From Pyrofollis japonicus (GTDB lineage Archaea; Thermoproteota; Thermoprotei_A; Sulfolobales; Pyrodictiaceae), in NCBI RefSeq assembly GCF_033097485.1, contig NZ_AP028634.1, forward strand, positions 620,001-684,000: a stretch of 64,000 nt of DNA, given 5' to 3'. The position numbers and the translations under genes were made by a program. This document shows, piece after piece, positions 1 through 64,000 of the stretch (position 1 is its first letter; each line of letters starts with the position of its first letter). Below the pieces are notes generated by a model. That model worked only from the letters and a program-made list of their open reading frames with translations. It was not told where the DNA came from and did not search any database.

Positions 1-249
1 TGCGACGCCTCTGGATGCACGGTAGTGGTACTGGCTTACGGCAATGAAGACACAGCCTACAAGGTAATGAAGCTTGAAAAGAACTTAGTCAGAAATATGC
101 TCAAGAAGTGTAGGAACTACGCCGAGGCTTATCCACGACTACTAGCAAGGGCCGCCAAGGCACTTGGCGATAAGGGGCTTCGCGCCGCACAGCTCTATCT
201 CGCCGCGAGGAGGGGGGCATACAAGAGAGGGCTGGGGTTAACGCCGTGA
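1..249 (+). CDS. C-terminal end of an unidentified, probably Cas, protein (partial)
   Basis: An open frame enters from the left window edge and runs to TGA at 247-249, so only about the last 82 residues are visible. This piece is basic and alpha-helical (many Lys, Arg, Ala, Leu) and shows no motif I can assign. Its stop overlaps the GTG start of the downstream Cas3'' gene as GTGA, which implies co-transcription and translational coupling. In type I-A operons Cas3'' is usually preceded by the Cas3' helicase or another interference gene, so this is most likely the tail of such a protein. That is inference from position only. The in-frame GTG at 25 is unlikely to be the true start because the frame is open further upstream. 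Confidence 0.5.
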   Translation, partial: CDASGCTVVVLAYGNEDTAYKVMKLEKNLVRNMLKKCRNYAEAYPRLLARAAKALGDKGLRAAQLYLAARRGAYKRGLGLTP

Positions 250-1073
250 CGCTCTACGCGTGGACCGGTGTACGCCTCGGGCTCCATAGCGTAAACGTGG
301 CAGCTCTCCTCCTAGGCCTCTTCGGAGACGAGCTGCACGTTACAGCAAAGCGGCTTCAGCTCCCAGAGCACACGGTCCTAGAGGCGGCTGTGCTGGCAGC
401 TCTCCTCCACGACGCGGGTAAGGCTGCGAAAAAGTTCCAAAAGACAATACTGTCCGGGAGCCCTTCCTTTGTTTGTCACGAAGTCCTCTCCGCCGGGCTA
501 GTTCATCACGTTGCCAAGAGGCTCTTAGCCCGTGAGACGAGAGAACAAGAGAAGATACTTGTCATAGCAGCCTCTATCGCGGTTCTCCGACACCATCACG
601 GGCTAAGGAACATAGCCTGGTGTAGTGAAGCTATAAGCAAAGGCCTAGTGCCAGCCCTCACGCCAGAGGAAATACAAATGATTGCAAAAGAACTAGAAGC
701 GTGTTTGCCCAGCAACAGGGTCTCAGCAACGCTATGCCAGCTCGCAGAAAAGCACACCGAGATACGCCCCCTCACGGCGCTGAGAACGGTCAAGCAGGCA
801 GCGAGAGCGATAAGCAGCCCCCTACTAACGATAACATCGTCCCAGCTAACCGGCGCACTAAGCCTAGCAGACTACCTAGCAGCATCGCTCCTAGACGGGA
901 GAAGAGGGGACCAGGAGCACCTAAGAAGCTACGCTGGGCAAGCACTGAGAGAACTAGAATGGAAACTAGAGGGAGACAGAGACGCGGCAGAAGCCCTCCG
1001 AGAACTAGCTACGAGGGAAAAGGAGACACTACGAGTCCTACTAGGGCTGCAGCACCGAGAACAACTCTTATAG
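246..1073 (+). CDS. cas3'': Cas3'' HD-domain nuclease (type I-A CRISPR)
   Basis: This 275-residue protein has the metal-binding HD pattern of stand-alone Cas3'': His14, the pair His55-Asp56 in LLHDAGKA, His78 in a CHEVLSAG segment, and the triplet His116-118 in LRHHHGL. Cas3'' is the metal-dependent single-strand DNase that degrades target DNA in type I interference. It works with a separate Cas3' helicase when, as here, no helicase domain is fused. The GTG start overlaps the preceding stop by four bases. No complete type I Cascade gene is visible in the window, so the rest of this operon should lie to the left. Length and motif order fit the family well. Confidence 0.85.
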   Translation: MTLYAWTGVRLGLHSVNVAALLLGLFGDELHVTAKRLQLPEHTVLEAAVLAALLHDAGKAAKKFQKTILSGSPSFVCHEVLSAGLVHHVAKRLLARETREQEKILVIAASIAVLRHHHGLRNIAWCSEAISKGLVPALTPEEIQMIAKELEACLPSNRVSATLCQLAEKHTEIRPLTALRTVKQAARAISSPLLTITSSQLTGALSLADYLAASLLDGRRGDQEHLRSYAGQALRELEWKLEGDRDAAEALRELATREKETLRVLLGLQHREQLL

Positions 1074-1113
1074 CATAATAAGATAAGCTCTCTACTTTTC
1101 TGGGACGTCACGG

Positions 1114-1482
1114 TTGGCGGAAGAAGCAGTATTGTCTAGCGTTTTGTCACAGGTTTCTAAGAAGATATTGGAGAAGCTTGAGAAGGGCAAGAAGCTTAGC
1201 ACCGAGGACATCCTGCTACTATACCTCGACATGACTCACAAAGAGATAAGGGACCTACGCGAAGAGATAAGAGAGACAAAGAACGAGCTAAGAGACGAAA
1301 TAAAACGCGTCGAAGCCAGGCTATGGAGCGAAATGAAAGACACCAACAGAAGAATCGATGACCTCAACAAGACCATGAGCCAAAGAATAGACCAGCTACA
1401 CACAAACCTCCTAGGAAAAATAGAGGAGATAAACAAGAGGATAAACAAACTATACGAGACAAGGCAAGACGGCACAGCATAA
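1114..1482 (+). CDS. Small coiled-coil protein, function unknown
   Basis: This 122-residue protein starts at TTG 1114, 40 bases after cas3''. After about 40 residues of helix it becomes a continuous heptad-rich, highly charged coiled coil (Lys, Glu, Arg, Asp, with regular Ile and Leu) to the end. It has no signal peptide or membrane segment. Similar short coiled-coil proteins are common in Crenarchaeota and usually lack an assigned role. It may be the last gene of the cas3'' operon, but the short gap is the only evidence. Another downstream TTG or ATG start cannot be excluded. Confidence 0.6.
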   Translation: MAEEAVLSSVLSQVSKKILEKLEKGKKLSTEDILLLYLDMTHKEIRDLREEIRETKNELRDEIKRVEARLWSEMKDTNRRIDDLNKTMSQRIDQLHTNLLGKIEEINKRINKLYETRQDGTA

Positions 1483-1664
1483 ACAATCCTAGAACACACC
1501 CACGAAATAGACACGTAGTTCTATCCAACCTTTGCCAAAACTACCACCAAATATCGCTAACCATAATAAGCCAACACCGTACCTCAGCTAACCCTTCTTC
1601 ATATAGAGAACATATGGCACAGTAGGTCACATATAATCATTGAAAACTATCGCTATTTTCTCGC
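1483..1664. other. Intergenic, no gene seen
   Basis: This A/C-rich stretch has no credible open frame. It separates the coiled-coil gene from the conserved leader of CRISPR array 1. A short AT-rich segment near 1620-1640 (ATATAATC) could be TATA-like, but nothing supports it as a promoter for a gene. Confidence 0.5.
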
Positions 1665-1926
1665 ATTGCGTGTTTGTCCTAGTCTTCTTCATCTTTAAAT
1701 TCCTCTTTCTTTTCTCATTGGAACCTGTCTTTGGTGGAGTTGTAAGGCTTCTTGGGAACAATGTTTCAAATCCATACATTTCCATGAGAACAATATGGGA
1801 TAGAGCAGAATGGAGGAGTATTGTAAATCAACATTCACTAGCCTTTTATAAGTAATCAATGTTCTAATAGAAATAAATACCCAGACCATAGCAAAGACTA
1901 TTCGGATCCCAAAAGGGAACATACCT
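1665..1926 (+). promoter_or_regulatory. Leader of CRISPR array 1
   Basis: This segment is near-identical over its first 140 bases to the leader at 27222-27481, and to the reverse complements of 24957-25210 and (more diverged) 10708-10970. Each lies immediately before the first intact repeat of an array, which defines it as the leader. A TATA-like box (TTTTATAA, 1844-1851) lies about 75 bases before the first repeat and is a likely pre-crRNA promoter. Close to the repeat is ATTCGGATCCCAAAAGGGAA, which contains a CCC-AAAA-GGG hairpin found in all four leaders. In type I systems the leader directs polarised spacer acquisition. The open frame over this segment is a chance reading, since the conservation is at DNA level. 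Confidence 0.85.
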
Positions 1927-2912
1927 GCTAAACTCAAAAGAGAATTGTAAGTCCGGATCTCCTCTAGGTACTCCTTGAGCGACTCAGGCACCGCTAAACT
2001 CAAAAGAGAATTGTAAGCTGTCTCCAGTAGTTTTGGCGTCATGTAGGGCCCTGAGATCTCGAGCTAAACTCAAAAGAGAATTGTAAGTGTCTCTGCCAAG
2101 CTCGTATACCTAGACGGCACTGTGGCGATCATGCTAAACTCAAAAGAGAATTGTAAGTGATTATCTGTACGTCGTTGGCCGAGACTGCTGCCTCGAGCGC
2201 TGGCTAAACTCAAAAGAGAATTGTAAGCTCGTCTATTGGTACGCATTCGCACTCGCAGCCAAGGTTCCCGGCTAAACTCAAAAGAGAATTGTAAGCTTGC
2301 TTCTTCTAGCTCCTCTACCGCCCACATGAACGCCGTAGTCATTGGCTAAACTCAAAAGAGAATTGTAAGGTAAGAACCACATTGGGCCTCTCTTTCTCAT
2401 AAGCGTCTAGCTAAACTCAAAAGAGAATTGTAAGTCCGAGCATCTGCATTATCAAGCTTAGGTTGTAGTCTGAGTAGCTAAACTCAAAAGAGAATTGTAA
2501 GCAATGGCCAGAAGAGAAGCTAAAAGATATGAGTGAAGACATAGGCTAAACTCAAAAGAGAATTGTAAGAGAACGTGCCCCAGGAGTACCAGGATCTGGT
2601 TAACGTGGTCAAGCTAAACTCAAAAGAGAATTGTAAGCCTATCCACATAATGCGTTTCTTGTAAGCGTGTTTAACGAGGAGCTAAACTCAAAAGAGAATT
2701 GTAAGCTTCAACCTATTGTCTGCCAAGCCGAGCCATCCCACACCTGCTAAACTCAAAAGAGAATTGTAAGGTAGTAACGGCTGTTGACAAGAGCATCTTT
2801 GAGAAGATACTGAAGCTAAACTCAAAAGAGAATTGTAAGATAGTACTCCCTTATCTTGGCCTCAATGTAGTTGAGCACGGATAAACTCAATAGAGTCAAT
2901 AGAGAATTGTAC
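1927..2912 (+). CRISPR. CRISPR array 1: 14 intact 25-nt repeats plus a degenerate last repeat
   Basis: Intact repeats of 25 nt begin at 1927, 1993, 2063, 2133, 2203, 2271, 2345, 2410, 2477, 2545, 2613, 2681, 2746 and 2815. Each starts GCTAAACTC and ends AATTGTAAG. Spacers are about 40-49 nt. Leader on the left and the 3' end ATTGTAAG (the expected 8-nt crRNA 5' handle) both say it is read left to right. The leader-distal end at about 2880-2912 is a damaged repeat with an internal duplication (AATAGAGTC followed by AATAGAG). The repeat is the same as in array 2 and differs in its first bases from arrays 3 and 4. Confidence 0.98.
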
Positions 2913-3106
2913 ATATTATAGCAAGAAGCTGTGTACAATCCATGTTGGTTCAAATAATTAGTTTTCAACTTAGTGAGAGGTTCTAGGAGGGTATTATGGG
3001 CTAAAATGTTTGTTTCTAATAAACTAATAGGGTTCTTAGTAAACGGGATTTATGATTATCTCGTCATATCGTCAAAGAATCTATTGTAGTGGTGTTGTGT
3101 ATGGGT
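2913..3106. other. Intergenic between array 1 and herA, no gene seen
   Basis: This AT-rich stretch of about 190 bases lies between the degenerate last repeat and the stop codon of the minus-strand HerA gene. It has no open frame of note and no further repeat. It is where array transcription (rightward) and nurA-herA transcription (leftward) converge, so terminators would be expected, but I see no clear hairpin. Confidence 0.5.
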
Positions 3107-5155
3107 TTAGGTTGTTCTGTGTCCTATTAGTGGTGGTGCGTTCTTGATTGCTAGGTATCCTCCTCTTACAGCGTAGCTTGAGAGTATTGCTGCGTGGTCT
3201 TTGAAGTATGGTAGTCTTCTTCGGTACTCTTGTGGTAGTGGTGTTTCTTCTGCTGTCCTTCTATCTATTCTTAAATATATTTTCGTGTTTGTCAGTACTG
3301 TTATAACTGGTGATACATCTGTTTCCTTGTGGGTTGAGAAGATTATTGATATTCCTCTGCTTCTACCAAGCCTTGCTAGATGCTCTATGCTTATTCGGAG
3401 TATTTCGGCGTATTCTTGGCGGCTTGGCGGGAAGAATAGGTGGGCTTCATCCACCACTAGGAGAGCGTAGCTTGGTATGTTTGTCCGCTCCATGTGTTCT
3501 GCTAGTGTTTTGAGGAGCTGGTAGCCTAGGAACACTTTTGTGCTCTGTGAGTCTACGGCTCTTGTCTTCGATGCCGCGGTTTGGGCTGCGTAGCCCAGGT
3601 CTAGTACAAGTGACCTCGCTTCTAGCTTTTCCATGATTTTTGCTAGTGCTGTGTAGTCTAACTGGGCCCATTTCGGATCCTCGTCCATGTAGCCTATTAC
3701 GCCTAGCTCGCTGAGGGCTCGCAACCTTGACTCCAGGTTGCGGAGCGTCTCGGCGTGGATGACTCTCTTCACCAGGTTCCTGCAATCCTCTGGAGGCCTT
3801 GCTATTATGCCTAATAGCTCTTCTAGCTTCTTGGCGCCGCACTTCGCGACCAACATGCGTAGTGCTTCCCTTGCCCTGGCGGTGAGGTAGGGGTCTAGCT
3901 GTGCGACCTCGTCTATGCTCTCTACTATGATCTTCCTGGGAGCAATGAATAATTCTTGCTTCTCCTCGGCGCCGCTGCAGGATACTATTGCCTCTACCCT
4001 GTAGGTCAGCGGCGCCGGGGTGGGGCTTGGTTCGCTTAGGCTGAGGCTGCAGCCCTGCTTCTCGTAGCTCTTCCTAAGCGTCTCTTCCAGATAATTCGTG
4101 TAGTTGGTTGCTTCCTCTGCGTAGTCGCTGGGGTTGCGGCAGTTTATGCAGGGTATTAGTGCTATCCCGCGGAGCCCTTGGTGTAGTACGGGTTTTCCTT
4201 GCTCGGCGCTTGCCCCGTATAGTTGAAGGACTGCGGCGGCTTCTGGGTCTACTCGTTCTCCTGGTATGTGGCCTGGTAGTAGGCCTGCCACGTAGTCGCT
4301 GCTGGCGTCGAGAACCACTATGTGGACGCCGGGATGCCTCGAGGCGTCCAGCATCATGTTTTTCACTAGGCTTGTCTTGCCGCTGCCCGTGGTCCCGGTG
4401 ACTAGCACGTGCTTTACGAGGACGCTCCACGGCAGCCTTATCGCCACCGGCTTGCCGTCGGCGAGGTAGAGGGAGTCCATTACGCCGAGGCCGCCTACGA
4501 GTACTCCTTCCCGGCTAGGGGCTAGTAGCGCCTCTAGTACCTTGGGCGAGGGAGCTATAACCGGGCTATTGGGGTCCGGGGGTATGGTTGGCGCAGAGTA
4601 GCCTAGCTTCTCGACAATACCCGCCACTATGCTTGCGGCCTCGTCGCTGCGGCTCCTCGCTGCTTCGGCAATCTCTTTCACGTGTTCTCCTAGGTGGACT
4701 AGGAGGAGGGGGCGGAGCATGAGCCTCAGCGAGACAACATTCGCTGCTATGCTGAGCGGGTGCAGGGTTTCGAGGGGCACTGTTACTAGTGGTTGCTGGG
4801 CTCCGAGAACCCTCGTGCCGCTTGGCTTCACTGTGGAGGAGACGGAGGCGAGTATGAGCGAGAGAGTCTTCGGGTCAACGACCACGTAGTAGTAGCCCTC
4901 GCCGAGCATAGAGGGATTCTCATGGGCTAGCCTCACCCACGTCTCGGGGGGAATGTCTACGGGTATCTCGTCTCCGCCTACGTCCTCGGTGAGCGCAACC
5001 CTGCCGACGATGAAGCCGGTAGAGGATATGGCGTGTGCTACCTCGTCTGCCAGCCTCGCTCTCTCCCCGTATTGGCTGAAGAGCTCCTTTCTCTCAGCAA
5101 CAACCTCGTCTACTAGGCGGAGAGCATTCTCACGGATATCCTCCTCGTCCAACAC
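3107..5155 (-). CDS. herA: HerA-family DNA translocase/helicase, enlarged
   Basis: This 682-residue protein has a Walker A motif GTTGSGKTS near residue 252, a Walker B LLVVDEAHLFFP near residue 563, and a C-terminal STHKETD segment (sensor-like Thr/His) followed by an Arg-rich motif, as in HerA/FtsK hexameric ATPases. HerA drives NurA-mediated DNA end resection with Mre11-Rad50. The upstream neighbour, 21 bases away on the same strand, is NurA-like, which supports the call. It is longer than typical HerA (about 500 residues). Extra sequence, with scattered Cys, sits between the two Walker motifs. Position beside CRISPR arrays and cas1 suggests a paralogue tied to this locus. Start GTG 5155; TTG 5152 is an alternative. 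Confidence 0.8.
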   Translation of the reverse strand: MLDEEDIRENALRLVDEVVAERKELFSQYGERARLADEVAHAISSTGFIVGRVALTEDVGGDEIPVDIPPETWVRLAHENPSMLGEGYYYVVVDPKTLSLILASVSSTVKPSGTRVLGAQQPLVTVPLETLHPLSIAANVVSLRLMLRPLLLVHLGEHVKEIAEAARSRSDEAASIVAGIVEKLGYSAPTIPPDPNSPVIAPSPKVLEALLAPSREGVLVGGLGVMDSLYLADGKPVAIRLPWSVLVKHVLVTGTTGSGKTSLVKNMMLDASRHPGVHIVVLDASSDYVAGLLPGHIPGERVDPEAAAVLQLYGASAEQGKPVLHQGLRGIALIPCINCRNPSDYAEEATNYTNYLEETLRKSYEKQGCSLSLSEPSPTPAPLTYRVEAIVSCSGAEEKQELFIAPRKIIVESIDEVAQLDPYLTARAREALRMLVAKCGAKKLEELLGIIARPPEDCRNLVKRVIHAETLRNLESRLRALSELGVIGYMDEDPKWAQLDYTALAKIMEKLEARSLVLDLGYAAQTAASKTRAVDSQSTKVFLGYQLLKTLAEHMERTNIPSYALLVVDEAHLFFPPSRQEYAEILRISIEHLARLGRSRGISIIFSTHKETDVSPVITVLTNTKIYLRIDRRTAEETPLPQEYRRRLPYFKDHAAILSSYAVRGGYLAIKNAPPLIGHRTT

Positions 5156-5176
5156 CTATGCACCCCTTCTCCCGCT

Positions 5177-6712
5177 CTACATGGCGGTGAGCTGGAGCAA
5201 GGTATCATAGGTAAAAGTAACCACGTCGCGTAACCTGCTAAACCAGGTAAGTGCCACTGTCTTCGAGACGGTCCTGGCGACGCGGTCTGCGAGCACTATA
5301 GGGGCAGGGGCCTCCAGGGCACCGGGGCTCGTCATTAGCCACGCTATCTCTCTGAGCACTACTAGGTCATTATCCACGACGGTTCTGATGATGTCCTCGT
5401 TGTCCTCCAGGGTCTCCACGTGTATCTCTCCTTTCTGGTCGAGGCGGACAGGGTGCTCGGTGTGCAGCTGTGGAAACTCTACGCGGATTATTCGGTGCCC
5501 GCCGAGCCCTGTCTTTACGACGAGGTAGTAGCTCCTCTTTACGACGTAGGGGGTGCCCCTGGCCTCCCTGTCTATGCCTGCGAGGGTTTCGCCGCTACGG
5601 GTAACCTTCTTGTTATAGAAGGGGATCGGGTGCTGCCCTCCTAGACCGAGGGCGTTGAGCAGGGCCTCCCAGAGGCTCTTGGCACTTATTATGCTTATGA
5701 CGGGACCTATTGCGATACCTATCCCGTATGCGTATGGCTGCATAACTGGATAGAAGCCCCGTTCCGAGAGGAGCGCTTCCACGAGTTGCGGATCCGTAGG
5801 GGGTAGCTGTGAGTCAGGGTTGAGGCTTGTAAGCGCGTTCACTAGTACCCTGCTCCTATTTATCCTCTTAACCACGCCCATTACGAGCACGCTTCTCCGA
5901 GAAAGCGAGGCAACTATCCTGATTCTTTTCAGGGCGTTTAACAAGTAGCTAAGAGTATAGACCGCCTCTACTAGGATTGCTGGCCCGCTCCCGCGGAATT
6001 GGGCCATGTTGTAAAACCTGACAAGCAGGCCCGGTGTCATGTAGACCGGGCCGTCAACCATGACCCTGGTATACCTTGTCGCGAGGACGGGGGAAGAAGA
6101 TATGTAGGAGAGCGCGTTGTTCTCCACAAGAGTACGGTTCTCGTCCAGCATTGTCGAGACGTTGTATCCGTTCCCGTATCCGAGGCTCTGTAGTGCTCCA
6201 CAACCAGTACTCTTCTTGCTATTACAGCCTATCGCGTCAGCAAGCTTAGCGGGATCCACAAGCGGCCTCGTCACGGTGTAGCGCAGGCCCGTGCCCGGCA
6301 ACTCGGGGGCAAGACTTGCCACTGGCGTATTATTGGCGCCGACTACGGGATATACACCGGTATCGGGATAGGTTGCCACAACATAGACTCCGTCAAGAAT
6401 GCTCGTCGCGACTGCATAGGCTCCGACGAGGAGGTTATAGGCTTCGAGCTTCCTACTACTACCGTCAACACCAATGTACTCATAGGCGGGCTTATCCGGG
6501 GCGATCACGTAGATGAGCTTTTCGAGGCTTTTCTGCTCGCGTATGGGGAGCTCTGAGCGTACGACCTTCCTGCCAGCATCTTGTACCTCGTCCGTCGAGG
6601 CTTCGTCGGTTGGCGGGGGGAGGGTTAGCTTGCTGGGGGGCTTCCTCTTAACGGCTTGTGCAACGCTCTCTGCCTCATAGGCTATGTCGGCTATGGTTGC
6701 GAGCGGGGACAC
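5177..6712 (-). CDS. nurA: NurA-like 5'-3' nuclease
   Basis: This 511-residue protein carries two features of the NurA fold: an N-terminal GVDGSS motif (VDGS, metal-binding Asp), and a later strand VMVDGPVYM giving a second acidic residue. Near the C-terminus is the usual segment with conserved Pro and Asp before a helix (APIVLADRVARTVSK). NurA is an RNase H-like nuclease that resects DNA ends inside the HerA ring. It lies directly upstream of the herA-like gene in an apparent two-gene operon. Both proteins are larger than standard family members, so this may be a specialised second pair. GTG start at 6712, 65 bases from the divergent TGT-like gene. Confidence 0.75.
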   Translation of the reverse strand: MSPLATIADIAYEAESVAQAVKRKPPSKLTLPPPTDEASTDEVQDAGRKVVRSELPIREQKSLEKLIYVIAPDKPAYEYIGVDGSSRKLEAYNLLVGAYAVATSILDGVYVVATYPDTGVYPVVGANNTPVASLAPELPGTGLRYTVTRPLVDPAKLADAIGCNSKKSTGCGALQSLGYGNGYNVSTMLDENRTLVENNALSYISSSPVLATRYTRVMVDGPVYMTPGLLVRFYNMAQFRGSGPAILVEAVYTLSYLLNALKRIRIVASLSRRSVLVMGVVKRINRSRVLVNALTSLNPDSQLPPTDPQLVEALLSERGFYPVMQPYAYGIGIAIGPVISIISAKSLWEALLNALGLGGQHPIPFYNKKVTRSGETLAGIDREARGTPYVVKRSYYLVVKTGLGGHRIIRVEFPQLHTEHPVRLDQKGEIHVETLEDNEDIIRTVVDNDLVVLREIAWLMTSPGALEAPAPIVLADRVARTVSKTVALTWFSRLRDVVTFTYDTLLQLTAM

Positions 6713-6777
6713 TCGTGGGAACCCGGTAGTAATACCTTTTAGTCCTCGATATAAGGCTTCCTACCGGATACTGCACC

Positions 6778-7821
6778 TTGGCGAGAATATACTTCGTCCA
6801 TAGCCTCACCCAGCTAAACCCTATGCTGTGGAAAAACATCGGGCACCCACACGTAATGGTTTCCGCAGACGACGTTGCCAAGAAGATGCCTACTGCGGTG
6901 AAACAGCTACGCGGGCTAGACGTGATAGTCGATAGCGGGGGCTACCGGCTGATAAGTAGGCGGCGCCTACCGGAGCCCGAGAAGGTCCTAGAGGTGCAGA
7001 AGGCATTATACGAGGAGGTCGGCGCCTTCCCCGTTCTGCTCGACACACCTGTCCCGCACCCCCTTCGGGCGAGCGATGCGGAGTTCCGTGCAGCTAACAA
7101 GGCTACGGCGCGCAACGCTAGGCTCTGGCAACGAGTCTTCGGAGACCACTTCCTCTACCCTCTCCACGCACAAACAGGGCAACAGCTGAGAGAGGCCCTG
7201 GATCTAGCAAGGCGGGTTGCTGGCGGCCATGCCGGGGCTTTTGGGCTTGGAAGCCTAGCCCCTCTGGCCCGCTATGACCCCGGCAGGCTCCTTGAAGCTG
7301 TTGCCGAGGCCCGCCTCCTCATAGATACTCGTCTCCATGTATTCGGCGTGGGGAACAGCATAGCCATCCTCCTCCTAATGCTCCGAATAGCGGACAGCGT
7401 TGATACTAGTAGCCCGCTCGCGGACGCGAAATACGGCTTAGCAAGGGACCCCATAAGCTTCTCATTGCTCCAAGTAGCTCCACGTAAGGGTGGGAGAAGA
7501 GCGGCTGACCCCGCCGAGCTGGCTTCTCGCTGCAAGTGCCCCGTTTGCAAAACGAACCCTAGGGCTCTCTCCGAGTGGGGGCGTCGGGGCATCCTTGCGC
7601 GCACAATTCATAACGCGTACCACTTACTGAGAGCAGCCAGAGACCCCGCACTGGCATCCAGGATGCTGAAGAAGAACCGGCTCCTGCTTAGGGCTCTCAG
7701 TAGGAGCGAGGTTAGGAGTAGGCTAATGAGCCTAAATAACGGCTATGAATGCACGGTACTGGGTTTTCTCCCGAAGGGCCTTAGCGAGGCTCCAAGCATA
7801 GGCGTAGACGTGGTCTCTTAG
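6778..7821 (+). CDS. TGT-superfamily transglycosylase without PUA domain (arcTGT/DpdA-like)
   Basis: This 347-residue protein matches the TIM-barrel of tRNA-guanine transglycosylases. It has VDSGGY at Asp52 (general acid/base position), an FGVGN loop near 189, a nucleophile-type motif ADSVDTSSP at Asp206-209, and a zinc site CKCPVC (Cys252, 254, 257) with His278 in an IHNAYHLL helix. Family members swap guanine for a 7-deazaguanine in tRNA (arcTGT, preQ0 for archaeosine) or in DNA (DpdA). The C-terminal PUA and accessory domains of archaeal arcTGT are missing. It may therefore be a split arcTGT, or a DNA-acting member linked to the CRISPR/NurA-HerA neighbourhood. TTG start at 6778. Its last 90 bases overlap cas1 on the other strand. 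Confidence 0.72.
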   Translation: MARIYFVHSLTQLNPMLWKNIGHPHVMVSADDVAKKMPTAVKQLRGLDVIVDSGGYRLISRRRLPEPEKVLEVQKALYEEVGAFPVLLDTPVPHPLRASDAEFRAANKATARNARLWQRVFGDHFLYPLHAQTGQQLREALDLARRVAGGHAGAFGLGSLAPLARYDPGRLLEAVAEARLLIDTRLHVFGVGNSIAILLLMLRIADSVDTSSPLADAKYGLARDPISFSLLQVAPRKGGRRAADPAELASRCKCPVCKTNPRALSEWGRRGILARTIHNAYHLLRAARDPALASRMLKKNRLLLRALSRSEVRSRLMSLNNGYECTVLGFLPKGLSEAPSIGVDVVS

Positions 7822-8739
7822 GGGCCTCTTCTTTCCCTCAAAGTCTTTCACCTGGGATGTGAGGGCATTGGTTACTCTTTCTGCTATCTTTCTGCGCGAC
7901 TCATAGCTCAAGCTGCCCTTATAGGAGTCGAAGAGCGCTGGGTCAATGTTCGTGAAAAGCACTCGGTCTATGAGGGGCTTGAAAGTATCGCTGTAGTCGT
8001 AGACGAGGCTCACCCGCCCGCTTCGATCAGCGTGGAGGAAGCCGGCATAGGGGTCTAGGCCTACAACTATAAGGGCGTCATAGGCTACACCGTAGAGTAT
8101 TGCATAGGCGTAGCTTATAGCCATGTTGACGGCGTCCTCGCCGCGAGGATTTCTACCAGTAAAACCATAGTCTCCGGGGAGCAGGGCCGCTAGCACCTGC
8201 CAATACTTCTTCGCAGCCCTTGCCTCAACCCCTCTAACCCTGTCTGCGTCTAGGCTCCCGCTCTTAACTAGCTTGGAGAGCTCATAGGCCTCGTCCTCGA
8301 CCCGGTAAGCCTCATCCCTTATCCACGGCTCTCTCCTGCTCTTAGAAATATAGCGTAGCACCCTTGCCTGATTAACTATCTTAGCCCTCACCATCTCAGC
8401 AGCGTAGCGGAGCGCGTCTCCGCGCAGCTTGGCCTCGTACTGGGCCATGCGGGCCTCAACAGTCTTGTTAACCCTATCGATAGGCCGGTACTCTGCAACC
8501 ACGTGGCCCCGATGACCGAGCACAAGGACACGTATACCTAGCTCGGCGAGCCTTCGCAGAGCCCTACCGCTTATACTAACGGCACCCGTAGCCAACAAGA
8601 CGAGCTCAGCATCATAGGTCACTGGCACCGGGTCAGAGCCCGGAGCCTGGACATAGACGACACCACTCCTAACGAATACCCTTGCACCCGGTGTTGAGAC
8701 AACAAACACCTCGCCCAAAGGGGAGACACCCCTCTCCAA
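7732..8739 (-). CDS. cas1: Cas1 CRISPR integrase
   Basis: This 335-residue Cas1 has the expected metal ligands: Glu172 in GVEARAAKKYW, His236 in GFLHADRSGR, and Asp248/Asp251 in LVYDYSDTFKP. An N-terminal beta domain precedes the helical catalytic domain. Cas1 with Cas2 integrates new spacers at the leader end of arrays. The next gene upstream on the same strand is a Csa1/Cas4-type gene, 18 bases away, and array 2 lies just beyond it. Its 3' end overlaps the convergent TGT-like gene by 90 bases, so the last 30 codons are constrained on both strands. No Cas2 gene was found nearby. Confidence 0.96.
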   Translation of the reverse strand: MERGVSPLGEVFVVSTPGARVFVRSGVVYVQAPGSDPVPVTYDAELVLLATGAVSISGRALRRLAELGIRVLVLGHRGHVVAEYRPIDRVNKTVEARMAQYEAKLRGDALRYAAEMVRAKIVNQARVLRYISKSRREPWIRDEAYRVEDEAYELSKLVKSGSLDADRVRGVEARAAKKYWQVLAALLPGDYGFTGRNPRGEDAVNMAISYAYAILYGVAYDALIVVGLDPYAGFLHADRSGRVSLVYDYSDTFKPLIDRVLFTNIDPALFDSYKGSLSYESRRKIAERVTNALTSQVKDFEGKKRPLRDHVYAYAWSLAKALREKTQYRAFIAVI

Positions 8740-8757
8740 GCCCGGGAACGCCTAGCC

Positions 8758-9582
8758 CTAGGCCTCGGCAGGCGGGCATCCAGGAGCCCCGCGGAAGGGG
8801 CACCACGGTGGACAATTCTCTCCAGCAGGGCCAGGATCAACACTATTATCAACTATCATTGCTACCTCGTCCCGAGCCCTCAGAAAGCGGCGGCGAAGCC
8901 CATCATCTATTACCACGACACGCCACTCTAGCCAGGGCTCGCCCGAGTCTCTGCGACGAATATAGAGAGCAACACCATAGTCCACGGGCAAGCCAGTCCA
9001 AGCCTCGAGCGCCAAGGCGTAGCCAGCGAGCTGAAGCTCCTTACCTTCACCGTAACGCGTGGACGAACTAGCAGTAGTCACTTCTACAGGGAGAAACCCG
9101 ACGAGCAAGTCTGGGCGCACTATGTCGCTAAGCCCTACAGCCGCCCCCGGAATCTGAGGCTCGACACGTACAGGGATATCAGCATCAATGATCGACTGAA
9201 GGGCTAGCCCAGCTCCAACCGTGTACACCCGTTGAAGGAACCCATCTATCCTCACACCAAGCCTTTTACCAAGCCTCCACATAGCCCGAGACAAGGCCTC
9301 TAGGTCGGATACGCCTCTATCTACGAGCCTAAAGGGCTCAAGAAAGAACTCGTGAACTATAGCACCATAAACGGCCTCCTTGCTTCTCTTAGGCTTGATC
9401 CGCATAACACGGCGCAGAAACACATCACGATGCACAGGACAAATGCCCGCAACCTCGCTAGGCGAGGGACGATAACGATACCGTGGAGAAACATAGTCGA
9501 AACGCCAACCCCTTATCTCTGCAAAGACCCCACCCTCAGCCCCGAGGCTGCGTATAAAGTCCCACACTCTGCGGGGAAGCAA
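8758..9582 (-). CDS. csa1: Csa1/Cas4-family Fe-S nuclease of the adaptation module
   Basis: This 274-residue protein has four Cys in the Cas4 arrangement, Cys48 near the N-terminus and Cys257, Cys261 and Cys269 at the C-terminus, which would hold a 4Fe-4S cluster. Between them are PD-(D/E)XK-type elements: His in GAIVHEFF, Asp in RPDLLVG, Glu in LPVEVTT, and a QLAGYALALE helix. Cas4 proteins trim pre-spacers and help select the PAM and orientation before Cas1-Cas2 integration. The one-plus-three Cys spacing and I-A context fit the Csa1 branch, though classical Cas4 is possible. It forms an operon with cas1, and its start lies 84 bases from the leader-distal end of array 2. Confidence 0.85.
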   Translation of the reverse strand: MLPRRVWDFIRSLGAEGGVFAEIRGWRFDYVSPRYRYRPSPSEVAGICPVHRDVFLRRVMRIKPKRSKEAVYGAIVHEFFLEPFRLVDRGVSDLEALSRAMWRLGKRLGVRIDGFLQRVYTVGAGLALQSIIDADIPVRVEPQIPGAAVGLSDIVRPDLLVGFLPVEVTTASSSTRYGEGKELQLAGYALALEAWTGLPVDYGVALYIRRRDSGEPWLEWRVVVIDDGLRRRFLRARDEVAMIVDNSVDPGPAGENCPPWCPFRGAPGCPPAEA

Positions 9583-9666
9583 AACAGTACGCCAGTAATA
9601 CCTTATAAAGATATTAGTTATACATAAACCCTACCACCAACAATCAAACAAGCACCAAGGCCTCAT

Positions 9667-10707
9667 CTTACAATTCTCTTTTGAGTTTAGCAGCTCGTCA
9701 AGAAGTTCCTTGAGCTCCGCGACTCAGCGCCCAACACTTACAATTCTCTTTTGAGTTTAGCGCTTGGAATATCTCGGCACAGTGTGCCTCACCGATAACT
9801 TACAATTCTCTTTTGAGTTTAGCACGAGAACGTAACCGAGCTCGTTAAGAGCATCGGGCTCGGGATCTTACAATTCTCTTTTGAGTTTAGCTTCCTTGCT
9901 GAAGGTTGAGGCTCGTGGAGTAGAGTATCTGCTTACAATTCTCTTTTGAGTTTAGCCTTTTGTTGCTCTCTGGCTGCCCCTCGTGAGGATAGGGTTCTAC
10001 CTTACAATTCTCTTTTGAGTTTAGCAAGGCCTGTTCCATCACCACCTCCACCGACAGGTGGGAGGACTTACAATTCTCTTTTGAGTTTAGCCCGGCCATA
10101 AACTTGCGTGATCTGGATAGACCCCTGCAACTTGGCTTACAATTCTCTTTTGAGTTTAGCCTGTGGGCACTCTGCTAAACCGTGCAATACTCGTAGTAAC
10201 GGACTTACAATTCTCTTTTGAGTTTAGCTGATTAGTATTGCCTACTCTACACATTGTTGCAACACTTACTGATGCTTACAATTCTCTTTTGAGTTTAGCT
10301 CAACATTGCCCTTGGAAAGAACCTGCTTGAGGGCTTGGGATCTCTTACAATTCTCTTTTGAGTTTAGCAGCGAGACAATAAGGAGGGCTTTACGAATAAC
10401 GGCGTGTATGGACTTACAATTCTCTTTTGAGTTTAGCGAAAGCTAGCAGAGAAGTACAGGAGGATAATACACAGGGTATAGCTTACAATTCTCTTTTGAG
10501 TTTAGCTACCTAACCCTTACCCTATCCAATTTTCGGGAAAATTACTTACAATTCTCTTTTGAGTTTAGCCGAGCGTGTAGACGTCTATGTCCGTGAGCTT
10601 GTCGGTCAGCTTTCTTACAATTCTCTTTTGAGTTTAGCCAGCCAGCTCCCCTAGCTCCCCGGGCGAGAAGCCATCCCCGCCACTTACAATTCTCTTTTGA
10701 GTTTAGC
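9667..10707 (-). CRISPR. CRISPR array 2: 16 repeats of 25 nt
   Basis: On the plus strand each repeat reads CTTACAATTC... to ...GTTTAGC, starting at 9667, 9737, 9799, 9867, 9932, 10001, 10067, 10136, 10204, 10275, 10344, 10413, 10482, 10545, 10614 and 10683. The 15 spacers are 37-46 nt. The leader is on the right, so the array is transcribed on the minus strand toward csa1-cas1. All repeats, including the leader-distal one, look intact, unlike the decayed last repeats of arrays 1, 3 and 4. The repeat is identical to that of array 1. Confidence 0.98.
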
Positions 10708-10970
10708 AGGTATGCTCCCTGTTGGGATCCGAATGATTAAGGCTATGGTACGGGTATTTATCTTCTTCGGAACACTATTGGCTTATAAGCTGTTAATGAG
10801 TCATAATTAGCGACAACTCTTCTTTCTACTCCATCCAATAATGTTCTGATGGATTTGCATAGATTTGAAACGTTGTTCCCAAGGACAAATTCAAATCTGT
10901 CTAGAGGGTGTTCTCAAGGGAAAACAAAGAGGAATTTGGATGTGTTAATAAGTTGTAGATTCTTGATTAT
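10708..10970 (-). promoter_or_regulatory. Leader of CRISPR array 2 (diverged copy)
   Basis: Read on the minus strand this matches the other three leaders. Shared blocks are AAATTCCTCTTT, CTTGGGAACAA, GTTTCAAAT, and the near-repeat block AATAGTGTTCCGAAGAAG followed by ATAAATACCCGTA. It is more diverged than the others, with a changed stretch around 10880-10930. A TATA-like GCTTATAAGC palindrome (10781-10790) lies about 75 bases from the first repeat. The conserved hairpin near the repeat is CCC-AACA-GGG rather than CCC-AAAA-GGG: stem kept, loop changed. Confidence 0.85.
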
Positions 10971-11138
10971 GGATACTTATATACTCTAAGCTATGAACTG
11001 CTTTATTGTTCGGGTTAGCTTGTCTTCGCCTCACCGGGCCAGTTGAGGTGACACGGTCTGTCCGAGTGCCTCAGCTCGTATCGCATTTACATTTTCGATA
11101 TACTTTCCGGACTCGTTCCCCTCGTTGAGCTAGACAAA
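10971..11138. other. Intergenic with a possible promoter for the 11139 gene
   Basis: No gene is seen. A hairpin-forming segment CCTCA...TGAGG lies at about 11029-11049. An AT-rich GATATAC element near 11096-11102 could be a TATA box for the plus-strand gene starting at 11139. Confidence 0.35.
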
Positions 11139-12152
11139 GTGGTAGTCGATGATGAGCACTTTGTCTACGGTATCGAGGAGTCGCAGGCTCGGGGAGAGAC
11201 GCTACTTTATCAGAAAGCCTTACAGTCGCTGGCATCAACCCTCTATATGCCTTGGCTCCCTTACAGAGCCGATAAGACTATTGTTAACAGGACTAGGATG
11301 CCGCTGTATAGAGCTATATTGGAGAGGTTTAGAGCGAATAGCTCAGCTACTAGCTGTCAAGACCTAAACATTCTTGACGCGATATTTGGCGAGTTCTTCA
11401 GCCTTGTTAAGCTCTTGGCGATTAGTCCTGCATCAAGAACGTTTTACGAAGAACTAGTTGAATCAAGTGCTCGAAATGCCCTAGAAGTTCTAGGAAACGA
11501 TAACGTTGTCTCAGACATATATAGGCTTCTCAGGGAAATGCTAAAAGAGAATAGCATGGTCGAGAGACTGCGAAAGCTATACTCATTTGTTAGCCAAGGT
11601 CAATGGAGCACTATGCTAGACCAGGAACAGGGGGCCCTACAAGTTCTAAGAGGCCTCACAAGTAAGTGTGGAGGATCTGTAAACCTTTTCCTACTATATC
11701 CTGTAGTGCACTCAACATACTACTTTGTAGAGCTAACGAAATATGTAATAAATAAGGTAAAAAGTGTAGGAATAACCTTGAACGCTATATGGCTTGTGTA
11801 TCCGCACGTCTCGGCCTCTGCCATCAGGGATATAGAAAACAGGCTGCACCGAGAACTAGCTAGTCCAAATAAGCTTTCCTACCAGCTAAGGAAGAGGGAG
11901 GATGCAGGCGAAGTAGCCGAAGAAATTGTGGAAATTGTTCCCGAGAATGAGTGCTCTGTGCTAGTAATAGTACTTGACTTAGCGAAACCCTTGATAGTAG
12001 AATTGCTCAAAAAGCTAGCTGGCTTAAAGAAAGCAGCGGTACTAATGTCGGTAGCTCCTTGCATCAAGCTCCAACAGAATCAGCAAAACCAGTTAAGCGG
12101 TAAACCCGGCCAATGCCTTCTCAATATTTTCGATACAGGCTACACCGTGTAA
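11139..12152 (+). CDS. Unrecognised protein beside CRISPR array 2, possible CARF-like Rossmann half
   Basis: This 337-residue protein starts at GTG 11139. The first half (about 1-165) is helical with no motif I recognise. From about residue 175 it alternates strand and helix: NLFLLYPVV, a long helix, then a NAIWLVYPHV strand. Later comes a hydrophobic strand SVLVIVLDLAKPLIVELL followed by a helix and another strand. That layout resembles a Rossmann or CARF fold, which senses cyclic oligoadenylate in type III systems, but the usual signature residues are not clear. It overlaps or abuts the next gene and probably forms a two-gene unit with it, upstream of an AT-rich cassette and the cmr operon. 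Function is not assigned. Confidence 0.6.
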   Translation: MVVDDEHFVYGIEESQARGETLLYQKALQSLASTLYMPWLPYRADKTIVNRTRMPLYRAILERFRANSSATSCQDLNILDAIFGEFFSLVKLLAISPASRTFYEELVESSARNALEVLGNDNVVSDIYRLLREMLKENSMVERLRKLYSFVSQGQWSTMLDQEQGALQVLRGLTSKCGGSVNLFLLYPVVHSTYYFVELTKYVINKVKSVGITLNAIWLVYPHVSASAIRDIENRLHRELASPNKLSYQLRKREDAGEVAEEIVEIVPENECSVLVIVLDLAKPLIVELLKKLAGLKKAAVLMSVAPCIKLQQNQQNQLSGKPGQCLLNIFDTGYTV

Positions 12153-12155
12153 TCA

Positions 12156-12161
12156 GAGGTG
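12156..12161 (+). promoter_or_regulatory. Shine-Dalgarno deciding the start of the next gene
   Basis: GAGGTG here is followed eight bases later by an in-frame GTG at 12170. This favours 12170 over the upstream ATG at 12113, which would overlap the preceding gene by 40 bases. Confidence 0.55.
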
Positions 12162-12169
12162 ATTATTTC

Positions 12170-13375
12170 GTGAGAAGACTCCCAGCACATAGGACATATT
12201 GCTATGCGCTCGAAGGCAATATCTCTAGGATAGACCCCTTACTGGAGCTACTGGCATCACCACTACTCCCAATAGTACGCGGAGAACGGAAATACAAGGT
12301 GGCAAAATACTGCGCTGAACCGATCACTGGAACCCTAGCAGTACGCACCGAGTCCACAGTCAGCCATATTCACGTCCTATCCATATACAAGTGGCTAGCC
12401 TATAACCCACTAACACTAATGGGCGACTACAACCTAGCAGCACTAGTAGACGAGGGAGCTCTACCCGGCTCCGGCTTCTTCCCCCTAGCGGAACGCTACA
12501 AGATATACGAGGACAGCAGCACTTACCAAAAGACACTGTATCTAGCACCAGCCGCAACAGCGACAAACTCCTCGAGAAGAGGCATAGACCTAGTACAAGC
12601 AATGCTTACAACAACAATAATACTCCACGGGCTAGACCCCAGCAATCTAACACGCAACACCTATGAAGCCCTCGTACAAGCCTATCTATACAAGCTAAGC
12701 CAGCTACAAAGCTCAGAGCTAAGATACGAGACCCTAGCCGTATCAAAAATAGCACCACAAATACCACCACAAAGACTACAAACATATATAAGCGAGATCA
12801 TACAGGCAAAGAACACAAGCGAGATCCAAAAAACAATAAGGAAGATACTCGGCGACAAAAGCATCATAAACCAACTATACGGAAAATACCTAGGACAACA
12901 CACAATAACACTACCACTAAGCCCCGAACAACAAATACAACAATTCACCCGACTAGTAACCAATCCCCAAAAACTAGGCACAGACACAGCAATAATAGAA
13001 GTAACAGGACAATTCTCATTAGCAGACATACTCCTCGCGGCAAACACGGGCATACAAACAGTATACCTAATAGCAACACCAGAAACAATACAAAATATAA
13101 TACACATAATGCTGCTCTTCCAAGAAAAAATATCAAAACCAAAAATAGAAATAAATAACAAAGAAATAATCATAGACAACATAACATTTAAAACAATAAT
13201 AGTACCCCAAACAATACCAACCATAATATCAAAGCTATACACAAAAATAGTAGAAAAAAGCAGAGAAACAACCTACATACCAGGATTCATATCATCAATA
13301 AGTGCCCTCACAATAAAACAAATGCAACAAAGAAAAATACAAATAAAAACAATACAAGAACTAATAAAAACATAA
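12170..13375 (+). CDS. Unrecognised CRISPR-locus protein with A-rich 3' half; possible CARF/Rossmann-like C-terminus
   Basis: This protein has about 401 residues from GTG 12170. The N-terminal half holds a region with LYLAPAATATNSSRRG and several helices. Near the C-terminus is a strand-turn-helix unit, IIEVTGQFSLADILLAANTG then VYLIATPE. It recalls the D-x-TGG-x-K turn of CARF-like sensors but is not a match to it. From about 12700 the sense strand becomes extremely rich in A (codons such as ata, aca, aaa, caa), unlike the first half. This suggests relaxed or shifted base composition toward the neighbouring AT-rich cassette. It is convergent with that cassette, three bases away. I do not recognise the family. 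Confidence 0.6.
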   Translation: MRRLPAHRTYCYALEGNISRIDPLLELLASPLLPIVRGERKYKVAKYCAEPITGTLAVRTESTVSHIHVLSIYKWLAYNPLTLMGDYNLAALVDEGALPGSGFFPLAERYKIYEDSSTYQKTLYLAPAATATNSSRRGIDLVQAMLTTTIILHGLDPSNLTRNTYEALVQAYLYKLSQLQSSELRYETLAVSKIAPQIPPQRLQTYISEIIQAKNTSEIQKTIRKILGDKSIINQLYGKYLGQHTITLPLSPEQQIQQFTRLVTNPQKLGTDTAIIEVTGQFSLADILLAANTGIQTVYLIATPETIQNIIHIMLLFQEKISKPKIEINNKEIIIDNITFKTIIVPQTIPTIISKLYTKIVEKSRETTYIPGFISSISALTIKQMQQRKIQIKTIQELIKT

Positions 13376-13378
13376 GTC

Positions 13379-14029
13379 TCAAACCCTAGCCTGAATTATT
13401 TTATTCTTACCAATAGAATCAACAATACACTCAACACAATCCTTAAATAACCTAATAAACGGCGAACGACCAATAAGATCATCTTCTTCAAGTCTACTAA
13501 AATCACCAATATCGACCGGCCTAAACAGGTAGATGCTAAACTCTATTCCTTTAATACTTATACTAAATCTAGCAACAATGCCTTTTTTCTCATATTCTTT
13601 AACAATATCTGTACAACATGTACCTGTGTATTTGTTTATCTCACTGCCTAATGCCAACGAAAAAGTATAGATGCACTCACTAAAGAATGATGTCGTAAGT
13701 AAGAATGTCTTAACAGCATTCACTAAGTCTGATTCACTATTAGATTTGTATGCATATAGATATAAATTAAGAGGGTCAAATAAGAACCAATCAATGCCAT
13801 AAAGTGATTCAATTTCTCCAAATTGTTTTATTATACTATTAAATATCTCATTAATTATATTATTATTAAAATTATTAAAGAAATATTTAATAATTTTAGA
13901 AATATTTGTTTCACACACGTAAAATTTTTTAGAGATATTATAACAATTAAATTTATTTTCATTAATTTCTAACATATTTATTTCATTATATTTTTGTTTT
14001 TGATCATCTATTTTAATAACTATAGCCAT
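13379..14029 (-). CDS. Unknown protein, third gene of the AT-rich cassette
   Basis: This 216-residue protein has its ATG at 14029, preceded by a good ribosome site (GGTGG, five bases upstream). It is rich in Asn, Ile, Lys and Phe because of the very low GC of this stretch. A central region runs from GIDWFLFDPLNLYLY through a helix to a Cys pair (TGTCCTD), and a strand-rich part ISIKGIEFSIYLFRP follows. No signal peptide or clear membrane helix is seen. It is downstream of a cysteine-rich gene and an ATPase gene on the same strand with short gaps, so it is probably a component of the same system. No family recognised. Confidence 0.65.
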   Translation of the reverse strand: MAIVIKIDDQKQKYNEINMLEINENKFNCYNISKKFYVCETNISKIIKYFFNNFNNNIINEIFNSIIKQFGEIESLYGIDWFLFDPLNLYLYAYKSNSESDLVNAVKTFLLTTSFFSECIYTFSLALGSEINKYTGTCCTDIVKEYEKKGIVARFSISIKGIEFSIYLFRPVDIGDFSRLEEDDLIGRSPFIRLFKDCVECIVDSIGKNKIIQARV

Positions 14030-14057
14030 CTATACCACCTAATCTAGTTATTATAAT

Positions 14058-14600
14058 TTATCTATAGCAATAATTAAGAAGATTATTTATATTTATTCTA
14101 CTAAAAATTGTTGAAGAGGGAAACAAACCTTTATTAGGTATTATACAACAAACACATAGATTGAGATTACCGCAATATCGTCTATGTGAAGCACATGTAT
14201 ATTGACATAGTCTTCTTTTATTACCTTGGACTAGCATTTCTCTATGAAGAATATTAATAATTTCCCATACCGGGATACCCAATATATTAAAACGTCTACG
14301 AATCTTATCACGAATAGTTTTAAATAGTATGGGATTATTACTAATTTTGTGACAATCAATATATATTACTATATTTCCATTTCTTAAACCTATGTCAGGA
14401 ATACCTGAATTATTTTGATTATTTAAGCGTAGGCAATGCATTAAATTAGCATGTGTCCCCTCATATTGGTTGCATTCAGATGTATTTTGATTATAATTAT
14501 CTAAAGGAATACAAATAATATTATTTATATTATTAAAAAACCAATCATAATCATTATATTTACAATCACCATCGCACCTTCTACAATTTCCAACAGCCAT
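14058..14600 (-). CDS. Cysteine-rich unknown protein, middle gene of the AT-rich cassette
   Basis: The protein has 180 residues if started at ATG 14600, which has a GGTGAT ribosome site four bases upstream. A longer frame to 14645 would overlap the ATPase gene. It has an N-terminal cluster CRRCDGDC and a C-terminal set CQYTCASHRRYC followed by LCVCC, which look like zinc or Fe-S ligands. Between them, PDIGLRNGNIVIYIDCH gives a strand with Asp residues that could belong to a nuclease core, but that is a guess. It sits between the ATPase gene (20 bases) and the 216-residue gene (28 bases). No family recognised. Confidence 0.65.
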   Translation of the reverse strand: MAVGNCRRCDGDCKYNDYDWFFNNINNIICIPLDNYNQNTSECNQYEGTHANLMHCLRLNNQNNSGIPDIGLRNGNIVIYIDCHKISNNPILFKTIRDKIRRRFNILGIPVWEIINILHREMLVQGNKRRLCQYTCASHRRYCGNLNLCVCCIIPNKGLFPSSTIFSRININNLLNYCYR

Positions 14601-14619
14601 CCTATCACCAGATAACTGT

Positions 14620-15882
14620 TTATTTTCCATATGATAATATATCAAAAATTAATTCTATTTCGTTTCTTAACGCAGTAAATGTTATATCATTATATATTGT
14701 CTGCGCAGTACCAAATTCATCTACTGATATATATTTACCTTGTCGTGAAAAGTGATACATTCTTATATCTAGATTAGCACTCTCCTTCATTAAACCTACA
14801 ATAGCTGAGATCAACCTTAATGAATGCGTTGTTAATATAAATCGTATTCTGTTCTTATTTCTATTAGGTATTTCTGCTAGAATTCTTATAAGCCCTTGTA
14901 ACGACGATGGATGTAAGGCTATTTCCGGCTCTTCTATAGCTACTACTACCTCTTCTCCATTTTCTGCTAGTTTTTCAGCAATACTAGCCTCTAATAGCAT
15001 TGAGATAAGGTTGCGTGTCCCCATACTGAGATAGTTAAAAGGAATGTATGCTTCTTCTTTAGTAGATCCTTCACTCTCAGCTTTCTCATTTACAACAAGT
15101 TGTTGTTCTTTGATATCTATTTTTATATCTAGTATCTCTTTTCCTTCGCCAGTTCTCGCTACCTCGCTTAAGTACTTTTTAAAGTCCTCAATAATATCAT
15201 GCCAAAATTGGGTATTTGGATCCGAGAATACATTTGACCAAGACAATATATTAGTAACGTTCTCTCCTTCTGCCCCTACGCCATCTCTTCTTACCGCCTC
15301 ATACTCTATAGTAGTTTCTACTCGTTCTTTCTCTGTAGTAGCGGGGAATATCCGCTTTATTGATATTAGGTGAACAAAAGGAACAATAGAAGAGTCTATT
15401 TCCGGTTCTTCCTCGCTTCCTATTATTTCCCTAGCATGTTTTGTACTAACTAAATCTAGATTACACGTATATCCATTATATGATCCATAAATACCAAAAT
15501 ATTTTAATCCAGAATAAAGTATTATTTCAAATTTTCTTTCTTTACTGAATTTATTTATGATATGATGCATCAACTGTTCTTTATCATTGATTATAAATCG
15601 GCCTTTTAATTTAGATTCATTTATTCTACATCCCTTTTTGTCGGAAAAGGTTACATTTAGATTATCATATTCTTCGTAGTGCCTTGCTGCTAGTGAGAGA
15701 AGGCGTAGTGCTTCGAGCATGGAGGATTTTCCTACGCCTCTGTATCCAAGGAATATTGTTAAGTCCCCTAAGGATGGCATTACGTATCCTTTCTTCATGT
15801 AATCGGATTCTTCTTGCGGATCTGCTATGATTGCTTTGAAGTTTTTTACGGCAAAGAGGTAAGGTTCGCTTATGTTGCTCAT
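14620..15882 (-). CDS. OLD/SMC-like AAA ATPase, first gene of the AT-rich cassette
   Basis: This 420-residue protein has its start at ATG 15882, nine bases after an AGGTG ribosome site; a GTG at 15894 lies inside that site. It has the ABC-type head of OLD and related defence ATPases: Walker A GYRGVGKSS (about 46-54), a signature-like YLSMGTRNL (about 282), Walker B VVVAIEEPEIALHP (about 310-323) and an H-loop LTTHSLRLIS (about 347). Between Walker A and the signature there is a divergent domain and no long coiled coil. No TOPRIM is fused, unlike OLD. ATPases of this group usually act with a partner effector in phage defence, and the two following genes are the candidates here. Confidence 0.8.
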   Translation of the reverse strand: MSNISEPYLFAVKNFKAIIADPQEESDYMKKGYVMPSLGDLTIFLGYRGVGKSSMLEALRLLSLAARHYEEYDNLNVTFSDKKGCRINESKLKGRFIINDKEQLMHHIINKFSKERKFEIILYSGLKYFGIYGSYNGYTCNLDLVSTKHAREIIGSEEEPEIDSSIVPFVHLISIKRIFPATTEKERVETTIEYEAVRRDGVGAEGENVTNILSWSNVFSDPNTQFWHDIIEDFKKYLSEVARTGEGKEILDIKIDIKEQQLVVNEKAESEGSTKEEAYIPFNYLSMGTRNLISMLLEASIAEKLAENGEEVVVAIEEPEIALHPSSLQGLIRILAEIPNRNKNRIRFILTTHSLRLISAIVGLMKESANLDIRMYHFSRQGKYISVDEFGTAQTIYNDITFTALRNEIELIFDILSYGK

Positions 15883-16094
15883 CTCGTTGAGCACCTAGCC
15901 AGATTTTTGTTTACGAGTATTTGGTATGAGCCTGGCTTTTTAGTTGCTTTTGATTTGTTTTATACTATTCTATAGTTGAGTAAGTTTGTTGATAGCGATA
16001 GAGATATAAGTAAGTGATGTATGCCATGCCTCCGGCATTGAGTTTAAGTATTTATAGTTTTGTAGTGGTTATATTATTGTGGTGTGTTTTTGAT
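15883..16094. promoter_or_regulatory. Divergent promoter region between the AT-rich cassette and cmr
   Basis: On the plus strand a TATA-like TTTATAG (16051-16057) would place a start near 16080. It would give a short leader holding GTGGTG before the Cmr4 ATG at 16095. A second TATA-like AGATATAAG is at 16002-16009. Between them an inverted repeat ATGCC-TCC-GGCAT (16026-16038) could be an operator. On the minus strand GTATAAAA (about 15959-15966) could serve the ATPase gene. All are unverified sequence matches. Confidence 0.45.
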
Positions 16095-17141
16095 ATGGGT
16101 CAGGGAGCATTAGCGGGTATCTATGAGAAGGGTGACTTGGTTCTCTTATCGCCGGTTTCAGGCTTATTTGTTGGTAGTGGTAGGGATACGAGTTGTAGTG
16201 TTGATTTGGCTGTTCAGCGTGATTTTGCAGGGTATCCTATTATATGGGGTAGTAGTCTGAAGGGGGCTTTGCGGTCTGCTTTTACCCTTAGGTGTGAAGG
16301 TGCGGGAGAGGGGTGTAGGGATTGCGTTAGGGTCTTGTTCGGTAATGAAAGAGAAGATATAGAGGCTTTTGCTGGATCCATGTACGTCTCCGATTTCGGT
16401 CTACTTGCCTTGGCTGGTCCCTGTAGTTTTGGTGTATGCTTCTTTACATCGCCGTTTATTTTGCAGCGTTTCATGAGTGTTGCAAATGTCTTGGTCTCTG
16501 GGCTTGTCGAGATCAGTAATGGTTTGCGGAACGTTCTTAGCGCATTCTTGCGGGATGCAAGCGAATTACTGGAGTCTAATGAGGATGCTCTTAATGCTGG
16601 GAGACCTGTTGTATCGGTTTCTTCTCTACAGGATATGAAGTATCTCGTGTTTGGCACAAAGATCTATTCATCCGATCATGTTGTGCTTGAAAGCATGCTT
16701 GGAGATGTTTTCCGGAGGGTCTTTCGCTATGTGTTTGGCGAGGATGCTGCCCGCGTATATTCTGAGAGAGTAGTGCTTGTCCCTGATAACGTTGCTGCCC
16801 GGTTATTGGGGCAGAGCCTTATTCCGCGGAGAACTCGTGTGAGCCTTGATTATCGTAGTAAGCGTGTTAGGCCTGGGGCCTTGTGGAGCGAAGAGTATGT
16901 GCCCGAGCTGAGCCTGTTCTACGGGATATTCCTCTACTCGAGGCCAAGAGAGCCAATGAGAGCGAGTAGTTGCAGGAAATTCTTGAAAGAGGACTCGGCT
17001 AGTGTGGAGGACGCTGAGTTTGTTAGATCGGTTTTCCGTAAGCTTGCAGGCGCAGGCGCGGATAGCTCCTTCTATACTATTATCGGTGGGCATGAGACTG
17101 TTGGTAGAGGGCTTGTACATATAAAGCTTGTAGAGGGGTAA
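16095..17141 (+). CDS. cmr4: Cmr4, Cas7-type backbone subunit of type III-B complex
   Basis: This RAMP protein has about 348 residues from ATG 16095; the frame is open from 16014 but the first 27 residues there are not family-like. It has a VGSGRDTSCSVDLAVQRD segment holding the Asp (residue 37) that cuts target RNA in Cmr4. It also has GSSLKGALRSAF (glycine-rich RAMP loop), VSDFGLLAL, RTRVSLD, and a C-terminal GGHETVGRG. Cmr4 forms the backbone along the crRNA and cleaves target RNA every six bases. It is the first gene of the cmr operon; the next gene starts eight bases later. Confidence 0.92.
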   Translation: MGQGALAGIYEKGDLVLLSPVSGLFVGSGRDTSCSVDLAVQRDFAGYPIIWGSSLKGALRSAFTLRCEGAGEGCRDCVRVLFGNEREDIEAFAGSMYVSDFGLLALAGPCSFGVCFFTSPFILQRFMSVANVLVSGLVEISNGLRNVLSAFLRDASELLESNEDALNAGRPVVSVSSLQDMKYLVFGTKIYSSDHVVLESMLGDVFRRVFRYVFGEDAARVYSERVVLVPDNVAARLLGQSLIPRRTRVSLDYRSKRVRPGALWSEEYVPELSLFYGIFLYSRPREPMRASSCRKFLKEDSASVEDAEFVRSVFRKLAGAGADSSFYTIIGGHETVGRGLVHIKLVEG

Positions 17142-17148
17142 GGGAGCC

Positions 17149-17691
17149 GTGAGTATTGTTGCGAGGAGTTTGCTGGATAGGCACATCGCATGGTTTACCC
17201 GTCTTGTTAGGGCGATATATAGTCTGGGTTTAGAGGGATCCAGTTCTACTAGGAATACATGCATAGAGATTGGTAGGAAGCTTAGGAGCATTGCTCGCAG
17301 GGTAGTTGATTACTATGCTTCGCAGGGCTCTGTAGATACTCTCCTCTACTTGTTCTCTAAGAGCGGCATAGATACAGCGAGAAAGATTTACGAAAAGCAC
17401 TTGCCGGCGAAAGAGAGCTATGATGACATAAGGAGTGCCGTGGCCGATATATGCCGAGAGGGCGGTAGCCCGGATGCTATTGCACATAGCTTGTTGCTAT
17501 TATTCCTGCTAAGGGTTCTAGGCGACATATACGGAGTAGATAGTGTTGATTTTGAGGAAGCATTTGACACGATTATCGAGAAGACTATCAGTGATGCTGG
17601 GCTCCTCGAAGCGTTAAATGAGCAGGTATTATGCTCACTTGCTTCTGCACGCAGGAGTATCGAGGCATTCATCAAGGCTGGTGAGGAGTAA
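17149..17691 (+). CDS. cmr5: Cmr5, small helical Cas11-type subunit
   Basis: This 180-residue, mostly helical protein starts at GTG 17149. Position between cmr4 and cmr1 and the helical pattern (Ala/Arg/Leu-rich with IARRVVDYYASQG and LLLLFLLRVLGDIYGV) identify it as Cmr5. Cmr5 subunits form the inner filament that contacts target RNA. Its C-terminal codons end two bases before the likely cmr1 start, so translation is probably coupled. It is a little longer than bacterial Cmr5 but typical of archaeal ones. Confidence 0.85.
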   Translation: MSIVARSLLDRHIAWFTRLVRAIYSLGLEGSSSTRNTCIEIGRKLRSIARRVVDYYASQGSVDTLLYLFSKSGIDTARKIYEKHLPAKESYDDIRSAVADICREGGSPDAIAHSLLLLFLLRVLGDIYGVDSVDFEEAFDTIIEKTISDAGLLEALNEQVLCSLASARRSIEAFIKAGEE

Positions 17692-17692
17692 C

Positions 17693-18850
17693 GTGCTGAG
17701 GGAGATAGCAAGGATAAGAGTTACTTCTTCAACTCCTCTCTTCTTAGGAGGCTATGATACAAGGTTCACGAGGAGGCTGGCTGGTTTAGAGATAGTTGAG
17801 CCGTTGCGCACACAGTCGATAAAAGGTGTGCTTCGCTGGTGGAGTCGTGCATTCTTGGCTGGAGCTCTCTATGCTAGAGGTAGTCGTGGCCGCGAGCTTG
17901 TGCGCAAAGTTATAGATCTCTCTAAAACATTGTGGGGCTCGACGGAGTCTGCATCCCCCTTTGTAATCCGTTCTCTCGAGCAGGGCGTATCCATGTGCGA
18001 TAACTCTACATGGCGCAAGCTTTCCCGGGAGCACCAACGGCTAAGACTTCTCCAGCTAGGTGGGGGAAGACTGCCTCCTAGTGAGTACAGAGCCGTTAAC
18101 ATGGCGGACATAATTCTCTACTCTAGGACTGTACCAGCTTCCCAGAGTTTTTACTCATTTGCGTCAGCTATGCTAGTAGCGCTCTTTGAGCTTGGCTGCC
18201 TCGGCAAGGCTTCTAGGCGGGGCCTAGGCTGTTTCGATATAGTCTCCGGTGTATTGCCTCCATGGCTGCATAGTGCTAGGTCTCGGCTTCCATCATCTCT
18301 CTCAGAGCTGGTAACAAGCATACATAGACTCGCTGCCGAGATCGCTGGGGGCGGAAGCGCCGAGGAGGGACAAGGGCTTCCACCGGTTCCCGCGATAGCG
18401 CCTGGTGTATACCGGGTGCTCCTCTGCAAACTGGACGATGTAGACCCTGTTGATGCGACGATAAAGTTCTCTAAGTGTGTTACTGCGCAGTATCGTAAGC
18501 TCGTTAAGGGTGGCGATGTTCTCCGACGTAGACTGTATGCATGGATCCTTGGGCTCCCCCGGGAGCAGAAAGGAACGGGATACAAGGCGAGAGGAGTTGA
18601 GCGGCGGGCTTCTCCACTAATCTTCACAGTGCATCGAGGATACGCACTCTTGCAGGCATTTTATTCATCTGACTGGCCAAGCCAGATAGAATGGATAGGA
18701 GGTCATTCGAGTACCTCTATACGTGTCAGCGATGACGTCATTATATCTGCTATGGATACTGCTGTCGAGTTCCTCCAGAACTGTTTAGGCGAGCAACGGC
18801 AGGACCTTGGTCCAAGTATTAGCTGTCAAGAGGTGAAATGGAGTGCCTAG
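17693..18850 (+). CDS. cmr1: Cmr1, Cas7-type capping subunit
   Basis: The protein has about 385 residues from GTG 17693, which follows a GTGAGGAG ribosome site; the frame is open from 17618 but that part overlaps cmr5. The N-terminal TPLFLGGYD and the block EPLRTQSIKGVLRWWSRAFL are hallmarks of Cmr1. Cmr1 caps the 3' end of the crRNA filament with Cmr6. Its stop overlaps the GTG of cmr6 by eight bases. The rest of the protein is less conserved but ends normally. Confidence 0.92.
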   Translation: MLREIARIRVTSSTPLFLGGYDTRFTRRLAGLEIVEPLRTQSIKGVLRWWSRAFLAGALYARGSRGRELVRKVIDLSKTLWGSTESASPFVIRSLEQGVSMCDNSTWRKLSREHQRLRLLQLGGGRLPPSEYRAVNMADIILYSRTVPASQSFYSFASAMLVALFELGCLGKASRRGLGCFDIVSGVLPPWLHSARSRLPSSLSELVTSIHRLAAEIAGGGSAEEGQGLPPVPAIAPGVYRVLLCKLDDVDPVDATIKFSKCVTAQYRKLVKGGDVLRRRLYAWILGLPREQKGTGYKARGVERRASPLIFTVHRGYALLQAFYSSDWPSQIEWIGGHSSTSIRVSDDVIISAMDTAVEFLQNCLGEQRQDLGPSISCQEVKWSA

Positions 18851-19871
18851 ACCCGGTTCTGGGAGAAGTATTGACAGCCAAGCCTATCAGGAGCTAATCC
18901 GGGCTGCCAACGAGATATGTGGAATGATGCAACTGCTTCCCGAGGAGGAGAGAAGGCGTCCATTACAGTTCTGCGGATACATTACTGAGTTGCTCAGCTC
19001 AGCTCCTTCTCTGAGGAACTCTCTAGCTCAATCAGTGATTTCGTCGAGAACCTATTTCGAGATTCTCTACCTTGTGGGCCGGTATGGGCCAGAGCTGCGG
19101 CAAATTGCTCGCAAAAAGCTACATCCTCGGGATAGGAGAAGACTAGAGAAGAACCTTAACCGCGTCGATGCGCTAGCTAAGCGAGCCGTTGCGGAGCTCT
19201 TAGCGGAGTCCTCTAGTATCGCAAGGATAGATGAAAGTGTAGGGAAGGCTCTAAGCTATATACGTGAGCACACACTACGTGCCCTAAGGAGTCTCGGTTA
19301 TCGCGTCATAACGCTCCGCGCACATACGGTCACGAGGCTCATAGTTGGTAAGCCGCCCATTAACATTGATTCAGTTTTCGAATATGGGACAGCACTACAC
19401 CCAGTGCTGGGTATACCGTATATACCGGCTTCAAGCATTAAGGGCGCTTTTCGAGCATTCATTGAGACCTCAGGATATACATGCAACACGTATACTCTTG
19501 AAGAATTTGTGGCAAAGGCATTTGGCTCCAAGGAGGGAAAGGGCTCAATAATCTTTACTGATGCGTTTCCCATCCCCCAGGGTAGGGGCCTGCTCATAGA
19601 GCTAGATGTGACAACACCAATATACGGTGATGGTTCTCCTGACCCGAGGATAAGGGAGCACGAAGCGCGCCCCGTTCCGGTAATTTATCCAACAGTAGCT
19701 AGAGGGCTTCGATTCTTTTTAGCAATAGGACTTGGGCCTAGTATTGGAAATGAATGCATGAAAGCTGTAACCGAGTGGGTTAGCAAGTTGTTCGTGGAGG
19801 GCATAGGTGCTAAGACGACTCTAAGCTATGGAGTCTTGCAGCCAAATGAGATCAGAATTGAATCTGATTAG
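18843..19871 (+). CDS. cmr6: Cmr6, Cas7-type subunit
   Basis: This 342-residue protein starts at GTG 18843, seven bases after GAGGTG. A helical N-terminal half of about 155 residues is followed by the RAMP core: TRLIVG, then LHPVLGIPYIPASSIKGAFR, FTDAFP, an acidic TPIYGDG segment, and a terminal GIGAKTTLSYG. This order is characteristic of Cmr6. It interacts with Cmr1 and Cmr4 at the distal end of the complex. It overlaps cmr1 by eight bases and lies 21 bases before the first Cas10 gene. Confidence 0.92.
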   Translation: MPRPGSGRSIDSQAYQELIRAANEICGMMQLLPEEERRRPLQFCGYITELLSSAPSLRNSLAQSVISSRTYFEILYLVGRYGPELRQIARKKLHPRDRRRLEKNLNRVDALAKRAVAELLAESSSIARIDESVGKALSYIREHTLRALRSLGYRVITLRAHTVTRLIVGKPPINIDSVFEYGTALHPVLGIPYIPASSIKGAFRAFIETSGYTCNTYTLEEFVAKAFGSKEGKGSIIFTDAFPIPQGRGLLIELDVTTPIYGDGSPDPRIREHEARPVPVIYPTVARGLRFFLAIGLGPSIGNECMKAVTEWVSKLFVEGIGAKTTLSYGVLQPNEIRIESD

Positions 19872-19892
19872 TAACAACGGGGGTCGTATCCT

Positions 19893-21188
19893 ATGAGTAA
19901 CAGATTATTGGCCATGCTTGCGGACTTGTTTCATGCATGCGGCCTAAAGAGGGCCATGCAGAGTATCGAGCTAAAGGCTTTCAGTAGTGATGATTCAAGC
20001 AATAGGCTCGGTATTATAGCAAAAATGCTAGGTAGCTATGGATGCGGGAAGCTGAGGAGCCTAGTATCCGATACGGAATTTGTTAAGATGCTTAAGGAGC
20101 TAGTTCGGCACATAGAGGGACTAGGCGAAGAGCGTTTTGAAAGAGCTATAGATAAGTATATCGTAGACAAGTTTATTAAAAAGAATTATGACACAAGGAT
20201 ATTATATCTCTACTCGGTTATTCGTTCAGCATACTTTGCTGGCCTTGTCTCTAGGGGTACATCTAGCGGCCTATCTATTATCATTGCTGAGGTTATTAGG
20301 AAGAAAGAGAACATAGTTGCTAGTAGAATTCCTCGTGACATGTACATAGCATCCAGACTTATAAGTAATGTAATAGGCTATATAGCATCAAGAGTCATAT
20401 CGAATATGACTTCGCCGTGGCAGCTTCTTCGCCCACTATCAATGCAGCTTATAGACTATCTTAAAGCAATAGGGATAGAGAGAGTTCATGTTCTTGACCT
20501 CTATAGTCCTCCTGGCGCGCTGACACTAATAGTCCCTAAAGGCCTTAATGAGGTCAACGCCATAGTTAACATAGTTAACCATATAAGAGATTATGCTAAA
20601 GAGTACTGGAGGAACATAGTCTCAACATACTCTACTGCGCTAAGGGAGTGCCTACATAGCCTATCTAGTAATACTGAGCCAGGAGTTATAGTAAACGATA
20701 GTTTCGCAGAGAAAGTCTCCCTAGACGAGCTCATAGCTAAGGTCTCAGAGAATCCTCCCTACAGCCTCATTGTCACATATGTATCGTTTAGCGGCGAAGA
20801 AGTAACAAGGCTATTTATGGAGGGCGCGTCTCCGGAGCATATAGCTATTGTTAAATCGCTGGGATACAGGCTTGATCCAGAGAACCCCTGGAGCGTCATG
20901 CTCTCACTGGCTGAAGCTCTACACAGCTCTTATGCTATGAATAAGTATTATTGGACGTATAGTGAGCTCACTCACAGACTCTATGAAGGGGCCGCTAGGC
21001 GGGTCAGGGGTCGTAGCATACTCTGCACTAATTGTTATAGCGAGCCCTTCATAGTAGCTAATAGCAATGAGTATAGCGTGGTCATTGATTGCGGCGAAAA
21101 CTATAAGCTAGTTCTTCGTCCACGTGAGCGTTTATGCATATTTCACTTATTAGCAAGATTAATGGAGGGGGTACAGGTTGGCCGATGA
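19893..21188 (+). CDS. cmr2: Cmr2/Cas10 N-terminal part (split gene), palm-1 and zinc ribbon
   Basis: This 431-residue protein occupies the place of Cmr2 in the operon. Its middle (about 160-230) fits the first palm domain of Cmr2, with ASRVISNMTSPWQLL and LIVPKGL segments. At about 375-425 it has CTNC, a CGE turn and a RPRERLCIFHLLARL helix, the usual Cmr2 zinc-ribbon region. No HD motif is seen at the N-terminus, so the DNase activity of Cas10 is probably absent. The protein ends just after the zinc ribbon and the remainder is encoded by the next gene in another frame, overlapping by 11 bases. A ribosome site before the second gene supports a true split rather than a sequencing slip. Confidence 0.75.
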   Translation: MSNRLLAMLADLFHACGLKRAMQSIELKAFSSDDSSNRLGIIAKMLGSYGCGKLRSLVSDTEFVKMLKELVRHIEGLGEERFERAIDKYIVDKFIKKNYDTRILYLYSVIRSAYFAGLVSRGTSSGLSIIIAEVIRKKENIVASRIPRDMYIASRLISNVIGYIASRVISNMTSPWQLLRPLSMQLIDYLKAIGIERVHVLDLYSPPGALTLIVPKGLNEVNAIVNIVNHIRDYAKEYWRNIVSTYSTALRECLHSLSSNTEPGVIVNDSFAEKVSLDELIAKVSENPPYSLIVTYVSFSGEEVTRLFMEGASPEHIAIVKSLGYRLDPENPWSVMLSLAEALHSSYAMNKYYWTYSELTHRLYEGAARRVRGRSILCTNCYSEPFIVANSNEYSVVIDCGENYKLVLRPRERLCIFHLLARLMEGVQVGR

Positions 21189-22608
21189 TAGCGTGCATAG
21201 TTCCCTGCAGAAGCGTTCAAAGAGCTTATATGCCATAGCATCGTTCTACACGAGGCTCACACTGTTAGCAGTCCTAGCTGATGTGTATCACGGCAGTAAG
21301 CTAACCAGTTACTTCGAAAACATCGTTGAGGCGTGCGACGCGATAGAAAAACATAGGAAAGAGTTTGAATTGCTTGCTAGAAATCTCGGAATAGATCAGG
21401 GAATAGATGAGTCACTAAGCCTAGCAATAAATCATTGTCCTAGTAATGAGTGTACAACCTACTATAACGGGCTTAGAGCCCTAGTGCTAGACAAGGAATA
21501 CGAAAGATGCAGAACGCTTGTAAGGATAATCCATAACTTTCCGGAGCTGCTCTACCCGGATAGAATGGCTGCACTAGTAGAGCGGCTAAGGAATAGACTT
21601 GGACCATCAGTGTCAGAGAGCCTTAGGCATCTTAATGATATAATAGGAGTGAAAATATTTAGCCAAGAAAAAGGCATGAGGGGGCTCTTTGAGGAGTTTG
21701 CTGCAAAGCTTCGAGGGAAAGATTATAGCTACTTAACCTTGAGATACGAGAATCTGGAGAGCCTTTATGAGATAGGGCTTCCTTTGCGCTTTATGCCTAG
21801 CAACTACTATGCGTTAATCTACATAGACTCCGATAACGCTTCAAGTGAGTTCCTAGGGACAAGCCGTGGAGTTCTAAGGGCCGTCGAGTCGAGTATTCTT
21901 AGTATGGTGTTCCTCATGGAGAAATTGCCGACTAATTCCTTAGAGACAGTATCTACAAGGCTACTATTCTCCGGGTTGCCTGTATACATGGCTGGCGATG
22001 ACTTCCTCTTCCTAGCGCCAATTGAGGATACTTTTCCACTCATCCGTGGCATTTATGACGCTCTACAGAAGAACGGGTTCCGTGCATCGGTTGGAATAGT
22101 TGCAGCCCATGTGAGGGTGCCGTTGCGCATAGTAATATCAACAGCTTATGAAATTGTTGATAAATATGCAAAAAGCGTTACAATAGATAAGAATAGATCA
22201 AAGAATTCGCTAGCGTATACGCGTCTTACATCAAGCAGCAGGAACTGTACAAGCATAGTCCCGCTAGACATAGTATCCCTAGACGACTTGTACAGAGCAG
22301 CCATCGAGGTGGCAAGGATCTCATCGCTCTATGCGAGAACTATTAGCATAGAGCAGAGGCTAAGGAACCTACTAAGTGCAACGCATATAAATGACTTTGG
22401 CTACTGGATAAGAGAGTTATATCAGCTAATCGATTTACTAAAGGAAAAAGACACAGCACCCAAGACGGCACGCATTCTAGAGAAATCAGAGAACGAAGTC
22501 TTCGAAGCAAGTGATGGAGTCCACGTCTTGGCGCAAGACTTAAGCACTATTTTACTAGACATAGCTGAGCTACATAGGTATACAATCCTTCCCGAGTTAG
22601 GGGGCTGA
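21178..22608 (+). CDS. cmr2: Cmr2/Cas10 C-terminal part (split gene), palm-2 cyclase domain
   Basis: This 476-residue protein starts at TTG 21178 after a GGAGGGGG ribosome site. A helical domain is followed by the second palm: YYALIYIDSDNASSEFLG near 210 (first catalytic Asp region) and VYMAGDDFLFLAP near 270. The second is the GGDD motif of cyclic-oligoadenylate synthesis, here with Ala replacing the first Gly. Both Asp are kept, so cyclase activity is plausible but not certain. A C-terminal helical domain follows, as in Cas10 D4. It must pair with the preceding protein to make a complete Cas10. Overlapping start and stop suggest coupled translation and 1:1 dosage. Confidence 0.75.
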   Translation: MADDSVHSSLQKRSKSLYAIASFYTRLTLLAVLADVYHGSKLTSYFENIVEACDAIEKHRKEFELLARNLGIDQGIDESLSLAINHCPSNECTTYYNGLRALVLDKEYERCRTLVRIIHNFPELLYPDRMAALVERLRNRLGPSVSESLRHLNDIIGVKIFSQEKGMRGLFEEFAAKLRGKDYSYLTLRYENLESLYEIGLPLRFMPSNYYALIYIDSDNASSEFLGTSRGVLRAVESSILSMVFLMEKLPTNSLETVSTRLLFSGLPVYMAGDDFLFLAPIEDTFPLIRGIYDALQKNGFRASVGIVAAHVRVPLRIVISTAYEIVDKYAKSVTIDKNRSKNSLAYTRLTSSSRNCTSIVPLDIVSLDDLYRAAIEVARISSLYARTISIEQRLRNLLSATHINDFGYWIRELYQLIDLLKEKDTAPKTARILEKSENEVFEASDGVHVLAQDLSTILLDIAELHRYTILPELGG

Positions 22609-22613
22609 GGCTA

Positions 22614-23654
22614 GTGAACAAGGTAGTATACTTCTGTTTCAAACTACTCGGCGATCTCTCGCCAATATACCTAGGCAATAATATTCCGTTAGAGCCCTAT
22701 ACAAGGGGAAGGTCTACAATAGCTCCATCAATATGGAACTTAAGCGGTGCATCCCTAAACATACTAGGCACGATCTTAGAGATAAATCCGGGCATGTTAG
22801 AGAAGGAGGTAGAGAAAGGAGAAATCATGTTCTACGGCCCATACGTGGCCGACAATGAAGCTCTTAGTGACATACTCCGTGGCAACAAGCCCAGAACGAT
22901 ATATGTTCCCCTCTATAAGCCGCTAGGGGGAACAATTCAGTCACCTAGAATAAGCCATGGCGCAGTAGCAACCATAGAGGTGAGGCCTATGGGCCTCGGC
23001 TTTTCGGAAAAAGGGCTTGAGCTAGTATATGCTGTACTTAATACGCGTACCGGGAGAATAAATAGTAGCAACGAGTATCAAGTAATATCCGATAAGGAAA
23101 GCCGCATAGGCATAGCACTAGAGAGGAGAATTAAGGTAGTGAATAAGAGAAAAGGAAGTATATATTCCTACACTGGGCTAAGAAACATAACACTATGCAA
23201 TGGCTACTCCTGTATCACGCCATCCTACTGCATAGAAGCAACACTACCCAAGGACATGGTAAATAAGCTCCAGAGCTCGTTAGAAGCTGGGAGGAAAAAC
23301 AAGTACTTGATAGATATCGGCGGAAAACAGAGTGCCGGAAGCGTAATAATAGCCGTAGCCGACCAAGCCATAACTGAGCTAACTAAGAAGGAGGGAATGA
23401 CAAGACTAGCAGTCTCGCATATAGGGATACTCCCACAAAAGGAAAAAATTGTCTCGACAAGATGCGAGAGGATAATTGCATACCACGGTGAAATAGGTTT
23501 ACTGACTGGATGGAGTTATAGGGAAAATAAACAAAAAACACCAATTCCAACCCTCATGCCGGGAACTATCTACGAGTCACAACAGGAAGAATGCAATCCG
23601 CCTCGCTATTGGGCACACAAACTACTAGCCACAAGCATACCGTTTACTACATAA
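22614..23654 (+). CDS. cmr3: Cmr3, Cas5-type crRNA 5'-handle-binding subunit
   Basis: This 346-residue protein starts at GTG 22614, six bases after the Cas10 C-part. It has SRIGIALERR followed by GSIYSYTGLRN, the central Cmr3 motif, a DIGGKQSAGSVIIAV glycine-rich strand, and a C-terminal GLLTGWSYRENK with PTLMPGTIY, as in Cmr3. Cmr3 binds Cas10 and the 5' handle of the crRNA. It is the last gene of the operon, and about 175 bases separate it from the leader-distal end of array 3, which is transcribed toward it. Confidence 0.88.
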   Translation: MNKVVYFCFKLLGDLSPIYLGNNIPLEPYTRGRSTIAPSIWNLSGASLNILGTILEINPGMLEKEVEKGEIMFYGPYVADNEALSDILRGNKPRTIYVPLYKPLGGTIQSPRISHGAVATIEVRPMGLGFSEKGLELVYAVLNTRTGRINSSNEYQVISDKESRIGIALERRIKVVNKRKGSIYSYTGLRNITLCNGYSCITPSYCIEATLPKDMVNKLQSSLEAGRKNKYLIDIGGKQSAGSVIIAVADQAITELTKKEGMTRLAVSHIGILPQKEKIVSTRCERIIAYHGEIGLLTGWSYRENKQKTPIPTLMPGTIYESQQEECNPPRYWAHKLLATSIPFTT

Positions 23655-23827
23655 AGATTACAGCACATGCCACGTTTTAACGATTACTCTCATATTTTAT
23701 AAAAATCTTCCTTGAAATATTTGTATTGCTAAAAATCCGTTCTAATCATAACTAAAACTCCAGCAATGCCTTCATCATCCTTGCCCGTGCATGACCAAAA
23801 AGGGTTGCTTAAGAAGTAGGTTTGTCC
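23655..23827. other. Intergenic between cmr3 and array 3, no gene seen
   Basis: This is AT-rich sequence between convergent transcription units (cmr rightward, array 3 leftward). No gene or clear terminator hairpin is seen; short T-runs (for example TTTTATAAAAATC near 23695) could end transcription. Confidence 0.4.
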
Positions 23828-24956
23828 TCTCAGTTCTCTATTGAGTTATTCACTTCGAGCCAGACATTGACGACATGTATGACAAGACAAATGATTACAA
23901 TTCTCTTTTGAGTTCTAGGCTGATAGTTGACAGTCGTGGAAGAGCGATAAAGGGCGTCTTCCTCTTACAATTCTCTTTTGAGTTCTAGCAGCTGTTCAAC
24001 ACGCTTAAGACTATTGGGCTCGAGATGTACACTTACAATTCTCTTTTGAGTTCTAGCGAGGTTAGGCGGGTACCGGTTACCGAGATTGAGCCGATACCCT
24101 TACAATTCTCTTTTGAGTTCTAGATAGTTTGCCGGCAACGTAGTTGTCCCAGCTAAGTGTTTCTCCACTTACAATTCTCTTTTGAGTTCTAGTTAAAGAC
24201 TACCACTTTGGGTATTTGTACTTCAGCCGCAGTAGTCTTACAATTCTCTTTTGAGTTCTAGTGTATCGAGAGAAGTATGCCAGTACTGTTGGACAAAATC
24301 TTACAATTCTCTTTTGAGTTCTAGGCATAATTATTAAGACATTGGTTGAGAAGGGGTTGATCTAGAACTTACAATTCTCTTTTGAGTTCTAGAGAACTGC
24401 TATAGTGAGAGGAACTGTGTGTCCGTAAACTGTGCCTTACAATTCTCTTTTGAGTTCTAGGCGTCACGCTACCGCTGAGGCTGCACGTAACGTTAGCAGT
24501 TATCTTACAATTCTCTTTTGAGTTCTAGTCTCAGAGATATCTATGCAAAATATACAATTGACTAACAAAGAGCAGACAAGAGCTTACAATTCTCTTTTGA
24601 GTTCTAGCCCCGCTTCCTCTACGAGGTGGGCTCTGTGAGCCCCAACAACACTTACAATTCTCTTTTGAGTTCTAGCCGAAGACCAGCTTGACTAGGTTCA
24701 TAAGGGTGACAAGGTACACTCTTACAATTCTCTTTTGAGTTCTAGCTATTTTCAAGTATGGTCTCTTTGTGAGCTGTTCCCTGTACTCTTCTTACAATTC
24801 TCTTTTGAGTTCTAGACAGAAATACCTTAAACGTTAGATAAGGAGTTAAAAATGTTTGGTCTTACAATTCTCTTTTGAGTTCTAGGGCTTAGCCGTATAG
24901 AGGGCTACTTGAAAGCAAAGTATGGATATAACTTACAATTCTCTTTTGAGTTCTAG
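23828..24956 (-). CRISPR. CRISPR array 3: 16 repeats plus a degenerate distal repeat, variant 5' end
   Basis: Plus-strand repeats start at 23894 (first base changed), 23964, 24032, 24099, 24168, 24237, 24300, 24368, 24436, 24504, 24583, 24651, 24721, 24791, 24861 and 24932, each beginning CTTACAATTC and ending GAGTTCTAG. A decayed repeat (CAGTTCTCTATTGAGTTATTC) lies at about 23830-23850. Spacers are 38-54 nt. The leader on the right shows transcription on the minus strand toward cmr3. The first bases of the crRNA repeat are CTAGAACTC here, against GCTAAACTC in arrays 1 and 2; the handle ATTGTAAG is unchanged. Confidence 0.98.
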
Positions 24957-25210
24957 TGGTTTGTTCCCTTTTGGGATCCGAATGGTTTGTGCTATGATAC
25001 TCGTATTTATCTCCTTCGGAACACTATTGATTTATAAGATAATTGGTAATTATCTTACCCCGTTTCCCCATTCTGCTCTATCCCATATTGTTCTCATGGA
25101 AATGTATGGATTTGAAACATTGTTCCCAAGAAGCCTTACAACTCCACCAAAGACAGGTTCCAATGAGAAAAGAAAGAGGAATTTAAAGACTACGAGGATT
25201 AGGCTAAACA
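24957..25210 (-). promoter_or_regulatory. Leader of CRISPR array 3
   Basis: The reverse complement is nearly the same as the leaders at 1665-1926 and 27222-27481. It includes the ATTCGGATCCCAAAAGGGAA hairpin block next to the first repeat and the conserved upstream block (CTTGGGAACAATGTTTCAAA). A TATA-like TTATAAAT (minus strand, about 25030-25037) lies about 75 bases from the repeat. A long open frame across the plus strand is coincidental. Confidence 0.85.
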
Positions 25211-25303
25211 AGAGCTGGGAGAGAATAGTGATATGGATTGGTTGGGTGTGGTTGGTGGGATTGTTTTTGAGGATTCTCTTCTTGGTTGATATTATTTATG
25301 TTG

Positions 25304-26143
25304 TTATTCTGTGGTTTCTTCTGCCCATGGCTCTACTGGTGGGGGTGTTGGGTGTCTTGGTGGTTGTATGGTTATTGCTTGTACTTCTCCTAGGCCTAGG
25401 CCTGGGCTTCCTCCGGCTCCGGTGAGGAGTGCTGCTCCTAGGAGCTTCTTCGCCGCCTCTGCCAGCTTCTCGCCGCAGACTAGGTGGTAGCGGGCTTCGC
25501 CCGTGAATACTTTGATTTCTTTGCCGTGTGTTAGCCTTATTCTCGCCTTCTTTGTGTTGTCCTGTGCTAGTTCTAGGCAGGGCTGGATTGCTGCTACTAG
25601 TGGCTTGTAGTCTAGCCCGGTGGTTGCTGAGAGTCTCCTGGCTATGCTTGCTACTAGTCTCCAGGGGCTCGGGTACGAGACTATGGCTCCGTGGAACCGG
25701 TAGAATGTTGCCCCGTGCCTCGCCACAATGACTGCGGCTACTGGGTCTCCCGGGTCGCTGGGCGGCTCGGGCAGCGGGGCGTCGACCACCTCCTCTCTCA
25801 TGTCGAGGCCCTCGACAATTATGTCCTTGTTGAACACTACGCCGGTCGTGAACCCTCTCGCCAAGACGTGGGCGGGCACCTCGCCCGCCTTGCCCCAGAA
25901 CACTGCCCGTAGCCTATACCGCTCCCCGGGGGCGAGGAACCCGGAGACCGGGACGAAGCCGCCCTCTGCGGGATATATGGGGGAGACTCGGAACAGCCCG
26001 CCCTCGGGCAACACGGTGCCTGCGAGGCTCAGCGAGTCGTACACTATCTTGCCCGCCACTGCCCCGCTCCACGCAACGAGCTTGACGCGGGAAACGACGC
26101 GGAATACGAGGTTGACAACATAGAACCTAGCCTCAACACCCAA
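25304..26143 (-). CDS. cas6: Cas6-like pre-crRNA endoribonuclease
   Basis: This 279-residue protein has the C-terminal glycine-rich loop of Cas6, GAGGSPGLGLGEVQ (about 242-255), and an N-terminal ferredoxin-like strand-helix with WSGAVAGKIVYDSL. Cas6 cuts the repeat eight bases before its 3' end, leaving here the handle ATTGTAAG. Its place between arrays 3 and 4, with four arrays of one repeat family in the window, fits a shared processing enzyme. A proline-rich tail ends the protein. TTG is the apparent start. Catalytic His is not certain: His164 region (FYRFHGAIVS) is one candidate. Confidence 0.75.
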   Translation of the reverse strand: MGVEARFYVVNLVFRVVSRVKLVAWSGAVAGKIVYDSLSLAGTVLPEGGLFRVSPIYPAEGGFVPVSGFLAPGERYRLRAVFWGKAGEVPAHVLARGFTTGVVFNKDIIVEGLDMREEVVDAPLPEPPSDPGDPVAAVIVARHGATFYRFHGAIVSYPSPWRLVASIARRLSATTGLDYKPLVAAIQPCLELAQDNTKKARIRLTHGKEIKVFTGEARYHLVCGEKLAEAAKKLLGAALLTGAGGSPGLGLGEVQAITIQPPRHPTPPPVEPWAEETTE

Positions 26144-26308
26144 TGCTGCACTGCACCCCTCTCTTCTTTCTCGCTGGCAGGGCTCTGTGTGTCCCCGAGG
26201 GGATACAGCTGGGGCTCTGACCCCATCTATATGGTGAGCGCTTTATGCAGTGTACGAGAACTAGGCGAGTCATTTAAAGGTAATGCCGTGTATACGTTTA
26301 GTGCTTGT

Positions 26309-26560
26309 ATGTCTGTGACTATTACTGTGCGTATTCCGCGCCGCCTAGCAGAGGAGATGAGGAGGCACCGGGAGATCAACTGGAGCGAGGTTGTGCGCAA
26401 AGCCATAGAGGAGTATCTGCAGAGACTAGGGGAGGCCAAGAGGGTTGAGGCGCCGGGAGAACTGGTTGAGAAGCTAAGGGAGCTGGGGCTAAGCGCTGGG
26501 GACCTGGAGCCCCCTTGGTCCGCAAGAAGAGGAAATGTACGAGAGGGTGGAGGAGTAGAG
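26309..26560 (+). pseudogene. vapB: vapB antitoxin remnant (frameshifted)
   Basis: From ATG 26309 the frame encodes a ribbon-helix-helix antitoxin (VTITVRIPRRLAEEM, then NWSEVVRKAIEEYLQRL). After a run of five C at about 26511-26515 the frame no longer fits. Dropping one C restores a normal acidic tail ending EEEMYERVEE and a stop at 26558-26560. The unshifted frame reads straight into the following toxin gene. The gene is therefore probably inactive at its C-terminus, which is the toxin-binding part of VapB. It is followed directly by a broken vapC. Confidence 0.65.
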
Positions 26561-26880
26561 GAGGGTAAAACCTATGACACGGGCGCAGCAATAGAGCTAG
26601 TAGCCAAGAGGAGCGCCAACATCATCTCCGGGCTACATCTCGGTGATAACAGCGATAGAGTACCCGCCGGCAATACCCCGCATCCTAGCAATACTCTACC
26701 CCAAGAAACAGGACTACCACTTAGCAATACTCTGGCAAGCCAAGGCTACGCCGCCTAGGAAGCCCGCTGCCCACAGTAGACCTAATAATAGCTGCACAAG
26801 CATACAACCACAACCTAGAACTAGTGACACTAGACAAGCACTCCTACATCATAAGGGAGAAACCAGCGCCAATGCCTAAA
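26561..26880 (+). pseudogene. vapC: vapC PIN-domain toxin remnant (multiple frameshifts)
   Basis: Three reading frames together spell a VapC. The first holds TYDTGAAIELVAKRSANIISG, with the first catalytic Asp. The second is the frame from 26643 with ITAIEYPPAIPRILAILYP (catalytic Glu). The third holds PTVDLIIAAQAYNHNLELVTLDK, with the last Asp residues. No single frame covers the domain, so it is a decayed PIN ribonuclease. It follows the damaged vapB. Intact VapBC pairs occur at 41472-42049 and 44727-45388. Confidence 0.7.
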
Positions 26881-27221
26881 AGTAGCAACGCCACAGATCA
26901 CGTAACTAACATAGATCTCAAATACTATCTAGTCCCTGGTCCGGTCAAAATCTATTTCCCCTACAAGCATAGTCCCCGACTTGCGCACCCAATACCCACG
27001 CAAAAACTTGATAACATGCCAGCCATACCCTCAATAATTAATCATATCCACGTCGCAACACATACCCCGTCAATAACAACGAGGCATGAATATGCAAAGG
27101 TCAAAACAACGAACATGACTGCACAACCTAGTCAATAAATAACATCAAATTCATAACAACAAACTATGCTAAGTAACAATCAGACCTAACCTCTTTAATA
27201 TATACAACCATTTTCTCTGAC
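26881..27221. other. Intergenic, no gene seen
   Basis: This AT-rich, A/C-biased stretch follows the vapC remnant and precedes the leader of array 4. Open frames here have no protein-like features. I see no repeat or promoter I can defend. Confidence 0.45.
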
Positions 27222-27481
27222 TGTGTGTTTGTCCTAGTCTTCTTTATCTTTAAATTCCTCTTTCTTTTCTCATTGGAACCTGTCTTTGGTGGAGTTGTAA
27301 GGCTTCTTGGGAACAATGTTTCAAACCCATGCAAATCCATGAGAACATTATGGGATAGAGTAGAAAGAGAATTGTTGCTAACTATGATACATTACCCCCT
27401 TTATAACCCAATAGTGTTCCGAAGAAGATAAATACCCGTAACATAGCACAAATCATTCGGATCCCAAAAGGGAACAAACCA
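27222..27481 (+). promoter_or_regulatory. Leader of CRISPR array 4
   Basis: The first 140 bases are nearly the same as the leader of array 1. The last 80 bases carry AATAGTGTTCCGAAGAAG, ATAAATACCCGTA and ATTCGGATCCCAAAAGGGAA, as in the other leaders. A TATA-like TTTATAA is at 27400-27406, about 80 bases before the first repeat. It is followed directly by array 4 on the plus strand. Confidence 0.87.
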
Positions 27482-28455
27482 GATAAACTCAAAAGAGAAT
27501 TGTAAGCCACAGGGCGTTGTCCAGCGTGTGTGCTTCTGGGAGGTACTTGGGATAAACTCAAAAGAGAATTGTAAGTCACAGCAACCTCCTCAGCCACAGA
27601 CAAACCAAGCACAACAAGATAAACTCAAAAGAGAATTGTAAGGTAGAGTTCACACAGGTAAACGGTATCATAGAGGTGAGATAAACTCAAAAGAGAATTG
27701 TAAGCTAGCCATCCCATAGCCCTAGCCACCATTTCGGGTGTTGCTTCGGATAAACTCAAAAGAGAATTGTAAGTGAAAAATTCCTAGTACTAGAAGCAAA
27801 ACCAAAAGGAACACGATAAACTCAAAAGAGAATTGTAAGATTACACAGCCTCCAAGAGCGTGTTCAATAATTCTTCCAATAGATAAACTCAAAAGAGAAT
27901 TGTAAGTACGTGGCCGCGTCGAGGACTGGGCACAGTAAGTGGCTAGTGCGATAAACTCAAAAGAGAATTGTAAGGCAGTAGGGTCAGTAGCATTACGGAA
28001 CTCGAACCTGATAATAGGATAAACTCAAAAGAGAATTGTAAGTGTACACCGTGATGTCGTACGCGTCCTCTATGTTCGCCCAGCTACGGATAAACTCAAA
28101 AGAGAATTGTAAGGGTAGTCGGCGCTACGGCGGTTCGACATCTCTATGTAGTCGATGGTGATAAACTCAAAAGAGAATTGTAAGGGCAAAGACCTTTGTG
28201 AAGCCAGTAGAGCACTACCTTACCAAGTAGATAAACTCAAAAGAGAATTGTAAGACGGCGGCGTAAACCAGTATCCTCTCCGGCTTAGGGTCTCTCGATA
28301 AACTCAAAAGAGAATTGTAAGTCAGGTACATAAGGCGCTTCTTGAGATCGGGGCTCACATATACGATAAACTCAAAAGAGAATTGTAAGATCAACCAGCC
28401 TAGCCAGCCGAGTAAGCCGATACATGTTATGTCTAACTCAAAGGAGAATTGTAAG
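27482..28455 (+). CRISPR. CRISPR array 4: 14 intact repeats plus a mutated last repeat
   Basis: Repeats of 25 nt start at 27482, 27551, 27618, 27680, 27749, 27815, 27882, 27950, 28018, 28089, 28160, 28230, 28297 and 28365; each begins GATAAACTC and ends AATTGTAAG. A mutated repeat (GTCTAACTC, with AAGGAG inside) lies at 28431-28455. Spacers are 37-46 nt. The leader on the left gives rightward transcription. This is the third variant of the repeat's 5' end in the window; the last 20 bases match the other arrays. Confidence 0.98.
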
Positions 28456-28632
28456 TATAGGCTCATGCACCTTGTAACAGAAATCCCTAATAGGAAAACA
28501 ATCATAGCTAATTATAATTCCTTATTGGGTTGAATGCATGCTTGAAGTTGTTGCTCGAAATAGAGGATAAGAAATCATGATTCTCTTTGGGCTAGACTAT
28601 ATATGCGTGTTGCTGTCTTGTTGCTTTCCTGG
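28456..28632. other. Array 4 distal flank with possible decayed inverted repeats
   Basis: No gene is seen. Two segments, 28511-28533 (ATTATAATTCCTTATTGGG) and 28575-28596 (ATGATTCTCTTTGGGCTAG), resemble the CRISPR repeat read on the opposite strand, with several mismatches. They may be old repeats from a rearranged array, or chance AT-rich similarity. Confidence 0.3.
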
Positions 28633-28717
28633 GGTGCCGGGGTGTGACGATCGGGCTACCAGCCCGACGCATCTTGCGGCGCGATGGGGATGTAACCTCG
28701 GGGGCGACCCCGGCGCC
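28633..28717 (+). ncRNA. Possible structured RNA upstream of queD (strand uncertain)
   Basis: A GC-rich island can fold into a closed structure. Arm 28633-28642 (GGTGCCGGGG) pairs with 28708-28717 (CCCCGGCGCC) with one G-U pair. Inside is a seven-pair hairpin TCGGGCT-ACC-AGCCCGA (28651-28667). A competing hairpin CGGGG-GCGA-CCCCG (about 28699-28712) has a GNRA loop. GC-rich folded segments are typical of functional RNA in hyperthermophiles. I cannot match it to tRNA, SRP, RNase P or a known riboswitch. It ends about 155 bases before queD, so it could also be part of that gene's 5' region. Confidence 0.35.
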
Positions 28718-28873
28718 TCTTTGTGGTGCTGCATGTAGGCTCGTTGTAGTGTTCTGCTGTGCTGTTTCTCGAAGGCATCGTTTTCCGCATAGCATTTCGC
28801 AGGGGTAGCTTGATAAGCCTGGTAGCGGCTGTTCTGAGGGGCGATGGCCTAGCTGGGACGGGGTGTGCTAGCG

Positions 28874-29221
28874 ATGAGTTTCCTCGTTAAGGCCTGTACA
28901 GAGTTCTCCGCCGCTCATAGCATTAAGGGGCATCCCCGCTGCGGCCGGGTACATGGCCATAATTACCGGGTTTGTGTCTGGCTCCGCGAGGACGAGCCAA
29001 TGGGTATTGACCTAGACGACTTGGAGAAGTGGCTGCGGGTGAACGTTTTCGAGCGTTTCGACCACCGGTACCTAAATGAGTTGCTGGGCCGCGAGACGGT
29101 TACTAGCGAGGACCTCGCAGTCATTGTGGCCAGGGGGCTCGCCGAGTCTTTCGGTGATAGGGTTGAGCGAGTCGAGGTCTGTGAGACCCGAGACCTATGC
29201 GTTGAGTACTCGCCGCGATAG
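28874..29221 (+). CDS. queD: QueD, 6-carboxy-tetrahydropterin synthase
   Basis: This protein of about 115 residues has the 6-pyruvoyl-tetrahydropterin synthase fold: TEFSAAHSIKGHP with zinc His, Cys in HPRCGRVHGHNYRV with the two further zinc His, and FDHRYLNEL near the C-terminal half. QueD converts dihydroneopterin triphosphate to 6-carboxy-tetrahydropterin on the way to preQ0, the precursor of archaeosine. ATG 28874 is preferred; GTG 28865 is three codons upstream. The next gene, queE, overlaps or abuts the stop, making a biosynthetic pair. The pathway's later gene queC is not in the window. Confidence 0.92.
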   Translation: MSFLVKACTEFSAAHSIKGHPRCGRVHGHNYRVCVWLREDEPMGIDLDDLEKWLRVNVFERFDHRYLNELLGRETVTSEDLAVIVARGLAESFGDRVERVEVCETRDLCVEYSPR

Positions 29222-29885
29222 CCTATTGGTCGCTGAGACGTTTCTCAGCCTCCAGGGAGAAGGCCCGTTTACTGGGCGCCGAAGCCTCTTCATAAGGCTT
29301 GCTGGCTGTAATCTCCGCTGCCCCTTCTGCGACACAAAGTACTCATGGGACGTGAAGAACGCCAGGGAGATGACCATTGAGGAGCTAGTAGTACTCGTGG
29401 GCAGGGCTGACCCCACCCTAGTCGTGGTTACCGGCGGGGAGCCCCTGCTCCAGCGAGACGCGCTGGAAGAACTAGTGCGCATGCTCTACAGGCTCGGCTA
29501 CCCGGTACAGGTAGAGACCAATGGTACGCTCGAGGCACCAGAGCCCGGAACCCCCCTCTCCCAGGCGTTCTTCGTCGTCTCTCCGAAGGACGTGCCCATA
29601 CCAGTCCCTGGCGCGAAGACGCACCCTTCTTGGTTTGACCTCGTGCGCCGCTACAACAACGTATGGTTCAAGTTCGTGGCGGCGAACAAACAGCACGTGG
29701 AGAAGATAATAGAGTATGTAGAAAACAACGGTATACCGAGGAAAAGAGTATACATAATGCCATTGACGAGTGAAGGGATGACAATAGAGGAGATACTGAA
29801 GCTTCACCGCGAGATAGCAGAAGAAGCGCTACAAAACCGGGTAAACTTTAGCCCAAGACTCCACCTCCTACTCGGCCTAAAGTAG
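29202..29885 (+). CDS. queE: QueE, 7-carboxy-7-deazaguanine synthase (radical SAM)
   Basis: This protein of about 227 residues has the QueE pattern FLSLQGEGPFTGRRSLFIR followed by the radical SAM cluster motif CNLRCPFCDT, then VVTGGEPLLQ and VETNGTLE for SAM binding. QueE turns 6-carboxy-tetrahydropterin into 7-carboxy-7-deazaguanine. The start is either TTG 29202, overlapping queD by 20 bases, or TTG 29226 just after its stop; neither has a strong ribosome site. Coupling with queD is clear. A TGT-like enzyme in the same window (6778-7821) uses a product of this pathway. Confidence 0.93.
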   Translation: MSTRRDSLLVAETFLSLQGEGPFTGRRSLFIRLAGCNLRCPFCDTKYSWDVKNAREMTIEELVVLVGRADPTLVVVTGGEPLLQRDALEELVRMLYRLGYPVQVETNGTLEAPEPGTPLSQAFFVVSPKDVPIPVPGAKTHPSWFDLVRRYNNVWFKFVAANKQHVEKIIEYVENNGIPRKRVYIMPLTSEGMTIEEILKLHREIAEEALQNRVNFSPRLHLLLGLK

Positions 29886-30219
29886 CGGAAAGATCATTGC
29901 TGCACCTTTTTCGCCGAAACTCTTCAGATAATCCATGCCATGCGGGGCGTTGTACCGCCTAGCAATCCTACAGTATAAGTATAGTTTAATACCTTGTTTG
30001 TCTCGGTACTACGCTGCCGCGTTATAGGATAAAACATATATCGAGGCATGTCCGCCCTGCTTCTCTAAAATAAGTGTTTTGCATGAAGGGCTATGTTTCG
30101 GAACGTATATATAGTGGCAAATATTACCTGTAAGGAAATCGGGGCGAGTGGACCCAGATAAATCCTTCTTTTACATTAGGGCCAACGCCTGGTCGAAAAA
30201 CATATAAGGTTGTCCCTCA
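29886..30219. other. Intergenic with TATA-like elements, no gene seen
   Basis: The stretch contains a T-run after queE (CCTTTTTCGCC, near 29909), which may end that operon. It also has several TATA-like elements: ATATATCG near 30037, GTATATATAG near 30105-30114, and CATATAAG at 30201-30208. The last lies about 21-28 bases before the small membrane gene at 30220-30229, consistent with a leaderless start. Nothing else is supported. Confidence 0.4.
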
Positions 30220-30384
30220 ATGGGTGCCGTGTCAAGGCTCATCGCATGGCTACTCGTATTCCTACTGCTAGTGAGAAAGCTGGCCGAGATAGACGAGTAC
30301 GCCGCTATAGCTGTAGCCTCCATAGGCATAGCCATAACATTCATATGGTTCGCTATAGTCGCGTACAGCAGGCGATACTACTAA
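30220..30384 (+). CDS. Small two-helix membrane protein
   Basis: A 54-residue frame from ATG 30220 to TAA 30384 encodes two hydrophobic segments, LIAWLLVFLLLV and AAIAVASIGIAITFIWFAIVAY, joined by a charged loop (RKLAEIDEY) and ending in a basic tail. A TATA-like CATATAAG at 30201-30208 would start transcription close to the in-frame GTG at 30229, so the protein may start three codons later on a leaderless message. The overlapping longer frame has no such pattern. Function is unknown. Confidence 0.5.
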   Translation: MGAVSRLIAWLLVFLLLVRKLAEIDEYAAIAVASIGIAITFIWFAIVAYSRRYY

Positions 30385-30458
30385 GTCCCCTGGGGGATGG
30401 CTGCTCGGGTCCAGCAAAGAACCTGGAATGGCACGGAGCAAAGGAGGAGAACCAGCCC

Positions 30459-31181
30459 CTAGGTTAGGAGCTTCTCAGCCTTCTTCTCAAGCACCCAGCC
30501 CCGGGAGGGCCCGGCGTAGTAGATTAGGCCCTCGCTTCGCAAGAGGCGGAAAAGCCTACCATACTTCTCGAGAGCTGCTTCTGCCTCATACTCGTCGCTT
30601 GCCCTGAGCCGCCTAAGCTTCTCTAGGAACTCGTCGAGGGCCTGCCTGGTCGCTACTACTCTGCGCCCAGCCACGGCTATGACGCGGTAGCCGCGGGCCT
30701 CTAGGACCCCGGTATCTATCTCCGCCCGCACATCGGGCGGAAGCTCGTCAACAAATACCACTCCCTTCTCCCGGAGCCTTTCCGCGACGTAGCGAAGCCA
30801 CTTGGGCTCACGGCTAGCCTGGGGAGCCTGCTCCCTAGCCACCGAAACGGCTGCCGCAATAGCCTTGGCGAGCTCCTCTATGTCTCGCCGCGTCAGCCCG
30901 CCGCGGCTCCTGCGAATCTCCTCCCGGAGCCCAGTAATAGCCTCCTCTAGGCTCCTCAGCCTCTCCTCAAGCCTCCCCAGCCTCTCCAAAACCTCAGCCG
31001 CTTCAGCGGCACCGGCTCCGCTGGCCCCGATGCCGTGCTTCTCGAGAGCCTCCCGCACAGCCTCCTCTACCACGCGGCGCAGAAGCTCCTCTAACCCTCC
31101 CTCCTGCTCTCCGGCGCCGAGCCCCCCAGCGGCCGTGCCTAGCTGGCGCAGATACTCGTCAAGCCTCCTAGCCCTAACCAT
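30459..31181 (-). CDS. Coiled-coil protein with C-terminal helical/winged-helix-like part, unknown
   Basis: This 240-residue, strongly charged protein has a Gly/Ala/Glu-rich N-terminus (about 1-60) and a coiled coil around 60-95 (LERLGRLEERLRSLEEAITGL). A C-terminal half has PKWLRYVAERLREKGVVFVDELP, then strands RVIAVAGRRVVATRQAL and a final YGRLFRLLRSEGLIYYAGPSRGWVL, which looks like a winged-helix or similar small DNA-binding fold. No membrane segment or catalytic motif is seen. Such proteins in Crenarchaeota are often annotated only as hypothetical. It stands alone on the minus strand. Confidence 0.65.
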   Translation of the reverse strand: MVRARRLDEYLRQLGTAAGGLGAGEQEGGLEELLRRVVEEAVREALEKHGIGASGAGAAEAAEVLERLGRLEERLRSLEEAITGLREEIRRSRGGLTRRDIEELAKAIAAAVSVAREQAPQASREPKWLRYVAERLREKGVVFVDELPPDVRAEIDTGVLEARGYRVIAVAGRRVVATRQALDEFLEKLRRLRASDEYEAEAALEKYGRLFRLLRSEGLIYYAGPSRGWVLEKKAEKLLT

Positions 31182-31320
31182 GCTGGCCCCCTTTTAGCTA
31201 GGCGATGCAGTCCAGCTATACCTAGGGCGGAGATACCCGATAAAACCTAGCACGGAGTCCCCGCCGAGGCGGAAACGATAAGGAGCCTAGCAAGGGCTCT
31301 TTCTCTACACGAGGCTGCGC

Positions 31321-31368
31321 CGGGAGACAGGGGCTGAAAAGGCCCCAGGGATGACCCTGGCGCGTCCC
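31321..31368. other. Tandem GC-rich hairpins, possible RNA element or terminator
   Basis: Two adjoining inverted repeats, GGGGCT-GAAAA-GGCCCC (31330-31346) and CCAGGG-ATGA-CCCTGG (31345-31360), share two bases. They are bounded by GGGAGAC and GCGTCCC, which can partly pair. They lie between two minus-strand genes, so they could be a 5' element of the 30459-31181 gene, a terminator of the 31440-31976 gene, or a small RNA. No known family is recognised. Confidence 0.3.
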
Positions 31369-31439
31369 ACCCCGAACGCCTCCTCCTCGCAGCAATCAAC
31401 CGCTCCGAGGGCAGAACCCCTATCGTCTCGGAAACCCTT

Positions 31440-31976
31440 TCAGCGCCTGCCGCCTCTCATCTTCCCCCAGCCATACACTATCCCGGCGGCAAAGAGGAGC
31501 AGCGAGACAATGGCTGCGAGGATGCTAGGGACCCAGTAGAGTAGCCCTGCGTAGACCAGTAGTGAGCCTGCAGCAACAGTTGCGGCGACCACGAAGTAGT
31601 CCACGACAACGTAGAACACTGCAGCGAGAACGATGCCCAGCACTAGGACTGCTAGCCCACTAGCCGCTCCAGGCGCGAAGAGCTTGACGAGAATGTCTGC
31701 GAGGACAAGTCCCCCGATAAGCGCTATCCCTGCCTTGAACAAGGCGAAGCCGATTACGGCTCCTATTATGAAGCCAACAAAGCCCAGCACCAGCGCTGCA
31801 AGGAGGCCGAGCCCGGACCCAATAGCGTAGAAAACTAGGGCGAGCACTACTCCGAGCACTAGGCCTGCCACAATCCTCACAAGCTCCAAGCCGGCGAAGA
31901 CCAGGACGAGGCCAAGCAGCAGGAGGAGCAGCGAGACAAACCCGTTGCTAATAGCCACGAATACGTGTGCATGCAT
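31440..31976 (-). CDS. Multi-pass membrane protein (about six helices), unknown
   Basis: This protein of about 178 residues from ATG 31976 is almost wholly hydrophobic, with Gly/Val/Leu/Ala-rich helices (LLLLLLGLVLVFAGLELV, IVAGLVLGVVLALVFYAIGSG and others) and a short basic tail (GWGKMRGGRR). A frame to TTG 32051 would add 25 non-hydrophobic residues. The glycine-spaced helices recall the DUF4203-type membrane family, which is tentative. No transporter motif is seen. It is separated by a few bases from the ligase-like gene upstream on the same strand and may be co-transcribed with it. Confidence 0.6.
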   Translation of the reverse strand: MHAHVFVAISNGFVSLLLLLLGLVLVFAGLELVRIVAGLVLGVVLALVFYAIGSGLGLLAALVLGFVGFIIGAVIGFALFKAGIALIGGLVLADILVKLFAPGAASGLAVLVLGIVLAAVFYVVVDYFVVAATVAAGSLLVYAGLLYWVPSILAAIVSLLLFAAGIVYGWGKMRGGRR

Positions 31977-32054
31977 CCTCCGGCCTACCGGGAAAACAAG
32001 CAACGGGTCAAGGATATTAGGCTTACACCGTGCACCCCGACCTTTGCTCAACGG

Positions 32055-33470
32055 CTACGCGTACCCCATTACCTCGACGCGGTATAGGCGACGATAAGGA
32101 GCAACCCTCGAGTTAACCCACTCCAACAGCTCGTGCTCGGATACCCTGGCTCCTTTCCGGAGCCAGACACGCGCAGCCGCTGCCTCACCCAAGTCACCCA
32201 TGTCAACACTCATGATCTCTGCCTTGGCGACGTCTGGGTGCTGTGTGAGTAGCTCCTTGAGATCCCTTATCAGCACTGGGTACGCCTTATACTTCAACAT
32301 GGGCTTCACGATGCGGACGAAGTAGTAGTTGCCGCTGCTGTCTATTCGTACCACGTCGCCTGTCCGGAGCCAGCCCCTGCCGAGAAACGCCTTCTCGTTC
32401 TCCTCTTCATCGAGGTAGCGCTTCATGACCACCGGGCCCCTCACTAGGAGCTCGCCCTCATCACTCCTACCCATTATCCGCGTCTCAATCCCGGGCAATG
32501 GGCGCCCGATGCTGCAGTCCGGGTCTCCTGGCCTCGTGGCTGTAATGGGTAGGGCCTCCGTCATCCCGTAGAGCTGGAGGAGCGGGGCCCCGGTGCGGCT
32601 CCTCCACTCCCTCTGGAGCCCGGGCAGCATCGGTGACCCTGCGCTGATGGCTGCGACTAGGCCGTTGTGGCCCCGGTACCCCGTCTTGAGCACAGCCTTG
32701 TAGTATAGGGGTACGCTGAAGACGTGGCTCGCCCTACTCTCTGCGAGGCTCCTCGCAGCCTCCCTTGGGTCAAGGGGCCCCCTCTTGGTGTAGAGCACTA
32801 TGCTGGAGCACGTATACATGGCGCCGAAAACGGCTATCTGTAGGCCGAGGCCGTGGCTTATCGGGACCGGCACGTAGACTCTAGAGCCCTGCTCTAGCCC
32901 GAAGTGTGTCGCCGTCAGCATCCCGGATGCGGCAAGCGATGCACCGGTATGAGCTACCGGTAGGCTGCGCCCAGCTATCCCAGCATAGAAGTAGTACAGC
33001 AACTCCTCCCAGGGCCGGGGCCGCCAATAACCCTCCCAGGGCGATGTGCTCCCCGTTACAGAGTCGTAGAGGTCCTCGGCGACAATGCACCTGGCCCCCA
33101 GCCCCTCAGCGACGCGGCACATCTCAACACCATCCCAGCTAACCACGAGCAGCCCCGGCCTAGCCTGGCTCAGCTGCACCCGGAGATCCCACTCCCCGGA
33201 CAGAGGATCAACAACCGCCACCCGGAGCCCAGCAAGCCAAGCAGCAAACAGCGCAACCAACCCAGGAAGATTATTAACAGGAGCAACAGCTGCAACACTG
33301 CCCTCCTTGACGAGCCCGGAGAACTTCTCAGCAACCCTGCTCGCAGCAACCAGGAGCCCAGAGTAGGTGATGCAGCGCCCCTCCGTGTCACAGATACGGC
33401 TCTCCTCAGCAACCGTGGCGCAGTGCAACAAGTAGTCAACAGGGCTCCCAGGGTACCAGGACAACACCAA
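32055..33470 (-). CDS. AMP-binding acyl-CoA ligase-like protein, catalytic motifs degenerate
   Basis: This 471-residue member of the adenylate-forming family is recognised by LYGMTEALP (A5 motif), GWLRTGDVVRID (A7 motif) and the order of the fold. Two expected elements are altered. The phosphate loop (normally Ser/Thr/Gly-rich ending in PKG) reads AGIAGRSLPVAHT, and the protein ends at APYRRLYRVEVMGYA, short of the A10 Lys that catalyses adenylation. It may have lost adenylation, work only on a pre-formed substrate, or be divergent in mechanism. TTG 33470 or GTG 33467 is the start. It is divergent from the membrane gene at 33668. Confidence 0.75.
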   Translation of the reverse strand: MVLSWYPGSPVDYLLHCATVAEESRICDTEGRCITYSGLLVAASRVAEKFSGLVKEGSVAAVAPVNNLPGLVALFAAWLAGLRVAVVDPLSGEWDLRVQLSQARPGLLVVSWDGVEMCRVAEGLGARCIVAEDLYDSVTGSTSPWEGYWRPRPWEELLYYFYAGIAGRSLPVAHTGASLAASGMLTATHFGLEQGSRVYVPVPISHGLGLQIAVFGAMYTCSSIVLYTKRGPLDPREAARSLAESRASHVFSVPLYYKAVLKTGYRGHNGLVAAISAGSPMLPGLQREWRSRTGAPLLQLYGMTEALPITATRPGDPDCSIGRPLPGIETRIMGRSDEGELLVRGPVVMKRYLDEEENEKAFLGRGWLRTGDVVRIDSSGNYYFVRIVKPMLKYKAYPVLIRDLKELLTQHPDVAKAEIMSVDMGDLGEAAAARVWLRKGARVSEHELLEWVNSRVAPYRRLYRVEVMGYA

Positions 33471-33667
33471 AACCCCTATCCATGCACAGCCATCCTACAC
33501 TGCTACCAAGGCCTCCTTGAAAAACTATGTGCACGGAGAAACACGGCAGAGAAGACAGCGCCTCCTCCTCCACGAACAGTGGCAGCCGAGTCCTCCTCGT
33601 ATATTTTCAGCAAAGTATTGAAAAAGGGAAGATGCTCGTAGGACGCGGAACCAGGCATGGAGGAGCC

Positions 33668-34453
33668 ATGCAGCGCCCGAGCAGTGCTCAGCACGGCCGC
33701 CGACACGCCGCTGCAGCTCCTGCCAAGTGCCCCGCGCTGCCCCGGGAACCGAGCGCAGCAGGCATAATGGTGCTCGGTCTCCTCGTCGCGCTTTCCAAGG
33801 CTCAGATTCTCTCCACCGGCCTCGTGGCTGGCTCGGTGGCGCTGCTACTACTCCATCTCCTATGCTTTGACGCGGGCTTCGCTGCTGCGCGGGGCCGGCG
33901 CCTAAGACGATTAGCGATGCTCGCTTTGCTCAACTCGGTGCCCTACGCTCTAATACTGTGGCTGCGGGGCGTAACCGAGGTCTTCGTCCCCGGGCTTCTC
34001 CTAGCCATCGCGGTCTTCGCGCTAGCGACTACAGCGTACCTCCTCGACCCGAGGAGCCCCGACGCCTACGTAGCTGGCTCAGTGATCCCAGCCCTCGCAG
34101 GCCTCGCGATAATCTCTGTCCTAGACAGTCACGAGCCAAGCCTCTTGCCTCTGTGGAGCGTTTTTGCGCTACACGTTGTGGCTCGGACAGCGTACACTGA
34201 GTCAAGGCTCCCCTTCCGAGACTACAGTCCATGGATCTCCGTAGCCGTACTAGGAGCAGCCATAGTAGTGGCGGCTATCTATAAGCCCCTCCTCCTAGTA
34301 GCGCTCATAGAGCCCGTCGTAACGATGACTAGGAATGCCGTAAGGGGTCCCTACAAGCTGCAGATAAACAGGCTAAAACAATACGGTAGGAGGGAACTAC
34401 TAGCGCAAACAGTCTTCACGGCCCTGCTCATCGTCGCTGACGGCATTGGCTAG
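33668..34453 (+). CDS. Polytopic membrane protein, possibly YwiC-like
   Basis: This protein has 261 residues from ATG 33668, which has a GGAGGA ribosome site four bases upstream; the frame is open from 33527. It has about seven hydrophobic segments (for example VLGLLVALSKAQILSTGLVAG and WISVAVLGAAIVVAAIY) and a basic loop near the C-terminus (RLKQYGRRELLAQTVF). This layout recalls the YwiC-like family, but I hold that weakly. A TATA-like GTATATTTTC lies near 33599. It converges with livF at 34527. Confidence 0.55.
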   Translation: MQRPSSAQHGRRHAAAAPAKCPALPREPSAAGIMVLGLLVALSKAQILSTGLVAGSVALLLLHLLCFDAGFAAARGRRLRRLAMLALLNSVPYALILWLRGVTEVFVPGLLLAIAVFALATTAYLLDPRSPDAYVAGSVIPALAGLAIISVLDSHEPSLLPLWSVFALHVVARTAYTESRLPFRDYSPWISVAVLGAAIVVAAIYKPLLLVALIEPVVTMTRNAVRGPYKLQINRLKQYGRRELLAQTVFTALLIVADGIG

Positions 34454-34526
34454 GCCAACGTCATAGGCTGTTCGCTGACGTTTAGCCGCGCTTCGTGGAA
34501 GAAGCCCCTCTTCGGCGCCGTGTAGC

Positions 34527-35240
34527 CTACTCGAAGCCCCATATCCTCTTCCTTGCAACCGGGTCGGAGAGTATCCCCTCGAGGGGCCCCCTGTACACTA
34601 TTTCTCCCCTGTCTATACCGTACGCTGCCTCGGCTACTCCTTGGACGCGCTTAACGCTTCCCGGCTCGGTTACTAGGAGCCCGACGCCCTCGGCCCGGAT
34701 GTCGCGGAGAGCCTCAGCCAGCCTGGCCACGGCCCTAGGCGCTAGGCCCTCGAAGGGCTCGTCGAGTAGCAGTATCTTTGGCTTCCTTACTAGTGCCCGG
34801 GCTACTGCGAGCATTTGTTGCTCGCCGCCGCTAAGGTAGCCTGCGAGCCTCCCGCGGAGCTTCCTAAGCTCGGGGAAGACGGTGTATATCCATTCAAGTG
34901 TGTCGCTGGGCACTTTTCCGCCATAGACTACTTCGAGGTTCTCCTCGACAGTTAGGTCGGGGAACACCATGCGCCCCTGCGGCACGTAGCCCACTCCTAG
35001 CCTTGCCACCTTGTGCGGCTTAAGCCTCGTGACATCGAACTCCTTGTTGCCTAGCTTTACCTTCACGGAGCCCCGGTACGGCCTCACTATACCCATGAGT
35101 GTTCTGAGCAGCGTAGTCTTGCCAGCACCGTTCCTCCCTATAAGGGCGACTGACTCGCCCTGCGAGACCCTTATCTCGACTCCTCTCAGTACTTCGACGC
35201 CGCCAAGCCTAACCCATATCCTGCCCGCCTCTATGATCAT
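34527..35240 (-). CDS. livF: Liv-type ABC importer ATPase LivF
   Basis: This 237-residue ABC ATPase has Walker A GRNGAGKTTLL, Q-loop region YVPQGRMVFPDLTVEENLE, signature YLSGGEQQMLAVARAL, Walker B ILLLDEPFEGLAP and a switch segment. The short VPQGR and FPDLTVEENL wording is typical of LivF. With LivG it powers uptake through LivHM. The start overlaps livG's stop by four bases (ATGA). It is the last gene of the five-gene operon. Confidence 0.93.
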   Translation of the reverse strand: MIIEAGRIWVRLGGVEVLRGVEIRVSQGESVALIGRNGAGKTTLLRTLMGIVRPYRGSVKVKLGNKEFDVTRLKPHKVARLGVGYVPQGRMVFPDLTVEENLEVVYGGKVPSDTLEWIYTVFPELRKLRGRLAGYLSGGEQQMLAVARALVRKPKILLLDEPFEGLAPRAVARLAEALRDIRAEGVGLLVTEPGSVKRVQGVAEAAYGIDRGEIVYRGPLEGILSDPVARKRIWGFE

Positions 35241-36031
35241 GGCTTCTTCACCTCCTCCTCGCCCAGGTACAGGGTCCTGACACGTTCATCCTCTTGGACG
35301 ACGCTGGGAGGCCCTTCGGCCAACACCCTGCCCTCATACATCACTACTACTCTGTCCGATACCCCGAACACGACGTCAAGGTCGTGCTCGACAACGATAA
35401 CTGATACACCCATGTCGTCCCTGAGCCTCTTTATAATCTCCATCACGGTTTGCTTCTCCGACGCGCTCAGCCCGGCCGTCGGCTCGTCGAGTAGGAGCAC
35501 TCTTGGCCTAGAGGCGAGGGCTAGTACTATGTCTAGGAGCTTCCTCTCCCCGTGGCTAAGATCCTTCGCCAACACGTACGCTTTGTCGCCGAGCCCAAAG
35601 TAGTCTAGGAGCTGCCAAGCCTCCTCCTCAACATCCCCTAGCGCATAGTACCCCTTGAGGCTGAAGAGGGCCTTCTTGCGGGCAATTATGGCGGCCCTTA
35701 CGTTGTCGATAACAGTCATGTCGTTGAAGACGCTTGGTGTCTGGAAAGCTCTTGCCAGCCCGATCCTCACCAGCCTCCTCGGGGGCCAGCCAGTTACGTC
35801 GAGGAACTTGTCCCCCACGCGCAGCAACACCCTACCCTTGTCGGGCTTGATTACCCCGAAGACTATGTTTAGGAGCGTTGTCTTCCCAGCCCCGTTGGGG
35901 CCAACAATGCTCAGTATTTCCCGCTCCAAGAGCTTGAGCGTGACGTCGTCGACAGCCCTTACACCGCCAAAGTACTTCCTAGCATTCTCTACAACAAGTA
36001 CCTCCCTAGCCTCTCCCATTGCGTAGGTCAC
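35237..36031 (-). CDS. livG: Liv-type ABC importer ATPase LivG
   Basis: This 264-residue ABC ATPase has Walker A GPNGAGKTTLL, the LivG-type GLARAFQTPSVFNDMTVIDNV segment, signature DLSHGERKLLDIVLAL (Gly-Glu-Arg form common in LivG) and Walker B VLLLDEPTAGLSA, then VVEHDLDVVFGVSDRV. It partners LivF. It overlaps both livM and livF by four bases, indicating coupled translation. Confidence 0.93.
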   Translation of the reverse strand: MTYAMGEAREVLVVENARKYFGGVRAVDDVTLKLLEREILSIVGPNGAGKTTLLNIVFGVIKPDKGRVLLRVGDKFLDVTGWPPRRLVRIGLARAFQTPSVFNDMTVIDNVRAAIIARKKALFSLKGYYALGDVEEEAWQLLDYFGLGDKAYVLAKDLSHGERKLLDIVLALASRPRVLLLDEPTAGLSASEKQTVMEIIKRLRDDMGVSVIVVEHDLDVVFGVSDRVVVMYEGRVLAEGPPSVVQEDERVRTLYLGEEEVKKP

Positions 36032-36978
36032 CTCCCATCCGAAGACCTCCTAGTCTTCTTCAATACCTGCTCTATGATTGCGCCTAGGATGCCCTGGGGT
36101 AAGACGTATATGAGCACGGCGAGCGCCAGCCCCATCGCGAAAAGCCAGTACTCGGTGACGTCCATGGCGTAGTCGCGGAGGAACACATAGACGATCCCTC
36201 CCACAAAAGGGCCTAGGAACACCCTTGTCCCGCCAAGGATCGCCATGAACACTATCTCGGCGCTGAACGTCCAGTAGAGGCTCTCCGGGGTCACCGCTCC
36301 CTGTAGCGGAGAATAGAGCGACCCAGCAACACCAGTCACCAGCGCGCTTATCACGAAGCTCAGCAGCCTCATCCTCGAAACATTGTAGCCGAGGGTCTCT
36401 GCGCGGAACGCGTCATCCCTTATAGTCTGGAATACGAGGCCTAGCGGCGACCTAAGCAAGAGCCAAACCAGTACCAGGATCACCGACGCAGTCGCGAGCA
36501 CAAGGTAGTAGTAGCTAGGGATGCTGCCAAGGGGCCTCGGTATCCCGTAGAGCCCCTCATCTCCCCCCGTCACGTCCCGGTACTTCAGCACAACCGCGTA
36601 CACTAGTTGGCCGAAGGCGAGCGTGAGTATCGCGAAGTATATCTTCGTGTGTCTCAGGCTCAAGTAGCCCGTCACGAGCGCGGTCAAGGCTACCAGTGAT
36701 AGCGCGAATAGGTATGAGGACGCGTAGCCCATCCCGAGCTTGAGCAAGCCTATTGCGACACCGTAGGCCCCAAGCCCCCAGAACATGGCATGGCCGAAGC
36801 TGAGGAGCCCCGTGTACCCGTACAGTATGTTGAACCCGGTGGCGGCTAGGCCGAAGAGTATTCCTACCGCTAGTAGCCTCGTATAGTACTGGCTCGTGAA
36901 GAGCGGCGCAGCCGCGAGGAAGACCAGTATTGCTATGGTGCTGTAGAGGTGGATTCTCCACTCGTTCACCGAGCCCAT
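36028..36978 (-). CDS. livM: Liv-type ABC importer permease LivM
   Basis: This 316-residue permease has about nine hydrophobic helices, GYTGLLSFGHAMFWGLGAY near the N-terminus, and the coupling loop with a conserved IRDDAFRAETLGYNVSRMRLLSF. Both are hallmarks of LivM/BPD_transp_2 permeases. It pairs with LivH in the membrane. It starts six bases after livH and overlaps livG by four. Confidence 0.93.
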   Translation of the reverse strand: MGSVNEWRIHLYSTIAILVFLAAAPLFTSQYYTRLLAVGILFGLAATGFNILYGYTGLLSFGHAMFWGLGAYGVAIGLLKLGMGYASSYLFALSLVALTALVTGYLSLRHTKIYFAILTLAFGQLVYAVVLKYRDVTGGDEGLYGIPRPLGSIPSYYYLVLATASVILVLVWLLLRSPLGLVFQTIRDDAFRAETLGYNVSRMRLLSFVISALVTGVAGSLYSPLQGAVTPESLYWTFSAEIVFMAILGGTRVFLGPFVGGIVYVFLRDYAMDVTEYWLFAMGLALAVLIYVLPQGILGAIIEQVLKKTRRSSDGR

Positions 36979-36984
36979 GCCAGG

Positions 36985-37878
36985 CTACCTCCTTTCAATC
37001 TCTTTCCCGAAGAGCCCTGAAGGCTTTATCAGCAACATCACGGCTGTTATAAGGTATATCAGCGCGACCTCCAGCATAGGGTACACTATAACCATTATAG
37101 TCCTCGCAACAGACGCTATGAGCGCCCCCACCAAGGAGCCGGCAATACTGCCCATACCGCCTATGACGAGCACAGCGAATGAGAGAACAAGGGCGTCGGC
37201 CCCCATGCCCGGGTAAGCGGTGAGAATGGGTGCAGCAGCAGCACCCGCCAGCCCGCTAAGCGCAGAGCCTATCGCGAACGCTGCAATAAACAATATGCTT
37301 GTATTAATGCCGAGGGCCTCCGCGACCTCGCTGTTGAAAGCCGCAGCCCTCATCTGCTTACCGATAACCGTCTTCGAGAAGAACCACCAAAGGCCAGCCG
37401 CGGCAGCGAACCCGATGACTATCACGTACACCGTGTAGAGAGGAACCTGGTACGCCCCAACCTCTACGGAGCCGCCAGGTATAACAGTGTACGACTTGTA
37501 CTCCGGCCCCCATACCATCTTCACGATGTCGTCAAGCATGAGCATCACGGCGAAGGTGAAGAGGAGCTGAAGCTCCTCCGGCTTAGAGTAGAGAGGCCTC
37601 AGCAGTGTCCTCTCAAAGACTGCTCCAATGACGGCAAGCACTGCTACGGCGAGGACGAATCCGAGAACAAAGCCCAGCGCACTAGGACCTATCCACACCA
37701 TTGCGGCACTATATGCGAGATAAGCTCCAAGCATGTAAAAGGCTCCGTGAGCAAGGTTCAGTACACGCATAATGCCGTAGATGAGGCTGAGGCCAGAGGC
37801 TATGAGAAAAAGAATCGAGGCGTAAAACAACGTGTTAATCGTCTGGACTACTATGTAGCCAGTATCCACGCTGTGCAC
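36985..37878 (-). CDS. livH: Liv-type ABC importer permease LivH
   Basis: This 297-residue permease has LIYGIMRVLNLAHGAFYMLGAYLAY near the N-terminus and AAFNSEVAEALGIN in the coupling loop, both typical of LivH. About eight membrane segments are seen. It follows the binding-protein gene by about 50 bases, room for separate translation signals, and precedes livM by six bases. Confidence 0.93.
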   Translation of the reverse strand: MHSVDTGYIVVQTINTLFYASILFLIASGLSLIYGIMRVLNLAHGAFYMLGAYLAYSAAMVWIGPSALGFVLGFVLAVAVLAVIGAVFERTLLRPLYSKPEELQLLFTFAVMLMLDDIVKMVWGPEYKSYTVIPGGSVEVGAYQVPLYTVYVIVIGFAAAAGLWWFFSKTVIGKQMRAAAFNSEVAEALGINTSILFIAAFAIGSALSGLAGAAAAPILTAYPGMGADALVLSFAVLVIGGMGSIAGSLVGALIASVARTIMVIVYPMLEVALIYLITAVMLLIKPSGLFGKEIERR

Positions 37879-37930
37879 CCCGAGGTGTCAAAAACGCTGC
37901 TCATTGGCGGCTTGGCTGCCGAGGAGCCGG

Positions 37931-39295
37931 CTAGCCGCACTTCACGTAGGTCTTGAATGGCGGTGGAACTACTTTGCCGAAGTCGAATATCTCTAGGTCG
38001 GTTAGCACTGGGTGCGGGAAGCCCAGGGGCCCGCCTTTTGCGAGCTTGCCCCAGTACACGTAGTAGACTCCCTGGTGGTCCTCAGGCCTTATGTACACTG
38101 GGCCCATTGGGCCTGCTACAGTCAAGCCCTCAAGGTACTTTATGAGCTCCTCGGGTGATGGCCACTTACCCAGCTCAGCATACGCTAGCTCTATTGCATT
38201 CTTTACCGCGTAGAGCGCGGTGTAGCTGGTACCAGAGACGTATGGCGGGTACTCGCCAGTCTTGGCCTTGAACTTCTCCACGAACGACTTGTTGAGCGAG
38301 TAGACATCGTGCGGCGGATAGTTGAACCAGTAGCGGCCGCTTCCCCAGATGTCTACCCCGCTTGGGACGTTTTCGTCCCCAATGGCCTTGAGGGTATCAG
38401 TAGCGCCTAGCATCGGGTTTAGGTACGCCTTTATGTTCTTGAATAAGCCCTTGGACGCGGCCTGCTTGAAGAACGTTGCTGCGTCTCCTCCCCATAGCGA
38501 CGAGAACACTATGTCGGGCTTCGCTGCTATCATCTTATCTATGTAGCTAGTATAGTCGGTCGTCCCGAGCTTGACGTAAATAGGCTCAGCGAACTCCACG
38601 CCCGGCATAAGCTCCTTGAGCCTCGAGGAGAACACGGTCCAAGAGTCCCAGCCATAGGCGTAGTCCGGCCCGATGCTCGCAACCTTCTTAGCATCAGGAT
38701 ACATCTTCGCAACCAGCTCTGCAGCAGCGATATCGATAGGCTCCTCGTACATACTTATCCTGAAAATGTACTTCCTCTTACCGCACTCAGTGAGCTTAGG
38801 CGTCGCGGCATGAGTCACTATCAGAGGAACCCTCAGCTCCTCCTCAATAGTCTTGATGAGCTTGAGCGAGTCACCACTACTATCAATACCGATGAGGATC
38901 TCAGCCCCCTCCTCCTGAACCATCTTAACAATATTGTCGATAACGTGCTGTCTATCAGCCTCATCCTTGGATATCAGCTCAACCTTTCTGCCAAGGATAC
39001 CTCCCCTCGAGTTTATCTCGTCCCGTGCAATCTCGAGCGCAGCACCAGCCATCTTGCCGTAGGTCCCGAAGGGCCCACTCATAAAGTACATGAATCCTAT
39101 CTTAAGCGGCTTCGACGGAATACCGGACGGCTTAGCCGCCGCACCCCCGCCAACCTCCTTCGTAACAGTCACGGTCTTGGTCGCACCCTTCTTCGACGAA
39201 GCCCCGATGGCATAGCCGCCAGCAAGCCCGACAACTAGGCCCACAACACCCGCTCCAAGAACCTTAAGCGTGTTTCTCTTAGACTCGTCTACCAA
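37931..39295 (-). CDS. livJ: Liv-type ABC substrate-binding protein, membrane-anchored
   Basis: The protein has about 454 residues from TTG 39295, chosen because GGTGG lies just upstream; the frame extends to 39328. A basic start and hydrophobic segment (LKVLGAGVVGLVVGLAGGYAIG) act as signal anchor, then a short linker and a type I periplasmic-binding fold (LKIGFMYFMSGPFGTYG, LIGIDSSGDSLKL, SIGPDYAYGWDSW). The family binds branched-chain amino acids, amides or related solutes; the substrate cannot be read from sequence. It is the first gene of the liv operon, with a TATA box at 39351-39358. Confidence 0.88.
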   Translation of the reverse strand: MVDESKRNTLKVLGAGVVGLVVGLAGGYAIGASSKKGATKTVTVTKEVGGGAAAKPSGIPSKPLKIGFMYFMSGPFGTYGKMAGAALEIARDEINSRGGILGRKVELISKDEADRQHVIDNIVKMVQEEGAEILIGIDSSGDSLKLIKTIEEELRVPLIVTHAATPKLTECGKRKYIFRISMYEEPIDIAAAELVAKMYPDAKKVASIGPDYAYGWDSWTVFSSRLKELMPGVEFAEPIYVKLGTTDYTSYIDKMIAAKPDIVFSSLWGGDAATFFKQAASKGLFKNIKAYLNPMLGATDTLKAIGDENVPSGVDIWGSGRYWFNYPPHDVYSLNKSFVEKFKAKTGEYPPYVSGTSYTALYAVKNAIELAYAELGKWPSPEELIKYLEGLTVAGPMGPVYIRPEDHQGVYYVYWGKLAKGGPLGFPHPVLTDLEIFDFGKVVPPPFKTYVKCG

Positions 39296-39350
39296 TTTAC
39301 CACCACTTTTCCACTTCAATAAGAACACAGTTTAACTATCAATTAACCAT

Positions 39351-39358
39351 ACTATATA
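39351..39358 (-). promoter_or_regulatory. TATA box of the liv operon
   Basis: CTATATAG on the minus strand lies about 55-60 bases before the TTG start at 39295, placing a transcription start near 39328. The resulting 5' leader would include the GGTGG ribosome site. Confidence 0.55.
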
Positions 39359-39807
39359 GCGGGAGAATAAAGCTCTTTTCGCCAAGAATGATTATGAACC
39401 GTCGTAGACGAAACTACTTCGACTATACAAGGCTCAAGAAGATAGGCCAGGAACAAGCCATCAAGGACAAAACAGCCTAGAAAACCAGACCGAGTCGTAT
39501 TATTCCTGGGCTACGTTACTGCTGCTGTTCTTCTTTCCTACCCTTCTTGCTCCTCCTACCCTCGTCCCTAGCTGCTATCTGGGCTACACCTCTCGGTTTT
39601 GTCCATGTATGTGCCCCTCGGGAGGCTATGCATAGGACCGGACGAATACGGCGCTACGACCGGGTCGTGCCCTGTTCATAGGGTTTCATGTTATGTCGTG
39701 TCACACTCTACGAGTACGCCTCATGGAGGAAGACTTGTTTCCCGCCATTCTCTGTAAGAGAACTATGATTGCGAGGGAGAAGATAAAAACGTCTGTGCTC
39801 CTCGTAG
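39359..39807. other. Intergenic, no confident gene
   Basis: A 30-residue basic frame on the plus strand (39388-39480, RRRRNYFDYTRLKKIG) could be a microprotein. On the minus strand, codons ending near 39516 spell a basic tail (RRSKKGRKEEQQQ) without a usable start, possibly a gene remnant. Neither is strong enough to call. No repeat or RNA is seen. Confidence 0.3.
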
Positions 39808-40311
39808 CTAACTCTTCTTAATTCTCGAGGCTACTTCGTCTACCAGTCTTCGTACCCTCTTAATCGCTTCCCGGACGTCCTCGGCGCTGCACCAGCCCTC
39901 GTAGAAACATGTGTGCATACCGTTTGCAGCCATCCATGCATCGTATACCCAGTCACCGAGTTCCTTTTCGATCGTTCTGCGATACTCCCATAGCTCTCGG
40001 TGACTCGTAATTCTTATTCCATCCCTCCACTCTGCATAGGCCTTTATCGCTAGTGCAGCAGCTCCCCAGGTCTTCTCAACTGCTTGCCTAGTATCTCCCT
40101 TTGCAAGTTCTTGTAGTGCTTGCTCTAGAAGTGCCTGGGCAGCCTCAATATAAGCATTGACTCTTTCCTCCGGGTCAAGGCCTCTAGTTATGAGCTCTAA
40201 TACGTATTCTTCAATGCTTAACCCTATTCTCCTTGCATCGGCCTCTAGGCGCTGGGCTATTGATCGCGGGATCTTTATTGTAAGAGCCTCTGATGACAAG
40301 AAGACACCCAT
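39808..40311 (-). CDS. PaREP1/HEPN protein with N-terminal ribbon-helix-helix-like segment
   Basis: The protein has 167 residues from ATG 40311; the frame is open to 40374. An N-terminal segment (LTIKIPRSIAQRLEADARRIGLSIEEYVLEL) resembles ribbon-helix-helix antitoxins. It is followed by a helical PaREP1/HEPN-type domain with AYIEAAQALLEQALQELAKGD and AWGAAALAIKAYAEWRDG. The end has HTCFYEGWC with Cys and His. PaREP1 proteins are widespread in Crenarchaeota, and HEPN domains often act as RNA-binding or toxin modules. A close paralogue lies at 57497-58033. No nucleotidyltransferase partner is adjacent. Confidence 0.75.
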   Translation of the reverse strand: MGVFLSSEALTIKIPRSIAQRLEADARRIGLSIEEYVLELITRGLDPEERVNAYIEAAQALLEQALQELAKGDTRQAVEKTWGAAALAIKAYAEWRDGIRITSHRELWEYRRTIEKELGDWVYDAWMAANGMHTCFYEGWCSAEDVREAIKRVRRLVDEVASRIKKS

Positions 40312-40566
40312 GTATAGTTCCTTAGAAGGGTGAATAAAGATATAGCCGTATGTACTTAACACGAAGAGCGCCAATGCAGGAATATACTCTCCGGATAATT
40401 CCCAGTTTCGTCGAAGAATCTTTTCCCTGGCTCGTCAAAATAATTATTTTAGCTGTTAATAGCCCGGATACTATCCTCTTGGCTGCTGCACGCTGCAATA
40501 TAGTCCTCGGCTACGGTTTTGCACGCTATCCTAGAGGCTCCTCGGGCTGCGGGGGCTTGGCAACTC

Positions 40567-41355
40567 ATGCCCGGCTATGATCCGCTAAGGCTCTCCGAGA
40601 TAGTTGAGCGGATGGTTACTAGGCGGGAGGCTGGGAGGCTTCTCCGCCGCTACTATCGGTTCCGCCGCGACCGCTGGTACGGCGGCATAGTGACGGGTGA
40701 CGTGGTTGGCTGTAATCTTCGCTGCGGGTTCTGCTGGGCTTGGCGCTTCACCTGGACGGGCTACGATAGAGGCGTCATGTTCTCCGCGGAGGAGGCTGCC
40801 TCGCGGCTGCTCCGGCTAGCCCGGAGGACAGGGGCTAGGCAGGCCAGGCTCTCCGGCGGCGAGCCAACGATAGGCTTCGAGCACCTCGTAAAGGTCATCG
40901 AGACCGTGACCGATAAAGGCCTACACTTCGTGTTGGAGACCAATGGCATCCTTATAGGGGCTAGGGAGGACTATGCTCGCAGGCTCGCAGAGTTCCACGG
41001 AGTAGGGATAGAGGTAAGGGTCTCGATAAAGGGGACGAGCCCGGAGGAGTTCTGGCAGCTAACCAGGGCCAAGCCCGAGGCCTGGTACTTGCAGCTAAGG
41101 GCTCTTGAAAACCTGGTGCGCTACGGCCTAGAGCCCGGGGAGGAAGTCTACCCCGCAGTCATGCTCAGCTTCACTGACGAGAAGGGCGTGAAGAGGATAA
41201 AGAAGCTCCTAGCCTCAATACACCCGAGGCTTGCGGGAAGCATTGATCCTGAATACGTCTTCCTCTACCCCCACGTAGAGGAATTGCTGAGAAGAACAGG
41301 GCTCAAGCCAAGGATAGCGTACAAGCCGGGAGAAATACCACGCGAGCTGATATAA
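40567..41355 (+). CDS. Radical SAM protein, function unknown
   Basis: The protein has 262 residues from ATG 40567; the frame is open from 40519. The cluster motif CNLRCGFCW (CxxxCxxC) is near residue 56, followed by LSGGEPTIGFEHLVKVIE and VLETNGILIG, the SAM-binding strands. There is no extra Cys-rich SPASM domain at the C-terminus, which ends in PHVEELLRRTGLKPRI. The domain order resembles pyruvate-formate-lyase-activase-like enzymes. I cannot name the substrate. It stands alone between the HEPN gene and a VapBC pair. Confidence 0.78.
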   Translation: MPGYDPLRLSEIVERMVTRREAGRLLRRYYRFRRDRWYGGIVTGDVVGCNLRCGFCWAWRFTWTGYDRGVMFSAEEAASRLLRLARRTGARQARLSGGEPTIGFEHLVKVIETVTDKGLHFVLETNGILIGAREDYARRLAEFHGVGIEVRVSIKGTSPEEFWQLTRAKPEAWYLQLRALENLVRYGLEPGEEVYPAVMLSFTDEKGVKRIKKLLASIHPRLAGSIDPEYVFLYPHVEELLRRTGLKPRIAYKPGEIPRELI

Positions 41356-41471
41356 TACATTGCCCTGTAGAGAGGAAAAATAACGGCTAGTATCGTTATC
41401 ATCTTATGCTTCTTTATTTGTGGAAATGTTTTTCCGTTCTACTTGAGGCCCATAACTAATTGGGGTCGTAG

Positions 41472-41699
41472 TTGGATAGTTACGTAACTATCTCTGTCCG
41501 TAGAGAGGTTAAGAAGCTACTGGAAAGGGATAAAGGGGATAAGAATTGGAGTGAATACCTGCTAGAACTCTACAAAGAGGCTAAGCAAGCTAAGGCAAGA
41601 CAAGCATTCGAGCACCTAGTACAATTGCTTAACGATAAGGACTTGGAGGAAATAGAGAAGGCTAGTAGAGATTTCAGGAAGAGGTTTAGGCTACGTTGA
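41472..41699 (+). CDS. vapB: VapB-type antitoxin
   Basis: This 75-residue protein starts at TTG 41472. The N-terminal YVTISVRREVKKLLERDKGDKNWSEYLLEL is a short DNA-binding segment of the type seen in crenarchaeal VapB, followed by a charged helical tail that would cover the toxin. Its TGA overlaps the TTG start of vapC (TTGA). The pair is probably autoregulated, as is usual for the family. Confidence 0.8.
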   Translation: MDSYVTISVRREVKKLLERDKGDKNWSEYLLELYKEAKQAKARQAFEHLVQLLNDKDLEEIEKASRDFRKRFRLR

Positions 41700-42049
41700 G
41701 GTTGCTCGATACAAGCGTGCTCATAGACAACGTGAGAAAAGGCGTTTTTGAAGAGGGCGCTATATCGGTTATAACGCTTATAGAGTTTCTTCGTGGCGTG
41801 GATCCTAGGAAGAGACAACGCGTTAAGGAATTATTAGAAAACTCGTATATCGTTCTAGGTATTGATAACAAGGTCATACTAGAGTACTGTAGGCTGTACG
41901 ACGAGCTGAGAAAAAGAGGCAACCTCCTACCTGACGCCGATTTGCTGATTGCTGCTACCGCAATAGCGAATAATGCCTTACTAGTAACAATGGATAAAGA
42001 TTTTCTGAGACTAAGAGACCTCGGGCTACGGCTTGAGCTAAGATTATGA
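41696..42049 (+). CDS. vapC: VapC PIN-domain ribonuclease toxin
   Basis: This 117-residue PIN domain has its acidic site in place: LLDTSVLID (first Asp), ITLIEFLRG (Glu), PDADLLIAATAI and VTMDKDF (later Asp residues). VapC toxins cut tRNA or rRNA and are neutralised by VapB. The start overlaps vapB by four bases. All catalytic positions are present, so it is likely active. Confidence 0.9.
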   Translation: MRLLDTSVLIDNVRKGVFEEGAISVITLIEFLRGVDPRKRQRVKELLENSYIVLGIDNKVILEYCRLYDELRKRGNLLPDADLLIAATAIANNALLVTMDKDFLRLRDLGLRLELRL

Positions 42050-42140
42050 CAACTAGTTATTTGCTTCGACCGAAGACAAAATGAAGGATTCTGGTGGAGT
42101 AAAAACGTTTAGACTGGCTATTTTCTCTCTAGTTGTTTCT

Positions 42141-42866
42141 CTAAGGCCTTGTTGGTGGCGGTGGTGGTAGCTCTGGTTCCTCTTCTTTCCTTCTCCTGGT
42201 GATGGGTAGTAGCAGTATTGCTGCTCCTAGGCCTGCTAGTGCTGCCCCGCCTGCTACTCCTGCCCTATTTCCTCCCTTTTCTCCGGGTAGTGGTGCCTCG
42301 TAGTAGATTGCTTTCTCTTCCTTGTCGAAGACTATGTTCTTCGCGTTGCTGGGTAGCGCTAGGTGCAGTGTCTCAGTCATTACTAGGTCCTGGCTCGCTG
42401 CATACGTTATCGTTATTACTAGCTTGTTGCCCTGCTGGGCTACGAGCTTGACCTCAGCGTCATCGTCTTCGAGCTTTACCTTCCACTTGCCGCTGCCCTG
42501 GTATACTGCTGCTCCGAGCCTCTTGTAGCTCAGCTTCACCCGGTTGTTCGCGTCGTCGGCCTCAACCTTCACGTCTACTAGCTGGGCGGGAGTATTGCCC
42601 CAGTTCATCTGCCTGACGAACACGGAGAGCGGGTTATAGATCTCCTTGAACATCTTGTAGGCGGATGTGCTCATTCGGAGCTCTCCGCCGACTATCGCTG
42701 TGCCGCTCAAGGTTATCGTGGCATTTGTATCGGCTTCTATCCTCGTCTTCGTTATTGGCTGCATCCACGTCTCCTGCGCTTGTGCCGCAACCGTGGCGAG
42801 GGTTGCGGCGAGCAGCGCCGCCAATACTATGGCTAGGAATAGGCTACTCTTCCTCACGGGTATCAC
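42141..42866 (-). CDS. Exported membrane-anchored protein of unknown function
   Basis: The protein has about 241 residues. GTG 42866 is preferred, overlapping the upstream stop as GTGA; ATG 42881 is five codons upstream. A signal peptide (FLAIVLAALLAATLATVAAQAQ) precedes a beta-rich domain (SGTAIVGGELRMSTSAYK, VKVEADDANNRVKLSYKRLG). A Gly/Ala-rich membrane helix (AGVAGGAALAGLGAAILLLPI) then ends in RRRKEEEPELPPPPP, so the C-terminus is cytoplasmic. It follows a transglutaminase-like gene in the same operon. No family is recognised. Confidence 0.65.
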   Translation of the reverse strand: MIPVRKSSLFLAIVLAALLAATLATVAAQAQETWMQPITKTRIEADTNATITLSGTAIVGGELRMSTSAYKMFKEIYNPLSVFVRQMNWGNTPAQLVDVKVEADDANNRVKLSYKRLGAAVYQGSGKWKVKLEDDDAEVKLVAQQGNKLVITITYAASQDLVMTETLHLALPSNAKNIVFDKEEKAIYYEAPLPGEKGGNRAGVAGGAALAGLGAAILLLPITRRRKEEEPELPPPPPTRP

Positions 42867-44524
42867 GCTCCAGCCACCCATTGGAATGTTGATATGATTT
42901 GTTCTGCGAGGTTCAGGGAGTCCTGGCTTGGGTTGAAGAGCATGTAGAAAACAGCGAACCCGTAGCCATCGTGGCTAAAGTACCTTGCCAGGATCAGTGC
43001 TTGCTTACCTTGTATCTCAGCGACATACGCTACGCGTAGTGCCTGCTCTCCTGCGAAGCTGACTGCCTTCTCGTCCCTAGGCTCAGCGCTGATACCAGCG
43101 TTCTCGAGCATCTTTTCTAGCAGTGTCCGCATCTGCTCAGCGCTGACGCCTCTCACCCACAGCACTCCTATCGATAAGCCATGCGCCCTTGACGCTGCGC
43201 CTGCTTGTCCACCAACAACACCCTGCTGGTTAATGGGCTGTATATTGGTCTCCCAGCCCTCGCCGACAAGCTGTATCGCCCAGTATGGCTGGACCTTTGT
43301 GTTCGCGAAGACCTGGCCACCGCCTCCTCCGCCCTGGCCTCCATTGTTGCCCTCGTTGTTGTGTGGCTCGGGGCTGGGGCCCGGCTGGGGGGAGGGCTGG
43401 GGCTGCTGAATGGTCGCCTTGTAGCCCCATTGCTCTAGCACGTTTGCTGGTAGCTCTGGTAGCTCCGGCGGCGCAATGCCCTGCGCCTGGAGAGCTGCTA
43501 CATCGACTACTATGTGTGGGCCGCTGAAAGCCATCTGTGCGGTACGTATCCCGTACTTCACAGCCTCTTCGAACGAGACTTTGAGGTTGAGCGCAGTGGA
43601 CTCTATGGGGACTAGTTGGCCGCTCGGCAACACTATTATCGGGAAGGCGTGGGCAGGCATCAGCACTATGTATGCCTTGAGGCCCTGGCTCATCGCGAGC
43701 GAGGCGAAGAATATAGCCGTGTCTATGCACGTGCCGCTGTGGTCTCGTAGAACGTCCCTAGGGAACTTTACGTGCTCGCTAAACTTCCCCGTCCAGTAGG
43801 CATTGGGCTCTGTCTGGTAGCTTATCCCGTTCGCTACGCTGTACTGCCACGCAGTGGCGAGAAACCTTATAGCGTCCTCGTCGCTGAGCGCCGTCGCTGG
43901 GCCACCTGCTATCTGGGCCACTATGCCCGCGAATCGCAGCAGCACAGGATCGCTGGGAGTAACCCAGGCGGCGAGCAACGGGTAGTTGCTGAAGACGTCG
44001 TAGAAGCTACCGGTGCTCTCCTCTGGCGGGATACTGCTAAACACTATGTCGTTTACCCCGAGCACCTGGACCTGTCTGGTCTTCGTCACCTCTACTGGCT
44101 TGGAGCTCTTCGAGGCACGGTACTCGATCTTGACCACGACCTTGCTCGGGGTAGCCGAGGACAGCTTAGTGATGCTTGGCTGGAACACCGGGTAGTAGAG
44201 ATCGACGACCGCGCCGCCGGGAGGAATAGCAGCATAGGTGTGGGGCTGGCTCCAATCAGTAAACCCCTCAACCTTGTACGATACCTTCACGTCGTAGACC
44301 GGGGTGTCGCCGGGATTAGAGATAATGGTCTTGGCTAGCCAGAACCCGAGCTTCTCGTTACCATAAGCCTTGTACGCCGCAGACACGACGTGCTGGCGGG
44401 CAAGTAGCTTTACATCAACCTTGCCAGTGCCACCGCCTCCCCGCAGAGAAGCCGCAACCATACCCAGGCCAACAACTATGAGCAATACGCCCGCAAGGAC
44501 AACCGGGCTAACACGCCGCCCCAT
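42863..44524 (-). CDS. Membrane-anchored transglutaminase-like protein
   Basis: The protein has about 553 residues from ATG 44524, with an N-terminal signal anchor (VVLAGVLLIVVGLGMVAASL); the frame extends to 44605. The core has Cys in HSGTCIDTAIFFASLAMSQG, His in MPAHAFPIIVLPSG and an acidic residue in VPIESTAL, the transglutaminase Cys-His-acid triad. A Pro/Gly/Asn-rich linker with a Gly6 run separates it from a C-terminal alpha-beta domain (VLWVRGVSAEQMRTLLEKML). It probably acts outside the cell as a protease or cross-linking enzyme on surface proteins. It is in an operon with the gene at 42141. Confidence 0.75.
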   Translation of the reverse strand: MGRRVSPVVLAGVLLIVVGLGMVAASLRGGGGTGKVDVKLLARQHVVSAAYKAYGNEKLGFWLAKTIISNPGDTPVYDVKVSYKVEGFTDWSQPHTYAAIPPGGAVVDLYYPVFQPSITKLSSATPSKVVVKIEYRASKSSKPVEVTKTRQVQVLGVNDIVFSSIPPEESTGSFYDVFSNYPLLAAWVTPSDPVLLRFAGIVAQIAGGPATALSDEDAIRFLATAWQYSVANGISYQTEPNAYWTGKFSEHVKFPRDVLRDHSGTCIDTAIFFASLAMSQGLKAYIVLMPAHAFPIIVLPSGQLVPIESTALNLKVSFEEAVKYGIRTAQMAFSGPHIVVDVAALQAQGIAPPELPELPANVLEQWGYKATIQQPQPSPQPGPSPEPHNNEGNNGGQGGGGGGQVFANTKVQPYWAIQLVGEGWETNIQPINQQGVVGGQAGAASRAHGLSIGVLWVRGVSAEQMRTLLEKMLENAGISAEPRDEKAVSFAGEQALRVAYVAEIQGKQALILARYFSHDGYGFAVFYMLFNPSQDSLNLAEQIISTFQWVAGA

Positions 44525-44726
44525 ACCAGCAACTCCTTGCACAGAAGCCTTCAAATCACCCTCACATCCAAGAAGACAAAGAGGCACCGAGCAGTGGTAT
44601 CGCACTTAGCTCTGAAGGAACCTAATCAAACCCCGGGAAGGACTTGTTGTTTTTGCCTTTTTTACAAGAGCAAGCATAGTCTTCAACTTGTTGACAAGGG
44701 ACGGTATTGTTTTTACCTGGATAGTT

Positions 44727-45146
44727 TTAGTGTGATTCTAGCTGGATATCATCGAGGCTAATAGTGTTAACAAATCTACTAGCTATGTCTCTGAGCTTCT
44801 TGTCTTCGGTGACCAATGTGAGCTCATGCTTTTTAGCGAGAGCTATATATGATGCATCGTAGACTGTTAGTCTCGTTGAAATGGATATACTAAGTATTTC
44901 TACCTCGAGTCCCTGAGGGCTGAGTATTTTCATGGTTTGTAGAAGCTCTGCAAAGGTGCTTGCTAGAAAAGACGCTTCTCCGGGCTCAAGGATGTGAAGA
45001 AGGTTCACCTCCTTCCATAGGGCATTGAGTACTTCATAAATTGTTAGCCACTGAATTGCCTGGTTCCTAAGCGGGAGTAGTCGTGTCTCCTTTAGTGCCC
45101 TTATAATGCTAGACGCGTCAAATAAATAAGCTGGCTTCACTATCAT
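44727..45146 (-). CDS. vapC: VapC PIN-domain toxin
   Basis: This 139-residue PIN domain has LFDASSIIRAL (first Asp), LTIYEVLNALW (Glu), TVYDASYIALAKKH and VTEDKKLRDIA (Asp residues). All acidic positions are kept. It overlaps the upstream vapB by four bases on the minus strand. It belongs to a different VapC subgroup from the copy at 41696. Confidence 0.9.
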   Translation of the reverse strand: MIVKPAYLFDASSIIRALKETRLLPLRNQAIQWLTIYEVLNALWKEVNLLHILEPGEASFLASTFAELLQTMKILSPQGLEVEILSISISTRLTVYDASYIALAKKHELTLVTEDKKLRDIASRFVNTISLDDIQLESH

Positions 45147-45388
45147 CTTGCCTCTCTATCTTCTCGGATTAATTCTACGATCTTATCAATATCTAGTTTT
45201 TCAAGCACATGTTTATGCTTGCGCAGCTTCTCTTCAAGTAATTCTAGTTTGCGTCGCTGAACCTCATCCTCAAGAGCTTTTCTTATAAGTTCTGAAACAT
45301 TAATGCCTAGTCTCCTAGCCTCTTCGACAATCTCTCTCCTAACCTTGGCGGAAACAGTTACATATCTACCCAATACGTAGACACCCAT
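45143..45388 (-). CDS. vapB: VapB antitoxin, ribbon-helix-helix
   Basis: This 81-residue protein has a clear ribbon-helix-helix: YVTVSAKVRREIVEEARRLG then NVSELIRKALEDEVQRRK, followed by a charged helix. It overlaps vapC (ATGA). The ATG at 45388 fits the domain start well. It likely represses its own operon. Confidence 0.85.
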   Translation of the reverse strand: MGVYVLGRYVTVSAKVRREIVEEARRLGINVSELIRKALEDEVQRRKLELLEEKLRKHKHVLEKLDIDKIVELIREDREAR

Positions 45389-45507
45389 AGTAGGTATAGC
45401 AAGGTCTTCCTTATTTTAATCTGTAAAAAGAGTACTACATGAGAATAGTAGAACACGGTCCAATAGCCTACACGAGAACCAAGCCTACTCTCATACCATC
45501 ACAGTGC

Positions 45508-46422
45508 TCAACTATAGTGTTTCTCTAGTCTTTTTCTAAGCTCTTCTCTCCAACGCGGCCCTGCTCCCACGTGGTTGTAAAGGTATGCTTCTGTCTGTAC
45601 TAGTCCCGCTGCGCCGCCGTAGCGCCCCACTATCGTGCCCGACAAGCAGCTACCCCTTATCGCGCATCTCGGGCATGCCGGGTCATAGCATAGACACGTG
45701 CTCTTCTGCGGAGGCCTGACCTCTAGGCCGAGGACTTCTCGGGCAAACCTTGCTAGATTAGTATCGCTCGGAGCAACCCACGTCGTCCTCCCCGTGAAGA
45801 GGAGGATTGCGTCAGCAGTCTTCGGCCCCACACCGGGGAGTCCTAGTAGCTGCCTCCTCAGCTCCCAGGCGTCTCCCTCCCAGGAGGCGAGACGCCAGAG
45901 ATCCTTCACCAGCCTAGCCAGCGTCCTGGGCTGGGGGCTCGGGAGCCGAGCAGCCCTCTCTGCAACAAGCCTCAACGAATCCTCATCGATAGCGTTGATT
46001 CCATTGAACAATATGTGCATCCACCGCCTAACATTGGTAGCATACCGTGTACGCCGAGAAAGAACAACAGCAACTGAGACCAGGAAGCGGTCAACAGCCC
46101 CAAGAGCAGCAGAAACAACGAGGCCCCGGTAGAGCCTGCGGTAGCCGGAGCGCCTAACCCAGCCAAGGCACTCTCCTAGGCACCACTCGCCCGAAACACC
46201 CCTCAACAAGTCAAGACTACACCCAGGCCCACTGCAACAAAGCCTCCCATCCCGGTAGCCCAGCTCAGAGCCGCGCCAAGGACCAGTACTCCTAACCCAA
46301 CGCCCAGGCCCCACATAACTATAGAAAGAGGAAAGGAAACTAGGATACATAGACTCATCAAGCCAGAGCCAAGGAGCCTCAACGCACAACAAGGGAAAGC
46401 TACCCGGATCTCCCTCCTCCAC
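45508..46422 (-). CDS. EndoIII-family (HhH-GPD) DNA glycosylase with Fe-S cluster
   Basis: The 304-residue protein has an unusual Cys-containing N-terminal part (about 1-95). Then comes the glycosylase core with helix-hairpin-helix LLGLPGVGPKTADAILLF (catalytic Lys position) and an Asp in APSDTNLARF. A C-terminal cluster CLCYDPACPRCAIRGSCL matches the 4Fe-4S ligands. The family removes damaged bases and can nick DNA. The N-terminal domain differs from Nth and MutY; 8-oxoguanine or other specificity cannot be told. It is divergent from the small gene at 46446. Confidence 0.78.
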   Translation of the reverse strand: MEEGDPGSFPLLCVEAPWLWLDESMYPSFLSSFYSYVGPGRWVRSTGPWRGSELGYRDGRLCCSGPGCSLDLLRGVSGEWCLGECLGWVRRSGYRRLYRGLVVSAALGAVDRFLVSVAVVLSRRTRYATNVRRWMHILFNGINAIDEDSLRLVAERAARLPSPQPRTLARLVKDLWRLASWEGDAWELRRQLLGLPGVGPKTADAILLFTGRTTWVAPSDTNLARFAREVLGLEVRPPQKSTCLCYDPACPRCAIRGSCLSGTIVGRYGGAAGLVQTEAYLYNHVGAGPRWREELRKRLEKHYS

Positions 46423-46445
46423 GCATCCCAGGTATGGTTTTCAGC

Positions 46446-46791
46446 ATGGATGCTTCGGCTATGCACCTACTCGGTGCAGAGACTTATGCGCTTCTTAGCG
46501 AAGCCCAGCAACTCTTCAGCAACACTTACCGCATCCACGGCCTCCTCGTCACCCGGTAGCCTTATAGTACTCGCCGAGAAGCATGCAGAGACCATGAATC
46601 TCGGGGTAAGAACCAGTAGTATAGAGTATGAGAGCCTTGAGAGCAAGCTGGGCCGCCTACTCAGCATAGAATATGGCCAGATCATAGTACTCGTCACTCA
46701 TCGCCCGCTTAGCGTCATCAAGACCTCTCTGCTCGCCGCAGCAACTACATTATTCGCCGAGAGTGCGGCAAGGCCCCGAATCCATCCTTAG
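46446..46791 (+). pseudogene. Small unknown gene, probably frameshifted
   Basis: From ATG 46446 a protein-like frame (MHLLGAETYALLSEAQQLF) stops at TAG near 46558. A second frame, open over the same DNA, becomes protein-like just there (SLIVLAEKHAETMNLGV and VLVTHRPLSVIKTSLLAAATT) and runs to 46791. Joining them would give one protein of about 115 residues, so a one-base indel near 46540-46560 is likely. The alternative is that only the frame from 46450 is real, but its first half is Ser/Thr/Ala-rich and unlike a gene. No family is recognised. Confidence 0.45.
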
Positions 46792-46802
46792 CACTAAATT
46801 AC

Positions 46803-47222
46803 GTGCTCCTCATATATCTGCTTCAAAGCAACATACCAGGTATGGGGCAAAGCAGTGGCCAGCAAGGACTCCTCGGCCAAGACGCTGCAGTACGCTATGA
46901 ACGGTACAGGCTGCTAAAACGTTGGCGAGAAATAGCGAGAATGGTAGCGGAGAAGATTAAGGAGAGGTTCCCCGACGCAGAGGTCTACGTCTTCGGCAGC
47001 GTGGTTGAGGAGCGCTGCACAGCGGCAAGCGATATAGACATACTGGTCGTCACGAAGCACGCGCCAAAGAGGCTGAGAGACAAGGTAGACATAATCCTAT
47101 GGCTGGAAGACGAGCTCGGTCTCCCACCAAGCCTACTAGACCTCCACATTGTCGCACCAGGCTCAGAGGACTATGAGTGGTTCTTCAAAGCTTTGAGGAT
47201 AAAGGCGATAAAAGTAGAGTAG
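46803..47222 (+). CDS. Minimal nucleotidyltransferase (MNT) domain protein
   Basis: This protein of 126-139 residues (ATG 46842 or TTG/ATG near 46803) has the Pol-beta-type motif FGSVVEERCTAASDIDILVV, GS followed by DxD, and LLDLHIVAP with the third acidic residue. MNT proteins adenylylate HEPN toxins and act as antitoxins, or modify other targets. No HEPN gene is adjacent, though two PaREP1/HEPN genes are elsewhere in the window. It follows the damaged small gene by 11 bases. Confidence 0.82.
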   Translation: MLLIYLLQSNIPGMGQSSGQQGLLGQDAAVRYERYRLLKRWREIARMVAEKIKERFPDAEVYVFGSVVEERCTAASDIDILVVTKHAPKRLRDKVDIILWLEDELGLPPSLLDLHIVAPGSEDYEWFFKALRIKAIKVE

Positions 47223-47239
47223 TTTATTACGACGTGGCT

Positions 47240-48853
47240 CTATTTTCTCGTCAACTGATAAGTTATTGCTATGATTATTATTGCTGCTATGATTCCTGCT
47301 GCTACTAGTTTGTAGTTTATTGTTGGCTTGTACTTCCCGGCGCCGATTGGCATTGCTATTGTTCTTGTCGTGCTTGTCTCGGCGGGGCTGGTTGCACGGG
47401 AAGTAGTTGAAGAAGTTATTGTTCTACTTGTCCGTGTTGTGTTTGTTTTCTGCGTTATTGCTGTGGTTGTCGTGTTTGTTGTTGTGGGTGTTTGTTGTGG
47501 CGTTGTGGTTTGTGCTGGCTGGGGAGCTGTCTCCTCTATTCCTTTGAAGCAGTACATGTTGTAGTCTCTGCTCCCTATGAGTATCTCTGGTTTGCCGTCG
47601 CCGTCCACGTCGGCTATCGAGGCTGTTGCTACTACTGGGGCATTGGTGGTATAGATGTAGAATTCGCTCTCGTCGGGGCTCGGTATGGTTGGCTTTATTG
47701 CGACAATGTCTCCTTGGTAGGTTCCTACTAGTATCTCGTTTTCTCCGTCGCCGTCTATGTCGGCTATTATCGAGGATGAGAGGAAGACTTGGAGGTCGGG
47801 GTATTCTCGGACTATGTTTAGCCCTGTGTCCAGTATGAAGAGGCCCTCCATCGTGGCTACAACGATCTCCGGCTTGCCATCCATGTTTACGTCGCCGACT
47901 GAGGGAGTCGAGGTGGCGTCCTCTACGCCTGGCAGCTTCTTGGAGACAAAGGTGCCCTTCTCCGGGTTCACTACGTATACGTGGCCGTCGCGGGAGACGA
48001 TTATTGCCTCTATTGTCTCGTTGCCGTAGAGGTCGTATAGGGCGGGTGCCCCGGTGAGTATCCTCCCGAGGTTGAGTGTGTAGACGGTGGGCTTTGAGCC
48101 CTTGTAGCTGATTATGTGGAAATAGGTTCCCTCTACGCAGGCTATGTCGTCTAAGCCGTCTCCGTCAACGTCTCTTACGGCTAGGTGGTAGACTGGTAGG
48201 TCTCCCACCTTTATGAGGTACCTTATCTCCCCGTCTGGCGTGAAGACGTAGATCTCGCCCTTCATGTTGCCTATTGCTACCTCGTAGCTGCCCCGGGTGT
48301 CGAAGTGGAGCACGACCGGGTTGCCGTGGAAGCTGCCCTCGTGCTTCCAGAGGAGCTTGCCATCACTGCTGAAGACGTATAGTGACCCGGTGCTCCCTGT
48401 GGCCATTATCTCCGGCTTGTCGTCGCCATTGATATCCCATATGGTTGGGTCGGCGTGTAGTCCTCCCCCTGTCTCCCGCTTCCAGAGCAGGGTGCCACTA
48501 GAAGCGTCCACGGCGTATAGGAAGCCGTCGCACGAGCTGAAAACAGCCTCTAATTTGCCGTCATTGTTTAGGTCGGCTAGGGCCGCCGAGGAGGCTACGC
48601 AGAGCCCCGTCTTGAAAGTCCAGAGTATATCGTAGTCCGTGTAGTGGAAGGGCTTCGAAGCAAGGCGGCTTATGTCGACGTAGCCGGCGCGGTCGAAGCT
48701 GTACTTCAGCGTAGGCCACACGATCTTCGAGCCGCCTTGCCCCGCGTGGGCCAAGGTGGCGCCGAATAATGGTAGGAGAAGTGCTGCTAGAAGGGGGAGG
48801 GCTAGTTTCTTCTCCAACCCCTTTGTCCCAGGAAGGGTTCGGCTAAGCACCAC
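47240..48853 (-). CDS. Surface FG-GAP/beta-propeller protein on a Thr-rich stalk
   Basis: The protein has up to 537 residues. A signal peptide (LALPLLAALLLPLFGATLAHA) is followed by about seven repeats with Asp-rich calcium loops (DLNNDGKLEAVF, DINGDDKPEIMA, DVDGDGLDDIA, DIDGDGENEILVG, DVDGDGKPEILIG), as in FG-GAP propellers. Then come a Thr/Ser/Pro linker of about 60 residues and a C-terminal membrane helix (VAAGIIAAIIIIAITYQL). It would stand on the S-layer side of the cell as a binding protein. TTG 48817, giving a compact signal peptide, is an alternative start; a TATA-like CTATATAG lies just upstream at 48857-48864. Confidence 0.8.
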   Translation of the reverse strand: MVLSRTLPGTKGLEKKLALPLLAALLLPLFGATLAHAGQGGSKIVWPTLKYSFDRAGYVDISRLASKPFHYTDYDILWTFKTGLCVASSAALADLNNDGKLEAVFSSCDGFLYAVDASSGTLLWKRETGGGLHADPTIWDINGDDKPEIMATGSTGSLYVFSSDGKLLWKHEGSFHGNPVVLHFDTRGSYEVAIGNMKGEIYVFTPDGEIRYLIKVGDLPVYHLAVRDVDGDGLDDIACVEGTYFHIISYKGSKPTVYTLNLGRILTGAPALYDLYGNETIEAIIVSRDGHVYVVNPEKGTFVSKKLPGVEDATSTPSVGDVNMDGKPEIVVATMEGLFILDTGLNIVREYPDLQVFLSSSIIADIDGDGENEILVGTYQGDIVAIKPTIPSPDESEFYIYTTNAPVVATASIADVDGDGKPEILIGSRDYNMYCFKGIEETAPQPAQTTTPQQTPTTTNTTTTAITQKTNTTRTSRTITSSTTSRATSPAETSTTRTIAMPIGAGKYKPTINYKLVAAGIIAAIIIIAITYQLTRK

Positions 48854-48886
48854 ACTATATAGCTTGGCCTAGGGGATGCTAAGAGG

Positions 48887-49903
48887 GTGGGGCAGGCTGT
48901 TCCTTTGCCCGTGGTAGAGGCCGAGAACATTGTTAAGCGCTATGGCAGGGTCGTGGCTCTAAGAGGCGTCTCATTCACGGTTCCGGAGAGCGTGATATAT
49001 GGGCTCCTGGGCCCGAACGGGGCTGGAAAGACGACCACTATTAAGGCGATAACTGGCTCGGTCAAGCTGAGCAGTGGCAGGGTAAGGGTCTTTGGCCTAG
49101 ACAGCTGGGCCCACAAGTACGCTGTGAGGTCCAGGATAGGTGTTGTACCCGAGCTGCCCAGCCTCTACCCGGAGCTAAGCGTTGAGGACAACCTAGCCTT
49201 CATAGCCAAGATGTATGGTGTCCGTGGACAAGCCCTCCGGGAGAGGCTGCGAGAAGTAGCCGAGACAATGGGCTTGGCGAAGGTGTTGAAGACTAGGTAC
49301 GGTAGGCTCTCAAAGGGCTTCCGGCGCAGAGTAGACATAGCGGCTGCACTCATCCACGACCCCGACCTCCTAATCCTTGACGAGCCGACGTCGGGCTTGG
49401 ACGTGCTTGTTGCCTCGAAGCTGAGGGAGACGATAAGGGGGCTGAGGAGGCTAGGCAAGACGATAATATTCTCGTCCCACTACATAGATGAGGCAATGTC
49501 TCTATCCGACATGGTTCTGCTACTCTACAACGGCGTCAAAGTCGTAGAGGATACTCCGGAGAATATTCGGAGAATGCTCGGCCTAAGCAAGAGGGTCGCA
49601 ATCCTGCTCGACAAGGCTCCTCCTCGCAGCGAGGCCGAGAAGCTGCTACAAGAACTACGGGGAAGCGACATTGTGGGGGAGCCGAGGCTTAGCGGTAGGA
49701 GCATGGAGTTCTCGACAAAGAAGCCTCATGAGGCGCTGAGGCTCCTCGAGGACGTGTTGAGACCCCTGGGGATAAGCATTGTAGATATAGATGTTCTGCC
49801 CCCGTCGTGGGAAGAAGTGTTCAAAACCATAATCTCTCTAGGCAAGCTGCCAGCCGAGGCAGCAAGGGCCCAGGCTAAGGCCAGGGGGGTGGGAAAGGGG
49901 TGA
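48887..49903 (+). CDS. ABC-2 type exporter ATPase
   Basis: This 338-residue ATPase has Walker A GPNGAGKTTTI, the Q-loop part VVPELPSLYPELSVEDNL, signature RLSKGFRRRVDIAAAL and Walker B LLILDEPTSGLD, followed by SSHYIDEAM. A C-terminal extension ends with a SWEEVFKTI motif, typical of drug and lipid exporter ATPases of the CcmA group. It overlaps the permease gene by four bases, and together they form an efflux or export unit. Confidence 0.9.
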   Translation: MGQAVPLPVVEAENIVKRYGRVVALRGVSFTVPESVIYGLLGPNGAGKTTTIKAITGSVKLSSGRVRVFGLDSWAHKYAVRSRIGVVPELPSLYPELSVEDNLAFIAKMYGVRGQALRERLREVAETMGLAKVLKTRYGRLSKGFRRRVDIAAALIHDPDLLILDEPTSGLDVLVASKLRETIRGLRRLGKTIIFSSHYIDEAMSLSDMVLLLYNGVKVVEDTPENIRRMLGLSKRVAILLDKAPPRSEAEKLLQELRGSDIVGEPRLSGRSMEFSTKKPHEALRLLEDVLRPLGISIVDIDVLPPSWEEVFKTIISLGKLPAEAARAQAKARGVGKG

Positions 49904-50625
49904 GGAGGGCTCTCCACATATTCGCCAAGGACATGAGGGAGTACTATCTCAAGGCCCCCGTGATTAGCTGGGGCCTATTGTTCCCAGTGACGGCAGTGGT
50001 CTTGATGAGCCTCGGGCTGGCCGCCTATGGGGAGAACAGGCTTGTGCCGGGAATGATTGTCCTCAGCCTATTGTTCGCCGCAACCAGTATGGCGCAGGTG
50101 GCCGTGGCGTTCGAGAAGAGGAGTGGCAGCTTCCAGCTCCTCTTGTTCATGCCTATCCCGCCGCACGAGCTGCTACTCGGCAAGTCGCTTGGCGGGATAA
50201 CCTATGGCTTCATCGGTGTCGGGGTTGCAGGCCTCATAGTGTACGCTACCACTGGTCACACGATGCTGCTTCACCTGGGCTTCTTTGCAGCCGCAGTGCT
50301 ATTGGGGTCTCTAACCTTCACCTTACTGGCCCTCGCGATAACTCTGCCGCTCGAGCCTGTCTCAGGGGTAGCAGTGCTAAACATAGTAAGGTTCACAATG
50401 GTCTTCCTAGGGGGCATCGTGTTCCCGAAGGTGGTGTTCCCGCGCCAGCTACTGCCCCTGGCCTACGCCATGCCCTCTACATACGTTGTTGAAATGATAA
50501 GGTACAGCATGTACAATACGTGGGACTATGTGGACCCCTATACCTCGCTAATAATGTCGATAATAATGTTCGTGACTGTGGCGCTTGTAACCGCGAGGAT
50601 AACAGATAAGGTGCTCTACCCCTAG
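49900..50625 (+). CDS. ABC-2 type permease
   Basis: This 241-residue protein has six membrane segments (GLLFPVTAVVLMSLGLAAYG, GLIVYATTGHTMLLHLGFFAAAVLLG and others) and an N-terminal cytoplasmic KDMREYYLKAP, typical of ABC-2 permeases. It starts at GTG 49900 within the end of the ATPase gene. The cargo is unknown; neighbouring genes are surface proteins and a regulator. Confidence 0.87.
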   Translation: MRRALHIFAKDMREYYLKAPVISWGLLFPVTAVVLMSLGLAAYGENRLVPGMIVLSLLFAATSMAQVAVAFEKRSGSFQLLLFMPIPPHELLLGKSLGGITYGFIGVGVAGLIVYATTGHTMLLHLGFFAAAVLLGSLTFTLLALAITLPLEPVSGVAVLNIVRFTMVFLGGIVFPKVVFPRQLLPLAYAMPSTYVVEMIRYSMYNTWDYVDPYTSLIMSIIMFVTVALVTARITDKVLYP

Positions 50626-50734
50626 CCCTTCGCATTACCCGGCTACACGGACACATAATAGCTAGTGTTAAGAGGAACAACGGCGCAGATATAGCGGGGA
50701 GGAGCCACCTCCTCCACCTAGCCCTGCACGGAGC

Positions 50735-53170
50735 TTGGTACTTGTGGCTAGGCTTAGGGACGACTTCGAGGAAGTCGCCAGGGTTTTCCGCCTACTCTCG
50801 AACCCTGGCAACATCGAGTTACTGGCCGTGCTCTCCAGCGGCGAGTTCAACCCGAGGGAGCTGGCCCGGCTTCTCGGCCGAGACGAGACCGATGTCTCTA
50901 GGAGGCTTCGCCGCCTCGAACGCATGGGGCTTGTCTCTGCAGAGTGGCGCCGCGTCTCAGGGCGAAACATCAGAGTCTACAAGCTACGCGGTAGCCGCCT
51001 ATGCCTAAGGATAAGCAAGAAAGGAGTAGGTATCGAGAGCGGCGGAGAAGGCGTAGACCCTGCTGCCCTCGCGAGGCGCCTAGGCCCGGTCCTTGCTCCT
51101 CCACGTAGCTCCTCGTGGTTCGTGGGCAGGGAGAAGGAGCTAGCAGTCCTTGAGTCGAGCCCGCCCGGGCTCCTGGTTGTTGTTGGGCTACCGGGCTCCG
51201 GCAAGACCTCGCTGCTAGCAACCCATGCTTCTAAGCTGAAGAGCCCAGTGGCATGGTACACGGTGACAGGCTACGAGTCTCTCACACAGCTACTGTGGAG
51301 AATCTCGCTGTTCGCGGCGTCGCTCGGCGATACCAGCCTCTATGAGAGGCTCGGAGCCGGAGACATCGGCGTAGGTGAGGCGGCTAGGCTGCTCGCAGAC
51401 ATACTTGACAAGTACGGCGCGGTGCTCGTCCTCGACGACTTCCACAGGGTGAGCGATAAGCACATAGCAATGCTCGTAGCCGAGGCCGCGCCAATGCTCA
51501 CCGAGGCCAGGATAATAGTTGCTTCGAGGAGGAAGCCTACCAGCCTCCTAGCCGAGGTCCCCGGCGCCCAGGTACTGAGCCTGGGCGGCCTTTCCCCGAG
51601 GGAGGCAAGGGAGCTTCTAGCGAGGCTTGGCGTGGAGCTCGATGCGCCGAGGCTCAGCATGCTCTACGCGGCTACGCAGGGCTACCCGCTCCTACTGAAA
51701 CTCTTCGCGGAGCTAGCTGCGTCCAAGGGCGTCGATGAGGCTCTAAGACTGCTCCATGAGAGGAGGCTGGGCACACAGTTCTGGGACAGCATTGTGGCGG
51801 GGCTAAGCGCGTCGGAGAGACAGGTTCTGGAGCTGCTTGTCGACCTAGAGATACCTGTGCCCGCCGAACTGGTAGCGGATACGTGTAGCTGTAAGGCGCC
51901 AGTGGCTGCCCTCTACCGTCTCCTAGACCTTGGCCTCGTGACGGAGGCTGGTGGGGGCTACGTTGTCCGCGACATAGTGTTAAGGACTAGGCCGAGGAGA
52001 CCCAGGCTCAGCAGCCTATTAGGCGCTGGTGAGTGGTTTGTGAAGAGGCCCAGGCCCGACCACATTGTTGCAGCGCTGCACCTCTTCCGCAGAGCAGGCG
52101 ACGAGAGGAAGATTGTGAGGACGATTAGGACACGTATAGCCCGTATAGGGCATGAGATGGCCCTTGTGAGGGATACTTATGGCCGGGAGCTGGAGGAGGC
52201 GTTGGAGAGTACTAGGAGCGACTATGCCCGTGCCTACCTCTTGGCCGAGCTTGCTCTCGTCGCGAGAGAGCGGGGAGACTACGATGGCTCATTAGAGCTG
52301 CTTAGGAAGGCGTGGATGCTTACCCGCATGTATAGGGATAGTTGTCTACTGCTCAACATCGTCGGCCACCTCCTATGGCATTATCCCTTGAAGCTGGGCG
52401 GCGGAGAAGCCGAGGAATTGCTGAGAGAGGCTGAAAAGATTCTCGGGAATTCACGTGAAGACCCATGCCTCCTCGGGGCCATGGACGTCTACTACTCCAA
52501 CCTTGCAAGGTACTACGCCATGAGGGGAGAGGTCGGGGAAGCGCTTAGCGCTATCCGGCTAGGCCTCTCTGTCGCCGAGAAGAGGGGCAACCCCAGGGAA
52601 GTAGCGTTCTCTAGGGCTCAGCTCGCCCTCGTGCTCGGGATGATGGGGAGGCTCGAAGAGGCCATAGCTGAGGCCGAGGAGGCTCTCGGAAGGCTCCTCC
52701 TAGACGCTCCGGAGCCGCTGCTTGCCAGGGTAAAGTGGATACTTGCCGAGCTCTACCTGCGGGCAGGGAACATTCATGGAGCCTACCGCTACGCGTACGA
52801 GGCGAGAGAGGCCTTCATGAAGCAGGGCCACTACTCTTCAGCTACCTCAACGATGGCTGTAGAGGTTCTCTCACTGATAAAAATGGGGTCCTATAGCACA
52901 GCGTACAGGGTGGCAAAGGAGCTCAAGAGCATTGTTGAGGAGAAAATAGGTTCCTGGAACGGATCAGAGCTAGACGGGCTCGCCGTTGCTGCCGCCTACC
53001 AGCTCGCTGGCAGAGATGCAAGAAGATTCGCAGAAGAACTCATAGAGGCTCGGCGTAAGAGGGCGGTAGCGGTTTCGCCTATTGATGCAGCACCCTATAT
53101 TGAGGCTCTCCGCGCCGCTGGCCTAGACAGCGTGGCCGATAGGCTCGCGGAGCTGGCCAAGCAACTATAG
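50735..53170 (+). CDS. STAND-type ATPase regulator with N-terminal winged helix and TPR-like C-terminus
   Basis: This 811-residue protein has an ArsR-like winged helix (about 10-85: RVFRLLSNPGNIELLAVLSSGEFNPRELARLLGRDE, shown by its helix-turn-helix). Next is a NACHT/AAA core with Walker A VVGLPGSGKTSLL (about 150-160) and Walker B AVLVLDDFHR (about 228-238), then GxP-type and winged-helix segments. A long helical region with paired helices (AYLLAELALVARERGDYDGSLELLRKAW) looks like TPR repeats. The order resembles MalT-like regulators but with the DNA-binding domain at the front. It may control the adjacent ABC exporter. Similar STAND proteins also act in defence. Confidence 0.75.
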   Translation: MVLVARLRDDFEEVARVFRLLSNPGNIELLAVLSSGEFNPRELARLLGRDETDVSRRLRRLERMGLVSAEWRRVSGRNIRVYKLRGSRLCLRISKKGVGIESGGEGVDPAALARRLGPVLAPPRSSSWFVGREKELAVLESSPPGLLVVVGLPGSGKTSLLATHASKLKSPVAWYTVTGYESLTQLLWRISLFAASLGDTSLYERLGAGDIGVGEAARLLADILDKYGAVLVLDDFHRVSDKHIAMLVAEAAPMLTEARIIVASRRKPTSLLAEVPGAQVLSLGGLSPREARELLARLGVELDAPRLSMLYAATQGYPLLLKLFAELAASKGVDEALRLLHERRLGTQFWDSIVAGLSASERQVLELLVDLEIPVPAELVADTCSCKAPVAALYRLLDLGLVTEAGGGYVVRDIVLRTRPRRPRLSSLLGAGEWFVKRPRPDHIVAALHLFRRAGDERKIVRTIRTRIARIGHEMALVRDTYGRELEEALESTRSDYARAYLLAELALVARERGDYDGSLELLRKAWMLTRMYRDSCLLLNIVGHLLWHYPLKLGGGEAEELLREAEKILGNSREDPCLLGAMDVYYSNLARYYAMRGEVGEALSAIRLGLSVAEKRGNPREVAFSRAQLALVLGMMGRLEEAIAEAEEALGRLLLDAPEPLLARVKWILAELYLRAGNIHGAYRYAYEAREAFMKQGHYSSATSTMAVEVLSLIKMGSYSTAYRVAKELKSIVEEKIGSWNGSELDGLAVAAAYQLAGRDARRFAEELIEARRKRAVAVSPIDAAPYIEALRAAGLDSVADRLAELAKQL

Positions 53171-53177
53171 CAAGTAT

Positions 53178-53330
53178 TCATGATACTAGCATCATGTAGT
53201 ACTGGCGCTCAGCCCAGAGCACCTTCTCAATAGTCTTCCTCGGGAGCCCAGTAACCTCCTCGATAAAGTCTACTAGCTCGCTAGGTATCTCTATCTCTGA
53301 GCCGCTCTCGCCACTCCTACTCAACGTCAA
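53178..53330 (-). CDS. Small protein, unknown
   Basis: The protein has 50 residues from TTG 53330, overlapping the stop of the upstream PRC-barrel gene by 14 bases; a frame to 53366 is also open. The sequence IPSELVDFIEEVTGLPRKTIEKVLWAERQYYMML is helical with a DNA- or protein-binding look. The overlap suggests co-translation with the zinc-ribbon protein. No family is recognised. Confidence 0.45.
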   Translation of the reverse strand: MTLSRSGESGSEIEIPSELVDFIEEVTGLPRKTIEKVLWAERQYYMMLVS

Positions 53331-53889
53331 CGTACCTCCTGCAGTTATAGCAGTACCACTTCCCATACTCCTCTATGTATGACAGTGGTAGACCGCAGCT
53401 AGGGCAACGGGGCACCTTTGCCTCAACCTCGGCGGGTATCTTGACGTACTTCTTGCACCGTGGACAATACCATTGCTTCTTCCGCGGCTCGTAGATCAGT
53501 GCGGAGCCACAGCTAGGGCATCTAGGAATAACATGCTTCTCGGCTCCTGATTGCACCCTTGGGCTGTTCAGTGCCTCAGCGTGTGCAGTGACAGTGCTTG
53601 GCTCTGCGGAGACGGCTGTGCTGATTCCCGGGGCGCTGGCCTGCTGCTCTATCGCTTCAGCCTCATAGCCTTCTCTCAACAATATAATGTCCCCCACGGA
53701 GTGTATGGATTTTACCGGTATAGCCATGTTCTCGGAGCCCTTCGAGACAACTAGGTATAGTTGGAGGTCTCCTTCCTCCTTGCTCATCAAGCCTATATCG
53801 GTTACTGTGCCTATGTATCTCGCGTCCAGATCGTAGACTTTGAGCCCGACGAGCTTCAAGTACTTGGAGCTAGGCACGCGGACTAACAC
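53317..53889 (-). CDS. PRC-barrel protein with two zinc ribbons
   Basis: This 190-residue protein has an N-terminal PRC-barrel (KYLKLVGLKVYDLDARYIGTVTDI, then LYLVVSKGSENMAIPV) for about 75 residues and a linker of about 45. Two similar zinc ribbons follow: CPSCGSALIYEPRKKQWYCPRC and CPSCGLPLSYIEEYGKWYCYNC. PRC-barrels bind RNA or act in cell division (CdpB type) in archaea. The two ribbons suggest nucleic-acid or protein contact. It lies between the STAND regulator and the surface protease gene on the minus strand. Confidence 0.75.
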   Translation of the reverse strand: MLVRVPSSKYLKLVGLKVYDLDARYIGTVTDIGLMSKEEGDLQLYLVVSKGSENMAIPVKSIHSVGDIILLREGYEAEAIEQQASAPGISTAVSAEPSTVTAHAEALNSPRVQSGAEKHVIPRCPSCGSALIYEPRKKQWYCPRCKKYVKIPAEVEAKVPRCPSCGLPLSYIEEYGKWYCYNCRRYVDVE

Positions 53890-53935
53890 CTCCTATTCTT
53901 CTCCATGCGCTGCTTTGGGTGATACGGGAAAGAAC

Positions 53936-56900
53936 CTAGGCTGGCGGAGGCGGTGGAGGAGCTGGCGGCGCTGCCTCCTTCCTACGGATAGCTATGTACG
54001 CTATTGCGGCAGCCAGTGCTATGGCTGGGAGCACGTAGTAGGTTTTCCCGCTGCTCCTCCTTGCCGGTGATGCGGGGCTTGTGCTCGGAGTAATCGTTTC
54101 CGTGCTCTGTGTTGAAGCCTCCTCGGTTGTTGATTGCGATTCGCTTGTTCTGCTTGTCTCCTTGCCGGTGGCTGTGCTCTGCGTGGTTATGGGTATTGGC
54201 AGTGTGAGGCTCATGTCGCCGTGAGTGCTTGTCCTAGTAGTTGTTTCTCGACCTGCGGTGCTTGTTTGTTGGCTGCTGGTTGTCGGCGAGGCTGTTGTGC
54301 CTGTTTGTGTGGTGTGGGTGGTCGTTGTCTGTGTATGCGTGGTTGTATGTGTGGTGGTTGTCGGTTCCTGGCTCGTGGTCGTCGTGCTCGTTGGGGATGC
54401 TGTACTGGTTGTTGCGGTCTCCGTGCTTGTCGTGGTCGTGGTTGTCTCCTCGCCTTCGCTGCTTTGTTGTAGTTTTGAAACCCTTACTGTGACCTGGCTA
54501 GTCTTGCCCGGCTTCACGGAGGCGCTTGTGAGCCCTACTTCGCCGCTGGGGGTCACTGCTAGTACCTCGTACGTGGTGGCAGGGATGTTTCTCAGCTCGA
54601 ATGAGCCCTTGTCGTCCGTTACCGTGGTGTAGACCTTGCTCTGCCTCGGCACGGAGACGGTCACAGTAGCGTCTGGTACTCCTTGGCCATTCTCGTCCAC
54701 GACTCTTCCGCGCAGAGAGCCCTTTGTCTCAACATAGTTCGTTACACTGTGAAGCTCTACCCGTAGGCCCTTGCCCTGGAACGCCACGTACGCCACCTCT
54801 AGCCTGCCATCACCGTCCATGTCGAGGGCTAGGGGGATCTTGGCAGTGCTCCCTGTGAACAAGTGGTCTAGGCGCAGCTCGAGCCTAGGCCTATCAACGA
54901 AGCTGAACACCCTCATATTGAGGTCGTCGAGGACTCCTTCCTCGTCCAGTACGCCGAGCATGAATATTGCCTCGTTGACTCCGTCGCCGTCTAGGTCGAA
55001 GACGCTGACAGACTGCACAGTGTCGCAAATACTTGCCGGGAACTGTATTGTAGCGTACTCGCCGTACCGTGCGCGGCCAACGTCTATGGTGAAGATTGTT
55101 GCGCTGCACTCCTGGCTACTAGCCGCTATGAGTTCTGGCGCGCCGTCGCCGGTCACGTCGCCTGCATCGAGGTCGTTAGAGCTATAGGGTATGTGCATCA
55201 CGGTGTCTAGCTTGTTGCCCCTATACCGGTATACGTACACAGTGTCCATGTCTGGCAACGGGCTAAGCTCTGTATCGTAGTGGTTGACTCCCACGGCTAG
55301 GTATAGGCGGCCACTAGCATTTACAACAGCTACCCCGCTTATCGAGGTAAGTACTCCTTCCTGCCCGCTCGACACCTTAAACTTGCCTACGAGGTTGAAC
55401 GTGACCGCATCGACCACGTAGATGGCGCCATAGACGTCGGTAAGGTAGCCCTCGTTGTCTACCTCGTAACGAGTACCAGCCACGACAAGCTCTGCGTGGC
55501 CATCCCCGTCGAGGTCTGCCACTGCTAGCCCCGAGACCTCGAAGAAACCTATGCTACCAGTCACAACGACCTTGCCTGTCGAGGGGTTTATGCGGAAGAC
55601 GTGGGTCTCGGGTATGCCGTCGCTACCCAAGTAGAGCTGGTCGGCTACATAGACGTCCTCAACGCCGTCCCGGTCAGCGTCGTAGCTGGTGGCAAGCACA
55701 GGGAGAAGGAAGTCCTCTGGATTCTCAGCCTTCTCGACAACCTTGTCGACCAGCTTCACGAGCCTCCCGTCGCGTAGCCCGACAGCCACATAGGAGGCCA
55801 CCATTACGGAGCCGTCAGCATCCTGGCCCTCTGCTGCAAGCACTGCTACTAGCTCGTCCCCGGGCCTCTTATCGATGTTCAGCCTGCCGAGGGCGGAGAC
55901 CAGGGAAGCCCCCTCGCCAGCCGCGGCAGCATTGCTCGTCTCTACGTCTCCGCTCACCGAGGGGTTCTCGGATATCTCTGGCTCAATGTTCACAGCCACA
56001 GCGAGTGCCTTGGACCATCCCGTCTCCGAGCCGAATGAGGTGAGCCTATTGTACGCCTCCACGAGGTTCTTCCGGGGATAGAATATTGCTACCCCGTTGC
56101 TCTCAGCCTTGCCTGGGCCAGCATAGTTTGCAATCCTAGCCTCCACAAGCTTATCAGCCAGCGCCACCGCTGCTCCGCTGAGCCCGTGCTTGGCAGCCTC
56201 TCTCACCAACTGGACATAGTCGACAGTCACGCCCCCCGTGTCCTCCAGGGCGCCGTACTCGTCGATGCGGCTCCTCACCGCCTGCATTACGCTAGGATGC
56301 TGAAGGGTGAAGGCCGCCAAGGACTTCACGCCTTCAACGATGTCTCGGCGGCTCAGCTCCCTCATGTCGAAGGCAGAGAGAGTGGTATCCATCATGCCCC
56401 GCGACTCGTAGAACTCCCCATAAGCCTTGACGAGGCCAGCGAGCAGCTCCCTTGGAGAAATACTCGGGTTAGAGACGAGGATCTCGAGCATAGAGTCCAA
56501 GGGCCACCCGTAGCCCGGCTCAAGCTCCTCCGAAGCAACAACGTAGTCAGTGAGGCCAGCGACACTGCTAAGAGTCTCAAGAGTCGCCATGAGGCAGGCA
56601 TCGAAGCCAACTATGTCGAACCTTATCCCCTCAGCCCCCAGCTGCTCGAGAACACTCCTCAGCTCGTCAAGCGTAAGGCCATCGCCGCCACTAGAATCGT
56701 CGTATGCCACCCCGAACCCGCTGCCATGGTTCCAGAGGACCAGCATATAGTGCTCAGCAGGAAACATCTCCACAGCATACTCTACGAAGGCGCGAAGAGT
56801 AGAAGGGTCACCCATATCAACTTCTCCGAGATCCTTGAGCAGCTTAGACCCTATACCAGGCCCCGGGTGCCGCGCCGCAAGGTAGATACGAGTACCACTC

Positions 56901-57187
56901 CAATCACCATAAGCCTCAATACCCGGTATGTAGGCAGCCGCCTGGGCCTCATAGTTCTTCGGCGAGCGGTCAAGGATAAAGACTACCTTGATGTCCTGTG
57001 TCGAGCCAATCTTCTCCAACTCCTCTACGTCGAGAAAAGCATTCGGCTCCAAATTATTATCGGCATCAATGTAGACGAGGATAGTCCACTTAGCCTTATG
57101 AGTCTCCGCGAACACTGGGACAGAGAAAACAATTCCGGCAACAAGTACAGCGAAGACAAGTACGGCTAACAAAACCCTTCCAGACAT
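53936..57187 (-). CDS. Clostripain-family (C11) surface protease with FG-GAP and Thr-rich stalk
   Basis: The protein has 1083 residues. A signal peptide (VLLAVLVFAVLVAGIVFSVPVFA) precedes a C11 caspase-fold domain with His154 in LWNHGSGFG and Cys198 in GFDACLMATLE. About residues 460-850 hold Asp-rich FG-GAP-like loops (DADRDGVEDVYVA, DLDGDGHAELVV, DVTGDGAPELIA, DMDGDGRLEVAY). A carboxypeptidase-regulatory-like domain follows (GVPDATVTVSVPRQSK), then a very long Ser/Thr stalk and a C-terminal membrane helix. It is a cell-surface cysteine peptidase. The stalk and FG-GAP parts resemble the 47240-48853 protein. The two may share a role in peptide use or surface processing. Confidence 0.82.
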   Translation of the reverse strand: MSGRVLLAVLVFAVLVAGIVFSVPVFAETHKAKWTILVYIDADNNLEPNAFLDVEELEKIGSTQDIKVVFILDRSPKNYEAQAAAYIPGIEAYGDWSGTRIYLAARHPGPGIGSKLLKDLGEVDMGDPSTLRAFVEYAVEMFPAEHYMLVLWNHGSGFGVAYDDSSGGDGLTLDELRSVLEQLGAEGIRFDIVGFDACLMATLETLSSVAGLTDYVVASEELEPGYGWPLDSMLEILVSNPSISPRELLAGLVKAYGEFYESRGMMDTTLSAFDMRELSRRDIVEGVKSLAAFTLQHPSVMQAVRSRIDEYGALEDTGGVTVDYVQLVREAAKHGLSGAAVALADKLVEARIANYAGPGKAESNGVAIFYPRKNLVEAYNRLTSFGSETGWSKALAVAVNIEPEISENPSVSGDVETSNAAAAGEGASLVSALGRLNIDKRPGDELVAVLAAEGQDADGSVMVASYVAVGLRDGRLVKLVDKVVEKAENPEDFLLPVLATSYDADRDGVEDVYVADQLYLGSDGIPETHVFRINPSTGKVVVTGSIGFFEVSGLAVADLDGDGHAELVVAGTRYEVDNEGYLTDVYGAIYVVDAVTFNLVGKFKVSSGQEGVLTSISGVAVVNASGRLYLAVGVNHYDTELSPLPDMDTVYVYRYRGNKLDTVMHIPYSSNDLDAGDVTGDGAPELIAASSQECSATIFTIDVGRARYGEYATIQFPASICDTVQSVSVFDLDGDGVNEAIFMLGVLDEEGVLDDLNMRVFSFVDRPRLELRLDHLFTGSTAKIPLALDMDGDGRLEVAYVAFQGKGLRVELHSVTNYVETKGSLRGRVVDENGQGVPDATVTVSVPRQSKVYTTVTDDKGSFELRNIPATTYEVLAVTPSGEVGLTSASVKPGKTSQVTVRVSKLQQSSEGEETTTTTTSTETATTSTASPTSTTTTSQEPTTTTHTTTHTQTTTTHTTQTGTTASPTTSSQQTSTAGRETTTRTSTHGDMSLTLPIPITTQSTATGKETSRTSESQSTTEEASTQSTETITPSTSPASPARRSSGKTYYVLPAIALAAAIAYIAIRRKEAAPPAPPPPPPA

Positions 57188-57496
57188 ATCATATCAGACC
57201 AATAATAGAGGGGAAATCTAGCAATGGTTAATACTGGGTTTGATCACTGCTTTTCAGAGCTACCCCCTACCCCAAGACACCTAGGATTAAGCAAGCTATA
57301 CTACTTGCCTCGATAATAGCGCTGAGAGCCTAGGATATCAGCTTGGAGATTAGCCCCTTGCTATCGTCAGCGAAATAGTAACTGGCGCCACTTGTACTAG
57401 GCGCGAATAATGCCTGCTATTTTAGAGGCCAAGGATCCCGCATCAACGTCGGCCATCTTTCTAGCTTAAAAGCTTCAGCTATAGAAATAATACCAA
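57188..57496. other. Intergenic with likely HEPN promoter
   Basis: No gene is seen. An AT-rich inverted segment AGCTTAAAAGCT near 57463-57475 lies about 25-30 bases before the GTG at 57497 and could be its TATA box with a leaderless start. The rest has no motif that I can support. Confidence 0.35.
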
Positions 57497-58033
57497 GTGG
57501 TGGTTTCGACTTTGGCTCTATCAGAGACCATCCGGCTACCTCGTAGCATTGCTCAACGTCTCCGCCGAGAGGCTGAGAAGCAGGGTATGGGGCTGGAGGA
57601 GTATCTTGTAGAGCTTGTTGCGCAGGGCCTGGATCCGCCGGAAAGGGCGCTTGAGTACATTGAGGCTGCGCGAGAACTCCTAGAACAAGCCTGCGAAGAA
57701 CTGAAAAGAGGAGATGTGAGGCAGGCCGCGGAAAAGGCCTGGGGGGCAGCAGCACTAGCAGTTAAGGCATACGCGGCCTGGAGAGAAGGGAAAAGGCTTA
57801 CGAGCCACGGAGAACTTTGGAGATACACCCTAGTACTGCGCAAAGAGCTAGGAGAATGGGTTAGCAATGCATGGGCACACGCAACGGCAATGCATGTCTG
57901 TTTCTACGAAGGATGGTGCAGCAAGGAGCATGTAGAAGACGCGATAGAGGAAATAGAAAAACTCGTGAAAACAATCGAAGAGAAAATTGAGAAAAACCGC
58001 GCGAAAACTAGCCAAGATAGTTCCTCTGCATAG
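57497..58033 (+). CDS. PaREP1/HEPN protein, paralogue of the 39808 gene
   Basis: The 178-residue protein aligns throughout with the protein at 39808-40311. Shared parts are LPRSIAQRLRREAEKQGMGLEEYLVEL, YIEAARELLEQACEELKRGDVRQAAEKAWGAAALAVKAYA, and HVCFYEGWCSKEHV. It starts at GTG 57497 or 57500. The shared Trp-Gly-Ala-Ala-Ala helix and the Cys-Phe-Tyr-Glu-Gly-Trp-Cys motif mark the family. Whether it acts as a toxin or an RNA-binding protein is unknown. It stands alone between the surface protease and an ABC operon. Confidence 0.75.
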   Translation: MVVSTLALSETIRLPRSIAQRLRREAEKQGMGLEEYLVELVAQGLDPPERALEYIEAARELLEQACEELKRGDVRQAAEKAWGAAALAVKAYAAWREGKRLTSHGELWRYTLVLRKELGEWVSNAWAHATAMHVCFYEGWCSKEHVEDAIEEIEKLVKTIEEKIEKNRAKTSQDSSSA

Positions 58034-58304
58034 ATACCTTAAAGGACTTAAAGGAAAAATATAATTAAAGAAAATCATACTTTCGGAATTGATAATTGAT
58101 TAGAGCAGTACATTGAGTGAAAAACTTTGGATGAGTCGTTGCGCGATCTTGATACTTGAGAATACTTGTATTAATAGTTGAATTGAAGCAAGTGATGCTG
58201 ATAGCAGCAGTATTGAACCATAACTATATAGGTAATTATATCTAGGATATCCACATATGAAGTACACGCTGAGGCTTAGTGAGTAATAGCATGTGGGGGC
58301 AGAC
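58034..58304. other. AT-rich intergenic, possible promoter of the ABC operon
   Basis: No gene is seen. ACTATATAGG (about 58222-58231) on the plus strand is a good TATA candidate, about 75-80 bases before the ATG at 58305. A GTG start at 58293 is also possible. Confidence 0.4.
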
Positions 58305-59477
58305 ATGAATCCATCTTTTCTAGCAATATCAATACTGTTTGCATTCTTTCTACTTGTATTTGCTAGCAATTCTTATGTTGTGATTAGCGATGCAACCACT
58401 GGAAAATATATTCATAGCTTGCTCGTTATAAATAAATATGGATACATTGGTGTATATGTATACTATAGTAAAGATGTGAAGAAATGTAAAAAGATAATAA
58501 ATATAGATAAAAAGAATATAAATATTCTAGAAAAATATAATATTTCAGATCAATTATACAAAGTAATTCAATCTATACTTGATATTAACGTTACAAGCAA
58601 GATAACTTTATACTTGAATGAAAATAGTCTTTGCTACCTATCATTTGAATATAATATATTTAGCAATATAGATAGGGCAGTAATAACGGGGATAATAAAT
58701 AATGACGGGAAATGTCTAGATAATATAAGCTTCTACGATATTTTGGAAATGGATCCAGTTATTTCTATTTTAAGAAAAATTGGGCCGGTCGGCATATATG
58801 TGAACTATAGTTCAAATAGCTATATGGGCAGTTGTATTTCTGAGATAGCTGGAAAGATGTTCTATCTTCCGGGTAATGTGTCTCTTTTAAAGAAAGTGTG
58901 TGCTTATTATCTGCCCTCTAGCCTGGGTCTTCCCCGCGTAGTCGTTACAACTACGGGTAGTCTCTTAGGTTTCAAAACTCTGGGTGAGAGGTTTACTCTT
59001 CGTGTGCTTGTAGCGAATAGTAGCGTATCTAGTAATAGTGATAGTCTTGGTAGTATGCTTTCATTGCCGTTGATGATAATTATTAAGGCACCTTATATGA
59101 GGCCCTTGAAGGCTCTTATTGTTTCAAACACTAGTAGGCCGAAGCATATTGAACTAAATTACACAAATGAGACCGGGTTTGTTAAGATAGTGTTCGATAA
59201 GTGTAATTGTTCTGCTTATGAGCTCTTTTTGACTTTTCAGACTGTGAAGAGCGGTAATTACACGATAGATGTTGATGAGAAGGTCTTTACCAATAAAGGG
59301 GTTGTAACTATTGGCCAGTATGCTTGGTTCATTTATCCGCATAAATGTGGTGTTATAGAGGTAGAGGCTCCTCCGGTGTCTAGGTACGATTCTTCTAGCT
59401 ATTTGCATTTTCTTATTTTTAGTTTAATCATTTTATTTATCTTAGCAATATACCTTGTACTATATATGAGGAGGTAG
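58305..59477 (+). CDS. Exported membrane-anchored protein of an ABC operon
   Basis: The protein has about 390 residues from ATG 58305 (GTG 58293 alternative). A signal segment (LAISILFAFFLLVFA) is followed by a large extracellular part rich in Asn, Ile, Ser and Tyr with many NxS/T sites, and a C-terminal helix (FLIFSLIILFILAIYLVLYM) ending in RR. The first half is clearly AT-rich compared with its neighbours. The ATPase and permease genes follow within a few bases, so the protein is probably part of that transporter, perhaps as an extracytoplasmic subunit. No family is recognised. Confidence 0.65.
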   Translation: MNPSFLAISILFAFFLLVFASNSYVVISDATTGKYIHSLLVINKYGYIGVYVYYSKDVKKCKKIINIDKKNINILEKYNISDQLYKVIQSILDINVTSKITLYLNENSLCYLSFEYNIFSNIDRAVITGIINNDGKCLDNISFYDILEMDPVISILRKIGPVGIYVNYSSNSYMGSCISEIAGKMFYLPGNVSLLKKVCAYYLPSSLGLPRVVVTTTGSLLGFKTLGERFTLRVLVANSSVSSNSDSLGSMLSLPLMIIIKAPYMRPLKALIVSNTSRPKHIELNYTNETGFVKIVFDKCNCSAYELFLTFQTVKSGNYTIDVDEKVFTNKGVVTIGQYAWFIYPHKCGVIEVEAPPVSRYDSSSYLHFLIFSLIILFILAIYLVLYMRR

Positions 59478-59482
59478 ACGAT

Positions 59483-60313
59483 ATGCTTCGCCTACAAGGT
59501 GTCGTGAAGAAGTATAGCGGCAAAGTAGTTCTGGGCGATGTAAGCCTTGCTCTGAGCAGGGGTGTTGTACTCCTTGTTGGGCCGAATGGTAGTGGTAAGT
59601 CTACTCTTCTCCGGGTAGTTGCTGGCCTGCTTGTTCCCGATAAGGGGGAGGCCTCGTGTGGGTCACGCAAAGTGTACGTGCCGGAGACCGTGCCTAGGCG
59701 AAGCTTTGTCAACGCTTTCGACCTCTGCGAGGTCATCGGGGATTGTGATCATGAATTCTTGGCTAAGTTGGCTAAAGAGCTTGGGGTCTACGAGATTCTA
59801 AGGAAGAGTTTTAGAAGATGCTCCATGGGTGAGGCTAGGAAGCTCTTCATCTCCTCAGTACTAGCTGCCGCTTGGAGGGATAGGATCGGCTGTATTCTCG
59901 TGGATGAGCCCTTTGCTAATCTTGACTCTTTTTCTCGCAGGAAACTCTGGGGGATTCTCCTAGAGTATCGCGAGGAGAAGGGAGTCAGCGTAATGATGCT
60001 TGCCAGCCACGTCGTTGACGGGTACATGGTGCAAGAAGCTACTCATGTTGCCGCCCTACGAGATGGACACCTCTACATGAAACCGGTGGATGAGCTTAGG
60101 CATGAGGTTGAAAGGTATAGGTTCTACCTGGGGCCTAGCAGCATGTGTAGCAGGATAGCGGACAGAGGCACCGCAGCCATACATGTAGGTGATTATTGCC
60201 TTATTGTAAGCGAGGAGAAGCTAGGCGAGAATCAACGTGTCCATGGTGTTGATTTATTCTCGAACACGGATGCATTGTACGCGTACATAACTAGTATAAG
60301 TGCTACCAATTAG
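59483..60313 (+). CDS. ABC transporter ATPase, divergent signature
   Basis: This 276-residue protein has Walker A GPNGSGKSTLLR, a signature-like RCSMGEARKLFISSVL (Cys-Ser-Met-Gly in place of Leu-Ser-Gly-Gly), Walker B CILVDEPFANLDSFSRRKL and an LASHVVDG H-loop. A C-terminal part of about 75 residues is not typical. It lies five bases after the exported protein gene and 11 before the permease, forming a three-gene unit. Confidence 0.8.
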   Translation: MLRLQGVVKKYSGKVVLGDVSLALSRGVVLLVGPNGSGKSTLLRVVAGLLVPDKGEASCGSRKVYVPETVPRRSFVNAFDLCEVIGDCDHEFLAKLAKELGVYEILRKSFRRCSMGEARKLFISSVLAAAWRDRIGCILVDEPFANLDSFSRRKLWGILLEYREEKGVSVMMLASHVVDGYMVQEATHVAALRDGHLYMKPVDELRHEVERYRFYLGPSSMCSRIADRGTAAIHVGDYCLIVSEEKLGENQRVHGVDLFSNTDALYAYITSISATN

Positions 60314-60324
60314 GTGGCGGCTCC

Positions 60325-61272
60325 TTGTACATTAGGTTTCTCAGACTATATGGATGGCTTAGGCTGCTACTCGTCATAATTGTCTCCTTGGTTGCCATGC
60401 TTTCTCTCTACTATTATTATGCTAACTGGACTCCGCCTGGTTTAGAAGAACTGATAGTGAGTCTCCGCTTCGCTGGATACAATGTGGATCCTGGAAACCC
60501 GTATAGTGTTATTAGTGCCGCCAAGGAAGCAGCTCCTCAGCTCCTGGACAAGCTCAACAAGGTAGCCGTGATGGCTCCCTACGACGCGATTAATTATAGG
60601 CTTGGGTTCCTCGCCTCCGGCCTCTCAACTCTATTGCATAGCATTATACTATTCTTTGCCATTACGTGTACTGGTGTGTTGCATGAGTTGTTCTCAAGCG
60701 GTGTCTACTCAGTGATGGCTGCTCTGCGAGGCTCTCGCGGAAGAATATTAGCCAGCTATACCTTGTCCCAAGCCCTGTTCTACACCGTACTAAGCTTCGT
60801 TGCCTTGTCACCGATACTCCTTGCTCCGTGGATAAATGCGTGGATAGGCTTCCGCGGAGTCGGACCCTCTCTCTTCCTCGGCGCTGTTTCACTTAGCCTC
60901 TTTGTCCTAGAACTCTTACTATACATGCTGCTTGGCGCAGTGTTCGCGTACCATGGCAGGTTCGCCGAGTACGTTATAGTAGCAGCGACACTGCTACTCG
61001 TGCTACCCTTTATACTGGTCGAGTTCCTTTCACCATTCATCAATGAGGCGTTGGGCAAGACGCTCTTCGTGATCTTCATGCTATTTCGCCCAATGAATGC
61101 CGTACCAGGGGTAACAGAGTACATTGTAGCAACTACGGGCATAGATCCTCAGGCTAAACTATTTGTATCAATTAGTGCTCCCGCAAAGCTCTCTGTCCTA
61201 GGCATACTTATTACTATAGTCGTAGAGGCGGTGTACCTACACTATGTTCTAGAGAAGAAAGGTGTTCCATGA
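60325..61272 (+). CDS. ABC permease (membrane subunit)
   Basis: The protein has 315 residues with about six hydrophobic helices (LLLVIIVSLVAMLSLYYYY, LSTLLHSIILFFAITCTGVL, LFVLELLLYMLLGAVFAY and others). An extracellular loop after the first helix (WTPPGLEELIVSLRFAGYNVDPGN) is long. TTG 60325 start. The layout suits an ABC-2-like permease. With the two preceding genes it would make an export or secretion system of unknown cargo. Confidence 0.75.
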   Translation: MYIRFLRLYGWLRLLLVIIVSLVAMLSLYYYYANWTPPGLEELIVSLRFAGYNVDPGNPYSVISAAKEAAPQLLDKLNKVAVMAPYDAINYRLGFLASGLSTLLHSIILFFAITCTGVLHELFSSGVYSVMAALRGSRGRILASYTLSQALFYTVLSFVALSPILLAPWINAWIGFRGVGPSLFLGAVSLSLFVLELLLYMLLGAVFAYHGRFAEYVIVAATLLLVLPFILVEFLSPFINEALGKTLFVIFMLFRPMNAVPGVTEYIVATTGIDPQAKLFVSISAPAKLSVLGILITIVVEAVYLHYVLEKKGVP

Positions 61273-61368
61273 GTATTTTCTGCCCTCTTAACCGGGCCAT
61301 GGTATTCACTAGTTGTACCTAAATAAGCCATAGCAAACGCAATAGAGCCCCATGCAGCTCCACGCCTC

Positions 61369-62153
61369 TTATACATGGCCCTTTAGAGCCCTCAGCTTCT
61401 TCACATGTTCTACGTGGTCTAGGTATCTGCTAAGCAGCTTAGCTCTGTCTTCCTCGGCTTCAGCTGCATCGCCGTAGACCAACACGGCTTCCTCTGCTAT
61501 TACTGCGCCGAGGACCGGGTCGTCAAGGACATCTATTATGACTATGTCCACTGGTGCTTGTAGTGCGTCTTCTAGTACTGCCTGTATTTTTTCCCTATCT
61601 CCAGGGCGCTCCGGGGCTTCTTGCCCAGCTTTACGGCTACGTCAACGTCGTTGCCACAGCCTTTTCGCGCAAGAGAACCAAATACTAGGATGTAGCGTGC
61701 CCCTATCTCCTCGCCGATTTTCCTGAGCTTTTCAGCTACCTCATTGAGGCATGGATCGTTCTGTGCTACTTTCTCAAGTCGTTGCAACAGGTATGGGGTT
61801 TTCTCAGCTATTTCTATAAAAGCTTGGTGCTCTAAGTCTTCTCTGAGCTCGGCGTACATGTGTACCAGTATGTTGCGGAAGCCTGCCAGTCCCACCAAGA
61901 AGTCTTCTAGGTCCTTGTTGAGCTTAAGCCTCCGTGCTAGCCATGCTGCGGCTTCGCGATAGGTTCCTGGCTTTTCTCCGGCCTCGCGCACGGCTAGTAC
62001 TGCAGCAAAATCAAGTACTGTTCGTGCTATTAGCTGGGCGAGCCTCTCAACAGCATATACGCGTTCCTGCCCGGCCTCATAGTCCTTTAGCGCATCCACG
62101 AATTCATAATAATAAGTTTTCATGAGTCCTAAGAGTCTTTCTAGTACTGCCAC
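61369..62153 (-). pseudogene. HEPN-nucleotidyltransferase fusion with a frameshift
   Basis: The first frame (61572-62153) encodes a HEPN domain with the motif FRNILVHMYAEL (Arg and His of Rx4-6H), then an MNT domain starting VFGSLARKGCGNDVDVAV (GS and DxD). It stops four codons after GGGAAAAAATAC. The frame one base back continues the MNT domain (REKIQAVLEDALQAP, VDIVIIDVLDDPVL) to 61369. The switch must lie between about 61570 and 61605, where there are A6 and C4 runs. Either a mutation, a sequencing error or a -1 slip at the A-run would explain it. HEPN-MNT pairs act as toxin-antitoxin modules; here both are on one polypeptide. Confidence 0.7.
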
Positions 62154-62231
62154 GCCTGGACCCGTATTTCACTAGGTTATTGCTGGGAGCTAGAAGTTGT
62201 TCTGCCTCGTAGATGATATGATGTCTTGGAG

Positions 62232-62912
62232 CTAGGAGTTCACTATTTTGCCGAGTATGGTAGGGACTTGGGTTATATCGTTTGCAACGTAGTCTGCTAT
62301 CGGTGATGGTGGTGTGTTTCTTGCTATGTGGATTGTCTTTATGCCTAGGTTCTTGGCTCCCCATATGTCTTCGTAGCCTCGGTCGCCTATGTGGATTGCC
62401 TCGCCTGGCTTTGCGTCTACGAGGCTTAGCGCGTAGATGAATATTCTTGGGTCGGGCTTCCTTACGCCTACGAGCCTGCTGGTCACCACGGCGTCGACGT
62501 GGTCTAGGAAGCCGTGGAGGCGTAGAGCCTCCTCTATGGCCTCCTGGGAGGAGGCGTTCGAGACGATGACTACTCGGTCCGTGAGCCTTCTAATCTCTCT
62601 TAGCGCGTCCAGGGCGCCGGGGATCGGCTTGAGGCTGGCTGCGAGGATGCGTACAAGGTCGCGATAGGTTTTGCGGGCCTCCTCTGGCCTTACGACTCTC
62701 TTCCTGCTCCGCGAGACATAGTAGTAGGCGACTGCCTCCAAGCTGGTCTCACAGATATCGGCGTAGCGGAAACCGTAGCCGTGGTAAACATCAAGGTAGC
62801 TTAGAGGGGCATCTATGCCGAGCGAGCTAGCCAGTTCCCTGCTGAGCCCCTCGCTACCCTCCTCAATCATCAACGTGCCTCCAAGGTCTAGGAGGACTGC
62901 TCTTAGCCGCAA
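62232..62912 (-). CDS. HAD-superfamily hydrolase
   Basis: This 226-residue protein has HAD motifs: I LLDLGGTL (nucleophile Asp with Gly at the usual second Asp), II VVIVSNASS, III RKPDPRIF (Lys) and IV HIGDRGYEDIWGAK. A helical cap follows motif I. Substitution of the second Asp in motif I occurs in other archaeal members and may favour non-phosphatase or specialised phosphatase activity. Substrate cannot be predicted. It stands alone on the minus strand. Confidence 0.82.
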   Translation of the reverse strand: MRLRAVLLDLGGTLMIEEGSEGLSRELASSLGIDAPLSYLDVYHGYGFRYADICETSLEAVAYYYVSRSRKRVVRPEEARKTYRDLVRILAASLKPIPGALDALREIRRLTDRVVIVSNASSQEAIEEALRLHGFLDHVDAVVTSRLVGVRKPDPRIFIYALSLVDAKPGEAIHIGDRGYEDIWGAKNLGIKTIHIARNTPPSPIADYVANDITQVPTILGKIVNS

Positions 62913-63111
62913 TACTTGCCGCCGCGCAGATTCTCTTCAGTGAGGACCCATTTATCTAGAAGCCCCGGGGGCCGGCGACGAGGAGTTATAAGCTGTGGTT
63001 AATCGCCGCCGGATGCTCCACAGGGAAGAGAGACACACGGTAGGGACTGGGTGCGTCAAAAATGCTTGTTAGGCGGTGCCCCGTACCCCCCTTTATTGTC
63101 GCCGCCATCGT

Positions 63112-63723
63112 CTAGAATAGGTTCTTGAGCCTTGTGGGTGCGACGAGCTTTTTGAGGCTCGTGACGTGTATTGTCGTCTTTATGGGGTATTGTTCGCTCC
63201 TTGCCGCCGCGCCTAGTATCTCTGCTGGCGAGGGGGGCTCTGCTATTGCCCTTATCTTGTAGGCTTTGTCGCCGCGGCCTAGTGCCTGGTTCTCTAGCCT
63301 TGCTAGCGCATGGTGTAGGAGCACCTTGTCCCTGTGGAGCACTAGTTTGAGCCCAGCGTGTCTTAGCTCTAGGCGGGCGCTGCCCCGCGGGACGCTCTTT
63401 TCTAGTAGCTCTGCGAGGAACAAGAGCGCTTCTTCTGCGCTGTCTGCGCGTACCGTCAGCGTCCTCGTGGGCGGGTTTACCGCCTCTATGTCCTCACCGT
63501 ACCTGGCTAGTACTACTGGCGCCCGGGTCGCGCCTAGTAAGCGGAGCGCCGTGTAGCGGTGATGCCCGTCGATAATGGTGAGCGTCTTCTCCTCAACTAT
63601 TATCGGTCTCAGTACTTGCCCCGCCGCGGCGATGCTGTGGGCTATTCGCTGTGCGTGGTGCTTGTCGGCTTTTTCGTGTACTCGTAGCTCCCGGATCGGC
63701 AGTAGGAGTATCCTTGGCTCCAC
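63112..63723 (-). CDS. serK: SerK-like ADP-dependent serine kinase (ParB/Srx fold)
   Basis: The 203-residue protein has the ParB/sulfiredoxin-type core with LLPIRELRVHEKADKHHA near the N-terminus and the hallmark IIDGHHRYTALRLLGA. This matches archaeal SerK, which makes O-phosphoserine from serine with ADP, as shown for the Thermococcus enzyme. The upstream gene nine bases away is trpB2, and TrpB2 enzymes use O-phosphoserine to make tryptophan. The pair fits one pathway. A DNA-binding ParB role is less likely as there is no helix-turn-helix. Confidence 0.75.
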   Translation of the reverse strand: MEPRILLLPIRELRVHEKADKHHAQRIAHSIAAAGQVLRPIIVEEKTLTIIDGHHRYTALRLLGATRAPVVLARYGEDIEAVNPPTRTLTVRADSAEEALLFLAELLEKSVPRGSARLELRHAGLKLVLHRDKVLLHHALARLENQALGRGDKAYKIRAIAEPPSPAEILGAAARSEQYPIKTTIHVTSLKKLVAPTRLKNLF

Positions 63724-63732
63724 AATAGGCGG

Positions 63733-64000
63733 TCAGCCCTCCACCTTCGGCAGGTACGATAGGTCGAAGCTCTCCGGCTCGGTATCCTCGAGCCTGCCTG
63801 CCAGGTAGTCCTCGTAGCCCTTGAGGTCTAGTAGGCCGTGGCCGCTCAGGTTGAACACTATGATGCGCTTCTCGTTCTTCTTCTTAGCCTCCCTAGCAAG
63901 GTCTATCACTGCTTTGACTGCATGGGCGCTCTCTGGCGCCGGGACGATGCCCTCTGCCTGGGCGAAGAACCTAGCTGCCTCGAACACCTCTGTCTGCTTA
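63733..64000 (-). CDS. trpB2: Tryptophan synthase beta-like TrpB2, C-terminal part (partial)
   Basis: The frame runs off the right edge; about 88 C-terminal residues are seen. [20 protein letters not shown] and [21 protein letters not shown] are the conserved end of TrpB2, with the Ser-Gly-His-Gly that contacts the PLP phosphate region. TrpB2 is the second type of tryptophan synthase beta subunit, reported to prefer O-phosphoserine. It precedes serK in the same operon. The true start is outside the window. Confidence 0.85.

Follow-up and report, generated by a model that had tools for sequence, protein, structure and literature searches.

The gene at positions 6778–7821 of the window (the whole 64,000-nucleotide stretch of Pyrofollis japonicus DNA analyzed here) encodes a TGT-like enzyme without a PUA domain. 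On balance, we favor a transglycosylase that acts on guanine in DNA and represents a new, DpdA-like subfamily; its mark would govern the adjacent NurA-HerA pair. DNA as the substrate is the part of this explanation that we hold most readily and consider fairly likely; a restriction-modification-like logic on top of it is tentative, at somewhat less than an even chance. Its family, its catalytic and zinc residues, purifying selection on the gene, the pairing with NurA-HerA, the separate arcTGT and the preQ0 gene set are directly established. The locus comprises the following features.

1912..2840, no strand assigned, CRISPR array of 14 repeats downstream of herA
3107..5155, minus strand, HerA-like ATPase of 682 residues (Walker A GTTGSGKTS, Walker B DEAH; DUF87, E = 5.7e-10)
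5177..6712, minus strand, NurA-like nuclease of 511 residues (Pfam matches in the family; invariant D83, E191 and D220)
6713..6777, no strand assigned, divergent intergenic region of 65 bp between the TGT and NurA genes
6750–6755, TATA-like sequence TATAAG, 28 to 23 nt upstream of the TGT start codon
6778..7821, plus strand, PUA-less TGT-like enzyme of 347 residues with a TTG start (Pfam, alignment, AlphaFold and Foldseek)
6931..6933, plus strand, D52 codon (general base position of TGT, motif DSGG)
7165..7167, plus strand, H130 codon, where tRNA TGTs have their active-site Gln (VQGG)
7402..7404, plus strand, codon of D209 in DTSSP, the nucleophile position
7531..7611, plus strand, zinc site C252-x-C254-x2-C257 ... 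H278
7732..8739, minus strand, cas1 (Pfam Cas1, 4.5e-57), convergent with the TGT gene, the two 3′ ends sharing 90 bp
8758..9582, minus strand, cas4/csa1 (Pfam Csa1, 4.2e-52)
9666..10721, no strand assigned, CRISPR array of 16 repeats upstream of csa1, its repeats oriented opposite to those of the array at 1912..2840

The preliminary description of this DNA had placed a TGT-like gene without PUA between NurA-HerA (3107–6712, minus strand) and cas1, and both the placement and the assignment hold. The protein matches the Pfam TGT family PF01702 (E = 3.4e-6; 26.8 bits, barely above the 26.3-bit cut-off), and a Pfam scan gave no match to PUA, TGT_C2 or DUF5591. The top PDB match found by Foldseek for its AlphaFold model (pLDDT 84.9, pTM 0.84) is the arcTGT 1iq8 (E = 4.7e-10). 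Orthologs that are ~60% identical show a dN/dS of ~0.2, which is purifying selection, so the gene is no chance open reading frame. The spacing of the TATAAG sequence would be that expected of a leaderless crenarchaeal gene. The catalytic Asp, the nucleophile region and the Cys3-His zinc site that had been read from the sequence are all there: D52, D89, D209 and the zinc ligands C252, C254, C257 and H278 are invariant in all six orthologs. D209 corresponds to Asp280 in Z. mobilis Tgt.

The genome (2,005,174 bp, a single contig) also encodes a canonical arcTGT (C1:1878380–1879354; 529 residues; TGT, 1e-85, plus DUF5591) and, ~0.8 kb from it, a separate C2-PUA gene (TGT_C2, 2.4e-22; PUA, 6.1e-10), so tRNA G15 is already covered. 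The search for a full-length arcTGT and a separate PUA gene that had been advised thus found both, and the window enzyme is not the only TGT of its genome. The missing C1, C2 and PUA domains had raised the option of a split archaeosine TGT, with this gene as one half, serving tRNA G15. That option is ruled out by this genome content, since the two genes elsewhere supply both the full catalytic enzyme with DUF5591 and the C2-PUA part, and the window-TGT family is missing from most genomes of the order; we give the option practically no chance. FolE, QueD, QueE, QueC and a QueF-like protein, a complete preQ0 gene set, are encoded in the same genome, so preQ0 would be available to arcTGT and window TGT alike. 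The queD-queE genes to which the preliminary description had drawn attention are indeed in the window (28865–29885), but they lie 21 kb from the TGT gene and are required for tRNA archaeosine, and are not locus-specific evidence.

A profile search found the window-TGT family in six of the 214 genomes of the order, spread over three families; a seventh match, in G038, was left out as that genome's own 522-residue arcTGT. Three of the six members correspond to the MAG contigs WAOJ01000180.1, JAADDE010000056.1 and WAOT01000037.1, which were matched when genome contigs were scanned with six sequences; a scan with three close sequences gave no match. All six ortholog genomes have the TGT gene head to head with a NurA-like gene, which is followed by a HerA-like gene; the gaps between the TGT and NurA start codons, as set here, are 9, 12, 52, 65, 104 and 183 bp. 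This constant arrangement argues for DNA as the substrate. Pfam NurA (PF09376) is matched by four of five members of the NurA family (best E = 2.2e-9). The window protein itself gave no Pfam match, the NurA profile had only chance matches in the PDB, and the structure model of the window protein (pLDDT 36.7) was too poor to use. The NurA subfamily is distinct, with eight genomes at E < 1e-60 and the next best match at 5e-30. Since P. japonicus has four further NurA-domain genes, the pair beside the TGT is an extra, dedicated one. It can do without the TGT, because G009 and G017 (both incomplete genomes) have the pair with no TGT at the locus, which counts against a strict restriction-modification logic; in G145 the contig stops within herA. 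The NurA gene of G014 (L023:7791–9209) has an in-frame stop, the TGT and HerA genes there being open, and this counts against our preferred explanation.

Other neighbors of the TGT gene vary. Immediately downstream of it in G014 is a pair of genes read from sequence as nucleotidyltransferase-like and HEPN-like (L023:10284–11139), and in G144 a PAPS-reductase-family (PP-loop) gene is convergent with it (L037:2–1099).

At the site of H130, all six orthologs have His. When 42 proteins were compared at this position, Gln was found in all nine tRNA TGTs (including 8/8 arcTGT), and His in all eight phage-type DpdA, in the TGTs of the viruses STSV1 and SIRV2 and in several further PUA-less groups. 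Bacterial DpdA is mixed; the E. cloacae protein has His, and four of the five sampled have Gln. His is for that reason rejected as a strict signature of DNA TGTs, which counts against the DNA reading. It does count against the tRNA type, and in this sense the replacement of Gln favors a DNA substrate. The solved bacterial DpdA 7ui4, related to that of E. cloacae, also has His at the site; its weak match to the window-TGT family profile (E = 0.027) contains AHGW, the nucleophile segment IDSTTPLQQA and the zinc residues CECNICR...HN.

In trees, the window-TGT family forms one clade (100/100), apart from the phage and the bacterial DpdA and from the clade of tRNA TGTs (arcTGT plus E. coli, 98/97), the deep branching order not being settled. 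The phylogeny against arcTGT and DpdA suggested earlier gives the family a clade of its own. Its position outside the tRNA-TGT clade supports a DNA substrate, but an AU test did not reject placement as sister to the tRNA TGTs (p = 0.077), which counts against our explanation. Against the NCBIfam DpdA model NF041059 (cut-off 200 bits), the window TGT (P0001) gave no match at E 0.1 and its best ortholog scored 28.9 bits; true bacterial DpdA scores 482–582 bits. DpdB (DGQHR), whose gene adjoins three sampled bacterial dpdA, was not found by Pfam scan of the five genes that the arrays enclose, and no dpdC gene is adjacent to the window TGT. Because of the tree, the model scores and the absence of DpdB, we do not claim membership in DpdA and regard the family as a new variant. 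The ortholog in G091 carries a C-terminal DUF6884 (1.9e-18), which is also fused to the bacterial DpdA of Nostoc and Paenibacillus, and the shared fusion points to DNA as well. DUF6884 overlaps weak YaaA/DUF328 matches, and DpdC belongs to the YaaA/DUF328 family (PMC12839542). No DUF6884 was found in the P. japonicus genome; this, the DpdA model miss and the lack of an adjacent DpdB or DpdC count against our explanation. The comparison with DpdA drawn in the preliminary description, as regards the missing PUA and a possible DNA substrate, finds support in gene context, the change from Gln to His and domain fusions.

Elsewhere, too, TGTs of the His type that have no PUA sit beside HerA, nucleases or a PCNA-like clamp, as in G327 and on an Aulosira plasmid (both below), which again suggests a DNA substrate; G410 and G451 have one with a PCNA-like clamp (PCNA, 1.1e-28) and an ATPase. 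Published precedent comes from phage DpdA, which is required for 7-deazaguanine in phage DNA (PMC6884629), and from BREX-Related Capture (BRC) systems, which combine a TGT with HerA (PMC12839542).

Several PUA-less TGT loci outside the family were seen along the way. G327 has a His-type enzyme together with a PCNA-like clamp, a DUF5591 protein, HerA, a large ATPase and NurA. At L078:903–10852, L126:8998–17180 and L127:2988–11154, the TGT gene is directly followed by a PCNA-like clamp paralog and a large AAA ATPase; in G451, queC lies two genes upstream of the TGT, and the dpdA of phage 9g likewise adjoins a clamp gene. The Aulosira laxa plasmid AP018313.1 carries a row of HerA-like, SbcD-like, SbcC-like and PUA-less TGT genes (L087:3253–10471). 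Haloferax plasmid NZ_CP106970.1 (L086:4784–11328) encodes a DpdA-like protein of 964 residues with DUF6884 and a second, His-type TGT (344 residues), along with a hypothetical protein, a BrxC/D-like ATPase and QueD. A third TGT-like family, zinc-less and with His at the Gln site, was present in dozens of the 398 Thermoproteota genomes sampled (for example L025:7763–8893, at G000:C1:437.8–438.9 kb, with relatives at L013, L128 and L129). It groups with the viral STSV1 and SIRV2 TGTs in the tree (100/98), is followed in G539 by a DUF5591 (ArcS-type) gene, and is possibly a DNA or a second RNA transglycosylase.

In the mechanism that we propose, the window TGT would replace DNA guanines by preQ0 (7-cyano-7-deazaguanine) made in the cell, presumably the base inserted. 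The exchange would proceed through the usual covalent Asp intermediate at D209, with the zinc-stabilized TIM barrel acting without the C1, C2 and PUA domains that grip tRNA. The divergently transcribed NurA-HerA would read or avoid the mark, such that marked DNA is spared; HerA would drive unmarked, presumably foreign, DNA into NurA, which would degrade it.

The surroundings also invite a connection with CRISPR. The NurA-HerA subfamily adjoins CRISPR arrays or cas genes in six of its eight genomes: besides the arrays, cas1 and csa1 of the window, it lies beside a 53-repeat array and I-A genes in G011 and beside an array and cas6 in G014, an array follows immediately after herA in G144, and in G017 and G009 it adjoins csa1-cas1 on the same strand. 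(The same-strand row NurA-HerA-csa1-cas1-cas2-cas4 of G009, L077:64–6290, with cas2 and cas4 assigned by sequence reading, is the tightest link between NurA-HerA and adaptation seen here.) The DNA-processing and CRISPR neighbors stressed in the preliminary description are thus a real association, but the CRISPR part of it is secondary, since NurA-HerA accompanies the TGT in 6/6 genomes and arrays or cas genes lie near it in 4/6. The module could nevertheless serve CRISPR adaptation, NurA-HerA making fragments for Cas1-Cas4 and the TGT mark shielding host DNA or the array; RecBCD is the fragment-making counterpart in E. coli. A nurA-csm6-herA cluster at Pyrobaculum CRISPR arrays, for which a role in adaptation was proposed (PMC3396285), and the listing of NurA and HerA among putative CRISPR auxiliary genes (PMC10910872) speak for this, as does the frequency of arrays and cas genes beside the subfamily. 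G091, however, has the trio on a 27-kb contig in which no CRISPR array was found, no TGT is present at the locus in the two genomes whose NurA-HerA genes are most closely joined to cas1, and defense genes cluster without acting jointly. We regard the adaptation reading as rather unlikely, and a link of TGT-NurA-HerA to spacer acquisition as possible but speculative. A fuller three-gene system, in which the TGT would place a 7-deazaguanine self-mark on the chromosome and a dedicated NurA-HerA would degrade unmarked DNA and feed Cas1-Cas4, giving a CRISPR memory that tells self from non-self, is less probable again.

An enzyme directed at a second RNA target (another tRNA position, rRNA or crRNA), with NurA-HerA close by only through clustering in a defense island, would account for the nearest sequence (1iq8, 1e-6) and fold both being arcTGT, for the retained zinc site and for the sister placement that the AU test allows. 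It fits poorly with the head-to-head NurA-HerA genes in six genomes of three families, with the missing RNA-binding domain and the His in place of Gln, and with the company that other PUA-less His-type TGTs keep (HerA, nucleases or a sliding clamp); we think it improbable, and modification of array or locus RNAs, as raised earlier, found no support. Crenarchaeal viruses such as STSV1 and SIRV2 do encode His-type TGTs, and the window enzyme might be imagined as a virus-derived counter-modification enzyme with no functional connection to NurA-HerA. Those viral proteins group with the zinc-less family, and collections of phage, plasmid and viral sequences held no close homologs of the window TGT, which removes such an origin from consideration and leaves this reading with a very slight chance.

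Bacteria, phages and certain archaeal viruses are described as having 7-deazaguanine in their DNA; we know of no case in a crenarchaeal chromosome. If it acts on DNA as we favor, the window-TGT family would supply a specific candidate gene for the writer of such a modification, and NurA-HerA a candidate reader or restrainer. To our knowledge, hyperthermophilic archaea lack RecBCD and Chi, and the locus bears on how they could keep CRISPR adaptation away from their own DNA.

The TGT-NurA-HerA trio was not found in the literature searched, which covered few subscription papers, and its closest known counterparts each share part of it. With DpdA the window family has in common the TGT barrel, the catalytic Asp pair and the absence of PUA, a zinc site like that of bacterial DpdA, the His that phage DpdA and 7ui4-type proteins have in place of Gln, and, in one member, the DUF6884 fusion. 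It differs in scoring far under the DpdA cut-off, in forming a separate clade and in having no DpdB, and NurA-HerA replaces the Dpd restriction genes. The arcTGT (TgtA; 1iq8) is nearest in solved fold and sequence and shares the zinc site and the LGS and HxFG motifs; unlike it, the window family has no C1, C2 or PUA, fused or adjacent, has His for Gln and falls outside the tRNA-TGT clade. BRC systems (PMC12839542) likewise bring a HerA translocase and a TGT together, but PglZ, BrxC-like DUF6079, DUF4007 and a STAND NTPase were not found by Pfam scan among the five genes between the arrays, and the window locus has three genes only, with a NurA nuclease in place. The Pyrobaculum nurA-csm6-herA cluster (PMC3396285) is alike in being an extra NurA-HerA copy at CRISPR arrays; the window locus has no csm6 and instead carries a divergently transcribed TGT.
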